Below, one piece after another: positions 1 to 60,004 of a stretch of DNA of 60,004 nucleotides. A program made the position numbers and the translations under genes. The notes under the pieces are model-generated. The model was not told where the DNA came from, did no database searches, and worked only from the letters and a program-made list of their open reading frames with translations. This DNA comes from Sphingobacteriia bacterium 24-36-13 (GTDB taxonomy: Bacteria > Bacteroidota > Bacteroidia > Chitinophagales > Chitinophagaceae). The DNA is taken from positions 1-60,004 of the forward strand of contig NCHN01000019.1 of the NCBI GenBank assembly GCA_002281875.1. The letters run 5' to 3'. Position 1 is the stretch's first letter. Every line of letters begins with the position of its first letter.

Positions 1-594
1 TTGTTGAAGTAAAGTATATGTGAACTTTGCCAACTGCCTTCCATTTAAACCTCTCGCTTTCAATTTTTCTGTTGAAGGATATACAGGCTCTAAAAATGCA
101 GCACCTCCCATTTTAGCAGGGATAAACACTTCAATTTCAGGATGCACCATTTGAGGTTTTCCATTGAAATAAGTGGTTTTACCAAATACCAAATAATCTG
201 AACCAATATATAAACTTTTCTGCACCCAATTAATCCCTTGAAACCAAGTTAATTCAAGTATACCAGTTGCATCTCTTATTTGCGCTACTAATCTTCGGGC
301 GCGCTTTTCTCCTATTACTTCGAATTGCAATAATCTCCCTGCAACTTGAATATATTCCGTTTGAAAATTGATATCGCTTATTTTATTAACCTTGGTTTTA
401 TCAATATGCCTGATAGGATAGTGCTGAAGTAAATCGTTAAAAGTGAATAACTCCAACTCTTTTTTAAGCATATCTGCCCTAAGCGGTCCAACCCCCTTAA
501 GGTATTCAATAGGCGAAGCGAGTATGGTATTTACAGCTGAAATAATGATAATAATATGGTTCCGGCTACAATTTCCGATTTCTTTTGATGCCAA
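1..594 (-). CDS. recG: ATP-dependent DNA helicase RecG, N-terminal part (runs off the window)
   Basis: The minus-strand frame is open to base 1 and reads as the amino-terminal wedge (OB-fold) region of RecG, which remodels stalled forks and branched DNA. A motif PIEYLKGVGPLRADMLKKEL, typical of Bacteroidota RecG, lies near the start and is followed by an OB-fold stretch (GILELTWFQGINWV, then YLVFGKTTYFNGKPQMVHPE). The helicase domains lie outside the window. The start is uncertain: no in-frame ATG lies where the family normally begins. The nearest standard alternatives are TTG at 594 (used here) and GTG at 612, each adding residues upstream of the conserved block. It is divergent from trpS. 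Family assignment is firm; the start is not. Confidence 0.85.
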   Translation of the reverse strand, partial: MASKEIGNCSRNHIIIIISAVNTILASPIEYLKGVGPLRADMLKKELELFTFNDLLQHYPIRHIDKTKVNKISDINFQTEYIQVAGRLLQFEVIGEKRARRLVAQIRDATGILELTWFQGINWVQKSLYIGSDYLVFGKTTYFNGKPQMVHPEIEVFIPAKMGGAAFLEPVYPSTEKLKARGLNGRQLAKFTYTLLQQ

Positions 595-618
595 CCATAA
601 AAAACCAAACACTATATT

Positions 619-626
619 TATCTTCG
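619..626 (+). promoter_or_regulatory. Possible -7 promoter box of trpS (TATCTTCG)
   Basis: TATCTTCG is one base from the Bacteroidota TAnnTTTG consensus and ends 5 nt before the trpS ATG, so transcription would begin at or next to the start codon. I see no clear TTG element about 19 nt upstream, so support is moderate. Confidence 0.35.
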
Positions 627-631
627 CCCAC

Positions 632-1642
632 ATGGAAAAAGAGGTTGTAGTAAGTGGAATTCGGCCTACCGGATTTCTTCATCTTGGAAATTATTTTGGT
701 GCAATGCGTAATTATGTGCGCATGCAAGACGATTTTAATTGTTATTTTTTTGTAGCCAACTGGCATAGTTTAACCACCCACCCCGATACAAAAGAATTAA
801 AAAATAGTGTTTATAGGGTTATTGCAGAAAATATTGCATGTGGATTAGACCCACAAAAAGTGGCATTTTATGTTCAAAGCGATGTACCTGAAATTGCAGA
901 ACTCTATTTGTATTTAAATATGCTTTCTTATAAAGGGGAGTTAGAAAAAACAGTCACTTTTAAAGAGAAAGTAAGATTACAACCAGAAAATGTAAATGCT
1001 GGACTGCTTACCTACCCTGTATTACAAGCTGCTGATATTATTATTCAAAGAGCAGTTAAAGTTCCAGTAGGTAAAGACCAAGAACAACACTTAGAAATGG
1101 CCCGAAATTTTGCAGACCGTTTTAATTATCGTTATGGAGATGTGTTCCCTTTACCTTATGCATTTAATTATGGAGATGAATTAATCAGAATTATGGGATT
1201 AGATGGCAATGGTAAAATGAGTAAGAGTGAAAATCAAAATGCCACTATTTATTTAGCAGACGACGACGAGTTGATTAGAAAAAAAATAATGAAAGCCAAA
1301 ACCGATCAGGGACCTACTGAACCGAATTCGGAAAAGCCAGATTTTATTCAAAATCTTTTCACTATGATGAAGCTAGTAAGTACCGACGATACTTTACAAA
1401 AATTTGAAGATGATTTTAATGCCAGTTCTAATGGAAACTGTATCATTCGATATGGAGATATGAAAAAGCAATTGGCAGAAGATATGGTTGCATTCATTAA
1501 ACCAATAAGAGAGAAAGCTGCAGACCTACTAGCTAATCCAGATGAATTACATAGAATCATCAAACAAGGGGCCGACAAAGGCAGGTCAAGGGCTTCTGAA
1601 ACCTTAAAAATGGTTAGAGATGCAGTAGGATTGAATTATTAG
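632..1642 (+). CDS. trpS: Tryptophanyl-tRNA synthetase
   Basis: This cytoplasmic class I aminoacyl-tRNA synthetase charges tRNA-Trp. The protein is 336 residues, the usual bacterial TrpRS size. The HIGH-like signature appears as PTGFLHLGNYFGA near the N-terminus and the KMSKS loop as GKMSKSENQNATIYL in the second half. The frame is open further upstream, but residues before the ATG at 632 are not TrpRS-like and that stretch overlaps the divergent recG start region; MEKEVVVSGIRPTG is the normal family N-terminus. A promoter-like box ends only 5 nt before this ATG. The downstream kinase gene follows after a 62-nt gap without a hairpin, so co-transcription is possible. Confidence 0.97.
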   Translation: MEKEVVVSGIRPTGFLHLGNYFGAMRNYVRMQDDFNCYFFVANWHSLTTHPDTKELKNSVYRVIAENIACGLDPQKVAFYVQSDVPEIAELYLYLNMLSYKGELEKTVTFKEKVRLQPENVNAGLLTYPVLQAADIIIQRAVKVPVGKDQEQHLEMARNFADRFNYRYGDVFPLPYAFNYGDELIRIMGLDGNGKMSKSENQNATIYLADDDELIRKKIMKAKTDQGPTEPNSEKPDFIQNLFTMMKLVSTDDTLQKFEDDFNASSNGNCIIRYGDMKKQLAEDMVAFIKPIREKAADLLANPDELHRIIKQGADKGRSRASETLKMVRDAVGLNY

Positions 1643-1704
1643 TACTCAAACCACCAAAATCAGATTAGTTTACTTAAGTTGCGACACTTTAACAGCATTT
1701 ACCA

Positions 1705-2340
1705 ATGGCAAAACCTAAAAAACCAAAGCACGTAGCAATAGCGGGAAATATTGGAGCGGGCAAAACAACTTTAACCGAAATGTTGAGTAAACATTATCGC
1801 TGGATTCCTCAGTTTGAGAATGTAGACACCAATCCTTATTTAATGGATTTTTATGAAGACATGCCTCGTTGGAGTTTTAATTTGCAAATTTATTTTTTAA
1901 ATAGCAGATTAAATCAGTTGTTAGATATACAACACGGAACTGAAACTGTTATTCAAGATAGAACCATCTATGAAGATGCCAATATATTTGCGCCGAACTT
2001 ACATGAGATGGGATTGATGAGTAAAAGAGATTTTGATAATTACTATCAATTTTTTCAGACATTAAAAACCATGGTTCAACCACCAGATTTATTAATTTAT
2101 TTAAAAGCCTCTGTTCCTACTTTGGTTTCGCAAATTCAAAAAAGAGGTAGAGAATATGAAGAAAATATTCGTTTAGATTATTTGAAAAAATTAAATGAGT
2201 ATTACAATAAATGGATTGATGGCTACAAAGAAGGACAGCTACTAATTATAGATTGCGATAAAAATAAATTTGCTGAAAACGAAGAACAATTTGGTGAAAT
2301 CATCAGCAAAGTTGATGGAATGCTTTTTGGACTTTTTTAA
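1705..2340 (+). CDS. Deoxynucleoside kinase (dGK/dAK/dCK family)
   Basis: Deoxynucleoside kinases phosphorylate deoxyribonucleosides with ATP in nucleotide salvage. The protein (211 aa) begins with a Walker A loop, IAGNIGAGKTTLTEML, at about residues 12-27. It carries the family pattern QDRTIYEDANIFA (the DR[ST] motif contacting the base/sugar) near residue 85-97 and a lid-like basic segment (QKRGREYEENI) near 145-155. Length fits bacterial dGK/dAK subunits. Substrate specificity cannot be read from sequence alone. It lies 62 nt after trpS and 19 nt before the next orphan gene, suggesting one transcript. Confidence 0.88.
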   Translation: MAKPKKPKHVAIAGNIGAGKTTLTEMLSKHYRWIPQFENVDTNPYLMDFYEDMPRWSFNLQIYFLNSRLNQLLDIQHGTETVIQDRTIYEDANIFAPNLHEMGLMSKRDFDNYYQFFQTLKTMVQPPDLLIYLKASVPTLVSQIQKRGREYEENIRLDYLKKLNEYYNKWIDGYKEGQLLIIDCDKNKFAENEEQFGEIISKVDGMLFGLF

Positions 2341-2359
2341 AGGTCACTACATTATAAAT

Positions 2360-2722
2360 ATGAATTACGAAGAACTTGTAAAAAATCATTCAGGAGAGTT
2401 AATTGAAAAATTGGTAACTCATGTAGTTAGCCAAGACCCCGTTGAAGTATTATTCAATTTCGAAGACAACGACCAATGGGCCATCGTTAGCATGCACCAG
2501 TATGAAGAAGATTTAGAAATTTCACTCAGAATGCATTCTAACCAATCAATTGATTTGTTTGTGGGCTACTACGACGATGAAGATGAGTTTCACGAAATAG
2601 TGCATGTATTAAATGAAACAGAATTAGAACAATTACCCGATGGCTTAAAAAAAGTAATGCGTAAAGTAGTAGACGACGAGAAAGGGATGCGACTACCTGG
2701 TAACTTTTTATCTGCAAAATAA
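2360..2722 (+). CDS. Hypothetical acidic protein (120 aa)
   Basis: I do not recognise this family. The ATG at 2360 follows the kinase stop by 19 nt and gives a 120-residue, strongly acidic soluble protein with no signal peptide or membrane segment. The centre alternates hydrophobic and acidic residues (VEVLFNFEDNDQWAIVSMH, then LFVGYYDDEDEFHEIVHVL), suggesting a small beta-rich fold, followed by a more basic helix (GLKKVMRKVVDD). The frame is open upstream into the kinase, but that extension overlaps the kinase coding sequence and is unlikely. Position suggests co-transcription with the kinase; no function is assigned. Confidence 0.7.
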   Translation: MNYEELVKNHSGELIEKLVTHVVSQDPVEVLFNFEDNDQWAIVSMHQYEEDLEISLRMHSNQSIDLFVGYYDDEDEFHEIVHVLNETELEQLPDGLKKVMRKVVDDEKGMRLPGNFLSAK

Positions 2723-2726
2723 TAAA

Positions 2727-2750
2727 GCCTCCCTCTTTTCAGAAGGAGGC
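2727..2750 (-). terminator. Rho-independent terminator of pckA
   Basis: Inverted repeat GCCTCC...GGAGGC with a 12-nt loop. On the minus strand the stem is followed by TTTATTATTTT, so it mainly serves pckA; it may also stop the convergent orphan gene. Confidence 0.7.
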
Positions 2751-2790
2751 TCTTCAGGCAAACAATCGCAACAACTTTAGCAATCAATAG

Positions 2791-4395
2791 TTATACGATT
2801 GGCGCAGCCGCCAGAATCTCTGCCGAAACACCGGCTGCATATTTTTCAAAATTTGTAATAAACTGTTGTGCCAAATTTTTGGCTGTTGCATCATATGCAG
2901 CAGCAGCTGACCATGTAGATTTTGGATTTAAAATTTCCGCAGGAACTGCAGGACAACTGGTAGGAATCATCATACCAAATACAGGGTGTTGCTCAAAAGA
3001 TACATTATCTAAACTGCCATTCAACGCTGCCGTAATCATTGCCCTAGTATAGCTTAATTTCATTCTGCTTCCTGTACCATAAGATCCGCCACTCCATCCG
3101 GTATTAATCATCCAAACATTCACTTGATTCTCTTTCATTTTAGCACCCAACATCTCCGCGTATTTACCAGGATGTAAAGGTAAAAATGGCGCCCCAAAAC
3201 AAGCGCTAAAAGTTGACTTTGGTTCGGTTACTCCTGCTTCAGTTCCAGCTACTTTAGCAGTATATCCACTAATAAACTGGTACATTGCTTGACCAGGACT
3301 TAGCTTACTGATTGGAGGCAAAACACCATATGCATCACAGGTTAAGAAAAATATATTCTTTGGTAATCCTCCAATACTTGGTTCCATTGCGTTGGAAATA
3401 AAATGCAATGGATAACTTACTCTTGTATTTTCAGTTATGCCTTTAAAACTAAAATCAATTTGATTGGTCCCGCTTACAAAACCTACGTTTTCTACTAAAG
3501 CTCCTGGCTTAATGGCATGAAAAATCTCTGGTTCTTTTTCTTCACTTAAATCGATGGTTTTTGCATAACAACCACCTTCAAAATTAAATACACTATTATT
3601 GGTCCAACCATGTTCGTCGTCTCCAATTAACTTTCTATTTGGGTCGGCACTTAAAGTTGTTTTACCAGTTCCGCTCAATCCAAAAAATACCGCAACATCT
3701 CCCTCCTTGCCCATATTAGCACTACAATGCATGCTCAAGACATTTTTTTGTTGTGGAAGAATATAATTGAGGATGGTGAAAATACCTTTCTTCATTTCAC
3801 CGGTGTATCCTGTACCACCAATTAAAATGGTTTTATGGGTAAAAGAGACAACTGCAAAATTGTGCTGTCTGGTTCCATCAACAGCAGGATCTGCTTTAAA
3901 ACCAGGGGCTTGAATGATATGCCACTCAGGAGTAAAGTTTTCTAACTCTTCTTCTGTTGGTCTTAAGAACATATTGTACGCAAACAAATTGCTCCAAGGA
4001 TTTTCATTGATTACTCGAATATTTAAGCGGTAATGATCATCTGCACAAGCGTAAGCATCTCTTACCCATACTTCATCTTGTTGTCCTAAATAGTCCAACA
4101 CTTTTTTCTTCAATTGATGAAAGTATTTTTCATCAATTGGAATATTAAAATTATTCCAATGAACTGTATCTGCGGTTATTTCATCTTTTACAATGAATTT
4201 ATCTTGAGGACTTCTTCCAGTAAATTCTCCCGTATTAATACAAAGTGCACCGGTATCATTTAATACACCCTGCCCTTTTAATAACGCTTGATTCACTAAT
4301 GTTTCAGGAGATAATTGATAATGTACCCCATGCTCGTTGGTTAATCCCAAGGCTAAAAATTTTGATGCGTCTACTGTTAAAGTTGGTAATGACAT
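2791..4395 (-). CDS. pckA: Phosphoenolpyruvate carboxykinase (ATP)
   Basis: The enzyme converts oxaloacetate and ATP to PEP and CO2, the entry step of gluconeogenesis. The 534-residue length is standard for the ATP-dependent type. The P-loop GLSGTGKTTLSADPNR, immediately followed by the metal/phosphate-binding IGDDEHGW, is diagnostic. Other hallmarks are GRSPQDKFIV near residue 60 and NTGWSGGSYGTGSRMKL in the C-terminal half. I use the ATG at 4395 (MSLPTLTV); 12 further in-frame codons upstream overlap the promoter and are unlikely. It has its own promoter and terminator and is divergent from the GlcD-like gene, so it appears monocistronic. Confidence 0.97.
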   Translation of the reverse strand: MSLPTLTVDASKFLALGLTNEHGVHYQLSPETLVNQALLKGQGVLNDTGALCINTGEFTGRSPQDKFIVKDEITADTVHWNNFNIPIDEKYFHQLKKKVLDYLGQQDEVWVRDAYACADDHYRLNIRVINENPWSNLFAYNMFLRPTEEELENFTPEWHIIQAPGFKADPAVDGTRQHNFAVVSFTHKTILIGGTGYTGEMKKGIFTILNYILPQQKNVLSMHCSANMGKEGDVAVFFGLSGTGKTTLSADPNRKLIGDDEHGWTNNSVFNFEGGCYAKTIDLSEEKEPEIFHAIKPGALVENVGFVSGTNQIDFSFKGITENTRVSYPLHFISNAMEPSIGGLPKNIFFLTCDAYGVLPPISKLSPGQAMYQFISGYTAKVAGTEAGVTEPKSTFSACFGAPFLPLHPGKYAEMLGAKMKENQVNVWMINTGWSGGSYGTGSRMKLSYTRAMITAALNGSLDNVSFEQHPVFGMMIPTSCPAVPAEILNPKSTWSAAAAYDATAKNLAQQFITNFEKYAAGVSAEILAAAPIV

Positions 4396-4420
4396 ATACA
4401 AACAATCGTTAGTTAGTATG

Positions 4421-4428
4421 CAAAAGTA
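4421..4428 (-). promoter_or_regulatory. pckA promoter -7 box (TACTTTTG)
   Basis: An exact match to the Bacteroidota TAnnTTTG box on the minus strand, 25 nt from the pckA ATG. The -33 TTG element is poorly conserved here. Confidence 0.6.
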
Positions 4429-4516
4429 CATTGTTTAATTATTTGAACATATTATTTGTGTACTAATTACACAACTTTTACCCCCTTTGGGTCGTATTTT
4501 TACCAAAATTTAATTC

Positions 4517-5941
4517 ATGGGTGGGCAAAAGCAACAAGGACGCTTAACAAAGGAAATAATAGAGCAATTCAGACTGATTGTAGGGGATGTGAATTTGTTA
4601 ATGGATGAAACCAGCCTTACCGATTATGGACACGACGAAACCGAACGCCTTGTTTTCTTGCCCGAAATAGTGCTAAAACCTTCCAACACTGAGCAAGTTG
4701 CAGCCATAATGAAAATTTGTAACCAACACTATATTCCGGTTACTCCAAGAGGTGCTGGTACTGGTTTAAGTGGCGGGGCTCTACCCCATTTAGGTGGTGT
4801 TTTACTATCTACTGAAAAACTCAATCAAATTCTGTCAATTGATGAAAGAAACTTACAAGTAATTACCGAACCTGGAGTTATCACTGAAGTATTACAAAAT
4901 GCAGTGAAAGAAAAAGGGTTGTTTTATCCTCCAGATCCAAGTAGCAAGGGCAGTTGTTTTATTGGAGGAAATATTGCAGAGAATAGTGGTGGACCTAAAG
5001 CTGTAAAATATGGTGTGGTAAAAGACTATGTGCTCAATTTAGAAGTAGTATTACCCAATGGAGAAATCATGTGGACTGGAGCCAATGTGCTAAAAAATGC
5101 AACTGGTTATAATCTCACCCAACTTATTGTAGGTAGTGAAGGCACCTTATGCATTGTTACTAAAATAGTTTTGAAATTAATCCCCTATCCTAAATATGAT
5201 TTATTAATGTTGGTTCCTTTTAACTCGCTTGAAAAAGCAGGAGCCGCTGTTAGTGCAATCTTTAGAGCAGGGTTTGTTCCTAGTGCTTTAGAGCTCATTG
5301 AAATTAACGCCTTACAGATTGTAAGTAAAATGGTAGACAGTTCGGTTGTACCAGTTACAGATACCATAGAAGGACATTTGATTATAGAAGTAGACGGAAA
5401 CAATATGGATGTGTTGATGCAAGAGGTAGAAGCCATTGCAGAACTATTGGTTGAATTTGATGCAGGTGATATTTTATTTGCAGACGATGCACAACAGAAA
5501 GCAGAATTATGGAAGCTAAGACGAAGAGCTGCTGAAGCAGTAAAATTAGATGGATATACCATAGAAGAAGATACAGTGGTTCCTAGGGCCGAATTACCGG
5601 CACTGATTAAAGGAGTAAAAGAGTTGGGAATTCAATATGGCTTTAAAGTAGTTTGTTATGGACATGCAGGAGATGGCAATTTACATATTCGCATCAACCA
5701 CCCTTCTATCAAGAACAGTCATGGCAACGAAGAAATGACCCAAATTCTAAAAGCCCTATTTGCATTAGTCAAAAGTTTAGGAGGCACCATTAGTGGAGAA
5801 CATGGAATTGGACTTATTCAGAAACCTTATATGGAAACAGTGTTTAGCTTAAATTCTATTCAACTCATGAGAGATATTAAAAAGGCATTTGATCCTAACA
5901 ATATTTTAAATGTTGGAAAAATATTTGATGCCAAGGATTGA
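4517..5941 (+). CDS. FAD-linked oxidase, GlcD / D-lactate dehydrogenase-like
   Basis: A flavoprotein of the glycolate oxidase GlcD / bacterial D-lactate dehydrogenase group, oxidising a 2-hydroxy acid to a 2-oxo acid. The 474-residue protein has an N-terminal PCMH-type FAD domain (about 40-220; TPRGAGTGLSGGALP and PPDPSSKGSCFIGGNIAENS bind FAD) and a C-terminal FAD-oxidase domain (about 225-470) with the conserved GHAGDGNLHIRINHP and SGEHGIGLIQKPYM histidine motifs. There is no signal peptide, so it is cytoplasmic or membrane-peripheral. No GlcE/GlcF partner lies nearby, so it is probably a single-subunit enzyme; the exact substrate is not certain. Confidence 0.87.
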   Translation: MGGQKQQGRLTKEIIEQFRLIVGDVNLLMDETSLTDYGHDETERLVFLPEIVLKPSNTEQVAAIMKICNQHYIPVTPRGAGTGLSGGALPHLGGVLLSTEKLNQILSIDERNLQVITEPGVITEVLQNAVKEKGLFYPPDPSSKGSCFIGGNIAENSGGPKAVKYGVVKDYVLNLEVVLPNGEIMWTGANVLKNATGYNLTQLIVGSEGTLCIVTKIVLKLIPYPKYDLLMLVPFNSLEKAGAAVSAIFRAGFVPSALELIEINALQIVSKMVDSSVVPVTDTIEGHLIIEVDGNNMDVLMQEVEAIAELLVEFDAGDILFADDAQQKAELWKLRRRAAEAVKLDGYTIEEDTVVPRAELPALIKGVKELGIQYGFKVVCYGHAGDGNLHIRINHPSIKNSHGNEEMTQILKALFALVKSLGGTISGEHGIGLIQKPYMETVFSLNSIQLMRDIKKAFDPNNILNVGKIFDAKD

Positions 5942-5964
5942 GTAATTTTAATTAAATGATTTGT

Positions 5965-6561
5965 ATGAAAAAGGGATGTTGGATATTGATTTTGATGCTC
6001 GGTAGTTTAAGTTCATTAAAAGCACAATTAGAAGCTCCGGAAAAACCAGTAGGGTTTGATCCTGCAAGAGTATTCATTGGCACAAGCTTAAACCTTGGCT
6101 TATCTAATCGCTTTTTTAATCTAGGGCTTAATCCCGAAGTGGGCTACAGCCTTAATAATTGGCTGGATATTGGCGTGGCAATGAATTTGAATTATTATTC
6201 GCAAAGCGCAACCGGTTTCAATACAATCAAGTACAAAAACTTCAACTTCGGAGGAGGCGCATTTTTAAGAGTGTGGCCAATTAGTTTTTTACACTTACAA
6301 ATACAACCCGAATACAACTGGATTAGTTCTTCTCAAACTGATGTGAATACGGGTCAAACATTTAAATACAAACTACAAGCGCCTAGCATGTTAGCGGGTA
6401 TTGGATATGGTACCAGAGAAATTGGCAATCGCTTTTCTCATTTTACCATCATGATCGATTTAAATCAAGCAATTAATTCACCCTATCGTGATCAATTCGG
6501 CGACCCACAACCTGTATTTAGAGGCGGTTTTGGCATGTACCTTAACTCAAGAAAGCGATAG
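5965..6561 (+). CDS. Small outer-membrane beta-barrel-like protein
   Basis: The ATG at 5965 gives a good Sec signal peptide (MKK, hydrophobic core, cleavage after LKAQ); an ATG three codons upstream at 5956 is also possible. The mature part (about 175 aa) has alternating strands rich in aromatic and glycine residues (for example FNFGGGAFLRVWPISFLHLQ) and ends in a strand-like segment, as in small porin-like barrels. The exact family is not recognisable. It starts 23 nt after the GlcD-like gene. Its 3' end overlaps the 3' end of the convergent LOG-family gene by 20 bp. Confidence 0.7.
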   Translation: MKKGCWILILMLGSLSSLKAQLEAPEKPVGFDPARVFIGTSLNLGLSNRFFNLGLNPEVGYSLNNWLDIGVAMNLNYYSQSATGFNTIKYKNFNFGGGAFLRVWPISFLHLQIQPEYNWISSSQTDVNTGQTFKYKLQAPSMLAGIGYGTREIGNRFSHFTIMIDLNQAINSPYRDQFGDPQPVFRGGFGMYLNSRKR

Positions 6562-7081
6562 CTTCAGCAGCGGTAGAAGCCACCAGCAATCGGTCTTTCC
6601 AATCCTCATATAAAAAACCTTGCTGGAACATGGTATCAATATGTGCTACTAAATGATCATAGTATCCATTGCAGTTCAATAACACAATTTTTTTATTGTG
6701 AATCTTGAGCGTATTCCATGTAAGCATTTCGAACAACTCATCTAAAGTTCCGTTTCCGCCAGGTAGAATAATGGCTGCATCACATAGTTCATAAAGCAGC
6801 TTTTTTCTAACATGCATATCGGCCACAACCCTTAAATCGGTAATGCCTTTGTGCTGGTGCTCCCATTCTAACAATACTTCTGGTATCACACCAATCACAT
6901 TTCCATTTCCCTCCATTACTGCATCAGCTACTGCACCCATAAGGCCTTTATTGCCACCTCCATATACCAATGTGATCTTTTCCTGGGCCATTAATTGTCC
7001 CAATGCAATGGTTTGCAACACAAATTCAGGATCATTACCTGATTTAGAACCACAGAAAACAGCTATATTTTTAATTTTCAT
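6542..7081 (-). CDS. LOG-family (TIGR00730) nucleotide phosphoribohydrolase-like protein
   Basis: A Rossmann-fold protein of the Lonely Guy family, which cleaves cytokinin-like or purine nucleoside 5'-monophosphates to base plus ribose 5-phosphate. In bacteria the physiological substrate is often AMP-like and unclear. The 179-residue protein carries the signature PGGNGTLDELFEMLTW at about residues 106-121 and the N-terminal FCGSKSGNDPEF and LVYGGGNKGLMGAVADA motifs. Length is typical. It is a single gene, convergent and overlapping by 20 bp with the beta-barrel gene. Confidence 0.9.
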   Translation of the reverse strand: MKIKNIAVFCGSKSGNDPEFVLQTIALGQLMAQEKITLVYGGGNKGLMGAVADAVMEGNGNVIGVIPEVLLEWEHQHKGITDLRVVADMHVRKKLLYELCDAAIILPGGNGTLDELFEMLTWNTLKIHNKKIVLLNCNGYYDHLVAHIDTMFQQGFLYEDWKDRLLVASTAAEAIAFLS

Positions 7082-7159
7082 ATTATACCATTAGGACAGA
7101 CAAAATACCTGAATTATTTTTACTACTTTACAAAATTCTTTTAACGAAACAAAACCCAT

Positions 7160-8614
7160 ATGTCTCCCTTATTGTTGTTTTCATTTGTTATTGGTTATTT
7201 CCTCATATTATTGGTTGTTGCTTGGTATACTGGAAGAAACAGTGATAACCACTCTTTTTTTATTGGAAACAAGAATAGCAACTGGATGTTGGTGGCTTTT
7301 GGGATGGTAGGAACTTCTTTAAGTGGAGTTACATTTGTAAGCGTTCCTGGTGCTGTTGCCAAAGAATCTTTTGCGTACTTACAAATTACCATCGGTTATT
7401 TGTTTGGTTACCTAATGATTGCATATATACTCCTGCCCCTTTATTATAAACTAAATCTTACTTCCATATATAATTATTTAAGTTCTAGAATGGGATTTAA
7501 CTCTTATAAAACAGGGTCTTCCTTTTTTATACTTTCTAGAACCCTCGGCGCTACGGCTCGATTGTACTTAGTAGTAAATATTTTACAAGAAGCCATTTTA
7601 AACAGTTTTAATATTCCTTTTTGGGCAACTACGTTGATCATTTTAGTAATGATTTTATTATACACTTTTGAGGGGGGAGTTAAAACCATTGTTTACACCG
7701 ATACACTACAAACCACTTGTATGTTAGCGGGCTTAGTCATATGTGTGTTTTATATCCTCAATCAATTGAATATGGGATTTGGGGATAGTTTACAAGCAAT
7801 GAATGATAGAGGCTATTCTAAAATATTTTTTACAGATCCGAATAGTAAATTTTTCTTCTTAAAACAAATCATTGCGGGTGCATTCATTACGGTAACAATG
7901 ACTGGTATGGACCAAGAAATGATGCAGAAAAATATCTCCGTAAAAACATTAAAAGATTCTCAAAAAAATGTGATGTCAATGGCCATTACATTGGCTACGG
8001 TAATTGTTATCTTTTTGTTCTTAGGAGGATTACTTTATTTATATGCAGAGAATTTAAATATTGCTGTTTCTGGCGATAAAATTTTCCCGGTATTAGCTAT
8101 GGAACATATGCCTCCCGTGGTTTCTGTGATTTTTATTATTGCACTAATCTCTGCTTTATTCCCAAGTGCAGATGGAGCAATTACTGCATTAACTTCTACT
8201 TTTTGTATAGACATTATTGGTATACAAAGAAGACCAGACTTAACTGAAGCAGCTCAGAAAAAAATCAGACAAAGGGTTCACTTAACATTTGCAGCAATAT
8301 TCCTTGTATTTGTGCTCATTTTCAAATGGGTTAATGACCCTAGCATGATTGGGCTGTTGCTAAAAATTGCTGCATATACCTATGGACCACTTTTGGGTTT
8401 ATTCACTTTTGGAATCATCACAAAACGAGTTGTAAAAGATGCATTGGTGCCCTATGTATGTATTGCAGCACCAATCATTTGTTTTATCATAGATAAATAC
8501 CAGAAATCCTTACTAGGCTCTTATGAGGTTGGATTAGAACTGTTAATCATCAACGGTACCATCACTTTTTTAGGGCTTATCCTCATATCTAACAAAGGTA
8601 ATGGAACTAATTAG
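7160..8614 (+). CDS. Sodium:solute symporter (SSS family)
   Basis: An inner-membrane Na+-coupled transporter of the SSS superfamily. The 484 residues contain about 13 hydrophobic helices with family motifs such as GMVGTSLSGVTFVSVPG near residues 48-64 and a conserved SALFPSADGAITALTSTF stretch near 330-347. The substrate cannot be predicted (relatives carry sugars, carboxylates, amino acids or sialic acid). The stop overlaps the next gene start by 14 nt, so transporter and methyltransferase are translationally coupled at the head of a five-gene chain. Confidence 0.9.
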   Translation: MSPLLLFSFVIGYFLILLVVAWYTGRNSDNHSFFIGNKNSNWMLVAFGMVGTSLSGVTFVSVPGAVAKESFAYLQITIGYLFGYLMIAYILLPLYYKLNLTSIYNYLSSRMGFNSYKTGSSFFILSRTLGATARLYLVVNILQEAILNSFNIPFWATTLIILVMILLYTFEGGVKTIVYTDTLQTTCMLAGLVICVFYILNQLNMGFGDSLQAMNDRGYSKIFFTDPNSKFFFLKQIIAGAFITVTMTGMDQEMMQKNISVKTLKDSQKNVMSMAITLATVIVIFLFLGGLLYLYAENLNIAVSGDKIFPVLAMEHMPPVVSVIFIIALISALFPSADGAITALTSTFCIDIIGIQRRPDLTEAAQKKIRQRVHLTFAAIFLVFVLIFKWVNDPSMIGLLLKIAAYTYGPLLGLFTFGIITKRVVKDALVPYVCIAAPIICFIIDKYQKSLLGSYEVGLELLIINGTITFLGLILISNKGNGTN

Positions 8615-9239
8615 CCCCCTTATTGAAAATTATATTGCTCAGTTTACGAGTCCTGAGCCAATTGAATTAGCAGAAGTAAATAAAGATACCGCAGCTAAGC
8701 ACCCACTAGCGCATATGATTAGTGGACATGTGCAAGGACAATTTTTAAGCATGATTTGCGCTATGCTTAAACCGAAGTACGTACTAGAAATAGGCACATT
8801 TACTGGTTACAGTGCCCTATGCATGCAAAGAACGCTTCCAATAGATGGCATGATACATACCATCGAAATTAGGCCCGAAGATGCCGATACGGCTGCTGAA
8901 AATTTTAGCAAATTGAATGCAAATAAGCAAATAACTTTGCATGTAGGCAACGCTAAGGAAATCATTAATCAACTCCCCTACCAATGGGATCTTGTATTTA
9001 TTGATGCCGACAAAACAGGCTATATCGATTATTATGAAATGGTTGTTCCTCTCTTAGCAAAAGATGGGATTATTATAGCGGACAATGTATTGTTTCATGG
9101 GCAAGTATTAGAAGAGCCTTTAAAAGGAAAAAACGCCAAAGCTGTGCACGCATTCAACCAGCATGTGCAGGAAGATCCAAGAACAGAACAAGTGATGTTA
9201 TCTATCAGAGATGGATTAACCATCATCAAAAAGAAATGA
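8601..9239 (+). CDS. SAM-dependent O-methyltransferase (CCoAOMT/TrmR-like)
   Basis: A class I methyltransferase of the caffeoyl-CoA/catechol O-methyltransferase family (212 aa). The SAM-binding motif I is VLEIGTFTGYSALCM near residue 60; the metal-binding acidic motif FIDADKTGYIDYYE lies near 134-147; and IIADNVLFHG follows near 161-170. Bacterial members include TrmR, which methylates 5-hydroxyuridine in tRNA, as well as small-molecule enzymes; sequence alone does not decide. It overlaps the symporter by 14 nt and the following glucosaminidase by 4 nt. Confidence 0.88.
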   Translation: MELISPLIENYIAQFTSPEPIELAEVNKDTAAKHPLAHMISGHVQGQFLSMICAMLKPKYVLEIGTFTGYSALCMQRTLPIDGMIHTIEIRPEDADTAAENFSKLNANKQITLHVGNAKEIINQLPYQWDLVFIDADKTGYIDYYEMVVPLLAKDGIIIADNVLFHGQVLEEPLKGKNAKAVHAFNQHVQEDPRTEQVMLSIRDGLTIIKKK

Positions 9240-10306
9240 GTAAAATGAAATTGATTGTAACCATTGTTGGGCTAATCCTATTTTTTCAACTAAATGCACA
9301 GAATAGTAAAACTGTTGCATACATTGATCAATACAAAGAAATTGCCATCAATGAAATGATTCGTTCAGGAGTTCCAGCCGCCATTACACTTGCTCAAGCT
9401 GTACTTGAATCTCAATCAGGAGAAAGTGATTTAGTAAAAAGATCCAACAATCATTTTGGCATAAAATGCAAACCAGAATGGACCGGTGCGCGAACTTTTC
9501 ATGATGACGATGCAAAGGGGGAATGCTTTAGGGTATATGACCATCCCGAAGCTTCATTTAAAGACCATTCCGACTTCTTAAGAACCAGGGCCCATTACCA
9601 ATTCTTATTTTTATTGAGTCCAACAGATTCAGAAGCCTGGGCTAAGGGATTAAAGAAAGCGGGCTATGCAACTGCTCCTACTTATCCTCAAAAGCTCATT
9701 AAAATAATAAAAGACTACCAATTAGATCAATATAACACGATTGCATTGGCTAGGATAAAAAATCCAGTAGCTCCTATCAACGAAACCATACCAACTATTT
9801 CATCAACGGCCGAAAAAATAAGTGTTACTATTCAAGAAAAAGAAGCTGACGCAGAAACTACAGAATCTGAAACTTATATACCCAATTCAAAAAAGAAAGA
9901 TGAGCAGCAAAACAATAAATATGGTCATCTAAATTACCCGGAAGGTTTATTTACCATTAACAATACAGGTGTATTACTTGCAAAGTCTGGAACATCTTTG
10001 CTTGCTATTGCCAATCAATACAATATCTCTTTATCCAAGTTGCTTTCATATAACGAAATGAATGAAGTAGATATACTTAAAGAAGATCAGCTCATTTATG
10101 TTGAAAGAAAACAAAAAAAAGGAGCGCAGGATTTTCATATTGTAAAGAAGGGGGAAACACTAAATGAAATTTCACAATTAACCGGGGTTAGATTAGAAAG
10201 TATTTTATTGTACAACAAATGGAATAAATCTACCCTTCCAACTCCTGGCAGCAAAGTATATTTAAAAAGCCCCACCGAAGCCAAATCAAATCCAAACAAA
10301 AAATAA
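9236..10306 (+). CDS. Secreted glucosaminidase (GH73-type) with LysM repeats
   Basis: A predicted peptidoglycan hydrolase. The N-terminus has a signal peptide with cleavage near QLNAQ. A mannosyl-glycoprotein endo-beta-N-acetylglucosaminidase-like domain spans about residues 25-165, with ITLAQAVLESQSGESDL carrying the expected catalytic Glu, then NNHFGIKC and the YATAPTYPQKL stretch. A low-complexity linker (about 175-235) leads to two LysM modules (about 255-290 and 303-347) for cell-wall binding. It acts in the periplasm on glycan strands. The ATGA start overlaps the methyltransferase stop; ATG at 9245 is an alternative start. Confidence 0.9.
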   Translation: MSKMKLIVTIVGLILFFQLNAQNSKTVAYIDQYKEIAINEMIRSGVPAAITLAQAVLESQSGESDLVKRSNNHFGIKCKPEWTGARTFHDDDAKGECFRVYDHPEASFKDHSDFLRTRAHYQFLFLLSPTDSEAWAKGLKKAGYATAPTYPQKLIKIIKDYQLDQYNTIALARIKNPVAPINETIPTISSTAEKISVTIQEKEADAETTESETYIPNSKKKDEQQNNKYGHLNYPEGLFTINNTGVLLAKSGTSLLAIANQYNISLSKLLSYNEMNEVDILKEDQLIYVERKQKKGAQDFHIVKKGETLNEISQLTGVRLESILLYNKWNKSTLPTPGSKVYLKSPTEAKSNPNKK

Positions 10307-10308
10307 GC

Positions 10309-10851
10309 ATGTCTAATATCACTTTGTTTAATAAAACATTTGAGCCCTATTTACCTGAATCATTAATTCAAGAAAAAATTAAGGAATTAGGAGAAATCAT
10401 CAGCAAAGAATACGAAGGAAAGCGGCCCTTATTCATTGGAGTTTTAAATGGGTCATTCATGTTTGCTGCTGATTTATTTAAACAAATTAGTATTGAAGCA
10501 GAAATCTGTTTTATTAAATTGGCTTCCTATAAAGGAACCAAATCTACAGGCAATGTAATAACTGCAATAGGCTTAGATACAGATATTAGAGATAGGCATT
10601 TAATCTTATTAGAAGATATTATTGATACTGGCAAAACCATGAATGAGTTTATACCTCAATTGTATCACCAGCAACCCGCATCCATTAAGATGGCGGTTTT
10701 ATTGCATAAACCAGATGCAACCATTTACCCAGTTCAAATTGACTATTGTTGTTTTAGTATTCCTGACCGATTCGTATTAGGATACGGACTAGACTACGAT
10801 GGGTTTGGTAGAAACCTAAAAGAAATTTACCAGCTAAAAGAAAGTGAATAG
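10309..10851 (+). CDS. hpt: Hypoxanthine phosphoribosyltransferase
   Basis: A purine-salvage enzyme converting hypoxanthine or guanine plus PRPP to IMP or GMP in the cytoplasm. At 180 residues it has the normal bacterial length. The PRPP-binding loop LLEDIIDTGKTMNEF lies near residues 100-114, and the flexible-loop pattern SYKGTKSTG near 74-82. The C-terminal FVLGYGLDYDGFGRNL matches the family's conserved end. It is 2 nt from the upstream glucosaminidase stop and overlaps the downstream vWA gene by 8 nt. Confidence 0.95.
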   Translation: MSNITLFNKTFEPYLPESLIQEKIKELGEIISKEYEGKRPLFIGVLNGSFMFAADLFKQISIEAEICFIKLASYKGTKSTGNVITAIGLDTDIRDRHLILLEDIIDTGKTMNEFIPQLYHQQPASIKMAVLLHKPDATIYPVQIDYCCFSIPDRFVLGYGLDYDGFGRNLKEIYQLKESE

Positions 10852-12595
10852 ACTATTTATCATATTGTCTTTACTATTTTACACAACTACTATTGGTGCT
10901 CAATATTATTTAAGAGGGGAAATAAAAGACAACCGAGGCAAAAAGCTAGAAGGAGTCACTATTCAGATAAAGTCAAAAGGAATAATACCATTCTACAGCG
11001 GGAAAGATGGAGACTTTGGCATTCCGCTTAACAAATCAGAAGATAGTATTTATTTGTCACTTGCAGGTTATGAAAACGCCCGCTTATTGGCAAATACCAA
11101 CCTATTCCAGCAGATTGTTTTAGAAATGTTGCCCAGTACTGCTCGACTGTATCAGAAAAATTTGTCGTCTGATATTACCAACTTAAAGCGCGAAGAAACC
11201 ATGCAATATGTAGGCATGGGCGAAAGTTACAGTGGATTAATTGAAAACGGATTTATTAAAACTGATCAATACCCGCAAACCGGCTTTTCATTAAATATTG
11301 ATAAAGCAGCTTATAGTAATATTCGAAGATTTCTAACAAATGAAATGTTTGTTCCTTTAGATGCGGTAAGAACAGAGGAAATGCTGAACTATTTTTCGTT
11401 TGAACATCCAAACAAAAATACCACTCCACAGTTTTCGATGGAGTCGATGGTTACCGATTGCCCCTGGAATTCAAATAACCAATTAGTTTTAGTAAAAGCA
11501 TTTGCACCAAAATTAAACCTGGAAAAAATTCCTCCAAGTAATCTTGTTTTTTTAATTGATGTATCTGGATCAATGGATCATCCCAATCGATTACCCCTAT
11601 TACAATCTGCATTTAAACTACTAACTGCCAACTTACGTAATATCGATACAATTAGTATTGTAACTTATGGAGGCAATGTTTCCATTGCATTATATCCAAC
11701 CAGTGGTGCAGATAAACAAGCAATCAATACCGTTATCGATTCATTAAGTGCCAATGGTGATACCCCTGGTGAAAACGCCATTAAAGTAGCATACAATTTA
11801 GCCAAAGGAAGTTTCATTAAAGGTGGAAATAACCGGGTCATTTTGGCCACAGATGGCGATTTTAATGTAGGACAAAGAACAGAGAAAGAGCTAGAAGACC
11901 TAATAGTGAACTACAAAGAATATGGAATTAGTTTAACCTGTTTAGGCGTTGGCATGGGCAATTATAAAGACAGCAAATTAGAAACCTTATCTAAAAAAGG
12001 CAATGGCAATTTCGCATATATTGATCAAGTAGCAGAAGCGGAGAAAATACTGGTTAAAGAATTCACTTCTACCCTTTTTTCTGTTGCAAAAAACACCATT
12101 TTACAAATTGAATTCAACAAAGAAGCCGTACTATCTTATCGACTAATTGGTTTCGATAATAAAAAAGATGCCATTGCAGATAGTTCGGCAAAACTATTGG
12201 GTGGTGAAATTGGAAGCGGGCATGTATCGCTTGCACTATTTGAAATTGAGCTTGGTAATAAAGAGGTCCTCCATAAAATAGCAGAAATTAAAATTGCTTA
12301 TGAATCTGCAATAACCCCATCTTCAGAAGTCCAAACATTTCCACTAGAAAACAACTACCAACCAATTCATCTAGTTGATTCTGCCAGCCGGAGAGCAATT
12401 GCGATAGCTGCATATGCGGGCATGCTTAGAAAGTCCAGATTCCTGAAAGACTTCACTTATAGTAACTTAGTTTCATTGGCATTAACTGCATGTAATCCGC
12501 AGCATCTAGTCCAAAATGAATTACTGTATTTGATTCAGAAAGCAGATAAATTATACAACCCTTCTACGAAAAGGAAAAAAAATCGAAACAACTAG
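10844..12595 (+). CDS. von Willebrand factor A-domain protein with carboxypeptidase-regulatory-like N-domain
   Basis: A secreted or surface protein of 583 aa. The start codon is GTG, overlapping hpt by 8 nt. A signal peptide ends near TIGAQ; a CarboxypepD_reg-like beta-sandwich (about 22-105; GEIKDNRGKKLEGVTI) follows, then the vWA-associated N-terminal region. The vWA domain (about 228-410) has an intact MIDAS motif DVSGSMD and the conserved ATDGDFNVG. The C-terminal third resembles the DUF3520 region found in YfbK-type proteins. A role in metal-dependent protein binding at the envelope is inferred; the partner is unknown. It ends the overlapping operon chain and is convergent with the next gene. 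Confidence 0.85.
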   Translation: MNRLFIILSLLFYTTTIGAQYYLRGEIKDNRGKKLEGVTIQIKSKGIIPFYSGKDGDFGIPLNKSEDSIYLSLAGYENARLLANTNLFQQIVLEMLPSTARLYQKNLSSDITNLKREETMQYVGMGESYSGLIENGFIKTDQYPQTGFSLNIDKAAYSNIRRFLTNEMFVPLDAVRTEEMLNYFSFEHPNKNTTPQFSMESMVTDCPWNSNNQLVLVKAFAPKLNLEKIPPSNLVFLIDVSGSMDHPNRLPLLQSAFKLLTANLRNIDTISIVTYGGNVSIALYPTSGADKQAINTVIDSLSANGDTPGENAIKVAYNLAKGSFIKGGNNRVILATDGDFNVGQRTEKELEDLIVNYKEYGISLTCLGVGMGNYKDSKLETLSKKGNGNFAYIDQVAEAEKILVKEFTSTLFSVAKNTILQIEFNKEAVLSYRLIGFDNKKDAIADSSAKLLGGEIGSGHVSLALFEIELGNKEVLHKIAEIKIAYESAITPSSEVQTFPLENNYQPIHLVDSASRRAIAIAAYAGMLRKSRFLKDFTYSNLVSLALTACNPQHLVQNELLYLIQKADKLYNPSTKRKKNRNN

Positions 12596-12601
12596 TTTGA
12601 G

Positions 12602-13633
12602 TTATCCTGCTTTCATTACTTTGAATTTTCCTACAATTGCTGTTGCATAATTTTCTGCCGCTTTTTTAGCTGCGTTTTTATAGTTTTCTTTGGTAGTAGT
12701 AACCACTAAAGGTGTTCTTTTCAAAGCTTCAGATTTGTGAAACAATGATTGCAACACCGTCTTTTTCTTCACTTTTTCCTCATTTTCTTCCATAGCAGTT
12801 GCATAAGGTACTCCTGCAGGTATATCAGACTTAACAACCCAAGTTTCTGCTTGTTCTTTATTATTACTTAATAAACTGGAAGAATTGGTTATAACAATAT
12901 CTGCTAAAGCATTGTGCTTTGCAGAAAAAGAAGCGGTTGTACTTGCACCAACTCCAAAACTATTACCCTGAGAACTACGAACACTAGATCCTCCTTGAAT
13001 GTCAAGATCTACGAAATCTAAAACAATATTAGCAAAAAAAGTAGGTGCCCCAATAGCATCACACATTTTAGAATTACTTTTCATTTTCAAAAAAGCAAAT
13101 CCCATACCATTTGATATTTGACCTCCTCTAAATGCATTATATGTAACAGATGCATCTTCGTCATTCGACTCTGTCTTAGGAAATTCATTTGCATTGTCTC
13201 CTGCATTTTTAAAAAAATCAGTAGATTCAATATTACTCCAAGCAACGGTATCAATTCCATTTTCCTTCAGTTTCCGTTGTAGTGTATAATAAAAATGATT
13301 GGTGATTTCCTGATAGTCTTGAGGTCCCATTTCTTGATCAGAAAAATTTAAAAATGCAGTTGAAGATGCTGTTCTAGATCCAGCAGAAGATTTTCCTAAT
13401 AACCCTTGTTTCTTTGCACTAATATTAAGTTTTGCAGTAGAAACTGTTTTAAATTTTATACTAACCTGGGCAATTCCAAGTTTTTCTACTTTTGGAGATA
13501 CTCTTGGTTTTCCAAAAGTTCCACCTACCTGAATATCAATTGCATCAGCTAAGGCTTTTTCCATATCAGCATTTTGTGCTTTAGCTTGATAAGTAAAAAA
13601 AAGAACTGCTAAGAGTAAAATTTTGGAAGACAT
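12602..13633 (-). CDS. Hypothetical secreted protein (343 aa)
   Basis: I do not recognise the family. A clear signal peptide ends near YQAKAQ. The mature protein mixes beta-like segments with Ser/Gly/Thr-rich stretches (SSVRSSQGNSFGVGAST around residues 218-234) and a Lys/Ala-rich C-terminal helix (ENYKNAAKKAAENYATA). A periplasmic or surface location is likely. It is the last gene of the minus-strand run containing a histidine kinase and response regulator. An 11-bp hairpin lies directly before its start codon. It is convergent with the vWA gene with only 6 nt between stops. Confidence 0.7.
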   Translation of the reverse strand: MSSKILLLAVLFFTYQAKAQNADMEKALADAIDIQVGGTFGKPRVSPKVEKLGIAQVSIKFKTVSTAKLNISAKKQGLLGKSSAGSRTASSTAFLNFSDQEMGPQDYQEITNHFYYTLQRKLKENGIDTVAWSNIESTDFFKNAGDNANEFPKTESNDEDASVTYNAFRGGQISNGMGFAFLKMKSNSKMCDAIGAPTFFANIVLDFVDLDIQGGSSVRSSQGNSFGVGASTTASFSAKHNALADIVITNSSSLLSNNKEQAETWVVKSDIPAGVPYATAMEENEEKVKKKTVLQSLFHKSEALKRTPLVVTTTKENYKNAAKKAAENYATAIVGKFKVMKAG

Positions 13634-13634
13634 G

Positions 13635-13668
13635 ATTGTTTATTTTTATCAAAAATGAAATAAACAAT
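13635..13668 (-). promoter_or_regulatory. 11-bp inverted repeat abutting a start codon
   Basis: ATTGTTTATTT and its perfect reverse complement AAATAAACAAT flank a 12-nt loop. On the minus strand the 3' arm ends one base before the ATG of the secreted orphan, so an RNA hairpin would sit over the ribosome landing site. It could equally be a DNA operator. Confidence 0.5.
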
Positions 13669-13709
13669 AGATCTTAACAATAGAACATTTGTACTAATAT
13701 TAGCCTTAG

Positions 13710-14372
13710 CTAAACCCATTTATACTTGTGTGCAAGTTGAATAGCTTGAGCCTTAGAATGAACATGTAATTTTTCGTAAATTTTTCTCGTGTGAGCCCTT
13801 ACAGTAAAAGGACTGATAAAAAGTTGTTTAGCTATTTTTTTATAGTCTAAACCTTCAACCATCAATTTTAAAATATCAATTTCACGCTCACTTAATATCT
13901 CCGTCTCTCGCTCTTTTAATTGCTTTGCTATTCCAGGCATATTTTTCAACCACAACAAGGTTTTTCTTGCAATAGCAGGGCTCATTGGTGCGCCATTAAA
14001 CGATAAAGCTTCCTGAATCGCTTCTCCTAAATCTACTGCGGTATCTTCTTTTAATAGATACCCCACTGCTCCTGCTTGGATAGCTTCAAATATTTTATCA
14101 TCATCATCAAAAATACTTAGGACTAAAAAAACGGTTGATGGGTATTGAACGGAACCAATTGTTATCGCATCAATTCCATTCATCTGCGGCATATCAACAT
14201 CCATTAGAATAATCTGTGGAAGTTGATCCCCTTCAAGTAATCTCATTTTCTCTAGAAAGTCTATACCATTATTGGCCTCTAAAACAATACAAGCATCTGC
14301 CAATGCAGCTATTTTTTGTTTTACAATGGTGCGATTAATTGCCTTATCATCTACAATACCAATTCGTATCAT
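13710..14372 (-). CDS. LuxR/NarL-family response regulator
   Basis: The protein is 220 residues. The receiver domain occupies about 1-120, with acidic pair DD at residues 8-9, phospho-acceptor Asp in ILMDVDMPQMNG near residue 56 and conserved Lys in YLLKEDTAV near 108. The C-terminal LuxR-type helix-turn-helix (about 150-215) has the family pattern LSEREIDILKLMVEG, then FISPFTVRAHTRKIYEKLHV. It lies 48 nt downstream of a membrane histidine kinase with HisKA_3-type chemistry, the usual partner of NarL-type regulators, so the two probably form a cognate pair. Targets are unknown. Confidence 0.93.
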   Translation of the reverse strand: MIRIGIVDDKAINRTIVKQKIAALADACIVLEANNGIDFLEKMRLLEGDQLPQIILMDVDMPQMNGIDAITIGSVQYPSTVFLVLSIFDDDDKIFEAIQAGAVGYLLKEDTAVDLGEAIQEALSFNGAPMSPAIARKTLLWLKNMPGIAKQLKERETEILSEREIDILKLMVEGLDYKKIAKQLFISPFTVRAHTRKIYEKLHVHSKAQAIQLAHKYKWV

Positions 14373-14420
14373 GTTACAAATATGGATTTTATATCAATCT
14401 TAAAAAATAGTTCATTTGAT

Positions 14421-17369
14421 TTATTTCTCAGCAACACAAATATTGATACCGCCCAATGATTCCCGACCTATTGATAAATCAAATTTTATTTCCTCGGCCC
14501 TTTTTTTCATATTAAAAATACCATTACCCGATGCTTCCATATGAAACGGAAAGCCTACGCCATTATCTTTTACAAACAATTTAATTATATCATTAGACAT
14601 AAACCCTATTATAATTTCCGTTGCAGAAGAATGTTTACAAGCATTTTGCAAAGCTTCTTGCATAATTCTAAATAAATTAAGTGATAATTCAGGAGTAAGC
14701 ACTCGCTCATTTTGCAAATCAGTTATAAAATTAACGGAGAGTTGAGGATAATGTTTTGCAATTTTTACTGCGTAATTTTTAAACCGATCGGTGAAATCTA
14801 CAATAGAAATTTTTTCATGATTCAATACCCAAATCGTCTCTCTTAAGTAATCCATAATGCTTTTAGCATAATCACTTAACCCATTTAATTCATCTGTATC
14901 GTTTGATTTTCCTTTTATTTGATCAATGCCTGCAATTAATGCTGTAGTATAAGCCCCGATATTATCGTGTAAATCTCTGCTTATTCTGGTTCGCTCATCT
15001 TGTATTTTTTGTTGTACTTGAGCAAACTTCTGTTGTTTATATTTATTTAAAAAAATGATCGTCCATGCTGTTACTACATTCAGTAAAATAATCATCAAAA
15101 CCCAAAACCAAGTAGTCTGCCAAAAAAACGGATGTATCTCTATATAAAGTTGCTCTATTGGAGCATTGACCAATTTTTGCGGCAATTGGGCTGCTCTTAC
15201 TTCTAAACGTATGTTTTTAGAAGGCAAGTTTGAATAAGTAATTTTACTTTCTTCAGACAATAAATACCAGTTGGTATCAAGTCCAACCATTCTATATTGA
15301 TAAAATATTTTTTCTGGCTGAAAAGCTTCCTTTAAAGCAAATTCAAAACTGATTGTTTTGAATCCCGCATTTAGTTGAAGCTTAGAGAAATTCGTTTCTA
15401 CATTTTGCCCATCTACTTTTACTTCATTTATTCTAGCTAACACATTTTTTTCATTAATAAAATAATTGTCAGCGTCAATAACAACTAACCCTAATGAACT
15501 AGCAGCTAAAATTTGTCCTTTATCATTTTTCGAAAGCCCACCAAGAAAATAATCAGCAGTTAATATTCCATCATTGGTTGATAAAGTGTAAAATTGGTTT
15601 TGCTTACGATTAAAAATATTAATTCCAGTACTACTCGTTACCCAAATTCTATTTTGTTTATCTTTTGTAATTCCAGTAATAATATTTCCACTTAAACCAT
15701 TGGCAGTTGTATACTGTTTAAAACCAGTATTAGTGTATTTATAAACCCCATTACTTAATGTGGCTATCCAAATATTTCCTTCCGCGTCTTCCTCACATCC
15801 TGTAATGATTGTTCTGCTGATTTTATCTTCTTTTTTAGCGCTTGAAATAGAAAAAAGCAATGCTAAATTTTTACTATATACATCAATACCTAGATTCTTA
15901 GAAACCCAAATTTGCTTTTGTACATCTTCAAAAAAGGATAAAATATATTTTCCAGTATTTACTTTGTTTTTTGTGAAATCCACAAAAGGTATCCAACTAT
16001 TATCAGCTGTATACACAAAAAAACCAGATTCAGTAGCTAAATAGATCCTACCGGAACTGTCACAGAACAAATTCAGCACTCCTTCTAATTTTAGATCCGA
16101 ACCTCTATTTGAGAAATTGTTGATTTGCCTTCCAAGTAAATTGAAAACATAGATTCCTTCTCGATCAACAGCAACCCAAACATTATTACTATTATCAATA
16201 GTAATTGCACTTATTTTTTTATTGTCAAAATAAGACTTAGAAGGGCTTTGTTTATCATTTATCAAATTAAAAAAAAATAAACCCTTTGAAGTAGCTACCC
16301 ATCTCTTTTTATTTACTTCAACAGCCTTTAAAACCGTTGCTCCAAACTCATTAAAATCAGTAATGCTAAAATTATTGAATGATAGATTATGAAAAGACAA
16401 CCCGCCATTAGCCGTTCCTACCCACAAATTACTTTGTTTGTCTTGATAGGTGCAGAGAATACTACTACCTTGTACTCCAATTGTTTCAACTCGAATTAAT
16501 TGAAACCCATTCTTGGTTTGACTAATTTGATATAAGCCATTATCCGTACTTACCCAACCCTTACCATCCTTAGTAAAATAAATTTGATTAATAGCTGCTT
16601 GTAGTTCAACTATCTGTTTTTCCCATTTACGAGTAATTGTGTTGAAAAAAGCGATTCTACCGTTCTGCTCTGATGTATAACAATAAAGTATTTGATTTGA
16701 GTCAATTTCAAATTTTAGTTGGTCAATACTAAAGTCTACAAAGGGAAAATCATAAAATATTACTTTAGAAGTATTAATATTTGAATAACATTTCTCAATT
16801 GTACAGAGTTTCTTTTTTTTGAAATTAAAACCCCATAGGTTTTCATTTTCATCTATTACTGCAAAAACAAATGGATTTGCTATAGTGTCTAGAGCAACAA
16901 CTTCACCTTTTTTATTTATAAAACCTTTACGATTATTTTTTGATAAAAAAATTCTGCCCGCATTATCCTTAATTAATTTTGAATAGGGACTATTAATAAA
17001 ATTTTTCTCTTCCGTTGTTAAATAATAACGGCTAAACTTACCGGTCTGTTTATTAAGTTTATTTAGCCCATTTCGAGTACCAACCCACAAAAAACCTTTA
17101 TTATCCTCTTCAATAGAAAGTACAAACTGGTCACTCAGTGTAGTTGAATCAAGTGAGTTTGCTCGATATTTTTTAAATGATTTCCCGTCAAAACTATTTA
17201 ATCCATCTTGTGTACCAATCCATATTAAACCATCTCTATCTTGAAAGATACAGTGAACACTATTTTGAGAAAGGCCATCTGATACATTGTAATTAATAAA
17301 TCTATACTGAGCATTTGTATTTACAAATGATAATAATAACAAGATGGTATTTACAAAATAATATTTCAA
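14421..17369 (-). CDS. Two-component sensor histidine kinase with beta-propeller sensor
   Basis: A 982-residue membrane sensor. The start is TTG (no in-frame ATG before an upstream stop), giving a signal peptide ending near TNAQ. About ten Reg_prop-type repeats (for example GLIWIGTQDGLNSFDG, SNLWVGTANGGLSF, GNIWIATLSNGVYKY) form a periplasmic propeller up to about residue 640. A Y_Y_Y-like domain follows, then one transmembrane helix near 765-785. The cytoplasmic kinase is HisKA_3 type (RISRDLHDNIGAYT) with HATPase motifs MQEALQNACKHS, VKDNGVGF and GNGIFNMKKRAEE. Unlike hybrid HTCS proteins it lacks receiver and HTH domains; the separate regulator downstream supplies them. It begins 17 nt after dnaJ. 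Confidence 0.92.
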   Translation of the reverse strand: MKYYFVNTILLLLSFVNTNAQYRFINYNVSDGLSQNSVHCIFQDRDGLIWIGTQDGLNSFDGKSFKKYRANSLDSTTLSDQFVLSIEEDNKGFLWVGTRNGLNKLNKQTGKFSRYYLTTEEKNFINSPYSKLIKDNAGRIFLSKNNRKGFINKKGEVVALDTIANPFVFAVIDENENLWGFNFKKKKLCTIEKCYSNINTSKVIFYDFPFVDFSIDQLKFEIDSNQILYCYTSEQNGRIAFFNTITRKWEKQIVELQAAINQIYFTKDGKGWVSTDNGLYQISQTKNGFQLIRVETIGVQGSSILCTYQDKQSNLWVGTANGGLSFHNLSFNNFSITDFNEFGATVLKAVEVNKKRWVATSKGLFFFNLINDKQSPSKSYFDNKKISAITIDNSNNVWVAVDREGIYVFNLLGRQINNFSNRGSDLKLEGVLNLFCDSSGRIYLATESGFFVYTADNSWIPFVDFTKNKVNTGKYILSFFEDVQKQIWVSKNLGIDVYSKNLALLFSISSAKKEDKISRTIITGCEEDAEGNIWIATLSNGVYKYTNTGFKQYTTANGLSGNIITGITKDKQNRIWVTSSTGINIFNRKQNQFYTLSTNDGILTADYFLGGLSKNDKGQILAASSLGLVVIDADNYFINEKNVLARINEVKVDGQNVETNFSKLQLNAGFKTISFEFALKEAFQPEKIFYQYRMVGLDTNWYLLSEESKITYSNLPSKNIRLEVRAAQLPQKLVNAPIEQLYIEIHPFFWQTTWFWVLMIILLNVVTAWTIIFLNKYKQQKFAQVQQKIQDERTRISRDLHDNIGAYTTALIAGIDQIKGKSNDTDELNGLSDYAKSIMDYLRETIWVLNHEKISIVDFTDRFKNYAVKIAKHYPQLSVNFITDLQNERVLTPELSLNLFRIMQEALQNACKHSSATEIIIGFMSNDIIKLFVKDNGVGFPFHMEASGNGIFNMKKRAEEIKFDLSIGRESLGGINICVAEK

Positions 17370-17386
17370 ATCATAATATCAATAGG

Positions 17387-18559
17387 CTAACTAAAAGCTT
17401 CCTTAACTCTATCAAAAAAGCTTTTTTCTCCTTTAGCAGGATTGGGTTTAAAGTTACCGCTTGAATTAAATTTCTCCAAAGCTTGTTTTTCTTCTGCACT
17501 TACACTTTGAGGTGTCCAAACATTCACATTAATTAGTTGATCGCCTCTATGATAACCTTGTACTTCAGGGAATCCCTTTCCTTTTAACCTGAATATCTTT
17601 CCGCTTTGTGTGCCTGCTGGAATTTTAATTTTTGCCCTGCCGTCTATAGTTGGAACTTCTACTTGTGTTCCAAATACTGCGTCAGGAAAAGAGATATATA
17701 AATCATAAGCAACATTTAAACCATCTCTATGAAGCTCTTCATGTGATTCTTCTTCAATTTGAATAATCAAGTCTCCATTAGATCCACCTCTTTCGCCCGC
17801 GTTCCCTTTACCGCTCATGCTCAATTGCATTCCTTCTTGAACACCAGCTGGTATTTCAATACTGATGGTCTCTTCTCCATATACACGTCCTTCACCTTTA
17901 CAAGAACCACATTTTGATGTAATAGTTGTACCCTCCCCATTACAGCTCGGGCAAGTAGAAACAGTTTGCATTTGCCCTAGGAAAGTACTAGTAACTTTTC
18001 TTACTTGTCCAGATCCTCCACAAGTAGAACAAGACTGTGTACTGTTTTTATCTTTAGCACCACTGCCTGTACAAGTAGTACAAACAACATGCTTTTTTAC
18101 TTTTACATTCTTCGTAACTCCTTTGGCAATTTCTTCGTAGTTCAACTTTAGCTTGATGCGCAAGTTAGATCCTCTTGTTCCACGTTGTCTTCCACCGCCA
18201 CCACGCTGTCTGCCGCCACCGCCAAAGAAACTTCCAAACATATCATCGCCAAAAATATCTCCGAACTGGCTGAAAATATCGTCCATATTCATGCCTGCAC
18301 CACCACCATAGTTTCCACCACCACCAGTTCCAGGACCAAACGCAGCATGACCGTAACGATCATATTTGGCTTTCTTATCAGCATCACTCAATACTTCATA
18401 AGCTTCTGCCGCTTCTTTGAACTTTTCTTCTGCTGTTTTATCTCCTGGATTTCTATCAGGGTGAAATTGCATGGCTGTTTTGCGGTAAGCCTTTTTTATT
18501 TCATCCGCTGATGCAGATTTAGATACCCCTAGTATTTCGTAAAAATCTCTTTTTGCCAT
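17387..18559 (-). CDS. dnaJ: Chaperone protein DnaJ
   Basis: An Hsp40 co-chaperone that stimulates DnaK ATPase and delivers clients. The 390-residue protein is a full type I DnaJ: J domain (1-70) with HPD in [11 protein letters not shown], a Gly/Phe-rich linker (about 75-130, unusually Gly/Arg-rich near [15 protein letters not shown]), four CxxCxGxG zinc repeats ([32 protein letters not shown]) between about 155 and 230, and the C-terminal substrate-binding domains. It follows grpE by 15 nt in one operon; dnaK is not in the window. Confidence 0.97.
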
Positions 18560-18574
18560 AAAATTTAAATTGGA

Positions 18575-19144
18575 TTATTTTCCTACAACCACTTTAGCAA
18601 AGCGAATCAATTTGTCGTTCAAAAAATAACCCTTGGTTACTTCATCAATTACTTTACCCTTCAATTCTTCAGTAGGAGCAGGAATTTCAGTAATGGCTTC
18701 ATGTTTTTCTACATCAAAGTCGGTTTGAATACTTTCCATCACTTTAACGCCTTTTTGCTGTAAGTTGCTGCGCAGTTTATTAAAGACCAATAAAATGCCT
18801 TCCTTTTGAACCGCTATATCATCATTGCCATTTAATTGCTTTTCTGCCCTATCACAATCATCCAACACATCTAACAAAGAAACAATCACGTCTTTTCCGG
18901 CTGTTTGAATCAATTCCAACCTTTCTTTAGCCGTTCTTCTTCTAAAATTGTCGAATTCGGCCATTAAACGGAGGTATTTATCCTTTTGTTCTGCCAATTC
19001 TTCTTCTAATTTGGCCATTGCAGTTTCTTCCGCTACTGGTTCATTTAAATGGGCAGTTCCAGCTGCAGTTTCGTCAGCATTAATGTCCATATCTGCTGTT
19101 TTTTCGGTTGTTTCACTATTATTTGGTAATTCTTGCTCTTCCAT
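18575..19144 (-). CDS. grpE: Nucleotide exchange factor GrpE
   Basis: GrpE releases ADP from DnaK. The ATG at 19144 gives 189 residues; a longer open frame upstream (110 codons) crosses the promoter region and part of the divergent rlmI-like gene and is not GrpE-like. The acidic disordered N-terminus (about 1-45) is followed by a long coiled coil (EEELAEQKDKYLRLMAEFDN, then FRRRTAKERLELIQTAGKDV) and the C-terminal beta domain ending in GKVIDEVTKGYFLNDKLIR, the family signature region. It is the first gene of the grpE-dnaJ operon; a 12-bp palindrome lies just upstream. Confidence 0.96.
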   Translation of the reverse strand: MEEQELPNNSETTEKTADMDINADETAAGTAHLNEPVAEETAMAKLEEELAEQKDKYLRLMAEFDNFRRRTAKERLELIQTAGKDVIVSLLDVLDDCDRAEKQLNGNDDIAVQKEGILLVFNKLRSNLQQKGVKVMESIQTDFDVEKHEAITEIPAPTEELKGKVIDEVTKGYFLNDKLIRFAKVVVGK

Positions 19145-19162
19145 GGTATAAAATATTTGATA

Positions 19163-19174
19163 GCCTATATAGGC
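19163..19174. promoter_or_regulatory. Perfect 12-bp palindrome in the grpE/rlmI divergent region
   Basis: GCCTATATAGGC is self-complementary and lies 19 nt upstream of the grpE ATG. On the minus strand, a TTG 18 nt upstream of TATATAGG suggests the dyad overlaps the grpE -7 region. It looks like a repressor operator but is not the CIRCE consensus. Confidence 0.45.
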
Positions 19175-19206
19175 AATAATTTTGCCACGCAAAGAAAAGG
19201 GAAAAA

Positions 19207-19233
19207 TTGACAGTTCTAGCCGGCTTATATTTG
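19207..19233 (+). promoter_or_regulatory. rlmI-like gene promoter (TTG...TATATTTG) next to the ATG
   Basis: TTG at 19207-19209 and an exact TAnnTTTG box, TATATTTG, at 19226-19233 (16-nt spacer). The box ends 4 nt before the start codon, so the transcript should be leaderless or nearly so. Confidence 0.6.
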
Positions 19234-19237
19234 CCAA

Positions 19238-20413
19238 ATGATTAAGGTATACCTGAGAAAAAAAATAGCACCTAGAATTGCGAATGGACATCCTTGGATT
19301 TATGGCAATGAAGTGGATAGGGTTGCAGGTAACCCAGAACCTGGTGAAATTGTAGAAGTTCGATTTGCTGACGGCAAATTGGCTGGTGTTGGATATTATA
19401 ACCCTCAATCGCAAATAGTAGTCCGTTTGCTTAGCCGAAAAATTGAAGAAATAAACGAAGCATTTTTTTACCAACGAATTTTACAAGCCTGGCAGTATCG
19501 CCAAAAAACAGGTTATACAGAGAATTGCAGATTGGTATTTGGAGAAGCGGATCAACTACCTGCCTTAATCATTGATAAATTCAACGACTATTTTGTTATT
19601 CAAACATTAGCATTAGGTATAGATCTTTGGAAACCAGCCATTATCAATGCTTTGGAAACCATTTTTAAGCCTAAAGGTATTTACGAGCGCAATGATGTAC
19701 CAGTTAGAACTTTAGAAGGATTAGAACAACTGAAGGGTTTTTTATCCGCTCCTTTCGATACTAATATAATCATCAAAGAAAATGGACTACAATTTTATGT
19801 AGATATAGAAAATGGCCAAAAGACTGGTTATTTTTTAGACCAACAAGACAATAGAAGAGCCATTCAACATATTGTAAAAGGAGCGGAAGTAATGGGTGCT
19901 TTTACCTATACTGGAACTTTTGAAATTCATGCTGCACACTATGGTGCTAAATCTGTTTTAGGAATTGATATTTCGGAGCAAGCGGTTGCACAAGCCAATA
20001 AAAATGCTGCATTAAATGGATTAGAAAAAATAGTAGAATTTAAAGCTATGAATGCTTTTGATGTGCTAAAAGATTGGGGTAAAGATGGACCGCTGTATGA
20101 TGTGGTGATGTTAGATCCCCCCGCATTTACTAAGAGCAGAGAGAATATTCAAAAAGCAGTTACAGGTTATAAAGAAATTAATTTAAGGGGAATGAAACTG
20201 ATACGCAACGGGGGCTTCCTCGTTACATCTAGCTGTACTAATTTGGTGAATCCAGAACTGTTTTTACACACCATTAATGCTGCAGCTAAAGATGCACGCA
20301 AACGAATTAAACAAGTTACTTTTCAAGCACAAGCAAGTGATCATCCAATTATTTGGGGCATGGAAAATACCAACTATTTAAAATTCTTAATTGTAGAAGT
20401 GACAGATAGATAA
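19238..20413 (+). CDS. Class I SAM-dependent rRNA methyltransferase (RlmI-like)
   Basis: A 391-residue relative of RlmI, which makes 5-methylcytidine in 23S rRNA. An N-terminal PUA-like domain (about 1-70; RIANGHPWIYGNEV) precedes an RlmI EEHEP-like region and a Rossmann methyltransferase domain with motif I VMGAFTYTGTFEIHAA, the acidic FDVLKDWG stretch, the catalytic VMLDPPAFTKSR and SSCTNLV with the expected catalytic Cys. The motif I is slightly unusual, with AFTYTG where NLFSYTG/CFSYTG is common. It is transcribed alone, divergent from grpE. Confidence 0.9.
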   Translation: MIKVYLRKKIAPRIANGHPWIYGNEVDRVAGNPEPGEIVEVRFADGKLAGVGYYNPQSQIVVRLLSRKIEEINEAFFYQRILQAWQYRQKTGYTENCRLVFGEADQLPALIIDKFNDYFVIQTLALGIDLWKPAIINALETIFKPKGIYERNDVPVRTLEGLEQLKGFLSAPFDTNIIIKENGLQFYVDIENGQKTGYFLDQQDNRRAIQHIVKGAEVMGAFTYTGTFEIHAAHYGAKSVLGIDISEQAVAQANKNAALNGLEKIVEFKAMNAFDVLKDWGKDGPLYDVVMLDPPAFTKSRENIQKAVTGYKEINLRGMKLIRNGGFLVTSSCTNLVNPELFLHTINAAAKDARKRIKQVTFQAQASDHPIIWGMENTNYLKFLIVEVTDR

Positions 20414-20425
20414 AGTGATAGATAG

Positions 20426-20785
20426 TTATCTGGCTACTTGAAATTTCCCCGACTCAATAATTCTGCCAGAGCGATCTTTTAATTGATAAATGTACAAACC
20501 CCTATAATAATTGTCATCAAAATAAATAGTGAGTTTAGTATTAGTCACTCTTTGCGAACTCATTTTTCTACCCATGAAATTAAATACTTCTAAGGTATAG
20601 GATTTGTCAACAGAAGGATCCATTTGAAAATGAATGTATTGGGTTGCAGGGTTGGGATAAAAACGTTGAATTTTATTGTCTGAACTTACAGATGCATTGA
20701 AATCTATAGGATTACCATTCACTACAAAACAACTGCAGCCAATAGCAAAAAATACCCATAAAATTGATCTGTAAAGAATCTTCAT
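20426..20785 (-). CDS. Mini-protein consisting of a signal peptide and a T9SS type A sorting domain
   Basis: The 119-residue protein starts with a hydrophobic signal segment (about 1-25) and after only about 15 linker residues enters a typical Por secretion-system C-terminal domain: [27 protein letters not shown], then [20 protein letters not shown] to the end. No cargo domain is present. The sorting domain directs passage through the outer membrane and usually attachment to the cell surface. It could be a signalling substrate like PorA, a degraded remnant of a larger gene, or an unusual surface peptide. It is convergent with the rlmI-like gene (12 nt) and upstream of the peroxiredoxin terminator. 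Confidence 0.75.
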
Positions 20786-20840
20786 TCAACTTATTGTCTA
20801 ATGAAGTTAAATAGTATTTGGGGAAATACCAAAAATACCC

Positions 20841-20878
20841 ACGGTGTTGCTTTTCAATAATTTGAGGAACAACACCGT
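20841..20878 (-). terminator. Hairpin terminator after the peroxiredoxin gene
   Basis: ACGGTGTTG pairs with CAACACCGT across a 20-nt loop. On the minus strand it lies 15 nt after the peroxiredoxin stop and is followed by GGGTATTTTTGG. The large loop makes it weaker than the others. Confidence 0.55.
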
Positions 20879-20893
20879 AGATATACAATTAAA

Positions 20894-21364
20894 TTACAAT
20901 GCAGCTAATACTGCTTGAATTGCATTAAAATCAGGTAAGTCGCCTGGAGTAGGGCAAACTTCTGCATATTGTACCACTCCGTCTTTGTCTACTACAAATG
21001 CTGCACGCTTGCTCACGCCCATCATTTCAAATGCAGGGAAGGTTTCATATAACACACCGAAGGCTGTTGCAGCTTCTTTATTAAAATCACTTAATAAAGG
21101 GAAATTAAGGTTCTGCTCTTTGCTAAATTTATCTAATGTAAAAAGAGAATCAACTGAAATACCAAAAACTTGTGCATTGGTATTATTATACAAAGCAATA
21201 TTGTCTCTTACATTACAAAGTTCAGCGGTACAAACGCCGGTAAAAGCCAATGGGAAAAATAACAATACTACAGGCTTCCCTTGTTGTTCTGCTAAACTTA
21301 CTTTTTGTTTTTCTGTATTAAACAGGGTAAACGCTGGAGCCTTTTGGCCAACTTGAATACTCAT
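20894..21364 (-). CDS. Peroxiredoxin (AhpC/TSA family)
   Basis: A thiol peroxidase reducing hydroperoxides. The 156-residue protein has the thioredoxin-like fold with the peroxidatic cysteine in FPLAFTGVCTAELCNVRD near residue 46 and a nearby second cysteine in CTAELC, an arrangement typical of AhpE/Prx-like proteins in Bacteroidota. C-terminal VDKDGVVQYAEVCPTPGD provides another possible resolving Cys. It is cytoplasmic (no signal). It lies 77 nt downstream of the CoA-transferase B gene on the same strand and is followed by a hairpin terminator. Confidence 0.9.
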   Translation of the reverse strand: MSIQVGQKAPAFTLFNTEKQKVSLAEQQGKPVVLLFFPLAFTGVCTAELCNVRDNIALYNNTNAQVFGISVDSLFTLDKFSKEQNLNFPLLSDFNKEAATAFGVLYETFPAFEMMGVSKRAAFVVDKDGVVQYAEVCPTPGDLPDFNAIQAVLAAL

Positions 21365-21441
21365 TATGATTTGTTTTATGGTTTATAATAATGTCTATTT
21401 TAACAGCGTATTCAACAAATAGTTTGGAATCGCTACTGTTA

Positions 21442-22098
21442 TTAAATGTCCATTTCTGGAACAAATTCAGGAACAATGAGTTTACCTGCAGTTTTAGCAA
21501 TGATTTCTTCCACTGTAACACCAGGAGCACGTTCTAGCAATTGAAATCCATTGGGTGTTATGGATAAGACTGCCAATTCTGTAACTACCTTTTTTACACA
21601 TCCCAGTCCAGTTAATGGCAAACTGCACTGAGGCAACAGTTTACTTTCTCCCTTAGGGTTAGTATGCATCATTGCAACAATAATGTTTTTAGCACTAGCT
21701 ACTAAATCCATGGCTCCACCCATTCCTTTTACCATTTTGCCTGGTATTTTCCAATTGGCAATATCTCCTTGTTCACTAACTTCCATAGCACCCAGCACCG
21801 TTAAATCTATTTTGCCTGCCCTAATCATTCCAAAACTTTCTGCACTATCAAAAAATGCACCTCCCGGGATAACAGTTACTGTTTCTTTTCCAGCATTAAT
21901 TAAATCTGCATCAATTGCGGCTTCTTCTGGATAAGGACCCATTCCTAAAATACCATTTTCACTTTGAAAAACCACCGTTATATCTTTTGGAATATAATTA
22001 GCTACTAAAGTTGGAATACCAATTCCTAAATTCACATACATCCCATCTTTTAACTCCTTGGCTATGCGTTTTGCAATTCCAAATTTATCTAATGCCAT
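21442..22098 (-). CDS. 3-oxoacid CoA-transferase, subunit B
   Basis: Subunit B (218 aa) of a family I CoA-transferase that moves CoA between succinyl-CoA or acetyl-CoA and an acetoacetate-like acid. The catalytic glutamate sits in FQSENGILGMGPYP near residue 45-58, the SENG signature of the beta subunit. GIGIPTLVANYIP and GGAFFDSAESFGMIRAGKID are further family blocks. It lies 31 nt after subunit A, giving the usual A-B gene order. Ketone-body or branched short-chain acid use is inferred; the exact acid is not. Confidence 0.93.
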   Translation of the reverse strand: MALDKFGIAKRIAKELKDGMYVNLGIGIPTLVANYIPKDITVVFQSENGILGMGPYPEEAAIDADLINAGKETVTVIPGGAFFDSAESFGMIRAGKIDLTVLGAMEVSEQGDIANWKIPGKMVKGMGGAMDLVASAKNIIVAMMHTNPKGESKLLPQCSLPLTGLGCVKKVVTELAVLSITPNGFQLLERAPGVTVEEIIAKTAGKLIVPEFVPEMDI

Positions 22099-22129
22099 AA
22101 AATTGAATTAATTAAATAATTGTAATGAA

Positions 22130-22822
22130 TTAGATTTTAGTAGTTCTTCTTTCAATTCTTTTTTCATAATTGCTACCTTGAAAAATACGGTGCACATAAA
22201 CACCTGCTACATCCACTTCATCCGGATCAATTTCTCCAGGTTTTACTAAATGTTCCACTTCAGCAATAGTGATATTTCCAGCCTTTGCCATTGAAGTAGA
22301 AAAATTGCGAGTTGCTTTTCTAAAAACTAAATTACCAGCAGAATCGCCTTTCCAGGCTTTAACAATAGCAAAGTCGGCATGTATGGCTTTTTCCATTAAA
22401 TACATTTTACCATCAAATTCTCTTACCTCTTTTCCAATGGCAATTTCTGTTCCATAACCAGCAGGAGTAAAATAAGCTGGAATACCCATTGCAGCCATTT
22501 GAATGCTTGTAGCTAAAGTGCCTTGAGGTACTAAGTCTACTTCTAATTCACCACTCAATAATTGCTTTTCAAATAAGGCGTTCTCCCCTACGTAACTACT
22601 GATCATTTTTTTAATTTGTTTGGTCTGAAGTAACAAACCCAAACCAAAATCGTCAACGCCCGCATTGTTAGAAATACAGGTTAAATCACCAACATTGTGT
22701 TTAACCAATGCTGCAATACAATTTTCAGGAATTCCATTTAAACCGAACCCTCCTAGCATAATTGTTGCACCATTTTTAATATCGGCTGTTGCTTCTAATG
22801 CATTGTTAAAAACCTTATTCAT
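22130..22822 (-). CDS. 3-oxoacid CoA-transferase, subunit A
   Basis: The 230-residue alpha subunit carries the family start ATIMLGGFGLNGIPENCI (glycine-rich CoA-binding loop) and the conserved CISNNAGVDDFGLGLLL and YFTPAGYGTEIAIGKE blocks. It pairs with the adjacent B subunit to form the heteromeric SCOT-type enzyme. Its ATG overlaps the stop of the upstream DUF4296 lipoprotein gene in a TAATG arrangement, so the transferase is probably translated from the porD-DUF4296 message. Confidence 0.93.
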   Translation of the reverse strand: MNKVFNNALEATADIKNGATIMLGGFGLNGIPENCIAALVKHNVGDLTCISNNAGVDDFGLGLLLQTKQIKKMISSYVGENALFEKQLLSGELEVDLVPQGTLATSIQMAAMGIPAYFTPAGYGTEIAIGKEVREFDGKMYLMEKAIHADFAIVKAWKGDSAGNLVFRKATRNFSTSMAKAGNITIAEVEHLVKPGEIDPDEVDVAGVYVHRIFQGSNYEKRIERRTTKI

Positions 22823-23181
22823 TATTTAGTAGGTTGTGTTTTTTGTATAAATGAAGCTCTCTGTCTAGTAGAAATGGCTTCCATTGAATCAATTAAAACT
22901 TTATACTGTTCAGGATGTGCAGTGTAGTATGCGTAGCTATCATAAAACTTTTTTCTTTCAATACCATAACTTCTAAAAACTTGATCGTATAAACGAATAT
23001 TTTCTTTGGCCAACTTATTCAAAGAATCCTTTGCAGTGATTCTAATAAAGTACTCATCTACTTTCATCAAGTCCCACATTATTTTAGACATATCATTAAT
23101 TGGAATAACCTGCTTAGGAATTTTTTCACCTGCACAAGCGATGACTAATACAAAAAAAACTAAACCAATACTTTTTCTCAC
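22822..23181 (-). CDS. DUF4296-type lipoprotein
   Basis: A 119-residue predicted lipoprotein: hydrophobic start then lipobox VIACAGEK with the lipidated Cys near residue 16. The remainder matches the DUF4296 pattern I know from Bacteroidota (MSKIMWDLMKVDEYF, then YGIERKKFYDSYAYYTAHPE). Function is unknown; it is a small helical envelope protein. The start codon is GTG and overlaps the PorD stop by 4 nt (GTGA); its own stop overlaps the CoA-transferase A start. Confidence 0.75.
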   Translation of the reverse strand: MRKSIGLVFFVLVIACAGEKIPKQVIPINDMSKIMWDLMKVDEYFIRITAKDSLNKLAKENIRLYDQVFRSYGIERKKFYDSYAYYTAHPEQYKVLIDSMEAISTRQRASFIQKTQPTK

Positions 23182-24104
23182 TTTAATTCCTCTTTATACT
23201 TATTTGCATTGGGTATATCTAGCAAAGATAAAATTTCTGTTGCTTTCAACTTTTCCTCAGCAGTTCCTTTCTTAAAAACTCCAATCAATTCATTCACTTT
23301 ACCTTGCATAAAAAATTGAAGAATCATTGTATTAGGATTCTCTTTATTAAAAGCACTTAGTTGAATTAATGCTTGTAATATATTGGCCCTAGCTTCATTT
23401 TCATTCTCTATCAATTTATCCAATCCAGACCTATAGTAAGTATGAACTACATCATGAATAATATTGAATTTAGTATTAATTAAATTCTCATTTAACCAAT
23501 ACCTGTTTCGTAATCCATCAAACACTCTCCATCCAGCAATCCGCTGTCCTTCCGGAGCATTATTTACAATGTTTTGCGCTTTTCTAAAATAAGGTTCTCC
23601 TGTTTTGGGAGAAAAAGAATCATAATCCAACCCAATAATCATATATGCATAGTAGGCTAATACCGCCGTTAAATTAGCAGCTGCTGCATCAGTTCCTTGC
23701 ACTCTGTTTTCATTAAATTCTACTGGTTGAAATTCAACATACTTAAACAACAACTCTGGATCAATAAAATTTACTAAAGCAGCTTGATAGGATGCATTAA
23801 ATACAGGTCTTGCAGCTTGTACAGTTAAGGAAGCTTTATAAATATTGGGTTCAACCGCAGATTCAATATTCACGATAAAGCTACATTCAATTTTTTCATT
23901 TTCTCTAAATACATCCGCAGTCCATTTGCGGTTATTCATGAAATTATTTAACTGTGTTTGTAGAGTGGTAAATATTTTTCTGTCTACAGTGGTTGCAACC
24001 CGCCCAGCCATTACGGTAACTTTTGCTTTTAATTCTTGGGCTTTTACAGATGTATTCAATAATGAAACAACTGCAACAATCAATAAAAACAAGTGCTTAC
24101 GCAT
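23178..24104 (-). CDS. porD: PorD-like protein (DUF4835), type IX secretion
   Basis: A 308-residue secreted/periplasmic protein with signal peptide ending near SVKAQ. It shows the DUF4835 pattern: VDRKIFTTLQTQLNNFMNNR and KWTADVFRENEKIECSFIVN near the start, AYYAYMIIGLDYDSFSP in the middle, and a helical C-terminus. DUF4835 proteins are annotated as PorD, linked to gliding and type IX secretion. I use the ATG at 24104; a TTG two codons upstream also exists. The usual Bacteroidota neighbour coaBC is absent between rpoZ and this gene; a terminator lies there instead. Confidence 0.85.
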   Translation of the reverse strand: MRKHLFLLIVAVVSLLNTSVKAQELKAKVTVMAGRVATTVDRKIFTTLQTQLNNFMNNRKWTADVFRENEKIECSFIVNIESAVEPNIYKASLTVQAARPVFNASYQAALVNFIDPELLFKYVEFQPVEFNENRVQGTDAAAANLTAVLAYYAYMIIGLDYDSFSPKTGEPYFRKAQNIVNNAPEGQRIAGWRVFDGLRNRYWLNENLINTKFNIIHDVVHTYYRSGLDKLIENENEARANILQALIQLSAFNKENPNTMILQFFMQGKVNELIGVFKKGTAEEKLKATEILSLLDIPNANKYKEELK

Positions 24105-24142
24105 AATCAATATTATTTTGAACAGAAACTAAAAGTAACAAA

Positions 24143-24167
24143 AAACGACAGTATAATACTGTCGTTT
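24143..24167 (-). terminator. Terminator after rpoZ
   Basis: AAACGACAGT and ACTGTCGTTT form a perfect 10-bp stem with a 5-nt loop. On the minus strand it is followed by TTTTGTTACTTTT, a good intrinsic terminator that separates bamD-rpoZ from porD. Confidence 0.8.
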
Positions 24168-24190
24168 AAATCATTTTAGAAAGAATTGGC

Positions 24191-24535
24191 TTATCTAAAT
24201 AAGTCTGTATCGATATTTCTTCTGTGGTACACTTTACCTTCCATAAATTCTGTTGTAGCTAAAATTGCTGGATTAGGCATTTTCTCGTATGCACGGGAAA
24301 TTTCAATTTGCTCCTTATTTTCATGAATTTCTTCTAAGCTATCGGTATGGCTTGCAAACTCTTCTAGCTTATTATGTAATTCTTCGCGTAGGGAAATGTT
24401 GATCTGATTAGCTCTTCTTGCAATAATTGCAATTGATTCATACAGATTACCTGTTTTCTCTTTTATGGAGATTAGGCTTTTGGTTTCTACCACACTAGCG
24501 GTGTTGGCACTCATTTGCCTTCTTAATTTACTCAT
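24191..24535 (-). CDS. rpoZ: DNA-directed RNA polymerase omega subunit
   Basis: This is the small RNA polymerase subunit that stabilises beta'. The 114-residue protein fits the Bacteroidota omega family: conserved helix NLYESIAIIARRANQINISL near residues 30-49, then a helical acidic part and the lineage-typical ending AILATTEFMEGKVYHR. It overlaps the bamD stop by 8 nt, indicating translational coupling, and is followed by a strong terminator. Confidence 0.88.
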   Translation of the reverse strand: MSKLRRQMSANTASVVETKSLISIKEKTGNLYESIAIIARRANQINISLREELHNKLEEFASHTDSLEEIHENKEQIEISRAYEKMPNPAILATTEFMEGKVYHRRNIDTDLFR

Positions 24536-25334
24536 TTTTTCCCGTTTTTTTAAGTATGTTAAGGGTTTGTGTTTTATACTTACTAACTTCTTCTAAAAAT
24601 TTACTATCGGTGAATCTGTCTGCAAATTCATTGCACTCAGAAATCACTTTTTCGTAACGCTCTTTTTGTTTTTCCTCGTAGCTCATTTCAGCATACTTAA
24701 AGTATGACTTTATCATGAGCGCCTTATATTCATCAGACTTTTTAGAATCAGGAAAATTATCTGCTACATTGCTAAACGCGATTGCAGCTGCTTTATAAAA
24801 TCCCAGATTATAATACAACTCAGCACTTAAAAATTCTTTTCGTTCCAATTTCTCTCTGCACAAATCAATAATATCTGTTGCCTCTTTAACTCTATTAGAT
24901 GTTGGGTGCGTGCTAATAAATGCCTGCATTAAACCCATCGTTTTGGTCGTATTCGTTTGATCTAATTCTACCTTAGGAGATTGTTTAAAATAACAGTAAG
25001 CCCGCATGTATTCGCAGTCTTGACTTTTGGTGCTTGCAGGAAAATTTTCTACGAAGCTTTTAAACATATTTTCCGCATTCAGGTAATCCTTTATATAGTA
25101 ATATGAATAAGCGTACTTGTAATACAAATCTTCATATCGCTGGCTACCTTTTAAGTACGGAAATATATCTTCAAAGAGCCTTAATGCTTCTTGGTATTTT
25201 TTGTTTGCATAGTACTGCTCAGCCATTTTGTACTTATACTCATAATCCTTGCTCTTCATTATTTTCGCAAACTTTGTAGTGCAAGACGAAGCCAAGAAAA
25301 CGGTCAACAATAAAATAGTTACAATTCTACCCAT
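24528..25334 (-). CDS. bamD: Outer membrane protein assembly factor BamD
   Basis: A lipoprotein component of the BAM complex that inserts beta-barrels into the outer membrane. The 268-residue protein has a signal peptide with lipobox ASSC near residue 18 and tandem TPR helices (YYANKKYQEALRLFEDIF, YYIKDYLNAENMFKSFVEN, YYNLGFYKAAAIAFSNVAD). Length fits BamD. The bamD-rpoZ order is the usual Bacteroidota arrangement. Upstream, TAATTTCG resembles a -7 box 9 nt before the ATG. Confidence 0.93.
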   Translation of the reverse strand: MGRIVTILLLTVFLASSCTTKFAKIMKSKDYEYKYKMAEQYYANKKYQEALRLFEDIFPYLKGSQRYEDLYYKYAYSYYYIKDYLNAENMFKSFVENFPASTKSQDCEYMRAYCYFKQSPKVELDQTNTTKTMGLMQAFISTHPTSNRVKEATDIIDLCREKLERKEFLSAELYYNLGFYKAAAIAFSNVADNFPDSKKSDEYKALMIKSYFKYAEMSYEEKQKERYEKVISECNEFADRFTDSKFLEEVSKYKTQTLNILKKTGKNE

Positions 25335-25417
25335 AGAAGTTGGCGAAATTACGTATAAAATAGCAATTTAAGAAGGGTTTTTCTCAAGTTGACAGAACAG
25401 GGCGTTAATTAATAGCT

Positions 25418-25458
25418 AAAAAGGCCGTCCAGCGTTTTACAACCGGACAGCCTTTTCT
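25418..25458 (-). terminator. rpsA terminator
   Basis: GGC-C-GTCC pairs with GGAC-A-GCC across a 14-nt loop, flanked by A and T runs on either side, 20 nt after the rpsA stop. The stem contains one mismatch. Confidence 0.6.
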
Positions 25459-25477
25459 ATTACAACTTCAGGTGATA

Positions 25478-27370
25478 TTACTTAGTATCACCCTCTCCTT
25501 CCTGCAATTTAGCCTTGATTTCAGCAAGAGCACCTAAATCTCCAAGGGTAGCTTTTTCAACTTTAGCTTGGATATTTTTAACTGCTTTCTTGGTGTTATC
25601 AGATTCAGCTTTCGCTTCTTTCTTCGCTGCTTCTTTTTCTTCAGCAATATGCTGCTCCCAAATACGAGCGTGGCTTAAAACAATGCGCTTCTCGTTGCGA
25701 TCGAACTCAATTACTACGAATTGTGCAGTTTCATCAGCTTTAACCTGAGTACCATCTTCTTTGTTTAAGTGACGGTTAGGTGCAAAACCTTCTAAACCAT
25801 ACTGTAATTGAACCAATGCGCCTTTATCATCCTTACGGGTAACAGTACCTTCATGGATAGATCCGATAGCAAATGTTTCTTCTAAAGAATTCCAAGGATC
25901 TTCTTCTAGTTGTTTGTGACCTAACTGAAGTTTGCGATTTTCTTTATCAATACTTAAAATGATAATATCAATTTGATCAGCAACTTTAGTGTAGTCAGTT
26001 GGGTGATTGAAACGCTTCAACCAGCTTAAATCGCTGATATGAATCATTCCACCAATTCCTGGCTCCAGCTCAACAAACACACCATAAGGAGTAATGTTTT
26101 TAACCAACCCTTTGTGCTTGCTGTTTTCAGGGAATTTATTTTCAATGGTATTCCAAGGATCCTGAGTCATTTGTTTAATGCTCAAGCTCATTTTACGAGC
26201 ATCCTTATCTAGGGTAACCACTTTAGCTTCATGCTCATCTCCTAACTTGAAGAACTCTTTTGCATTGATAGGTGTATTAGCCCAAGTAATTTCAGATACG
26301 TGTACTAAGCCCTCAACACCTGGTTGAATTTCTAAGAATGCACCGTAATCTTCAATATTTACTACTTTACCTTTTACCACAGAACCTTCAGCCAATCCTT
26401 CTGGTAATACATCCCATGGATGTGGAGTCAATTGTTTTAGACCAAGGCTGATACGCTTTTTGTCGTCATCAAAGTCTAATACAACCACTTGTAATTTCTG
26501 ATCCATCTTAACCACTTCACTTGGGTGAGAAATTCTACCCCAAGAAATATCGGTGATGTATAATAAACCATCTAAACCACCTAAGTCCATGAATGCACCA
26601 AAGTCGGTAATGTTTTTAACAATACCTTCTAGTACTTGACCTTTCTCTAACTTACTCATGATTTCTGCACGCTGTGCTTCAATATCACTTTCAATTAAGG
26701 CTTTATGAGAAACAACAGCATTCTTAATAGTTTCGTTAATCTTCACTACTTTAAACTCCATTGTTTTACCAACAAACTGATCGTAATCAGTTACAGGCTT
26801 CACGTCAATTTGAGATCCTGGTAAGAATGTTTCCATACCAAAAACATCTACAATTAATCCCCCTTTTGTTTTGCTGGTAACAGTTCCTGTTACAACTTCT
26901 CCAGTTTTGTGAACTTCCACAATTCTTTCCCAAGCACGGTAAATACGAGCAGACTTGCGGCTTAAATGAAGATTACCTGAACGGTCTTCTTTTTCTACCA
27001 CCATTACTTCTACTTCATCACCTACTGCCAATCCTGGCAAATCACGGAATTCATTTAAAGAAACTAAACCATCACTCTTAAATCCAATGTTTACTACAAC
27101 ATCAGTTTTAGTTAAGGCAACAACGCTACCGTTGATGATTTCGCCATCTTCAATCTGAATAAAAGTGTTATCATACACTTTGTCATACTTTACACGCTCT
27201 GATTCTGCGTAGTGACTAACATTTCTTTTGTCAATACTCCAATCAAAATCGTCGTGAGCAGTTTCAACTTCAGGTGCATTTGTTGTCGCAGTAGGAACTG
27301 TAACGGCTTCTTCTGAAGCGGCAACGTTCTCCTGAGCATCTGCGTTTAGTTGTTTATTAAATAAATTCAT
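25478..27370 (-). CDS. rpsA: 30S ribosomal protein S1
   Basis: bS1 binds mRNA on the 30S subunit. The ATG at 27370 gives 630 residues with six S1 (OB-fold) repeats; clear examples are GQVLEGIVKNITDFGAFMDL, VVNIEDYGAFLEI with VEGLVHVSEITW, and LVKNITPYGVFVEL with IGGMIHISDLSW. The N-terminal about 60 residues are an acidic, low-complexity extension. Sequence upstream of MNLFNKQ belongs to the leader, so the longer open frame is rejected. It is transcribed alone, with a good promoter, a leader hairpin and a terminator. Confidence 0.96.
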   Translation of the reverse strand: MNLFNKQLNADAQENVAASEEAVTVPTATTNAPEVETAHDDFDWSIDKRNVSHYAESERVKYDKVYDNTFIQIEDGEIINGSVVALTKTDVVVNIGFKSDGLVSLNEFRDLPGLAVGDEVEVMVVEKEDRSGNLHLSRKSARIYRAWERIVEVHKTGEVVTGTVTSKTKGGLIVDVFGMETFLPGSQIDVKPVTDYDQFVGKTMEFKVVKINETIKNAVVSHKALIESDIEAQRAEIMSKLEKGQVLEGIVKNITDFGAFMDLGGLDGLLYITDISWGRISHPSEVVKMDQKLQVVVLDFDDDKKRISLGLKQLTPHPWDVLPEGLAEGSVVKGKVVNIEDYGAFLEIQPGVEGLVHVSEITWANTPINAKEFFKLGDEHEAKVVTLDKDARKMSLSIKQMTQDPWNTIENKFPENSKHKGLVKNITPYGVFVELEPGIGGMIHISDLSWLKRFNHPTDYTKVADQIDIIILSIDKENRKLQLGHKQLEEDPWNSLEETFAIGSIHEGTVTRKDDKGALVQLQYGLEGFAPNRHLNKEDGTQVKADETAQFVVIEFDRNEKRIVLSHARIWEQHIAEEKEAAKKEAKAESDNTKKAVKNIQAKVEKATLGDLGALAEIKAKLQEGEGDTK

Positions 27371-27377
27371 ACAATAA

Positions 27378-27396
27378 CCCGATGGTTTTAATCGGG
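27378..27396 (-). promoter_or_regulatory. Leader hairpin in the rpsA 5' UTR
   Basis: CCCGAT and ATCGGG pair around a 7-nt loop on the minus strand, starting close to the predicted transcription start and ending 7 nt before the AUG. It occupies almost the whole leader and could be an S1 autoregulation site. Confidence 0.5.
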
Positions 27397-27399
27397 GTG

Positions 27400-27407
27400 C
27401 AAAGCTA
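27400..27407 (-). promoter_or_regulatory. rpsA promoter -7 box (TAGCTTTG)
   Basis: An exact TAnnTTTG match on the minus strand, 29 nt before the rpsA ATG. No good -33 TTG is visible at the expected distance. Confidence 0.6.
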
Positions 27408-27511
27408 ATCAATCTTCCGAAATTTTACCCTATAAAAGCCCTAAAATACTTGTCATCTGTTGCATTTTTATCAATTTTTCACTATATTAGTACTCCAATG
27501 ACCATTTTCTT

Positions 27512-27934
27512 ATGAAAATAAAACCGCTATTCCTTTTATTAGGGTGTATAATCGGTGTTTCATCTTATGCACAATCCTATGACCCAAGGGTTGAAAAAGC
27601 CATGCGAGCCCAGAAAAAAGCAATGGAAGCCCGAATAATGGCCAATAAGGCAGAAAGAGCCAAGGCAATGTCGATGGGTAAAAAAACTAAAAATACAGGC
27701 CCCGTTTTAACAGATGCCGAAAAAGCAAAGAGAAATAAAGAAAATATGGACCGAATTCGGAAACGAATGCAGTTTCTTCAAAATAATGCAAGCACTACCA
27801 ACCCAGAAGCTAAATACAAAGCAGGGCCCGGAGGGGCTGCTATAAGAGAAGGATCCCCAGGTTATAAATCACCTTCTAATAATGTTGAAAGAAAGGAAGC
27901 AAGAATAGCTCAAACTTATCCTAAACGAAATTAA
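27512..27934 (+). CDS. Small basic secreted protein (140 aa), unknown family
   Basis: A signal peptide (MKIKPLF..., cleavage near SSYAQ) precedes a mature chain very rich in Lys, Arg, Ala and Met, with a helical charged region (VEKAMRAQKKAMEARIMANK, then AERAKAM) followed by a disordered Gly/Ser/Pro tail (GPGGAAIREGSPGYKSPS). I recognise no family. The composition suggests a nucleic-acid- or polysaccharide-binding extracellular peptide, but this is only inference. It lies 37 nt before another small basic secreted protein on the same strand. Confidence 0.65.
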   Translation: MKIKPLFLLLGCIIGVSSYAQSYDPRVEKAMRAQKKAMEARIMANKAERAKAMSMGKKTKNTGPVLTDAEKAKRNKENMDRIRKRMQFLQNNASTTNPEAKYKAGPGGAAIREGSPGYKSPSNNVERKEARIAQTYPKRN

Positions 27935-27971
27935 AAGCATGTTGTATTTTAGGTGATAAAATAAATCACTT

Positions 27972-28301
27972 ATGTTTCGCAATTGCTTATTCTTATTCAT
28001 TCTCTCCTCGTTTTTCTCCCCGGTACAGGCACAACAAAAAAGTCAACGGCCTGAAGACATCAAAAAAATTCAATCGCTCCAAAAGGGGATACAACCCAAT
28101 GGAAAAAATGCAGCCGTTTTGCATCCTACTAAATCGGATGGTACCATGGATATGCGCTATAAAGCCAATAAAGCAAAAATGAATGCAATTGCTCCTGGTC
28201 CTAGAAAAGCGGATGGAACACCAGATATGCGTTATAAAGAGAATCAACAATTGGTCAAACAAAAAGCTATAAAAAAAGAGACTAAAAAGAAAAAACAATA
28301 A
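27972..28301 (+). CDS. Small basic secreted protein (109 aa) with an internal 14-residue repeat
   Basis: A signal peptide ends near SPVQAQ. The mature part carries two copies of a 14-residue unit, KSDGTMDMRYKANK (residues 54-67) and KADGTPDMRYKENQ (79-92), identical at 10 positions and offset by 25 residues, then a poly-Lys tail. I do not know the family. The DGTxDMRYK core suggests a short repeat motif that may bind a ligand or metal; this is inference. It is probably co-transcribed with the preceding basic protein, and a bidirectional terminator follows. Confidence 0.65.
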   Translation: MFRNCLFLFILSSFFSPVQAQQKSQRPEDIKKIQSLQKGIQPNGKNAAVLHPTKSDGTMDMRYKANKAKMNAIAPGPRKADGTPDMRYKENQQLVKQKAIKKETKKKKQ

Positions 28302-28350
28302 AGAAAAAAACAAGCTGGGGCAAACAAAATAATTCTCTGCTCCAAAAAAA

Positions 28351-28378
28351 ATCCCGTCTCAATATATCGAGACGGGAT
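28351..28378. terminator. Bidirectional terminator
   Basis: ATCCCGTCTC / GAGACGGGAT form a perfect 10-bp stem with an 8-nt loop, with A-rich sequence before and T-rich sequence after. It serves both the plus-strand small secreted proteins and the convergent metalloprotease. Confidence 0.88.
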
Positions 28379-28402
28379 TTTTATTTGAAGACATCGATAT
28401 AA

Positions 28403-30973
28403 TTAATCTACTTTCAAAGCTTTGTCTATGATGAACAACAAATGAGCTCTATGCGCTTTTGTATCTTCATTAGGAGATACAGCCGCTGCCAACTTAGTTC
28501 TCAATTTTTTCAAAGTATACAAAGTAGCAGACTTAGAAACATCGTCTAAAGGAGCTGTTGGAGCCAATAAACCAGCAGCACCTTTTACAAAATTGATTTG
28601 CAAATATCTACGATATACGTTTACATTGCTATTGATATCTGCATCAAAAATTCCTTTTACTAAATCACTCATTATATCTACCACACTGTACTCATTTCCA
28701 TACAAACGAGTATTATTCACTCTCTGTAAAGTGATTGGGTTTAAAATATGCGCCAAAGCTCCATTCACTTGCAAACCTAAGAATGTAGTAGACACTTTAA
28801 AATCTTCTCCGTTTCCAGGTTGATTAAAGCCTCTGCGTTGAATTTGTAGGTAAGGAAATAATTGAGTGTCTGCTTCAAAAGCATTGGGTGCAAAAACATA
28901 TTTATTCAACACATCCATCGCTTTCTTTTGAGTAGCAAATGGAGTGGGTGTATATGGCTTAGCAGATGAATTTTGTTCAGGGAAACTTCTATCAATATAC
29001 ACTCCGCCAATATAACGGCTAACTGCATTAATTTGTCCACTACGTTGACCTTGCAACATTAAGTAGCGATTGCGTAGTTCTGCGTAAGACTGACCAGGCT
29101 TGGTATATTTTTGAATTAATTTTCCCATTACATTATTGACCAACTTAAATCTTTCTTCTGCATAAGCAACTGCATCGCTACTCATATCATTAACATTAAT
29201 TCTAGGATCAATTGCTTTTCCGGGTGCACGCATATCATCTCCATCGTTTCCAAATGCTAATTTAGGATCGGTACTTCGAGCTAATATTTTATTCAACATG
29301 GCTTCTTCCTCCGTTTCATTAAAAGGAGTATACCCAAATTCAATAGCCCAAATATCATAAGGACCCGCTTTAGTAGTATAATAATCCCCTTGCTTAGATC
29401 TATCTAAAGAAATATTAATTGCAGGATAATCCATTACAGAACCAATTAAACCAATCTTACGAGTAATTGCAGTGTTATGCACTTCTGTTGGAGACAACAT
29501 TTGGCTACTCTTCATATTGTGGTTTAATCCAAGGGTATGGCCCATTTCGTGCATAATCAAATAAATAAGGAATTGCTGGTGCATTTCCTTTATTTCTGCA
29601 GCACTTGCATTCATTGTTTCCAATGTAGTTAAACCTGCAGTGTATTGCATTTTTAATTCAGCACCGATATTGCAATTGTAAAGGTGTTGATGCTCCATTC
29701 CTGGGAAAACCAATTGTGGCATAGATGGGCCATTAAACAATTCATCATTTATTGGAGTTGCACTTCCAGAGTACCACTCAACAGTGATGTCTGAACCCAA
29801 AATTTGACCTGTTCTAGGATTCACAAAACTTGGTCCAATAGCGCCATAAGATGGTTGAGCAGAAGATACCCATCTAATTACATTATAGCGAATATCTGCT
29901 GGATCCCACTTAGCATCATCAGGCATAATTTTCATTTGTACCGCATTTTTAAAACCTGCTTTTTCAAATGCTTCATTCCATTTTAGTCCCGCATCTACAA
30001 TGGTTTGTCTGTATTCTAATGGAGTAGTATTCTCTACCCAAAAAATGATTGGATCTACAGGCTCACTCATTGCAGCTGTTGCGTCTTTCTTTTTCAAAAA
30101 CCAACGGTTAATCATGTCTTTATATGGAGTGACACCAATACTAGTCATATCGGTACGCTGTTGCATAAAGTAGCCTACTCTTGGATCATCTCTTCTTGCC
30201 CTAAAATCATTCTTAGGCATTTCCAAAAAACTATGTTGCATTCTAACGCGAACATATCTAGGATCAACAACATCTGGACCACCAGAAGCTAATGTAGTAG
30301 GATTATCATAAGACAGGTCTACTACAATATCAGTGTTGTTTGGATAAGATCGAATGTCTACATATTTAGATTTAGTAGGATTTAACCCTCCTAAATTAAA
30401 CATAAACATAGTCAACGGACTTGGCGCCATTTGTGGCTTAACGGGATCCATTTTTTCACTAAGAAATAAACCATCCACGCTAACTAAATATCCGTTCTCA
30501 TCTTCAATGCTAAACTTATCATTAAAGAAAACGGCTTCCGGTTTATCTACATTTGCCGATTTACTTACAGGATTCTTTTGATCGTAATAAAAATTCGTAT
30601 TAACCTCAGAGAATTCTAGTTTGTCAAATGCCTTTTTAATTTTATACACCGCAGTATTTCGATGCATACTTTGATTTAAAAACAAAGTGGTAGGACCACT
30701 AATAGAAAAACTTTGATAAATAAATTCTTTATCTAATTGATCTTTACGAATATACATTTGTAAGCTTCCAGTTACCGTATCTTGGTAAATGGTAAATAAG
30801 CCTTCCACTTTTTTAGCCCCTTTAGTTTTATCTGCAACAGTTTGCTTTTTAGGCGCAGCTGCTTTGGCTGTATCAGCACCAGGCTTTACAGCTGGGGTTG
30901 TTGGTTGTTGTGCATGAACCAACGTAGAAACTCCTACCATGAGCAATGCAGTGCCCAAGAAATATCTTTTCAT
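28403..30973 (-). CDS. Secreted zinc-dependent metalloprotease (DUF5117/DUF4953-like metzincin)
   Basis: An 856-residue exported protein: signal peptide ending near LVHAQ, a Pro/Ala/Lys-rich linker (to about 55), a DUF5117-like beta region (about 60-290) and a metzincin catalytic domain. The extended zinc motif is MHEMGHTLGLNHNMKSS near residue 475, with the three histidines and catalytic Glu intact; MDYPAIN about 40 residues later could be the Met-turn. A long C-terminal domain follows. Such proteases are common in Bacteroidota envelopes; substrates are unknown. No T9SS sorting domain is visible at its C-terminus. Confidence 0.9.
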   Translation of the reverse strand: MKRYFLGTALLMVGVSTLVHAQQPTTPAVKPGADTAKAAAPKKQTVADKTKGAKKVEGLFTIYQDTVTGSLQMYIRKDQLDKEFIYQSFSISGPTTLFLNQSMHRNTAVYKIKKAFDKLEFSEVNTNFYYDQKNPVSKSANVDKPEAVFFNDKFSIEDENGYLVSVDGLFLSEKMDPVKPQMAPSPLTMFMFNLGGLNPTKSKYVDIRSYPNNTDIVVDLSYDNPTTLASGGPDVVDPRYVRVRMQHSFLEMPKNDFRARRDDPRVGYFMQQRTDMTSIGVTPYKDMINRWFLKKKDATAAMSEPVDPIIFWVENTTPLEYRQTIVDAGLKWNEAFEKAGFKNAVQMKIMPDDAKWDPADIRYNVIRWVSSAQPSYGAIGPSFVNPRTGQILGSDITVEWYSGSATPINDELFNGPSMPQLVFPGMEHQHLYNCNIGAELKMQYTAGLTTLETMNASAAEIKEMHQQFLIYLIMHEMGHTLGLNHNMKSSQMLSPTEVHNTAITRKIGLIGSVMDYPAINISLDRSKQGDYYTTKAGPYDIWAIEFGYTPFNETEEEAMLNKILARSTDPKLAFGNDGDDMRAPGKAIDPRINVNDMSSDAVAYAEERFKLVNNVMGKLIQKYTKPGQSYAELRNRYLMLQGQRSGQINAVSRYIGGVYIDRSFPEQNSSAKPYTPTPFATQKKAMDVLNKYVFAPNAFEADTQLFPYLQIQRRGFNQPGNGEDFKVSTTFLGLQVNGALAHILNPITLQRVNNTRLYGNEYSVVDIMSDLVKGIFDADINSNVNVYRRYLQINFVKGAAGLLAPTAPLDDVSKSATLYTLKKLRTKLAAAVSPNEDTKAHRAHLLFIIDKALKVD

Positions 30974-31057
30974 ATAATTAGTTTAGGTAAAACAAATTAT
31001 GCATTCTAGTAATAACGGAGAATGAATTAACAGAATGTTTGATAATTGGTAAAAAAC

Positions 31058-31079
31058 AGCTAATTCAAGTAAATTAGCT
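31058..31079 (-). terminator. Terminator after the CBS-domain gene
   Basis: AGCTAATT / AATTAGCT form an 8-bp stem with a 6-nt loop. On the minus strand a GTTTTTT tract follows, 15 nt after the CBS gene stop. Confidence 0.75.
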
Positions 31080-31094
31080 TGTACGAATGGGATA

Positions 31095-31523
31095 TCAGGA
31101 TTGAAGATAATTCTCTAATTGAGTGATGGTCTCCTTCTGATTTAAAATGGTCTCAGTAACCACGTCATTCATACTAATAATTCCAGCCAATTTATTATCT
31201 ATCATTACAGGTAAATATCGAATATGTCTTGCACTCATCAATTGCATACAATGTTCAATAGAGTCGGTTGTTGCAACAGCTGGAAAATCGGAACTCATGA
31301 TCTCACTAACGGGTGTTTTGGTTGAGTTCCGACCAAGCAATATGACTTTTCTTGAATAGTCTCTTTCTGTAAGAATGCCTAAAAATTGATCATTCTCCGC
31401 AACTACAACAGAGCCAATATTTTTCTCCGCCATCATACGCAATGCATCTATTACAGAAGTGTCTGGGCTAACAGTGGCAACTTGATTGCCTTTTCTTGCT
31501 AGGATATTACTTACTTTACTCAT
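31095..31523 (-). CDS. CBS-domain pair protein
   Basis: The 142-residue cytoplasmic protein is made of two CBS motifs forming one Bateman module: about 8-62 (VIDALRMMAEKNIGSVVVAE, then FLGILTERDYSRKV) and about 75-130 (CMQLMSARHIRYLPVMIDNK, then GIISMNDVV). Such modules bind AMP, ATP or SAM and regulate partner proteins. No catalytic domain is attached, so it may act in trans. It is transcribed alone, between the flavoprotein and the metalloprotease. Confidence 0.92.
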   Translation of the reverse strand: MSKVSNILARKGNQVATVSPDTSVIDALRMMAEKNIGSVVVAENDQFLGILTERDYSRKVILLGRNSTKTPVSEIMSSDFPAVATTDSIEHCMQLMSARHIRYLPVMIDNKLAGIISMNDVVTETILNQKETITQLENYLQS

Positions 31524-31604
31524 AGGGTAATTTTCTAGCTATAAGTTAAGACTTTTATAAATAATACGCAATAGTTGTTTCCAAAAAAGTATGCTTTTGA
31601 AAAC

Positions 31605-32831
31605 TTAGAGAGCAGATTGAGCAATGGCTGTTGCTGCATTATACCCGCTGGTCCAGGCATGTTGAAAATTAAATCCCCCTGTTATTCCATCTATATCCAT
31701 TACTTCCCCAGCAAAATACAATCCGGGAACCAATTTACTTTCCATGGTTTGTGGATGAATAGTCGACAGCTGTACTCCACCACTAGTAACGAATTCTTCT
31801 TTAAATGTTGTTTTACCGTTGATATCAAAAACATGACCCGTGAGTAGTTGAATCAATTTGTTTTGATTCACTGCTTTAAGTTCACCCCATTTGGTATCTG
31901 TTGAAATTCCTGCTTCACCCAATAAAAAATGCCATAACCTAGTTGGTAATGTAAAAGGATATTTACTACCCATTTTATTGGCTGAAAATTGCTCACGATA
32001 AAATGGCCAATCCAATCTGAGTAATGCGTCTGTAGTTTCTCCCAACCAATTTACTTGAATTGTAAATTGATAGCCCATATCAGCCAATTGTCTTGCACCC
32101 CATGCAGACAATTTTAATACAACCGGACCACTTAGTCCCCAATGTGTAATCAATAACGCACCTTGTTCTTTTAATTTGGTGCCACTAATTTTTATTACTG
32201 CATTGTTAACAGATAAACCCATTAATGCAGTAATGGGATGTTTGGGCATATTAAAAGTAAAAAGTGAAGGTACAGGAGATTGAATGGAATGACCCAGCTT
32301 ACTTATCCAATTAAACATTTCCATTTTGGGTAAGCCACCACATGCAATACAAATATAATCTGCTTGAATGATCCCTAATTTATTGGTTTCAATCTGAAAT
32401 TGGGTTTCTTGCTTAGTGATTTTTCTCACTTCAGTTTGCATTTCAATTTTCACATGATATTGATCTGCTTCTTTTAATAAACATTCAATGATAGTTGCAG
32501 AATTATTACTTACCGGAAACATTCTTCCATCCGCTTCAGCATGTAATTGAACGCCACGTTCCGAAAACCATTCTATAGTGTGTAGGGTGTTGAATTGGTA
32601 AAAAGCTTTTTTTAAAAACTGTTCTCCTCTTGGATATTTTTTTATTAGCGCAGGTATTTCAAAAAGTTGGTGTGTTGTATTGCATCTTCCTCCCCCACTT
32701 ATTTTTACTTTAGATAATAGTTTATTAGACTTTTCTAAAATAGTTACACTAAGGAGTGGATTTTTTCTTGCAGCATTCACTGCGCAAAAAAAACCTGCTG
32801 CACCTCCTCCAATCACAATCAGTTTTTTCAT
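31605..32831 (-). CDS. NAD(P)/FAD-dependent oxidoreductase (HI0933/BaiN family)
   Basis: A 408-residue flavoprotein of the HI0933 family. It has an N-terminal FAD-binding GGGAAGFFCAVNAARK with the following acidic strand (VTILEKS), the family motif KISGGGRCNTTH near residue 43-54, and a C-terminal YFAGEVMDIDGITGGFNFQ that closes the FAD site. Relatives include BaiN; the physiological substrate here is unknown. It lies 3 nt downstream of map, at the place where infA and the alpha-operon genes follow in many Bacteroidota. Confidence 0.9.
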   Translation of the reverse strand: MKKLIVIGGGAAGFFCAVNAARKNPLLSVTILEKSNKLLSKVKISGGGRCNTTHQLFEIPALIKKYPRGEQFLKKAFYQFNTLHTIEWFSERGVQLHAEADGRMFPVSNNSATIIECLLKEADQYHVKIEMQTEVRKITKQETQFQIETNKLGIIQADYICIACGGLPKMEMFNWISKLGHSIQSPVPSLFTFNMPKHPITALMGLSVNNAVIKISGTKLKEQGALLITHWGLSGPVVLKLSAWGARQLADMGYQFTIQVNWLGETTDALLRLDWPFYREQFSANKMGSKYPFTLPTRLWHFLLGEAGISTDTKWGELKAVNQNKLIQLLTGHVFDINGKTTFKEEFVTSGGVQLSTIHPQTMESKLVPGLYFAGEVMDIDGITGGFNFQHAWTSGYNAATAIAQSAL

Positions 32832-32834
32832 TCA

Positions 32835-33641
32835 CTAAGAATAATAACTAGTATTCAAATTTGGATTGGCTTTTTCAGCTGCTTCAATAATACTGTAATC
32901 AGATAAAATAAGGGCTTTATTCCGCTTCACACATACATCATGTTCAAAATGAACAGAAGGCTTACCATCTCTTGTTCTTACTGTCCAACCATCTTCATCA
33001 GTATATACTTCACGTGAACCCAAGTTAATCATCGGCTCAATTGCCAACACTAAATTTTCTTTTAACTTAGGGCCAGATCCTCTCTTACCATAGTTGGGCA
33101 TTTGAGGATCTTCGTGCAAACTTCTCCCAAGTCCATGACCTACCAACTCTCTAACAACTCCATACCCATTTTTAATTTCAGTATGCTCTTGAATGGCAAA
33201 AGCAATATCTCCAATACGATTGTTTACAATTGCTTTTTCAATTCCCTTATATAAAGACTCTTTAGTAATTTTTACTAGTTGGATGGCCGCAGGATCCGCT
33301 TCACCTAAAATAAATGTATATGCATGATCTCCATGCCAACCATTGAGTATTACTCCCATATCAATTGAAACAATATCTCCATTTTGTAAAGGAATATCAT
33401 TAGGGAATCCATGCACTACTACATCATTCACCGATGCACAAATGGTAAATGGATAACCTCTATAATTTAAAAAAGAAGAAATAGCATTGTGCTGTTTAAT
33501 AAAATCTGCACATAGTTTATCTATTTGCAAAGTAGTCATACCTGGCTTAAGCACTTTAGCTACTTCAGTAAGTGTTTTGCTCACCAACATGGCAGCTTCC
33601 TTCATTAGTGCAATTTCCGATTCCGTTTTATAGATGATCAT
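32835..33641 (-). CDS. map: Type I methionyl aminopeptidase
   Basis: This enzyme removes the initiator Met from nascent proteins. The ATG at 33641 gives 268 residues (MIIYKTESEIALMKEAA); an ATG seven codons upstream is possible but adds a non-conserved basic stretch. The five metal ligands are visible: Asp in VSIDMGVIL, Asp in WHGDHAYTF, His in VGHGLGRSLHEDP, Glu in LAIEPMI and Glu in HFEHDV. It follows secY after a strong terminator-like hairpin and ends the ribosomal supercluster. Confidence 0.95.
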   Translation of the reverse strand: MIIYKTESEIALMKEAAMLVSKTLTEVAKVLKPGMTTLQIDKLCADFIKQHNAISSFLNYRGYPFTICASVNDVVVHGFPNDIPLQNGDIVSIDMGVILNGWHGDHAYTFILGEADPAAIQLVKITKESLYKGIEKAIVNNRIGDIAFAIQEHTEIKNGYGVVRELVGHGLGRSLHEDPQMPNYGKRGSGPKLKENLVLAIEPMINLGSREVYTDEDGWTVRTRDGKPSVHFEHDVCVKRNKALILSDYSIIEAAEKANPNLNTSYYS

Positions 33642-33676
33642 ATCTTTATTCCTTCTGGTCATTTGTAATAAAAAAA

Positions 33677-33709
33677 GTAAACCTGTTTAGCATAGCCAAA
33701 CAGGTTTAC
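33677..33709 (-). terminator. Terminator-like hairpin between secY and map
   Basis: GTAAACCTGTTT / AAACAGGTTTAC form a perfect 12-bp stem with a 9-nt loop. On the minus strand seven T residues follow (the tract starts with the stem's end). It should stop or strongly reduce read-through from secY into map. Confidence 0.85.
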
Positions 33710-33732
33710 AAAGTTCGTTGTTTTATTTGATA

Positions 33733-35079
33733 TTAGATAGTAGTACTAGTTACCCCTTGTCTTCCTTGAACTCTTCCACTATTCATTAATCCATCGTATT
33801 GACGCATTAATAAATAAGTTTCAATTTGTTGCAAAGTATCTAGAACAACTCCAACCATAATTAAAAGTGAAGTACCTCCAAAGAATGTACTGAATCCTTG
33901 TGTAACACCTAATCTTTGAGCAAAACCAGGAAGAATACCTACTAATGCTAAGAATATAGCACCTGGCAATGTAATCTTATCCATAATTGCACCAATATAA
34001 TCTGCAGTTGGTTGGCCTGGTTTTACACCTGGAACAAAACCATTATTGCGTTTTAAATCTTCGGCAATTTGTTTAGGATTAAAAATTAATGCGGTATAAA
34101 GGAACGTGAATCCAATAACCATTACAGAGTATATCAACATATACCATGCATTGCTATGGTCATTAAAGATTTTTACTATTCCAGAAGCAGAATCCAAATT
34201 TGTGAATGAAACCAATGTTGGTAAGAACATAATGGCCTGCGCAAAGATGATTGGCATAACCCCTGCACTATTTACTTTAACAGGCAAGAATTGACGTGCA
34301 CCACCAAATTGTCTGCTTCCAATAATTTGTTTAGCGTAGTTAACAGGTATTTTTCTAACACCTTGTACTAAAATGATTAGCCCCATAATAATGGAAACCA
34401 ATACAGCAATTTCAATCAAGAATATTAATAAACCACCACCACCGCTTACACCTTTGGCACCAAACTCTTGTATAATGCTTTGTGGAAGACGAGCCAAGAT
34501 ACCAACCATGATAATGATAGAAGTACCATTACCTAAGCCTTTATCTTGAATTCTTTCACCTAACCACATTACAAATAAAGTACCAGCAGTTAAAGTAACA
34601 ACAGTAGAAAACCAAAAGAATGGTTTATAAGCTGGTAAGATAGCTTCTGCATAACCAGGACTATTTAAGTAAGCAACATAAGCGCCTGCTTGGAATAGTG
34701 TTACAATTACTGTTAAGTAACGAGTCCACTGGTTAATTTTTTTACGACCGCTCTCACCTTCTTTTTGAACTTTTTGTAATTGAGGAACTAAAATAGTCAT
34801 CAATTGCATAAAAATAGAAGCAGAGATATAAGGCATGATACCTAAAGCAAGAATAGAAGCTTGAGAAAAAGCTCCTCCAGCAAACATATCAAATATACCT
34901 AGCAATCCATTGCTCTTAGCAGAATTGGCAGCAGCTTCAATTTTATTAGGATCAATACCTGGTAAAACGATGTGCGTACCGAAACGATAAGTTAACACCA
35001 ATGCAAGGGTTACGATAATTTTATTTCGTAATTCTTCAATGGTCCAAATATTCCTAAAAGTTTGAACTAATTTTTTCAC
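33733..35079 (-). CDS. secY: Protein translocase subunit SecY
   Basis: The channel subunit of the Sec translocon in the inner membrane. The 448-residue protein has about ten transmembrane helices; recognisable blocks are FDMFAGGAFSQASILALGIMP (helix 2 region, plug nearby), LGNGTSIIIMVGI and the cytoplasmic loop VQGVRKIPVNYAKQ. The start codon is GTG; an in-frame stop four codons upstream of it excludes a longer form, and the sequence begins as other Bacteroidota SecY proteins do (MKKLVQTFRNIW). It is downstream of rplO with a hairpin between. Confidence 0.97.
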   Translation of the reverse strand: MKKLVQTFRNIWTIEELRNKIIVTLALVLTYRFGTHIVLPGIDPNKIEAAANSAKSNGLLGIFDMFAGGAFSQASILALGIMPYISASIFMQLMTILVPQLQKVQKEGESGRKKINQWTRYLTVIVTLFQAGAYVAYLNSPGYAEAILPAYKPFFWFSTVVTLTAGTLFVMWLGERIQDKGLGNGTSIIIMVGILARLPQSIIQEFGAKGVSGGGGLLIFLIEIAVLVSIIMGLIILVQGVRKIPVNYAKQIIGSRQFGGARQFLPVKVNSAGVMPIIFAQAIMFLPTLVSFTNLDSASGIVKIFNDHSNAWYMLIYSVMVIGFTFLYTALIFNPKQIAEDLKRNNGFVPGVKPGQPTADYIGAIMDKITLPGAIFLALVGILPGFAQRLGVTQGFSTFFGGTSLLIMVGVVLDTLQQIETYLLMRQYDGLMNSGRVQGRQGVTSTTI

Positions 35080-35116
35080 TTCACTAAATTAAATGGCGTT
35101 ATAACTTAAAACCAAA

Positions 35117-35137
35117 AGACGCATACTCGATGCGTCT
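35117..35137 (-). terminator. Terminator-like hairpin between rplO and secY
   Basis: AGACGCAT / ATGCGTCT form an 8-bp stem with a 5-nt loop, followed on the minus strand by TTTGGTTTT. It is probably a partial terminator or attenuator, because secY needs transcription from upstream unless it has its own promoter. Confidence 0.65.
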
Positions 35138-35154
35138 GGCAAATTACGTTAAAA

Positions 35155-35604
35155 TTATTTGATAATCTCAACAGTTCCGCCTGCAGCTTCAATAGCAGCT
35201 TTTGCTTTTTCGCTGATGGCGTTAATTTTGAAACTGAGTTTTGTTTTCAGCTCGCCATTACCCAATACTTTAACATTATCTGTACGGCTAATTAAACCAT
35301 TGATATATAAATTCTCTAAAGAGATTTCAGTGAAACCGTATTTCTCTACCAACTGATCTAATTGACCAAGATTAAATACTTTGTATTCAACTCTATTGAT
35401 ATTTTTGAAACCACGCTTTGGTATACGACGCTGAATTGGCATTTGACCACCTTCATGAGCCATTTTACTTTTGTAACCAGCACGGCTTTGTCCACCTTTG
35501 TTACCTTTTGTAGAAGTACCACCTTTACCAGATGCTTCACCACGACCTAATCTTTTTTCTCTTTTTACAGAACCTTCAGCAGGTTTTAAATTGTGTAGTT
35601 TCAT
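35155..35604 (-). CDS. rplO: 50S ribosomal protein L15
   Basis: uL15 (149 aa) is a late 50S assembly protein. The N-terminus MKLHNLKPAEGSVKREKRLG, with RGEASGKGGTSTKGNKG after it, is the family's basic Gly-rich extension, and FKNINRVEYKVFNL belongs to the globular domain. It is separated from rpmD by 122 nt holding a terminator-like fold, which is wide for this operon. Confidence 0.96.
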   Translation of the reverse strand: MKLHNLKPAEGSVKREKRLGRGEASGKGGTSTKGNKGGQSRAGYKSKMAHEGGQMPIQRRIPKRGFKNINRVEYKVFNLGQLDQLVEKYGFTEISLENLYINGLISRTDNVKVLGNGELKTKLSFKINAISEKAKAAIEAAGGTVEIIK

Positions 35605-35662
35605 GTTGATTTGATTTTGAACTTACGGGGTATCACCCCTCGCATTGTTTATAATAAATAAA

Positions 35663-35702
35663 AGTCAGGAGTAAAGATATCCGCATGAAGTGGTATATCC
35701 AA
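35663..35702 (-). terminator. Terminator-like fold between rpmD and rplO
   Basis: On the minus strand AGTCAG and CTGACT close a 28-nt loop that contains a further possible GATAT/ATATC pairing. A TTTTATTTATT tract follows. This is weaker than the secY and fusA terminators. Confidence 0.45.
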
Positions 35703-35726
35703 ACTACTGACTTGAAAATTTCTTAA

Positions 35727-35909
35727 TTAAGCAACTTCTTCAACCTTTACCAAGTGGCTAACTTTGTTAACCATTCCTAGTATTTGTGGAGTAGCTTCTA
35801 CTTCTTTAGAAGCATTCAACTTTTTTAAACCAAGTGCAATAAGCGTTTGCTTTTGGCGCTCAGATCTGTCGATGCCGCTTTTTATTTGAGTGATTTTTAT
35901 CTTTTTCAT
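35727..35909 (-). CDS. rpmD: 50S ribosomal protein L30
   Basis: uL30 (60 aa), the short bacterial form. KITQIKSGIDRSERQKQTL, then IALGLKKLN, matches the family pattern of a beta strand followed by the RxxKQ helix. It starts 5 nt after the rpsE stop in the canonical order rpsE-rpmD-rplO. Confidence 0.94.
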   Translation of the reverse strand: MKKIKITQIKSGIDRSERQKQTLIALGLKKLNASKEVEATPQILGMVNKVSHLVKVEEVA

Positions 35910-35914
35910 AAATA

Positions 35915-36436
35915 TTATCCGTTGAAAACTTTGCTCAATTTGATGTTACGGCCTTTAGCAACCTGAACTGGTTCTCTTAAAAGGCTTAAAGCTTTAATGG
36001 TAGCTTTAACCACGTTATGTGGATTAGCAGAACCAAGGCTCTTAGCAAGTACGTCGGTAATTCCAGCACTTTCTAAAACAGAACGCATGCTGCCTCCCGC
36101 AATTACACCCGCTCCGTGTGCAGCTGGCTTGATTAGTACTTTAGCAGCACCATCTTTTGCCCACTGTTCGTGAGGGATAGTTCCGTGCATAACTGGTACT
36201 TTTACCAAGTTCTTCTTTGCATCTTCAATACCTTTAGCAATTGCTTCTTGTACTTCTTTTGCTTTACCAAGACCTTGACCAACAATACCATTTTCGTTTC
36301 CTACTACTACAAGAGCAGAGAAACTAAATGTACGGCCACCTTTTGTGGTTTTTACCACACGGTTAATAGCAACTACCTTATCTTTCAGTTCGATGTCGCC
36401 ACCCGCTTTTACTTTATTTACGCTTACTTTAGACAT
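35915..36436 (-). CDS. rpsE: 30S ribosomal protein S5
   Basis: uS5 (173 aa), involved in decoding accuracy and mRNA entry. The dsRNA-binding N-domain contains [20 protein letters not shown] and [20 protein letters not shown]. The C-domain contains [20 protein letters not shown] and [20 protein letters not shown], all near-invariant blocks. It is preceded by rplR and followed by rpmD as expected. Confidence 0.97.
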
Positions 36437-36466
36437 TTATTGAGCGATTAAATTGATGTTAGTAAT

Positions 36467-36817
36467 TTAGAATACCAAGCCACCTTCTCTTGCTCCGTCT
36501 GCAACAGACTTCACACGGCCATGATATAGATTTCCACCTCTGTCGAATACACAATTAGTTAATCCGAGAGCTAATGCTTTTTTTGCTACTGCAGCGCCAA
36601 CCATTTTAGATTTCTCTATTTTAGTTACTTTTTGTGCAGCAATATCCTTATCTCTTGAAGATGCGGCAACAATGGTAACACCATTATCATCATCAATTAA
36701 TTGTGCATAGATTTCGGCATTGCTTCTGAATACAGAAAGACGTGGCTTTACAGCAGTACCAGCAATCTTTTTACGGATGCGATACCTGATTTTCTGCCTT
36801 TGTATTAATTTACCCAT
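36467..36817 (-). CDS. rplR: 50S ribosomal protein L18
   Basis: uL18 (116 aa) binds 5S r[23 protein letters not shown] and [20 protein letters not shown], then EGGL, are the conserved N- and C-terminal blocks. A GGAGG lies upstream but 16 nt from the ATG, too far for a normal Shine-Dalgarno. Confidence 0.96.
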
Positions 36818-36865
36818 TGTTGTTTATTTTATACCTCCGATTCGGCCGGGGGATTGTTAGTTTAA

Positions 36866-37420
36866 TTATTTACCTGCTGATTTACCTGCTTTTCTTCTTA
36901 AGATTTCACCTGCGTATTTAACACCTTTTCCTTTGTATGGCTCAGGCTTACGTAAGCTTCTCAACTTAGCAGCAACCTGTCCAATCAACTGCTTATCAAT
37001 TCCTTCTAAGAATACTTTTGGGTTTTGACCTTTTTCAGTGGTAGTTGAAACTTTAAGTTCACTTGGAATCTCAATAATAATATTGTGAGAATATCCTAAA
37101 GCAAGATCTAATAAATTTCCAGTGTTAGCGGCTTTAAAACCTACCCCTACTAACTCTAATTCTTTTTTATAACCTTCGGTTACACCTTTAACCATATTGT
37201 TCACTAATGAACGGTATAATCCGTGCATAGCGCGATGACGAATTTGATCTGTAGGTCTGGTGAAAACAACTTCACCTTCTTTCACCTCGATAGTGATATC
37301 TCTATCAATATTCTGTGTTAATTGTCCTTTTGGACCTTTAACTGTAAGAACATTCTCCGCACTAACGGTGATTGTTACACCTGCCGGAACTACTACCGGT
37401 TGTTTACCAATTCTAGACAT
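36866..37420 (-). CDS. rplF: 50S ribosomal protein L6
   Basis: uL6 (184 aa) lies near the factor-binding site. Both internal repeats are present: VVVPAGVTITVSAENVLTVK with GPKGQL, and the C-terminal PEPYKGKGVKYAGEILRRKA. Length and order (rpsH-rplF-rplR) are normal. Confidence 0.97.
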   Translation of the reverse strand: MSRIGKQPVVVPAGVTITVSAENVLTVKGPKGQLTQNIDRDITIEVKEGEVVFTRPTDQIRHRAMHGLYRSLVNNMVKGVTEGYKKELELVGVGFKAANTGNLLDLALGYSHNIIIEIPSELKVSTTTEKGQNPKVFLEGIDKQLIGQVAAKLRSLRKPEPYKGKGVKYAGEILRRKAGKSAGK

Positions 37421-37498
37421 AGTCGATTTTTATTTTATTATGAACATTGCTCCGTGTTCAGCCACGACTAAGAGGCTTAATTGTCGGAACGGTTTATT

Positions 37499-37897
37499 TT
37501 AAGAAATATAACACAACACTTCTCCACCAACATTCTGCGCCTTAGCTTGCTTATCGGTTAGAACACCTTTAGATGTACTAAGGATGGCAACACCCAAACC
37601 ATTGATTACTCTTTTGATTTCAGCAGGCTTTGCATATTGACGTAATCCTGGGCGACTAACTCTTTCTAAAGAACGAATTGCTGGAACTTTTGTATTAGGA
37701 TCATACTTTAAAGCGATCTTAATTAAGCCTTGCTTGTTATCGTCTTCGAATTTGTATTTCAAGATATAACCTTGATCATACAAAATCTCTGTTAAACGCT
37801 TCTTCAAATTAGAAGCAGGAATTTCAACCAGTCTATGACCAGCCAACTGAGCATTACGAATTCTAGTTAAGAAGTCTGCTATAGGATCAGTTACCAT
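37499..37897 (-). CDS. rpsH: 30S ribosomal protein S8
   Basis: uS8 (132 aa), a primary 16S rRNA binder and, in Escherichia coli, the spc operon autoregulator. TDPIADFLTRIRNAQLAGH at the start and GLGVAILSTSKGVLTDKQAK at the end are diagnostic. Confidence 0.97.
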   Translation of the reverse strand: MVTDPIADFLTRIRNAQLAGHRLVEIPASNLKKRLTEILYDQGYILKYKFEDDNKQGLIKIALKYDPNTKVPAIRSLERVSRPGLRQYAKPAEIKRVINGLGVAILSTSKGVLTDKQAKAQNVGGEVLCYIS

Positions 37898-37944
37898 ATT
37901 ATTATAATTATACTAGTTCTAAATTTTGTTTATCAAACTGACTA

Positions 37945-38214
37945 CTACCAGCTTGCTTTTTTAACACCTGGAATCATACCGTTTAAAGCCATGTCACGGA
38001 ACATAATCCTTGACAAACCAAAATAACGCATATAACCTTTAGGTCTTCCTGTAAGCTGACAACGGTTCTTTAAACGTACCGGAGAAGCGTTCTTTGGAAG
38101 TAGATCTAATCCTGCGTAGTCACCTGCTGCTTTAAGAGCTGCACGCTTTTCAGCATATTGAGCTACCATTTTCTCGCGCTTTCTTTGTCTGGCTTTGATT
38201 GATTCTTTTGCCAT
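37945..38214 (-). CDS. rpsN: 30S ribosomal protein S14 (zinc-free type)
   Basis: uS14, 89 aa, the long form. The CxxC pairs of the zinc-binding variant are absent, leaving a single Cys in [19 protein letters not shown], with [12 protein letters not shown] following. The order rplE-rpsN-rpsH is canonical. Confidence 0.96.
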
Positions 38215-38236
38215 AATGTTTTTGTTCTGTGTTTAA

Positions 38237-38806
38237 TTAATCTTTCTTGGTTCCTTTAAACGGCATACCCAATTCTTTCAAAAGCTCGTAAGCTTCTTCA
38301 TTGGTATTTGCAGTTGTTACAAAAGTGATATCTAAACCGGTGATTTTATTTACTTTATCAATATCAATTTCAGGGAAAATGATTTGTTCAGTTACACCTA
38401 AAGTATAGTTACCTCTTCCGTCAAAAGCTTTATCGCTGATTCCTTTAAAGTCACGTACACGAGGCAGTGCTACAGAAACCAATCTGTCAAGGAACTCATA
38501 CATTTTCTCTCCTCTTAAAGTAACGCGAGCACCAATTGGCATACCCTTACGTAACTTAAAGTTAGAAATGTCTTTTTTAGACATAGTAGGAACTGCTTTC
38601 TGACCAGTGATCATATTCAATTCGTCTACTGCTATATCCACTAATTTCTTATCTGTAACCGCTCCATTAACACCACGGTTAATACAGATTTTTTCTAATT
38701 TAGGAGCTTGCATTACAGTAGTGTAAGCAAACTTCTTCATCAACGCAGGTACAACATCTTTGCTGTACTTCGTTGCTAATCTCGGTGTATATTTTGCTGT
38801 ACTCAT
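38237..38806 (-). CDS. rplE: 50S ribosomal protein L5
   Basis: uL5 (189 aa) binds 5S rRNA at the central protuberance. [20 protein letters not shown] and [20 protein letters not shown], then FLDRL, are family blocks. Its ATG overlaps the rplX stop (TAATG). GGAGG lies 10 nt before the ATG, the only well-placed Shine-Dalgarno-like motif I found in the cluster, though it lies inside rplX codons. Confidence 0.97.
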
Positions 38807-39144
38807 TATTTGATTACCTCCCCAGATTTTTTAGATACACGTATTAATTTTCCATTTTCACGGGTACGCTTCACTTTGGTTGGCTCGCCCTTTTTAGCAT
38901 CCCACAACATTACATTGCTGATATTGATAGGGGCTTCTACTTTAACAATACCACCTTTGGTATTTTGAGCAGATGGCTTGGTGTGCTTTGTAACGATATT
39001 CACTCCTTCTACTACTACACGTCCTTTATCTACAATCACTTCCAATACTGTGCGAGGCTTTTTCAAATCCTTGTCATCTCCGGCAATAACCACTACGGAA
39101 TCACCTTTTTTGATGCTGAATTTGGCTTTAAATCTTGTACTCAT
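38806..39144 (-). CDS. rplX: 50S ribosomal protein L24
   Basis: uL24 (112 aa) is an early 50S assembly initiator with a KOW motif: [20 protein letters not shown] near the start, and [20 protein letters not shown] afterwards. It is translationally coupled to rplE through a TAATG overlap. Confidence 0.96.
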
Positions 39145-39166
39145 TTTATTTAGCTTTTAGCTTTTT

Positions 39167-39535
39167 TTATAATACTTCAGGAGCAAGAGAAATAATTTTC
39201 ATATATCCCTTATCACGCAATTCTCTAGCTACAGGTCCAAAGATACGTGTACCGCGAGGCTCGTCTGAATTGTTCAACAACACAACTGCGTTGTCATCAA
39301 AACGGATATAAGAACCATCTTTTCTGCGAAGTTTGTTTTTAGTACGAACAATAACTGCTTTAGATACTGTTCCTTTTTTAACACCACCTGCAGGGATTGC
39401 GTCTTTTACCGTAACAACAATTTTATCGCCGATCTTAGCATAATCCTGACCGCTATTACCCAGTACCTTAATACAAAGGACTTCTTTAGCGCCACTATTG
39501 TCAGCTACATTTAACCTGCTTTCTTGCTGAATCAT
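39167..39535 (-). CDS. rplN: 50S ribosomal protein L14
   Basis: uL14 (122 aa), at the subunit interface. [20 protein letters not shown] and [20 protein letters not shown], then FGPVARELR, are near-invariant. Confidence 0.98.
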
Positions 39536-39610
39536 TTTATTTAATTTGAAATTTTAAATTTAAGTACAACACCATCTTTTAAGATGAGGTAGTTACTCAA
39601 ATCAATATTA

Positions 39611-39868
39611 TTATTTCGCTTTTTCTACAATTTCAACTAGTCTCCAACGCTTGGTTTTACTAAGCGGACGAGTTTCCATGATCTTCACCACATCACCGAT
39701 GGTGCACTCTCCTTTCTCATCATGAGCATGGAACTTAGTAGTCTTCTTTACGAATTTACCGTAGATAGGGTGTTTTACTTTTCTTTCAACCGCAACAGTG
39801 ATGGTTTTATCCATTTTATCGCTGGTAACGATCCCTGTCCTTGTTTTGCGCAAATTTCTTTCAGCCAT
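39611..39868 (-). CDS. rpsQ: 30S ribosomal protein S17
   Basis: uS17 (85 aa), a primary 16S rRNA binder with an OB fold. [20 protein letters not shown] and [20 protein letters not shown], then [11 protein letters not shown], are diagnostic. Confidence 0.97.
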
Positions 39869-39885
39869 TGTGTTTAATTTATGGT

Positions 39886-40101
39886 TTAAATACCCATTTC
39901 TTTTTTCTTCAATTCCGTTTTGATACGGGCGATGTCTCTACGAAGTCCACGAATAGTCATTGGATTTTCTAGTGGAGAGATAGCGTGAGCAAACTCCAAT
40001 TTTTTCAAACGTAGTTCGTCTTCTTGGATTTTTGCTCTAAGATCTGTTACACTGAGATCCTTTAGATTTTTGTTGAATTCGTATGTTTTTTTATTAGCCA
40101 T
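39886..40101 (-). CDS. rpmC: 50S ribosomal protein L29
   Basis: uL29 (71 aa), two antiparallel helices at the exit tunnel. [20 protein letters not shown] and [17 protein letters not shown] match the family. It lies between rplP and rpsQ as usual. Confidence 0.95.
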
Positions 40102-40119
40102 TGCAATTTCTTTTTTTGG

Positions 40120-40539
40120 TTATGCTTGCAAATCTCTTCTTACGATGAACTTGGTTGCGATTGGTAATTTTTGTGCTGCAAGACCCATCGCTTCTTTTGC
40201 TACAGCTTCAGTAACACCATCACACTCGAAGATGATACGTCCTGGCTCAACAACAGCAGCCCAATATTCAGGGTTACCTTTACCCTTACCCATTCTCACT
40301 TCAGCAGGCTTATGGGTAATAATTTTGTCAGGGAATACTCTGATCCATACATTTCCCTCACGCTTCATAGCACGGGTCATGGCCTGACGGGCAGATTCGA
40401 TCTGGCGGTTAGTTAACCAGATGGGCTCTAATGCTTTTAAGGCAAATGATCCAAATGATATAGCAGTTCCACGCTTAGCTACTTCGCGAATGCGTCCTTT
40501 CTGCTGTTTCCTATGTTTGCTTCTTTTCGGCTGTAACAT
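40120..40539 (-). CDS. rplP: 50S ribosomal protein L16
   Basis: uL16 (139 aa) contacts the A-site tRNA elbow. [40 protein letters not shown] and [14 protein letters not shown] are characteristic. Confidence 0.97.
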
Positions 40540-40617
40540 TTTTTAGTTTTTTGGTCCACGAATTTGATTCGTAGTTATTTAAAACTTTAGTAATTCTGCA
40601 TTACTAATTTTTGAATA

Positions 40618-41391
40618 TTAGTTTCTGCGTTCTCCTCTTCCACCACCTCTTCTATCGTCTCTTCTGTCTCCGCCACGACCTCTTTCATCTCCACCAGATC
40701 TTTCTCTTCTATCGCTCATATCATTCTTACCACCAACGAAGTTTGGATTCAATTCACGCTTTCCAAGTACTTCACCTTTACAGATCCATACTTTGATACC
40801 AATTTTACCGTAAACAGTTTGAGCAAAAACATTGGCATAATCGATGTCCATACGGAAAGTATGTAATGGAGTACGGCCTTGTTTAAATTCTTCGCTACGA
40901 GCAATCTCAGCACCACCCAAACGACCGCTTAATTTAACCTTGATACCTTCAGCACCCATACGGAGTGTAGAGGCAATGGCCATTTTAGTTGCACGTTTGA
41001 AATTGATACGATTTTCGATTTGACGAGCGATGGTATCTCCTACGATAGTTGCATCTAGTTCCGGACGACGGATTTCCAAAATATTAATTTGAACATCGTC
41101 TTTACCAGTTAACTTCTTCAACTCTTCTTTAATACGATCTACCTCGTTACCACCTTTTCCGATGATAATACCTGGCTTAGAAGTATGAATAGTTATGATC
41201 AATTTACCAAGCGTACGCTCAATAACGATCTTTGCGATTCCACCTTTGTTGATACGGGCACTCAGGTAGGTACGGATCTTATGATCTTCGATCAGTTTGG
41301 ATGCGTAGTCTTTTTTACTACCATACCAGTTACTGTCCCATCCGCGGATGATGCCTAACCTGTTACCAATTGGATTTGCTTTCTGACCCAT
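40618..41391 (-). CDS. rpsC: 30S ribosomal protein S3 with Arg/Gly-rich tail
   Basis: uS3 (257 aa) lines the mRNA entry tunnel. [20 protein letters not shown] begins the protein, the KH domain shows [20 protein letters not shown], and the C-domain [20 protein letters not shown]. The last about 30 residues (from MSDRRERS to the end) are almost entirely Arg, Gly, Asp and Glu, a disordered extension making it longer than E. coli S3. Confidence 0.97.
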
Positions 41392-41403
41392 ATAATGGTT
41401 TTA

Positions 41404-41751
41404 CTAATTAGTTTTAGAATCTACGATTAATGTTACATGGTTGCTGCGCTTACGTACTTTGTAGCCACGGCCTTGTGGTGCAGGGCGCATACGCTTTAAT
41501 ACTCTACCGCCATCAACGAATACGGTCTTTACAACCAGACTGCTGTCTGCAGCATTTGATCCGCTGTTTTTCTGCTCCCAGTTACTGATAGCACTCTTCA
41601 ACAGTTTTGCCAATGGAGTGGCATTGTGCTGAGGATGATGTTCCAGAATAGCCAGGGCTTTCTCCACTTCCATTCCACGGATCACATCGGCTAACAGGCG
41701 CATTTTACGCGGACCTGTTGGATAATTGTTCAGTTTAGCTACTGCTTCCAT
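41404..41751 (-). CDS. rplV: 50S ribosomal protein L22
   Basis: uL22 (115 aa); its hairpin lines the exit tunnel. [20 protein letters not shown] and the tunnel loop [20 protein letters not shown] are diagnostic. Confidence 0.97.
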
Positions 41752-41790
41752 TTCTTTTTTTGTTTGATGTATGGGTGTTATCCCCTACAG

Positions 41791-42060
41791 TTATTTTTTA
41801 GTTCCTGCGTGTCCTCTGAAGTTTCTAGTAGGGGCAAATTCACCTAATTTGTGACCTACCATGAATTCTGTTACGTAAACAGGGATGAACTTATTTCCGT
41901 TGTGCACGGCAAAAGTGTGTCCAACAAAATCAGGTGTGATTGTGCTGCGACGACTCCAAGTTTTGATAACGTTTCTCTTTACTTTTCCGTCGTTAATAGC
42001 AACTACTTTACCTTCTAAGTTAGCATCTACGTAAGGACCTTTTTTAATCGAACGACCCAT
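41791..42060 (-). CDS. rpsS: 30S ribosomal protein S19
   Basis: uS19 (89 aa), in the head of the 30S subunit. [19 protein letters not shown] and the C-terminal [20 protein letters not shown] are near-universal. Confidence 0.98.
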
Positions 42061-42116
42061 AATTATTTGAGTTTACTGGTCTATTAGTTTATTTATTTAT
42101 TTTGACTGGTTGGTTA

Positions 42117-42956
42117 TTACTTAGCCAGTTTTTTACCATTTCTGCGTTGGATGATTAGCTTATCGCTACCCTTTCCTTTTGTACGAGTCTTCTCACCTTT
42201 TGCATACTTACCTGTTCTGCTACGTGGGTGACCACCAGAAGCTCTACCTTCACCACCACCCATCGGGTGATCTACTGGGTTCATGGCAACACCTCTTACA
42301 CGTGGACGAATACCTTTCCAACGGTTTTTACCCGCTTTACCTGCTGTTTCTAAGTTATGATCGCTGTTTGAAACAACACCAACGGTTGCATAACAGTTAA
42401 TCAACACTTTTCTCAATTCACCAGAAGGCATTTTAAGTACAGCGTACTTTTCTTCCTTATTGGCTAATTGTGCAGAAGCACCAGCACTTCTTACCATCTT
42501 ACCACCTTGACCAGGTTGTAATTCAATGTTGTGGATAGTAGTACCCAATGGCATATTTTTCATAGCCAATGAATTACCCAACTCAGGAGCAACTGCATCA
42601 CCTGCAATTACTGTTTGACCAACTTGAATTCCTTGTGGAGCAATGATGTAACGCTTTTCTCCATCGGTATACTGAACCAATGCAATAAATGCAGTACGGT
42701 TTGGATCGTATTCAATAGATACTACGGTTGCAGCGATATCTCTTTTGTTACGTTTGAAATCGATGATACGATAATGTTGCTTATTACCACCGCCCATGTA
42801 ACGCATAACTCTACGACCTTGGAAGTTACGACCAGCAGTATTTTTTTGAGGCTCTAACAAGCTCTTCTCAGGCTTATTAGTAGTGATCTCAGCATAAGCA
42901 TTACCAATTCTCCAACGTGTTCCTGCTGTGATTGGTTTGTACTTTTTTAGTGCCAT
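42117..42956 (-). CDS. rplB: 50S ribosomal protein L2
   Basis: uL2 (279 aa), essential for peptidyl transferase assembly. [20 protein letters not shown] and the invariant [20 protein letters not shown] are visible, the latter holding the functional His. Confidence 0.98.
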
Positions 42957-43000
42957 TGTTTATTTTTTTTGTGCGGATTTTTCAGCTCCGCTGCTATAAA

Positions 43001-43300
43001 TTAAATATTTGCGTAAAGATCAATTGTTTCACCTTCTGCTACAGTAACAAATGCTTTCTTGTATGCAGACTTCATCCCCTGAATAAAACCAGCTTTTGTA
43101 TAGCGAGCTTTATTTTTTCCAGGAGCAACTGCAGTATTAACATCTACTACATTTACACCATAGAAATCTTCAATTGCTTTCTTAATCTCTAACTTGTTAG
43201 CCTTACGGTTTACTTTAAAAGCATATCTTCTCAACGTATCCTGTTGTGCGTTTGCTTTCTCAGTTAAGATTGGCTTTATTAAAATTTCTGACTGTCTCAT
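43001..43300 (-). CDS. rplW: 50S ribosomal protein L23
   Basis: uL23 (99 aa), the exit-site docking protein for trigger factor and SRP. ILIKPILTEKANAQQ and the VNRKANKLEIKKAIEDFYGV helix match the family. Confidence 0.96.
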   Translation of the reverse strand: MRQSEILIKPILTEKANAQQDTLRRYAFKVNRKANKLEIKKAIEDFYGVNVVDVNTAVAPGKNKARYTKAGFIQGMKSAYKKAFVTVAEGETIDLYANI

Positions 43301-43326
43301 TTTGTATGATTGAAACGTTACTTAAA

Positions 43327-43962
43327 TTAAGCTACTGCTTCTTCTTCTTCGTTAAAGATATTCACAGTGTTCTCTGTTATTACTAATACATCTGCGTTCA
43401 TGATTTCGTAAGTATTGATGTCGGCCAACAATGTGCTAGCAACATTTGGTACGTTACGAGTGCTTAAATACAGATTGTCGTTGTATTCTGGTAAAACGAT
43501 AAGCGCTTTCTTGTCAGCAACTTTAAGGTTACCCATAATATCAACCAATTGTTTGGTTTTTGGTGCATCCATCTTTATTTCTTCTACTACGATGATTGCA
43601 CTTTCTTTTGCTTTATGACTTAAAGCAGAAATCTTAGCCAAATCTTTTACTTTACGATTCAACTTGAAATCGTAAGCGTGAGGTTTTGGTCCGAAGATAG
43701 TACCACCACCCTTGTATAAAGGGTTACGGATATTACCTTTACGAGAACCACCGGTTCCTTTTTGCTTGTGTAACTTGCGGCTAGCACCTTGTACTTCAGC
43801 GCGAGTTTTAACTTTGTGCGTTCCAGAACGACGTGCGGCTAAGTATTGCTTAACAGCTAGATAGATAACGTGGTTGTTTGGTTCAATACCAAAGATTTCC
43901 TGTGGTAATTCAACCGTTCTACCGGTTTTCTGTCCTTTTATATCTAATACATCTACTTGCAT
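43327..43962 (-). CDS. rplD: 50S ribosomal protein L4
   Basis: uL4 (211 aa). The tunnel loop region is QGASRKLHKQKGTGGSRKGN, followed by FGPKPHAYDFKLNRKVK. In E. coli L4 represses the S10 operon through its leader, which makes the structured gap upstream of rplC relevant. The C-terminus is acidic (FNEEEEAVA). Confidence 0.97.
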   Translation of the reverse strand: MQVDVLDIKGQKTGRTVELPQEIFGIEPNNHVIYLAVKQYLAARRSGTHKVKTRAEVQGASRKLHKQKGTGGSRKGNIRNPLYKGGGTIFGPKPHAYDFKLNRKVKDLAKISALSHKAKESAIIVVEEIKMDAPKTKQLVDIMGNLKVADKKALIVLPEYNDNLYLSTRNVPNVASTLLADINTYEIMNADVLVITENTVNIFNEEEEAVA

Positions 43963-43997
43963 GATCTTTCAATTAATCTGTCAATTAAACAGGGTGA

Positions 43998-44615
43998 TTA
44001 TTTCTGAATTAAAACGATAGAACCGTTATGACCTGGTACAGAACCGCTGATCAGGATATAGTTCTTTTCTGAAAATATTTTAACTACTTTCAAACCTTTC
44101 ATTTTAACACGGTCACCACCCATACGACCGGCCATTCTCATTCCTTTAAATACTCTTGCAGGGTATGATGATCCACCAATAGAACCTGGAGCACGTTGAC
44201 GATCGTGCTGGCCATGAGATGCTTCACCCACACCAGAGAATCCATGGCGCTTTACAACACCCTGAAAACCTTTACCCTTAGTAGTACCAACAACCTCAAC
44301 ACTGTCTCCTTCAGAGAAGATGTCAATAGTTACGGTTTCCCCTAAGTTTTTCTCTATTGAGTAATTACGAAATTCTTTTACGAATTTTTTGGCTGGAGTT
44401 TGAGCCTTAGCAAAGTGATTGATTTCGGCTTTTGTAGCGTGCTTTTCTTTCTTGTCGCCGATTGCTAATTGAACAGCAGAATAACCATCGGTTTCCTGTG
44501 TTTTGATTTGTGTAACGGTATTTGGAGCAACTTCTACGATGGTACAAGCTGTTTGCTTTCCATCAGCAGCGAAGATGCTGGTCATCCCGATTTTTTTTCC
44601 AATAATTCCTTTCAT
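43998..44615 (-). CDS. rplC: 50S ribosomal protein L3
   Basis: uL3 (205 aa), an early 50S assembly protein. [20 protein letters not shown] and the conserved Gln-methylation-site region [20 protein letters not shown] are present (the methylated residue itself cannot be judged). It is separated from rpsJ by an unusually long, structured 291-nt gap. Confidence 0.98.
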
Positions 44616-44906
44616 CGTTTTGCGGTTTATGCCCCGCTCGGTTATGAGGACATCCCACCGATGAAGCGGGATTCAATCCTAGTTTGCTACCGACCTTTTC
44701 CTTTGTTTTCAAAATTTACATTTTGAAGGGGAAGTACCGGTAGTAAACAAACCTCGAAGGGCCTGTTTATATGTTACTCATTTAATTCATTGTGAACTAA
44801 ATGATTTATAATTTCTTTATCAGAGCTGCTTTTTCAGGCCGGAGCCGATTGGCAGATAATTGGGTATATAAGAACTAGTTTCTCTCTTTCTAGAGAATTG
44901 GCTTTA
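44616..44906 (-). ncRNA. Candidate structured 5' leader of rplC (ribosomal-protein regulatory RNA)
   Basis: On the minus strand four elements stand out. (1) 44778-44804: a 12-bp stem (one G-U) with CAA loop. (2) 44682-44748: an 11-bp outer stem, GTTTACTACCG against CGGTAGCAAAC with one mismatch. (3) Inside it, 44708-44727: an 8-bp stem TTCAAAAT/ATTTTGAA capped by GTAA, a GNRA loop. (4) 44633-44670: CCCGCT-bulge-CGGT paired with ACCG-AGCGGG, ending 17 nt before the rplC AUG. The gap has no convincing ORF, and none of the hairpins has a T-tract, so they do not look like terminators. I infer a cis-acting regulatory leader. I cannot say whether it belongs to a described RNA family. Confidence 0.55.
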
Positions 44907-45212
44907 TCAAGCTTTAATTTCAACCTCAACACCAGACGGCAAGTCTAGTTTGCTCAACGCATCTACTGTTCTAGAAGAAGAAGTGTAGATATCCATTAGA
45001 CGCTTGTGCGTTGCTAATTGGAACTGCTCACGGCTTTTCTTATTAACGTGTGGTGAACGCAATACAGTAAAGATTTTCTTATGAGTAGGCAAAGGAATTG
45101 GTCCTGTTACTACTGCACCTGTACTACGTACTGTCTTAACGATCTTCTCTGCAGATTTATCTACTAGATTGTGATCGTATGATTGTAATTTGATTCTGAT
45201 TCGCTGAGACAT
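44907..45212 (-). CDS. rpsJ: 30S ribosomal protein S10
   Basis: uS10 (101 aa), in the 30S head and also NusE in antitermination. [20 protein letters not shown], then [20 protein letters not shown], is diagnostic. I use the ATG at 45212 (MSQRIRIK); the open extension upstream crosses the promoter. It has its own promoter after the fusA terminator. Confidence 0.97.
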
Positions 45213-45242
45213 AGTCAAAAACCAATTTTTACGTTGGGGTTG

Positions 45243-45273
45243 CAAAGGTAAGGAGCTGTAATTGAATAGACAA
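45243..45273 (-). promoter_or_regulatory. rpsJ (S10 cluster) promoter
   Basis: On the minus strand TTG (45273-45271), a 20-nt spacer and TACCTTTG (45250-45243) fit the Bacteroidota consensus exactly. The ATG is 30 nt downstream. It probably drives S10 and the genes beyond. Confidence 0.75.
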
Positions 45274-45292
45274 GTTTTTTATCTTTTTTTTA

Positions 45293-45376
45293 GGTGTTTT
45301 TGTGGATTTATTTTTTATTTTTTGCAAAAACACCCTGTTTTTCCCCAAAAACAGCTTTTGAATTAAACTAAAAGCT
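45293..45376 (-). repeat. Three tandem hairpins upstream of the rpsJ promoter
   Basis: Three inverted repeats follow each other: GGTGTTTTTG with its complement (45293-45302 / 45325-45334), CTGTTTTT-CCCC-AAAAACAG (45335-45354) and AGCTTTT/AAAAGCT (45353-45359 / 45370-45376). They occupy most of the 195-nt stretch between the rpsJ promoter and the fusA terminator. There is no coding evidence beyond an unconvincing 60-codon frame. Function is unknown; a DNA-level or small-RNA role is possible. Confidence 0.45.
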
Positions 45377-45468
45377 AATATAACTGATCCTCTTTGCATT
45401 TTTGGTTCCAATATTCAGTCTTTACAAATTTAAGCGGCAGCTACACTCCCACCACTAATAAAACAAAA

Positions 45469-45490
45469 CGCCCCGAGTAAACTCGGGGCG
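45469..45490 (-). terminator. fusA terminator
   Basis: CGCCCCGAG / CTCGGGGCG form a perfect 9-bp GC-rich stem with a 4-nt loop, followed on the minus strand by TTTTGTTTTATT, 23 nt after the fusA stop. A strong intrinsic terminator. Confidence 0.92.
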
Positions 45491-45513
45491 CGGTATATCA
45501 ATTAAATGGATAA

Positions 45514-47664
45514 TTAATCATCAGATTTAACCTTACCCTTGTTCTTAGCCATTACTTCTTCTGCAACGTTATTTGGAGCAGGATTGTAATGAGAGAACTC
45601 CATAGTAGAAGTTGCACGTCCAGAACTTAAAGAACGAAGTTGAGTTACATAACCAAACATTTCGCTCAATGGAACTTTAGCTTTAATAACTTGTAAGTTA
45701 GCGCGGCTATCCATTCCCTCTAGCATACCACGACGACGGTTTAAGTCTCCGGTAACATCTCCCATGTATTGATCTGGAGTAAGTACTTCTACCTTCATGA
45801 TTGGCTCTAATAAAGTAGGCTTTGCTTTACGTCCAGCTTCGCGGAAACCAGCTTTAGCACACAATTCAAAGCTCATTGCATCAGAATCCACATCGTGGTA
45901 GCTACCATCAAATACACGCACTTTCATATTGTTTACAGGATATCCTGCCAATACACCAGAAGTCATTGATGTTTCAAACCCTTTAAGGATTGCTGGAACA
46001 AATTCTTTAGGAATAGATCCACCAAATAAATCGTTTACAAATTGGAAGCTCTTTCCTTCATTTTCTTTCAACCATTCTGCATCAGCTGGTCCAATTTCAA
46101 ATTGAATATCGGCAAACTTACCACGACCACCAGACTGCTTTTTCAACACTTCTCTATGAGTAATAGTAGTTCCGAAAGACTCTTTGTAAGCAACCTGAGG
46201 AGCACCTTGGTTTACTTCAACCTTAAACTCACGACGCATACGATCGATGATGATTTCAAGATGTAATTCACCCATTCCACGTAATATGGTTTGGCCAGTA
46301 TCTTCATCGGTATTTACACGTAAAGTAGGATCTTCTTCTACCAACTTTGCAATAGCCATACCCATTTTATCTACGTCTGCTTGAGTTTTTGGCTCAACAG
46401 CAATAGCGATAACTGGTTCTGGAATAAACATATTCTCCAAAGTAATTGGATGGTTTTCATCGCAAAGGGTATCTCCTGTTTTGATTTCTTTGAAACCTAC
46501 AGCAGCAGCAATATCACCCGCTTCAATAAAGTCAATTGGATTTTGCTTGTTGGCAAACATCTTCATGATACGGCTGATACGCTCTTTCTTACCACTTCTT
46601 ACATTCAATACATAAGAACCAGCATCTAAACGACCAGAGTAACAACGGAAGAATGCCAAACGACCTACGAAAGGATCGGTCATGATTTTGAATGCCAATG
46701 CAGCAAAAGGTTCTTTAGCATTTGGCTTTCTGGTAATTTGCTCACCAGAATCAGGATCTGTACCTACTGTATCTTCTACATCAACTGGAGAAGGTAAGTA
46801 ACGACAAACCGCATCTAGTGCTGTTTGTACTCCTTTATTTTTGAATGAAGAACCACACATCATTGGAACGATACTTAAATCGATACAAGCTTTACGGATA
46901 GCTTCGTGAACCTCATCTTCAGAAATTGAATCTGGGTTATCAAAGAATTTCTCCATTAACTTATCGTCGTATTCAGCTACCGCTTCAATTAAGTTTTGTC
47001 TCCAATGCAATACGTCTTCCATCATATCTGCAGGCACAGGAATTTCATCGAAAGTCATTCCTTCTGTTTCAGCATGCCATACAATACCTTTCATTTTAAT
47101 CAAGTCTACAACGCCCTTGAAATTATCTTCTGCACCAATTGGTAATTGCAATGGAACTGCTTTAGCACCCAACATTTCTTTAACCTGTGTTACCACCATT
47201 AAGAAATCGGCACCTGCACGGTCCATTTTATTAACGAATCCAATACGTGGAACTTTATAACGGTTAGCTTGACGCCAAACAGTTTCAGACTGAGGTTCTA
47301 CACCATCTACTGCAGAAAACAACGCAATCAAACCATCCAATACACGCATAGAACGTTCTACCTCTACGGTAAAATCTACGTGTCCTGGAGTATCGATGAT
47401 GTTGAAATAATAATTCTTGGTTTCAGGAGTGGCTTTACCCAATACAGTTGGGAAATTCCACTGACAGCTAACTGCCGCAGAAGTAATAGTAATACCTCTT
47501 TCCTTTTCTTGCTCCATCCAGTCGGTAGTAGCACCACCATCATGTACTTCACCAATCTTATGGATCATACCAGTGTAGCGCAAAATACGCTCGGTGGTAG
47601 TGGTTTTACCGGCATCAATGTGGGCGGCAATACCAAAGTTTCGTTGAAATTTCAAATCAGCCAT
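45514..47664 (-). CDS. fusA: Elongation factor G
   Basis: The translocation GTPase, 716 aa. G1 is [16 protein letters not shown]2 lies in [14 protein letters not shown]3 is [15 protein letters not shown] and G4 NKMDRAGAD; domains II-V follow to the end. I use the ATG at 47664 ([11 protein letters not shown]); the upstream TTG-started extension runs through the promoter. Unlike the E. coli str operon, it has its own promoter and terminator and tuf does not follow. Confidence 0.97.
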
Positions 47665-47691
47665 ATAGTATTCTTGTTTTTTTAGAGGCCG

Positions 47692-47720
47692 CAAAGGTAC
47701 AGATAATACCGAACCAACAA
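47692..47720 (-). promoter_or_regulatory. fusA promoter
   Basis: On the minus strand TTG (47720-47718), an 18-nt spacer and TACCTTTG (47699-47692), 27 nt before the ATG. It lies downstream of the rpsG terminator, so fusA is separately transcribed. Confidence 0.72.
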
Positions 47721-47812
47721 AGGGTTCGGCCCGTTTTATTTAGAATGGGGAAAAATCGTTATCAAAGGGCCTTATTAAGTAATTGAATTGCAGGAGTTTG
47801 CTCCAAAAAAAA

Positions 47813-47836
47813 ACCTCTCCGAAATATTGGAGAGGT
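47813..47836 (-). terminator. rpsG terminator
   Basis: ACCTCTCC / GGAGAGGT form an 8-bp stem with an 8-nt loop, followed on the minus strand by a run of nine T residues. It is 21 nt after the rpsG stop. Confidence 0.9.
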
Positions 47837-47857
47837 CTTGTAAATATTTGTAAGAAA

Positions 47858-48325
47858 TTACACTTTAAAGTGAGAAAAGGCTTTGTTAGCCTCAGCCATA
47901 CGGTGTGTATCTTCTTTTTTCTTGAATGCAGCACCTTCACCTTTTGCAGCAGACATGATTTCATTAGATAATTTATCAGCCATTGTACGACCGTTTCTTT
48001 CGCGGCTGTAGCGGATCAACCACTTCATGCTTAAAGAAATTTTACGATCAGGGCGAACTTCAGCAGGGATCTGGAAAGTAGCACCACCAATTCTGCGGCT
48101 TCTTACTTCAACAGCAGGTGTTACGTTTGCAATTGCTTTCTTCCACACTTCGTAACCATCTTCGCCAGTAACTTTTGTTATTTTATCTACTGCATCATAG
48201 AAAATATTGATTGCAGTACTTTTTTTACCATCCCACATCAAGTTATTGATGAAACGGGTAACCAACTTATCGTTAAAACGACCGTCTGGTGCTAAGGGTA
48301 ATTTTTTCGCTTGTGCTTTACGCAT
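47858..48325 (-). CDS. rpsG: 30S ribosomal protein S7
   Basis: uS7 (155 aa), the assembly initiator of the 30S head and autoregulator of the str operon in E. coli. MRKAQAKKLPLAPDGRFND and VRPDRKISLSMKWLIRYSRE are diagnostic. It lies 69 nt after rpsL and is followed by a strong terminator. Confidence 0.97.
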   Translation of the reverse strand: MRKAQAKKLPLAPDGRFNDKLVTRFINNLMWDGKKSTAINIFYDAVDKITKVTGEDGYEVWKKAIANVTPAVEVRSRRIGGATFQIPAEVRPDRKISLSMKWLIRYSRERNGRTMADKLSNEIMSAAKGEGAAFKKKEDTHRMAEANKAFSHFKV

Positions 48326-48341
48326 GATTTAATTTTTAAGA

Positions 48342-48378
48342 GACTGATCTTCTTCAAGTATTAAAACTTTACTCAGTC
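48342..48378 (-). promoter_or_regulatory. Possible fold in the rpsL-rpsG intercistronic region
   Basis: On the minus strand GACTGA pairs with TCAGTC across 25 nt that contain an inner AAGT/ACTT pairing, 17 nt before the rpsG AUG. S7 binds the equivalent gap in E. coli, so an S7 site is possible. The structure is weak. Confidence 0.3.
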
Positions 48379-48394
48379 GCAGTTATGAATAGAA

Positions 48395-48775
48395 CTATTT
48401 TTTAGCTTTTTCCTTCTTTGTACCATACTTAGAACGGCTCTGCTTACGGTCTTTAACACCTGCAGTATCTAAGCTACCACGTACAATATGGTAACGAACC
48501 CCTGGTAAGTCTTTAACACGACCACCACGGATTAATACGATAGAGTGCTCTTGTAAGTTGTGGCCTTCACCTGGAATATAGGCAATCACCTCAACTTTAT
48601 TGGTCAAACGCACTTTCGCTACTTTACGCAAAGCAGAGTTTGGTTTTTTTGGAGTGGTAGTATATACACGGGTACATACGCCACGACGCTGAGGACAAGC
48701 ATCCAAAGCTCTTGACTTACTCTTAGCCCTGATTATTTCGCGGCCTTTTCTAACTAATTGTTGTATTGTAGGCAT
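48395..48775 (-). CDS. rpsL: 30S ribosomal protein S12
   Basis: uS12 (126 aa), in the decoding centre. [14 protein letters not shown], then [17 protein letters not shown] with the streptomycin-related Lys, and [20 protein letters not shown] are near-invariant. It is the first gene of the ribosomal supercluster, with a consensus promoter. Confidence 0.98.
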
Positions 48776-48801
48776 TATAAACCATTTAAAATTTCGGACG
48801 G

Positions 48802-48831
48802 CAAAGATAATGGCTCCAAATGAGAATCCAA
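48802..48831 (-). promoter_or_regulatory. rpsL promoter (consensus Bacteroidota)
   Basis: On the minus strand TTG (48831-48829), a 19-nt spacer and TATCTTTG (48809-48802), exactly the expected spacing, 26 nt before the rpsL ATG. The best promoter match in the window. Confidence 0.8.
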
Positions 48832-48947
48832 AATGTTTTCAAAAAAAAAGTATTTCTACGGTCAAAATAAAGGGTTTTAGCCCAATTTTCGTCCCCCTAT
48901 TGTTGATTTCATGAACAGTTTGTTGCTTTACAAAGTAGCCCCGCATA

Positions 48948-48956
48948 CCCCCCCCC
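48948..48956 (+). repeat. C9 homopolymer tract in the leader of a surface-protein gene
   Basis: Nine consecutive C residues in an A/T-rich intergenic region, 9 nt before the ATG of the large T9SS protein. Such tracts can change length during replication and alter promoter or leader spacing. Confidence 0.6.
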
Positions 48957-48965
48957 TATTCCGCC

Positions 48966-51900
48966 ATGAGGCCATCTATTATCCTTTTACTGCTGCTTTT
49001 TCAAGCAGTGGATTCAACTGTTTATGCACAATCAGGAAACCCTGTAATTTATTCTGAAAAAAAAGCAGTTTACCAACAAAATTTTAATGATTTACCCAAT
49101 GGGGGATCATTTACGCTAATTGGCAAAGGACCTCATTCTTTTAGTCAATCTCCTTTTTCGATAGCAGGATTAAACGGTTGGGAATTCATGCACAGGTCTG
49201 GTACTGGCACAAACGCTGTTTTTGTACAAGGAGCTGGAACTGCAACATCAAGCGGAATATATAGCGTAGGTGCAAGTGGAAGTACAGATAGAGCATTGGG
49301 GTCTTTAGCAGCAGGCACGGGTGTGTATGCATTTGGCATTAGACTAACCAACCAAACAGGCGGAAGTCTAAATAAAATCAGTGGTTCTTTCTCGGCAGAG
49401 CAATGGAGAAAAGGGGGATCTGGAAATATCAATACCTGGGTGGGAAAATATGGTACTGGCACAATTAACAGCCTTGATCAACCTAATTTATTGAGTCATA
49501 GTGCAATGAATTTTTCATCTATTCAATTTTCAATTGGTGCTGGAAGTTTAAATGGGAATAGCCCTGAAAACCAAACCAACATTCAATTCACCATAACAGG
49601 CATTGATTGGAAAAATGGAGAACAATTATTATTGAGATGGGATGATGTAGACGAAACAGGCAGTGACGACTTAGTAGCAATAGATAATTTTAGTTTCAGT
49701 GCCGACTTTGATACCAGTAACCAAACCGTCAGAATTGACAGCTTGTATTCCCTAGCGCCTCAACTAAGTAATGCAGACAGCATTCAATACAGCTTTAAGG
49801 CAGGAGGAGATATCAGTGGATTAAGCACTAGCAATTTTGCTTTAATTACTGAAGGTTTAAGTAATGCTGCAATAACGAGTATTTCAGGAACTGGTGATGA
49901 ATATTTAATTAATGTTTACACAGGGGGTGGCGAAGGAAAAATGATTCTAGGAATTAATAACAATAATAATTTAATTCCCGGATTAAGTGGACTTCCCTTC
50001 TTTAGTATAGATACTCAGTTAATCGATAAAATCAAGCCGATACAAACCAGTTTCAGTTCACTTAATGATAGCCTATTAAAAAAGGGAGACACGCTACAAC
50101 TCAAACTACAATTTAGTGAATCAGTTTATTTAGATACCAGCTCTCCAATCAACTATTTACCCATCACCATTGGCAGCAATAATAAACAAGCAACTTATGC
50201 AAGTGGTAATTATAGTAATCAATTAATATTCAATTATATTATTCAAAATGGAGAGAGAGACATAGATGGAATTGGTATAACCAACAATTTTAATCCCACT
50301 CAATTAAAAATAAAAGATCAAGCAGGAAATCTTGCAACTATAAATTTGCTTAATACAAGCATTCAGCACATAAATGTAGATGCCAGTACCATTCAATTTA
50401 AATTCCCCGCGGATACCTTGTTAACACAATGCAATAACCGAGACAGCATTGATATAAGCACTTTATTGGCCATAGACAGTTCGTTTGTTGGGGAAGAATT
50501 AACTTGGCAATTAATTCAGGGGTCGGCAAATTGGTTCAGTAATCTCCAGCACTATACTACTGTATCAAATGGAGCCATTACCAGCCCAATAAAATGGAAG
50601 GTTCAAGCTCTACAATCTTCAGAAAAAGATAGCATCTTAGTTAGAGTATCAAATGGGAGAACGTATGCAGATAAAAAAATATTCCTTCAGTCTACAAGCT
50701 GGTTGGGAAATGCAGATAGCAGTTGGCAAAATTCACAAAACTGGTGTAATACAACATTACCTAATGATAGTGCTACTATAACAATTCCAGCCTACGCTGT
50801 ATTTCAGCCTACCCTTTCTGGTGTACAAAAAATAAAACAACTTCATTTGTTAACTGGCGCTAAATTAAAGATTACTGGAACATTAAAAATAATGGGCATC
50901 ATGCGCGGAGATTCATTATCCATTGATGCAACCAACGCAATATTAGAATTGAATGGAAATGAAAATCGCTTGATTGATGGTCGTTTATTTAAAGAACATC
51001 GCATTCATCAACTAGTCTTAAATAACAGTGCTGGCTCACAAATTACTCATCCGTTATTAATAGTTGGAAGTCTGCAATTAGCAGCTGGAAATTTATCAAC
51101 CAATGACCAGTTATATTTAGCCGAAACTGCCTCTATTGCTGCTTCAGCAGATGGAACCCAAATTATTGGAAAGGTTCATGCAAAGAATATGTTGATTCAA
51201 AAAGCAGCAGGCAATTATTTGGTAGGTCACCCATTCAATCAATCGCTTTCATTCAATAATTGGACAAATAAACCCAGCATTTTTTATAATAATCCTTTAT
51301 TGAATACCAATAGCAATTCCATAGAAAATGGATGGCAATCTGTTGATTTTAGTGCTGATAGTGTATCTAATGAATGGAGAAAATACCAAGGCATCAAATG
51401 GTCTATTCAGCCTAATCAAGTTAGTAATTTATGGCCAAACTATTTTAGCGGTAGTATTCAACTTGGAACCCACCAAATTGCATTAAATAAAATAGGAAAT
51501 GGTTTTAATGTTATAGCTAACCCTTATTTAAGTCCTATTAATACAGGAACTTTTAATCGATCCTCAAAAGTGAGTTTGTATAAATATATCTGGAATCCAT
51601 TACTAGGAAATTCAGGCGGCTATATGACACTTCCATTTACTCAAAAACACATACTCAATCCATTTGAAGCATTTATTCTATTAACCGATAGTTCCGCTGC
51701 AAATGAAATTACCATTACGGAAGCATCAAAATCTACTGATTGGAACAAAGGTTTATTCGAAGACTTTGAAGAACTTTCGGGATACTTTTCTACCATTGAT
51801 TTATTGAGTAACCAAACCCTTCACGACCGATTTATCATTAGAGAACAATCAGGAGCTAGAAATGGTAAAGATTCACTCGATGCCATTAAGTTGATGAATC

Positions 51901-52463
51901 CAGGAATCAATATGTTTAGTAAAATTGCTGATAGTATACAACTTGCCATTGACAGTAGAATTTTTCAAGATCAAACTATTATTCCAATTGAATTAAATAA
52001 TGCAGTAGAAGGCAACTATCGTTTTCAGATATTTGATGCATTCATGCCAACCAATTTTAAACTGGTTTTATACGATAATTACACCAATAAAACATTGAGT
52101 TTGGTAAAAGACAGCAGTTATCTATTTAGCATCACTAGTGATACTTTAAGTAAAGCAGCCAATCGTTTTTATATTGGTAAATTTATTCCCAAAGCCAGCA
52201 GCCCTTTAGTGAATTTGCTAACCGTTAAAATTTATCCCAATCCTGCAAAAACTGAATTAAAAGTAATTTTCAAATCGGCGGTTACTGCTAATAGTACAAT
52301 TAGGTTGTACCATCTATCAGGTACGCTTATCAAAACAATACAAGTGGGTAGCATGCAACAAGGGTTAGTGAGTATACCAATTGGAGATATTAGCAATGGC
52401 CAATATTATATTCAAGTAATTAGTGGATCCAATCAACAAAATATTCCTTTTATTAAACAGTAA
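48966..52463 (+). CDS. Large secreted protein with T9SS type A C-terminal sorting domain
   Basis: A 1165-residue exported protein. The signal peptide (MRPSIILLLLLF...) ends near TVYAQ. An N-terminal beta-rich domain (about 30-250) begins with QNFNDLPNGGSFTLIGKGPH and ends near VAIDNFSFSADF, resembling lectin-like domains. The centre (to about 1060) holds several beta-sandwich-like regions with no family I can name. The last about 75 residues are a T9SS sorting domain: VKIYPNPAKTELKVIF, IRLYHLSGTLIKTI and GQYYIQVISGSNQQN. It is expected to cross the outer membrane and stay on the surface or be released. A C9 tract sits just upstream; a bidirectional terminator follows. Confidence 0.88.
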   Translation: MRPSIILLLLLFQAVDSTVYAQSGNPVIYSEKKAVYQQNFNDLPNGGSFTLIGKGPHSFSQSPFSIAGLNGWEFMHRSGTGTNAVFVQGAGTATSSGIYSVGASGSTDRALGSLAAGTGVYAFGIRLTNQTGGSLNKISGSFSAEQWRKGGSGNINTWVGKYGTGTINSLDQPNLLSHSAMNFSSIQFSIGAGSLNGNSPENQTNIQFTITGIDWKNGEQLLLRWDDVDETGSDDLVAIDNFSFSADFDTSNQTVRIDSLYSLAPQLSNADSIQYSFKAGGDISGLSTSNFALITEGLSNAAITSISGTGDEYLINVYTGGGEGKMILGINNNNNLIPGLSGLPFFSIDTQLIDKIKPIQTSFSSLNDSLLKKGDTLQLKLQFSESVYLDTSSPINYLPITIGSNNKQATYASGNYSNQLIFNYIIQNGERDIDGIGITNNFNPTQLKIKDQAGNLATINLLNTSIQHINVDASTIQFKFPADTLLTQCNNRDSIDISTLLAIDSSFVGEELTWQLIQGSANWFSNLQHYTTVSNGAITSPIKWKVQALQSSEKDSILVRVSNGRTYADKKIFLQSTSWLGNADSSWQNSQNWCNTTLPNDSATITIPAYAVFQPTLSGVQKIKQLHLLTGAKLKITGTLKIMGIMRGDSLSIDATNAILELNGNENRLIDGRLFKEHRIHQLVLNNSAGSQITHPLLIVGSLQLAAGNLSTNDQLYLAETASIAASADGTQIIGKVHAKNMLIQKAAGNYLVGHPFNQSLSFNNWTNKPSIFYNNPLLNTNSNSIENGWQSVDFSADSVSNEWRKYQGIKWSIQPNQVSNLWPNYFSGSIQLGTHQIALNKIGNGFNVIANPYLSPINTGTFNRSSKVSLYKYIWNPLLGNSGGYMTLPFTQKHILNPFEAFILLTDSSAANEITITEASKSTDWNKGLFEDFEELSGYFSTIDLLSNQTLHDRFIIREQSGARNGKDSLDAIKLMNPGINMFSKIADSIQLAIDSRIFQDQTIIPIELNNAVEGNYRFQIFDAFMPTNFKLVLYDNYTNKTLSLVKDSSYLFSITSDTLSKAANRFYIGKFIPKASSPLVNLLTVKIYPNPAKTELKVIFKSAVTANSTIRLYHLSGTLIKTIQVGSMQQGLVSIPIGDISNGQYYIQVISGSNQQNIPFIKQ

Positions 52464-52510
52464 AACTATTCGAGTAGTAGAAGAGAAAATGTAAACAGTT
52501 ATTGAATAAA

Positions 52511-52540
52511 AAACCTCGTTCCAAATTTGGGACGAGGTTT
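52511..52540. terminator. Bidirectional terminator
   Basis: AAACCTCGT-T-CC and GG-G-ACGAGGTTT form a long stem (one T-G pair) around the AAATTT centre, flanked by an A run before and TTTTA after. It lies between the convergent T9SS protein and ilvE. Confidence 0.85.
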
Positions 52541-52570
52541 TACTATTTAAATAGATTCAATATATGTGCA

Positions 52571-53635
52571 TTAAATAGAAAGCATCCAACCATGTGTATC
52601 TTCAGACTTACCCTGACGAATATCATTTAACCTTTTCTTCAATTCTGGAGCTACAGTCCAACTATCAGTGTCAAAAAACATTGATTCATCTTTATAACGC
52701 AATTCTTTAATTAGTGAAATAGTTGCTGCTGTGCCTGCTCCAAAAACTTCACGCAACTGACCTGCTTTATGAGCTGCCATTAGTTCGTCAATCGAAATCT
52801 TTTTTTCTACTACTTCAAGACCCATCTCTGCCAATAGGGTTAAGGAACTCATTCTTGTTATACCTGCTAAAATTGTTCCTTCTTCTAATGATGGAGTGAT
52901 GGCTTGGTTACCAATGATGAAAAACACATTCATCATTCCTACTTCTTGTAAATATTTGTGTTCATTAGCATCTGTCCATAAAACTTGATCATACCCCATT
53001 TCTTTTGCCAACTGAGTTGGATACATACTTGAACCATAATTTCCAGCATTCTTAGAGTAACCAACTCCACCAGTTACTGCACGTGTATATTTTTCTTCAA
53101 CATAAATGCGCATTGGTGTGCTAAAATAAGGGCCAGTTGGGCTAAGAATAATCATGAATTTGTAGGTATCTGAAGGCTTAACACCTAATACTGCATCGGT
53201 AGCAAACATGAATGGTCTAATATACAATGAATGATCGGGCATGGTAGGGATCCAGTTGCGATCTAGACTGATTAACTCACGCATTCCATCAATAAATATT
53301 TCTTCTGGTACAGTGGGCATTTGCATTCTTGTAGCAGAGATATTGAAACGCTTAAAATTTTCGTAAGGTCTAAATATAGCCGCTTTACCTTCTTCGTTTC
53401 TGTAGGCTTTAATCCCTTCAAAAATAGATTGTCCATAATGTAATGCTGCTAAAGATGGATCCATGCTCAAGGGCTGGTATGGTTTAATCTCCACATTTTT
53501 CCAAACCCCATTACTATATTCTGCAACCAACATATGATCTGTAAATACTCGTCCAAAAGGAATATTTTCTAAGCTAATCATATCTAATTTAGATTTATCA
53601 GCCTTTGTAATGTTTATATCAAGTACTGCGTTCAT
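52571..53635 (-). CDS. ilvE: Branched-chain amino acid aminotransferase
   Basis: A PLP enzyme of fold type IV interconverting Leu/Ile/Val and their 2-oxo acids. The ATG at 53635 gives 354 residues, the length of the larger BCAT2-like type. The PLP-binding Lys is in GGVGYSKNAGNYGSSM near residue 195; GQSIFEGIKAYR and the C-terminal EVFGAGTAATISLIKEL are further signatures. A near-consensus -7 box (TTTCTTTG) precedes it. It is transcribed alone. Confidence 0.95.
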   Translation of the reverse strand: MNAVLDINITKADKSKLDMISLENIPFGRVFTDHMLVAEYSNGVWKNVEIKPYQPLSMDPSLAALHYGQSIFEGIKAYRNEEGKAAIFRPYENFKRFNISATRMQMPTVPEEIFIDGMRELISLDRNWIPTMPDHSLYIRPFMFATDAVLGVKPSDTYKFMIILSPTGPYFSTPMRIYVEEKYTRAVTGGVGYSKNAGNYGSSMYPTQLAKEMGYDQVLWTDANEHKYLQEVGMMNVFFIIGNQAITPSLEEGTILAGITRMSSLTLLAEMGLEVVEKKISIDELMAAHKAGQLREVFGAGTAATISLIKELRYKDESMFFDTDSWTVAPELKKRLNDIRQGKSEDTHGWMLSI

Positions 53636-53696
53636 AGTTTTATATTTGGCGCAAAGAAACAAAAAAAATAAAAACTAACGACTGTTAATATTTTAA

Positions 53697-54260
53697 ATGG
53701 ACCAGAAAATGCCTAAACAACTACCCGATTTTGTATTGGCTAACCTTTTTCCGAGCAATTTGGTAATTGTTGAATCAGCAGAAAAAACAAAGCCGATTTC
53801 TGCACCAAAAGCAGTGGTAATAGACCCTCCCACTTATTCTGGACCCGCAAAAGAACGTCCTGAAAAATGGTATTTGGGTAATAATGGTAAAAATATTGTC
53901 ATATTAGTGCATGAGCCGGAAGCAGCATTCTTAAACGAGGAAAGTTTAGACTTTTTAACAAAGATTTTAGGCGCTTGTAAGTTGAATCTGGGAGATGTGG
54001 CAGTTATAAATATAGCACGGTACCTAGCTAATTTTGGCGAAATTAAACAAGAACTAAATCCCTCTAGCTGTTTATTGTTCAATGTAAGTGCAGCAACGGT
54101 AAAACTTCCTTTCACGGTTCCAAATTATCAAGTTCAACAATATGGTGGATGTACTTTTTTAATGGCGCCTTCTTTATTGCAATATTATGGTGATAGTGGT
54201 GATGCTAAATTAGAAAAAACCAAACTTTGGGTAAGCCTTAAATCACTTTTTAATCTTTAA
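53697..54260 (+). CDS. Hypothetical protein; possible DNA polymerase III psi (HolD)-like
   Basis: I do not recognise this 187-residue cytoplasmic protein with certainty. After a Pro-rich N-terminal segment comes a compact alpha/beta pattern: NIVILVHEPEAAFLNEESLD, FLTKILGACKLNLGDVAVIN, a strand SCLLFNVSAA, then FLMAPSLLQYYGD and a terminal helix KTKLWVSLKSLF. This order resembles the HolD psi-subunit fold and its C-terminal signature (a SL..L..D...K...W..L pattern). Identity is low, so this is only a hypothesis. It is 3 nt upstream of rdgB and divergent from ilvE. Confidence 0.6.
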   Translation: MDQKMPKQLPDFVLANLFPSNLVIVESAEKTKPISAPKAVVIDPPTYSGPAKERPEKWYLGNNGKNIVILVHEPEAAFLNEESLDFLTKILGACKLNLGDVAVINIARYLANFGEIKQELNPSSCLLFNVSAATVKLPFTVPNYQVQQYGGCTFLMAPSLLQYYGDSGDAKLEKTKLWVSLKSLFNL

Positions 54261-54263
54261 ACA

Positions 54264-54860
54264 ATGGCTATAGTTGAAATTATTTTTGCTACTAATAACG
54301 CAAATAAAGTAAAAGAAATAAAAGCAGTTACTGGCAATCTATTAACGGTTCTATCACTTGCCGATGCAGGCATTGATATTGATATTCCTGAGCCACATGA
54401 TACTCTGGAAGCCAATGCTAGCGAGAAATCTAGGGTTATACATAGGTTAACCAAAAAGAATTGTTTCAGCGAAGACACTGGATTAGAAATAGATGCGTTA
54501 AATGGAGAACCTGGTGTTAAAAGTGCCCGTTACGCTGGTGATGAAAGAGATTTTCAAGCCAATATAGACTTGGTACTTTATAAATTATTGAATAAAGAAA
54601 ACAAAGCAGCACAGTTTAGAACAGTTATTTCTCTTATTTGGGATGATCAGGAATTTTTATTCGAAGGTATTTGTAAAGGAAAAATAATATCTGAACAAAG
54701 GGGTACGGAGGGCTTTGGTTATGATCCTATTTTTGTTCCCGATGGGGCTAATAAATGTTTTGCGGAAATGAGTATGGACGAAAAAAACCAATACAGTCAC
54801 CGCAAAAAAGCAATGAGTAAGCTCATTGATTTCCTTATACAACAAACAAAACAAGATTAG
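54264..54860 (+). CDS. rdgB: Non-canonical purine NTP pyrophosphatase (RdgB/HAM1)
   Basis: This enzyme hydrolyses ITP, dITP and XTP to monophosphates, cleansing the nucleotide pool. The 198-residue protein starts with the signature FATNNANKVKEIKAV and has FSEDTGLEIDALNGEPGVKS (catalytic Asp region) and EGFGYDPIFVPDGA. It starts 3 nt after the preceding orphan and is followed after 29 nt by a thioesterase. Confidence 0.95.
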   Translation: MAIVEIIFATNNANKVKEIKAVTGNLLTVLSLADAGIDIDIPEPHDTLEANASEKSRVIHRLTKKNCFSEDTGLEIDALNGEPGVKSARYAGDERDFQANIDLVLYKLLNKENKAAQFRTVISLIWDDQEFLFEGICKGKIISEQRGTEGFGYDPIFVPDGANKCFAEMSMDEKNQYSHRKKAMSKLIDFLIQQTKQD

Positions 54861-54889
54861 TTGTAGCTAATTTGAGTAAATAAATAGCA

Positions 54890-55318
54890 ATGAACCGAAT
54901 TAAAATTCAACTTCCAGAACAGTTTAATTTTACCACTCAAATGCAAATTCGGGTAACCGATTTAAATTATGGGGGTCATGTAGGAAACGACACCATTTTA
55001 TCTTTACTACAAGAAGCTAGGCAACAATTTTTACAATCTAGGGGATATGCAGAATTGAGTGTTGAATCGTTTGGGCTAATCATGGCGGATGCAATGATTG
55101 AATACAAAAAAGAATTGAACCATAAAGACACAATCGAAATTGCCGTTGTTGCTACCGATTTTGATAAACTTGGCTTTGATATTTACTATCGAGTTACAGT
55201 ATTAGAAAATGGTGAACATCATTTAGCTGTTCGAGCTAAAACAGGAATGATGTTATACGATTACACAGCTAAAAAGAAAGTCTCTTTAAGCGAAAATATT
55301 ATTCAACAGCTGAGCTAA
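54890..55318 (+). CDS. Acyl-CoA thioesterase (4HBT/hotdog family)
   Basis: A single hotdog domain of 142 residues. The YbgC-like pattern QIRVTDLNYGGHVGNDTILS has the catalytic Asp/Asn region near residue 25, followed by a long helix (LLQEARQQFLQSRGY) and the beta sheet. It hydrolyses acyl-CoA thioesters; chain length is unknown. The stop directly abuts the aroE stop on the other strand, with no bases between. Confidence 0.86.
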   Translation: MNRIKIQLPEQFNFTTQMQIRVTDLNYGGHVGNDTILSLLQEARQQFLQSRGYAELSVESFGLIMADAMIEYKKELNHKDTIEIAVVATDFDKLGFDIYYRVTVLENGEHHLAVRAKTGMMLYDYTAKKKVSLSENIIQQLS

Positions 55319-56053
55319 TTAAAGGTTCCAGATTCTCCAACTTTCTTCTGCTTGCAATACCAACATTTCATATCCATTCTGTACTGTTGCACCTTGTGAT
55401 TTACCCTTTAGCAAAAATTGGGTTTCAGTTGGATTATAAATCAAATCGTACAAATGATGCTGAGGACCCAGGAATTCATAAGGAATAAGTGGTGACGCTT
55501 CAACATTTGGATATTGACCAACAGGACTGGTATTGATGATGAGTTGATATTGTTCGAGTACTTCTTTATTTAATTCAGCATATTGGATTGATTGATTAGC
55601 GGTGGTTCTTGAAACATTTAAATAAGTAATATTAAGTTTCCGCAATACAAATTCTACCGCTGCGGCAGCACCACCTGTACCTAAAATTAATGCATGAGTA
55701 TGATGCTTTTTTAAAAATGGTTTTAATGAATTTTCAAAACCAATGATATCAGTATTGTAACCAATTAATTTTTTATTCTGAATACGAACGCAATTACAAG
55801 CACCCATCTCGGCTACTTCAGGTGTTAGTTGATGAAGAAAAGGAAGTACTTGTTTTTTATAAGGTATGGTAATATTAAACCCCTCTAAGAATTTCTTTTG
55901 TATCAGCAAATAGGGCAATTCATCAATATCAGGAATAGAGAAGTTTTCGTAAAAGAGCTCCTCACCCAATCCAAGGGATGAAAATTTTTGGCTAAAATAA
56001 TTTTGAGAAAAAGAGTGCGATAATGGGTAACCCACCAAACCAAATAAACGCAT
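55319..56053 (-). CDS. aroE: Shikimate dehydrogenase
   Basis: An NADPH-dependent enzyme of the shikimate pathway. The 244-residue protein is on the short side for AroE. VGYPLSHSFSQNYF binds shikimate, NITIPYKK supplies the catalytic Lys, CNCVRIQNKKLIGYNTD holds the Asn/Asp pair, and LGTGGAAAAVEFVL is the NADP loop. It starts 1 nt after the phosphosulfolactate synthase stop, so the two are one operon. Confidence 0.94.
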   Translation of the reverse strand: MRLFGLVGYPLSHSFSQNYFSQKFSSLGLGEELFYENFSIPDIDELPYLLIQKKFLEGFNITIPYKKQVLPFLHQLTPEVAEMGACNCVRIQNKKLIGYNTDIIGFENSLKPFLKKHHTHALILGTGGAAAAVEFVLRKLNITYLNVSRTTANQSIQYAELNKEVLEQYQLIINTSPVGQYPNVEASPLIPYEFLGPQHHLYDLIYNPTETQFLLKGKSQGATVQNGYEMLVLQAEESWRIWNL

Positions 56054-56054
56054 A

Positions 56055-56819
56055 TTAAGCTTTATCTAAGTAAAGATGAAAAGTATCTCCTCTTAATCCG
56101 ATTCGCATTGCTTCTAATGGTAAAACTTCATTTGGAGCAATATTACCCAAATTTACATTGCACCCGATTAACTCGAGGAAATACAATTGTTGCGCTTTTT
56201 GAGGAGCTTCCCAAATTATTTTTTCAGCAGGAATTTGGGTTAAAATTTCTTGAACCAACCCTTCTCTAACTTCGCCACTTCCTCTATAAATTCCCACATT
56301 ACCAGCTTCTCTTGCTTCTGCAATTACATAAGAGGATCCTGCTTCTAATTCAGCTCGCATCAATTCTATCCATTTGTATGGAGGAATAATATGTGCTGCA
56401 TCTTTGCTGCCCACTTCGCTTAACACGGTTGCATGCTGTGTTAGTTTTTCAATATAGCCGCATTTTTCCGCATGTGGAATAGTAATAGATCCGTCAGATA
56501 CTTCAATATAACTTACGCCATAATCTTTACAAACTTCAACGTAATCATCAAATTGATTTCGAATTAAAAAGGCTTCAAACAAAGTGCCACCAAAATAAAC
56601 TGGCATATTCGCCTCTCTATAAACAGCTAATTTTTCTCTTAAATTAGGCGTTACAAAAGAGGTTCCGAATCCTAACTTAACAATATCTACATGAGGACCA
56701 GCAACACTAAGAAAATCTTTTGCCTGATTAATACTTAACCCTTTATCCATTACCATGGTTAATCCATTTGCCCTAGGTTGCTTTGTTCGTTCTGGTATTT
56801 GTGTAAGTCTGTAATTCAT
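56055..56819 (-). CDS. Phosphosulfolactate synthase (ComA) family protein
   Basis: A 254-residue TIM-barrel protein matching the ComA family, which adds sulfite to PEP to form phosphosulfolactate in coenzyme M synthesis. Family blocks visible are HVDIVKLGFGTSFV, MPVYFGGTLFEAFL, YIEVSDGSITIP and YVIAEAREAGNVGIYRGSGE. Bacteroidota are not known to make coenzyme M, so the product may feed sulfolactate or sulfonate metabolism; this is inference. It heads an operon with aroE behind a consensus -7 box. Confidence 0.85.
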   Translation of the reverse strand: MNYRLTQIPERTKQPRANGLTMVMDKGLSINQAKDFLSVAGPHVDIVKLGFGTSFVTPNLREKLAVYREANMPVYFGGTLFEAFLIRNQFDDYVEVCKDYGVSYIEVSDGSITIPHAEKCGYIEKLTQHATVLSEVGSKDAAHIIPPYKWIELMRAELEAGSSYVIAEAREAGNVGIYRGSGEVREGLVQEILTQIPAEKIIWEAPQKAQQLYFLELIGCNVNLGNIAPNEVLPLEAMRIGLRGDTFHLYLDKA

Positions 56820-56839
56820 TCCTATCTTATTTATCGGGG

Positions 56840-56847
56840 CAAAAGTA
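56840..56847 (-). promoter_or_regulatory. ComA-like/aroE promoter -7 box (TACTTTTG)
   Basis: An exact TAnnTTTG match on the minus strand, 20 nt from the ATG and just after the TPR gene stop. Confidence 0.55.
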
Positions 56848-56852
56848 CATAT

Positions 56853-58274
56853 TTAAATTTTCTTTCCCTTCTTATAACGGGCAATGATATCCACTACCTG
56901 GCTATTTTGCAAAATATATGGATTCAATTCCATGAACTTTTTGAGCAATTTCGGTGCTTTATCCATGGCTGTTTCTAACTTAAGCAATGCTTCTTTGGAT
57001 TTGCCTAACACAAATAATATAGTACTTGCATAAAAATAAAATAAGGGCTTTTCTGCCGTTGCAACCAATGCGGCTTGGCACTGGTTATAGGCTTCTTCAA
57101 ACATTTCAGCTTTAATTAAACAACGCAATAATGCTTCCCAACCAGCTACAGATTTGGGCTTATGTTTAACTACAGTTCCAAAGTATATGATGGCATCTTT
57201 GTACCTATCTAAATTCATCATGCACTCTCCCATTGCCAAATTATACTCTGGTACAGAGCGAGTAATGCGCATTGAGTTTTCCAACTGTTTTGCAGCAGCC
57301 TGCCATTGCTCTTCTAACATATAGGTCACTGCAATCTTATAGTGCAACTTACTATCACCGGCATTTAAGTGAACCGCTTTCTTATAATTAAACCTTGCCT
57401 GAGCATATTTACCCATTCTGTGATAACAATGACCTATTGCTTCATAAATGACATCTTCAGGTCTACTGAGCTCAAGCACTTTTTCTAATACATCAATAGC
57501 TTCTTTATACTTACGCAATCTTAAATAAGCATCCCCCATATTCCGATAGGCATAGTCAAATTTTTCGTCTATGGCTACTGCATATTGATAAGCATCAATC
57601 GCTTTCTCATATAATTTGAGCCCTTGGTATGCAGCTGCCAAATTAAACCAAGCTAATTCACTAAATGGGTGCTCTTCTATGATTGATTGATGAAGCTTAA
57701 TGCTCTCTTCGTTTCGTCCAGTAAAATCTGTCCAAAAACAAATTTTATATAAAGCTTCTTCATTATTTGGATCCTCTTCTAAAATCAATTTTAAACAATC
57801 AAATACTTTATCAAATTCTTCATAATCATCATATACATCGGCTAACTCAAAAAGCAAGTCTAATCTTTCTTCGCCTTCGAAAAGTAATAAAGCTGCTTCC
57901 AATAATTCAACCGCTTTAGCCTGTTGATCTAATGCCAAATAAGCATCTGTTTTTAGTATAAATAAATTTAAATCTGTGCTGTCAAATAATTCAGCAGTTT
58001 CTAATAAGTTTAATGCTTCTTGGTATTTTCTACTGGCCAATAACAAATCGGCCTTCTTAATCATGAGGTTGGCGGAATAGGGAAACTGCTCTAATCCCAG
58101 CTCTGCTGCAATCATTGCTTCTGGCAAATCATCCTTCTCATCATAATAATCTATAATCCGCTCAAAAGCATCTTCATCTAAAAATGGATGGCTTCTTCCA
58201 TGCTTAAGGTGTTGATACTGAATGATCAACTCCCTTAATTCTTCCTTGTCTTCGCGGTACGGATTTTGGCTCAT
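56853..58274 (-). CDS. Tetratricopeptide repeat protein
   Basis: The 473-residue soluble protein is built of about 12 TPR units, for example YSANLMIKKADLLLASRKYQ, FSELAWFNLAAAYQGLKLYE and FDYAYRNMGDAYLRLRKYKE. The N-terminus is charged (KEELRELIIQYQHLKHGRSH) and there is no signal peptide, so it is probably a cytoplasmic protein-protein scaffold. Partners cannot be inferred. An 11-bp palindrome (CCTAATTTAGG, 58289-58299) lies 15 nt before its ATG. Confidence 0.9.
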   Translation of the reverse strand: MSQNPYREDKEELRELIIQYQHLKHGRSHPFLDEDAFERIIDYYDEKDDLPEAMIAAELGLEQFPYSANLMIKKADLLLASRKYQEALNLLETAELFDSTDLNLFILKTDAYLALDQQAKAVELLEAALLLFEGEERLDLLFELADVYDDYEEFDKVFDCLKLILEEDPNNEEALYKICFWTDFTGRNEESIKLHQSIIEEHPFSELAWFNLAAAYQGLKLYEKAIDAYQYAVAIDEKFDYAYRNMGDAYLRLRKYKEAIDVLEKVLELSRPEDVIYEAIGHCYHRMGKYAQARFNYKKAVHLNAGDSKLHYKIAVTYMLEEQWQAAAKQLENSMRITRSVPEYNLAMGECMMNLDRYKDAIIYFGTVVKHKPKSVAGWEALLRCLIKAEMFEEAYNQCQAALVATAEKPLFYFYASTILFVLGKSKEALLKLETAMDKAPKLLKKFMELNPYILQNSQVVDIIARYKKGKKI

Positions 58275-58343
58275 GGGGTGATGGTTTACCTAATTTAGGC
58301 AAATAATTAAACTTTTTTCGGCGAAAACCAAACTTTTACCCCC

Positions 58344-58363
58344 TTATTAACGTTTGTTAATAA
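58344..58363. promoter_or_regulatory. Inverted repeat TTATTAAC-GTTT-GTTAATAA
   Basis: A perfect 8-bp dyad with a 4-nt spacer in the divergent region between the TPR gene and the small exported protein, about 33 nt upstream of the latter's -7 box. It looks like a transcription-factor operator. Confidence 0.45.
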
Positions 58364-58395
58364 AAATAATTCGTTAAAATATTTAGGATATGTCT

Positions 58396-58403
58396 TACCT
58401 TTG
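58396..58403 (+). promoter_or_regulatory. -7 box (TACCTTTG) adjacent to the start codon of a small exported protein
   Basis: An exact TAnnTTTG box that ends 4 nt before the ATG at 58408. It lies inside the open frame if the upstream ATG at 58390 is used, which argues for the later start and a leaderless message. The -33 element is weak. Confidence 0.55.
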
Positions 58404-58407
58404 CCAT

Positions 58408-58761
58408 ATGTTAACGCAAATTAAATCCGCAAAAAAAGCCCCGATGGTGATGCTCGTTATGAGTTTGCACTTGGCTTTTGCTGCATTTGCATTCACTGGA
58501 ATTGTTGATGACAAAGCTAAGAATAGCAAATTCACCTTACGCAGTCTCAATAACTTCTCTAAGAAAGGATTGTCTTTATCTGCTATTAAATCTAACCTAC
58601 ACTACAAAGGATTAACCTTAACTGGAAATGGTCTAATGCAGCAGAATAACGATAAGAACAGCATGTTGCAATACAATAATGGCAACACTACTTACATTTA
58701 TCCTTATAAGATTAAAGTGAAAGTACCTAAGTTCAAGACACCTCAAGAATCTCGTAATTAA
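58408..58761 (+). CDS. Small exported protein of unknown function (117 aa)
   Basis: The ATG at 58408 gives a positively charged start (MLTQIKSAKKAP) and a hydrophobic core ending near AFAFTG, a signal peptide or membrane anchor. The mature region (about 85 aa) is basic and Asn/Ser/Lys-rich, with LHYKGLTLTGNGLMQQN and the C-terminal YPYKIKVKVPKFKTP. I do not recognise it. ATG at 58390 is an alternative start but would place the promoter box inside the gene. Confidence 0.65.
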   Translation: MLTQIKSAKKAPMVMLVMSLHLAFAAFAFTGIVDDKAKNSKFTLRSLNNFSKKGLSLSAIKSNLHYKGLTLTGNGLMQQNNDKNSMLQYNNGNTTYIYPYKIKVKVPKFKTPQESRN

Positions 58762-58764
58762 TTA

Positions 58765-59403
58765 TTATTCATTCAATAACCGATAACCGGTAGTTGGTAT
58801 TTCAAATTTAGCTGCTGAAACAGGATTGAAACTTATTTTAGATGCTGTGTAAGTAATCTTTTGTGTGTACCCGTCTTTAGCTTCATACTCTAAAACAAAT
58901 CCAGGAATATCTTTAAATTGATATTCAAACTCTCGTACTGATGGTATTATTGAACTGGCGTAATAAACAGAGAATGTGCTCCCATCTTTCATCTGCATAA
59001 TTGCATGCTTGCATTCATACCCGAGAATTTGTTTTTTCTCTTCGGTAAATTGAATAAGCATATCACTAAATTTTTCATTCTGCTTTAACCATTTAGGGCC
59101 ATCAATTTTCGTTAAAAATTTATTGGCACCAATTTCCCTTAAAATAAATGCGTTCCCATTTGCCTTATTAAAAATAAGGGATTGAGAAAATGAGGGACTG
59201 GTTAAATCGGATCGACTATTATTTCCTTTAATATAAACCGTTTTAACGCTTTGCTTTAATAATGCTACAGCATCTTTATCAATCTGAGATTCATTGTTCA
59301 CGGTTATTGCATAACTAACTGTACATTCCGCCACTACACGTGTTTGTGCAGATGCGCTACTTACCAAACAACAAATAAAGACTATGTTCAATAAGTAGCG
59401 CAT
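58765..59403 (-). CDS. GLPGLI-like / DUF4412-like exported protein
   Basis: A 212-residue exported protein with signal peptide ending near ASAQ. The body has a beta-rich fold with ILGYECKHAIMQMKDGSTFS and FKDIPGFVLEYEAKDG; the latter resembles the GLPGLxLE signature of the GLPGLI family. Function is unknown; members are periplasmic or outer-membrane associated. It starts 6 nt after yidC ends, so it probably shares the yidC message. Confidence 0.65.
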   Translation of the reverse strand: MRYLLNIVFICCLVSSASAQTRVVAECTVSYAITVNNESQIDKDAVALLKQSVKTVYIKGNNSRSDLTSPSFSQSLIFNKANGNAFILREIGANKFLTKIDGPKWLKQNEKFSDMLIQFTEEKKQILGYECKHAIMQMKDGSTFSVYYASSIIPSVREFEYQFKDIPGFVLEYEAKDGYTQKITYTASKISFNPVSAAKFEIPTTGYRLLNE

Positions 59404-59409
59404 GACAAA

Positions 59410-60004
59410 TTATTTTTTAGTGGTTTTGTTTTTTAGCTCTTGCACTTTTTTCTGACTATCAACCATTTGTTCATAGCGTTCTTGCCATTTACTTTTGGTT
59501 TTAGGTGCTTTTCGCTTTGCTTCAATCTTCGCCAAAATTTTATCATGATCTATGATATAATTCTGAATTACAAATTGTAATAAAAGGGTTACTACGTTAG
59601 AAACCGTATAATACCAAGTTAATGCCGATGGCAAGCTGTTAAATATAAATAACAACATGAAAGGGAAAATATAAGGCATGTATTTTAACGCAGGATTATC
59701 CTGAGTTGGTGTCATGCTCATATTGTAAATGGAAATCAAAAAGCTGGTAATTACTGCAGTAATTGTAAATAAGCTGATATGATTACCAAATGCCGGAATA
59801 GTAAAAGGAAGATTGGCAATTGAATCAAAACTAGATAAATCTTCACTCCATAAGAATGCTTGCCCACGCAGTGCAATTTCAGAGTTAAAGAAGCTATATA
59901 GTGCAAAGAAGATAGGAATTTGTAATAAAGCTGGAATACATCCACCTAAAGGATTAACCCCTGCTTCTCTAAACAATTTCATTTGCTCCATTGCAAAGCC
60001 TTGT
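59410..60004 (-). CDS. yidC: Membrane protein insertase YidC, C-terminal part (runs off the window)
   Basis: The inner-membrane insertase of the YidC/Oxa1 family. Visible are the C-terminal about 198 residues: the cytoplasmic loop MEQMKLFREAGVNPLGGCIP, core helices (ALLQIPIFFALYSFFN; LFTITAVITSFLISIYN; MPYIFPFMLLFIFNSLPSAL), a last helix and a basic tail (KRKAPKTKSKWQERY). The frame continues past base 60004, so the N-terminal periplasmic domain is missing here. Confidence 0.93.
   Translation of the reverse strand, partial: QGFAMEQMKLFREAGVNPLGGCIPALLQIPIFFALYSFFNSEIALRGQAFLWSEDLSSFDSIANLPFTIPAFGNHISLFTITAVITSFLISIYNMSMTPTQDNPALKYMPYIFPFMLLFIFNSLPSALTWYYTVSNVVTLLLQFVIQNYIIDHDKILAKIEAKRKAPKTKSKWQERYEQMVDSQKKVQELKNKTTKK

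Follow-up and report, generated by a model that had tools for sequence, protein, structure and literature searches.

Gene context of the rpsJ-rplC gap

The window analysed here, a 60,004-nt stretch of DNA from Sphingobacteriia bacterium 24-36-13 (Chitinophagaceae), carries a ribosomal-protein cluster on its minus strand. In this cluster rpsJ is followed by rplC and then by rplD, rplW, rplB, rpsS, rplV, rpsC, rplP, rpmC, rpsQ and the spc genes to rplO, the names having been assigned from the sequences and the gene order. Between rpsJ and rplC lies a gap that is occupied by a conserved structured RNA, and the genes for L3 and L4 are the first two behind it. The features of the surrounding locus are as follows.

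45468-45491, minus strand: intrinsic terminator after fusA
45243..45273, minus strand: Bacteroidetes-type promoter, TTG-N20-TACCTTTG, a pattern match, predicted to start the S10 operon at rpsJ
44907..45212, minus strand: rpsJ (S10), a 101-aa ORF; the gene ahead of the leader and outside its control in the proposed model
44616-44906, minus strand: rpsJ-rplC gap, 291 nt from the rpsJ stop to the rplC AUG
43998..44615, minus strand: rplC (L3), an ORF; the first controlled gene in the proposed model

A preliminary description of this DNA had singled out the gap for its length and its capacity to fold, and both points hold. The remaining gaps from rpsJ to rplO span 5-122 nt, with a single 1-nt overlap. 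The predicted folding energy of the 291-nt gap is -79.8 kcal/mol against a mean of -57.05 kcal/mol for 200 dinucleotide shuffles (z -4.32), all 200 of which it beats. Our family sample comprised 110 rpsJ-rplC gaps of Chitinophagaceae, 107 of which could be parsed for length. The gap is conserved among these relatives in both sequence and length, with lengths of 74-495 nt (median 279 nt) in a bimodal distribution, which arises because one of the two modules described below, module B, is absent in about one third of the family.

Transcription signals

The promoter pattern ends 30 nt ahead of rpsJ in the window. Of 30 family loci, 28 have it in the 250 nt that precede rpsJ, and in 26 of the 30 it ends 28-31 nt before the gene; one of the two loci without a match, L009, has merely 41 nt of upstream sequence. 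No match was found inside the rpsJ-rplC gap in any of the 30 loci. Since the promoter lies close ahead of rpsJ and none lies in the gap, the 5' UTR of rpsJ is probably very short and the structured RNA internal to the unit, in keeping with the earlier placing of rpsJ ahead of the structure. Hence rpsJ is probably the first gene of its unit, with a 5' UTR too short to hold a leader, and it is likely that rpsJ and rplC form one transcription unit.

No terminator-like site was found in the gap of the window, in line with the earlier remark that its elements lack T-tracts; the sole nearby site is the one that follows fusA. With the fusA terminator followed by the rpsJ promoter, the str and S10 units look separated in the window.

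Module A

Two modules could be recognised by aligning the gaps of relatives. The first, module A, lies towards rpsJ and is preceded by a conserved box.

44869..44876, minus strand: conserved AGTTCTTA box 5' of module A
44819..44860, minus strand: module A, arranged as stem1 [AUC] stem2 - loop - stem2' [GCUCU] stem1', 7 pairs

Module A had gone unnoticed in the preliminary description. It was found in 101 of the 110 family loci, eight of them in a doubtful register in which the third letter is not C; a slightly different finder rule placed it in 100 of 107 loci and left seven without it. GTTCTT or GCTCTT stands ahead of the module in 82 of the 101 loci. Throughout the family the internal loop is fixed, usually as AUC opposite GCKCU, and the terminal loop is variable.

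The pairing of module A was assessed in two alignments. Alignment A3 omits the four forms longer than 75 nt and keeps 76 of the remaining 96 sequences, ten long and ten short ones having been removed by hand under no fixed rule, and alignment A2 consists of all 22 short forms. The proportion of paired cells is 88.5% in A3 and 88.9% in A2, values reached by none of 500 shuffles in either case, with the reservation that stem2 was part of the selection rule and its 100% pairing is there by construction. In both alignments the number of cells changed on both sides and the covariation score were also beyond all 500 shuffles. Two further measures discriminate less: the number of pairs changed on both sides was reached by 337 of 500 shuffles with the 76 sequences and by 10 of 500 with the short forms, and the number of further pair types by 82 and 12 of 500, respectively.

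In many genomes that lack module B (L065, L069, L099 and L108 among them) module A has a loop CCACACA, which was unseen in the module A of those that carry module B. Carriers and non-carriers thus differ in this module too.

Module B

Downstream of module A the window holds a linker hairpin followed by a larger domain with five helices.

44776..44806, minus strand: linker hairpin between modules A and B, seen in the fold; its sequence is not conserved
44745..44768, minus strand: P1, AAACAGGCC-CUUCGA-GGUUUGUUU, the most conserved helix
44687..44743, minus strand: P2, CUACCGG..GGUCGGUAG, an internal loop and UUCC..GGAA, enclosing P3; covarying
44708-44727, minus strand: P3, a variable hairpin with a GNRA loop
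44647..44680, minus strand: P4, AGGA-UUGA-AUCCC...GGGAU-G-UCCU, with a conserved UUGA/G internal loop
44622..44637, minus strand: P5, GCGG-GGCAUAAA-CCGC, separated by 6 nt from the rplC AUG

This domain redraws some of what had been described from the single sequence. The 12-bp hairpin at 44778-44804 is present as the linker hairpin, and the 8-bp GNRA hairpin at 44708-44727 as P3; neither belongs to the conserved core, P3 varying in sequence and length and being missing in several relatives. The 11-bp outer stem at 44682-44692/44738-44748 survives in part, in that its CUACCG/CGGUAG portion falls in the covarying P2 and its GUUU/AAAC end makes use of the 3' strand of P1, a helix that had been overlooked. 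The two-part GC-rich hairpin proposed at 44633-44670 is not conserved, and the alignment supports P4 and P5 in its place.

Covariation of module B was counted in alignment A1, which holds 58 of the 62 sequences found by regular expression among 107 loci; four of more than 200 nt were omitted, and carriers of variant P1 helices are absent from it. Over 32 pairs, 95.1% of 1846 cells are paired and 19 pairs are changed on both sides. None of 500 shuffles reached the observed value on any of five measures, and partners slid along the alignment pair in 37-54% of cells, a comparison that favours the proposed structure since it was derived from the alignment used for counting. P1 is paired in 99.8% of cells and is mostly invariant, with the consensus AAACAAGCC/GGUUUGUUU and an invariant UUC loop, so that its pairing rests on few changes and provides little evidence. 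In the lower part of P2 six of seven pairs are changed on both sides with 93.8% of cells paired, and in P4 seven of eight pairs are so changed. P5, a manual addition to the structure prediction, is paired in 86.9% of cells; its strict GCGG/CCGC form occurs in 39 of the 110 loci, loci lacking module B among them. Many unpaired positions are nearly invariant, namely the UUC loop, the GUAC/AAGG internal loop (UAC/AAGG as the internal loop of P2 in the family alignment) and GAUUGA.

Two partners are conceivable for the 3' strand of P1, GGUUUGUUU, namely the AAACAAG upstream in P1 itself and a second conserved AAAC(AAG) that follows P2 (44745-44768, 44680-44692). Exchange between them would make a possible switch, in letters too invariant to speak for or against it.

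Compensatory change on the L3 tree

As related sequences are not independent, pair changes were also counted on a tree of the L3 proteins, whose alignment has no columns in common with the RNA. Taking the minimum of switches from one Watson-Crick type to another on this tree allows for kinship. The tree comprises 110 family rows and eight outgroup rows and was built by a quick method, with 42 of its 115 inner branches weak. At least 129 compensatory changes were found over 19 pairs of module B, and slid partners gave 37 (-1), 27 (+1) and 15 (+2). Each of the four inner pairs of P4 accounts for 13-18 least changes. For module A the figure, given without a slid control, is at least 79 changes over its 7 pairs. 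Most of the covariation evidence comes from P2, P4 and the stem1 and stem2 of module A. Covarying pairs in relatives, which had been set beforehand as the check on the structure, are therefore found in both modules, by shuffles and on the L3 tree.

Distribution and history of the two modules

A search with a model of module B (R1) matched 97 of 144 family genomes and 68 of 100 genera, once in each genome. In a sample of 345 genomes of the class R1 matched six, five in the family and one false; the latter, in G363 from another family (E 6.5e-4), was dismissed as it lies in an unrelated region. The P1 pattern was found in at least 118 stretches. Among those listed, 115 lie 131-245 nt before rplC and the other three, cut by the end of their stretch, lie directly behind S10. 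No match to this pattern was found in viral contigs. In a sample of 99 genomes from the order, model R2 matched five, every one a family genome; the sample's three family genomes without module B escaped it, indicating that it is weak on short forms. By eye, neither module was seen in 25 non-family loci (from the 29 loci L118-L146, two of which belong to the family and two of which yielded no S10), nor in the four genomes L381-L384 from another family of the same order. Long rpsJ-rplC gaps do occur in other families (309 nt in L384, 402 nt in L129), with neither module visible by eye.

For the tree, the presence of module B was scored by two short motifs (present in 78 of 110 rows) and not by R1; at least one row, G075 (L085), was scored as present without an R1 match. 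Presence so scored requires two changes on the L3 tree against a mean of 27.8 when shuffled, and 0 of 500 shuffles reached the observed number. One change is at a basal split between carriers and a group of 29 lacking the module, and the event may have been either a gain in one group or a loss in the other. The second change is the loss of module B in three genera (L059, L067 and L109), in which module A is kept. In these three, the distance from the end of GCKCU to the AUG is 17-19 nt, much as in most of the basal group. Overall, this distance is 14-24 nt (median 18 nt) in 28 of the 32 loci lacking module B. The count leaves aside L032, L036, L056 and L104, where module A and the AUG are separated by 60-110 nt of other sequence.

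Three of the latter, L032, L056 and L104, with gaps of 216-249 nt, display a third architecture, in which a short-form module A and the start of rplC are about 90-110 nt apart with no module B between them. Furthermore, L085 and L097 have a reduced module B, in which a P2-like (A/G)GUACUUC..GAAAAGGU is retained and the remainder has drifted.

A predicted contact between P1 and P5

The GCC at the top of P1 is complementary to the GGC of the P5 loop. In 74 sequences with module B this GGC stops 13-30 nt short of the AUG (median 15 nt). Pairing is seen in 724 of 815 cells over 163 distinct sequences, in comparison to 436 and 365 when the partner is slid by -1 and -2. These sequences remain after 5 of 168 without an anchor were dropped, and the anchor rule, which admits GGC, GGT, AGC, TGC and GGA, favours GGC-like triplets. 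Position 17 is paired in 162 of the 163, in two of them through a C-to-U change that a G-to-A change on the other side compensates. At position 18, the fourth, we found C-G in 111 sequences, G-C in five, U-G in three and A-U in one, with no standard pair in 43 of 163 (A-A in 26). The counts at positions 17 and 18 were reached by 0 of 2000 shuffles, a control that does not allow for kinship; positions 15 and 16 are uninformative and position 19, the fifth, is no better than shuffled (1635 of 2000 shuffles reach its count).

Judging by these letters, the GCC of P1 probably forms a kissing contact or pseudoknot with the GGC loop of P5, and we propose that it acts as a gate. If formed, the contact would fall in the 30S landing zone, at about the same distance from the AUG as does GCKCU in genomes lacking module B, and this is the main reason for our view that both modules may act on initiation.

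Likeness to ribosomal RNA

Some ribosomal-protein leaders mimic the rRNA site of their ligand, although mimicry is not required of them. Model R2 gave no match in three 23S loci and R1 gave one weak match there (15.2 bits, E 0.017), which lies outside the rRNA. In the 23S rRNA of G004, GUUCUUUAAUAACGG and GGGCGCUUAG stand at a spacing of about 40 nt, similar to that in the short forms of module A. We compared sets of module sequences with rRNAs by their mean best local score, in 18 set-by-rRNA comparisons with 25 shuffles each. The sole standout was that of the 22 short forms with the G004 23S rRNA (z 3.6). The same short forms gave z -0.4 and 0.3 with the other two 23S rRNAs and 0.2 to 1.0 with three 16S rRNAs, and 40 long forms gave -1.4 to 0.4 with 23S.

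The commonest best-match place was the 23S 600-650 bin in five of six comparisons of module A with 23S. L4 may crosslink near this 23S site, although the literature searched showed no such crosslink. The segment was seen in 12 of 14 rRNA rows, and GCGCU is present in 5 of the 12 and GUUCUU in 6 of the 12. The letters thus vary over 12 rRNAs though the loop is fixed in the leader, and we rejected both mimicry of 23S and an assignment of L4 by likeness.

In five genomes (G005, G014, G069, G106 and G141) the 23S matches came in pieces, several of which meet near model positions 565/573, 1301/1311 and 2043/2045. These may be either intervening sequences or a search artefact.

Comparison with known leaders

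A comparison with known RNA families, also foreseen in the preliminary description, gave no Rfam 15 family at its gathering score in the window or in 20 relatives. Three matches fell below threshold, the best being FuFi-1 at 18.6 bits (E 0.071), for which the gathering score is 59.6. We found no such leader in the literature searched, the scope of which does not take in a 2017 set of 224 candidate RNAs.

The E. coli S10 (L4) leader lies before rpsJ, also controls S10 and uses a terminator for attenuation, and the S10 r-leader of Firmicutes is placed before rpsJ too. The RNA of Chitinophagaceae belongs to the same operon as the E. coli leader, is likewise an untranslated RNA ahead of the genes it is thought to control, and is also proposed to act autogenously. 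In contrast to the E. coli leader, it follows rpsJ, has two modules, contains no terminator-like site and gives no Rfam match at the gathering score. A position before rpsJ of the E. coli type is not seen here, as a promoter 28-31 nt before the gene (26 of 30 loci) leaves little room, and an attenuation terminator is likewise missing from the gap of the window. According to PMC7186457, which names the 5' UTR of the S10 operon, L4 is a feedback regulator of this operon in E. coli.

Several further leaders are covered in PMC7247131 (Eckert and Weinberg 2020), of which we draw on excerpts. The L4 leader of Archaeoglobi similarly precedes rplC, rplD, rplW and rplB; it is archaeal and is rated borderline there, and the likeness is one of gene position alone. 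Leaders for S4, L13, S15, S16 and L19 in Bacteroidia and Flavobacteria come from the same phylum and combine covariation with a fixed gene context; they belong to other operons, and among those in Table 1 none precedes rplC in Bacteroidetes (PMC7247131). The Firmicutes S10 r-leader shares a ribosomal operon that includes rpsJ, and is likened here by name and operon alone (PMC7247131). No leader before rplC is named in the excerpted text of PMC2864571, and none in Bacteroidetes in that of PMC7247131.

A covarying conserved structure and a consistent position upstream of ribosomal-protein genes are criteria for an r-leader, and both are found for the gap RNA. From its sequence and placing we regard it as a new candidate r-leader; the ribosomal-protein leader reading given at the outset is supported, and the regulatory function itself we infer.

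A model for internal control of the S10 operon

We think it probable that the gap RNA is a cis-acting internal leader that regulates translation of L3, L4 and the genes beyond, sparing S10. In such a model transcription would begin just before rpsJ, and S10 would be translated from a very short 5' UTR. The RNA after rpsJ would fold into the module A hairpin and the larger module B domain (P1-P5). An operon protein present in excess would bind module A and/or module B and stabilise the fold over the 30S landing site on rplC. Translation of rplC would then fall, that of the genes behind it would fall by coupling, and S10 would escape. In most genomes lacking module B it would be the GCKCU of module A itself that lies about 18 nt before the AUG, and in those carrying it P5 and its GGC loop would occupy about the same place.

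L4 appears to be the likeliest ligand, with something near an even chance of being the right one, and L3 the next. Three points favour L4, all by analogy or gene order: its gene is the second of the block that would be controlled, the protein regulates the S10 operon in E. coli, and it is the proposed ligand of the archaeal leader before rplC.

A cis-regulatory RNA of rplC could instead sense a metabolite, an ion, an initiation factor or the ribosome in the manner of a riboswitch. Module B is large, a good number of its unpaired positions hardly vary, as might be expected of a ligand pocket, and no mimicry of rRNA was established. We nevertheless consider this unlikely. Metabolite riboswitches usually stand before genes of metabolic pathways and often occur several times in a genome, ahead of several genes, whereas the RNA described here is present as a single copy per genome and lies before rplC in the stretches examined. 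In addition, known ribosomal-protein operons encode the ligand in a regulated gene, according to the excerpts of PMC7247131.

An element for mRNA processing or stability, at which a nuclease cut would split off the rpsJ transcript and the 5' end of the rplC message would be protected with no feedback, seems improbable as well. It would suit the position between two genes of what is likely one unit, stable hairpins could set differential stability, and the linker hairpin and P3 vary freely. However, the conserved internal loops, the near-invariant unpaired bases throughout the domain and the narrow spacing to the AUG point to translation instead of cleavage. It is very hard to credit a transcription attenuator with alternative terminator and antiterminator folds, given that the only terminator-like site near the gap in the window is that after fusA. 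An independent small RNA encoded between rpsJ and rplC would be structured, conserved and single-copy as observed, and is equally implausible in view of the narrow distance to the rplC AUG, the lack of a promoter pattern in any of the 30 gaps searched and the placing before rplC in 115 of the 118 listed stretches, with the other three after S10.

The preferred reading, that of an internal translational leader, bears on a phylum whose ribosomes fail to recognise Shine-Dalgarno sequences, as stated in the parts of PMC9976891 used here. We found no account in the literature searched of how Bacteroidota restrain the S10 operon. For this the gap RNA provides a concrete and testable candidate, whose internal position would uncouple S10 from the rest of the operon and which offers two modules of mapped gain or loss and helices backed by covariation. 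In our model it probably serves to reduce the output of a set of ribosomal proteins once enough have been made.

The two modules could serve different ends. A more tentative proposal, which we hold to be possible and on balance doubtful, is that of a dual-sensor leader in which two structurally unrelated modules respond to different signals, for example two operon proteins, and act on the same 30S site. Control by module A would be the older in this scheme, module B having joined it or dropped out, and the P1-P5 contact would serve as the gate. If this were so, a natural deletion would already exist, for one sub-clade has apparently lost module B and has module A beside the start codon.
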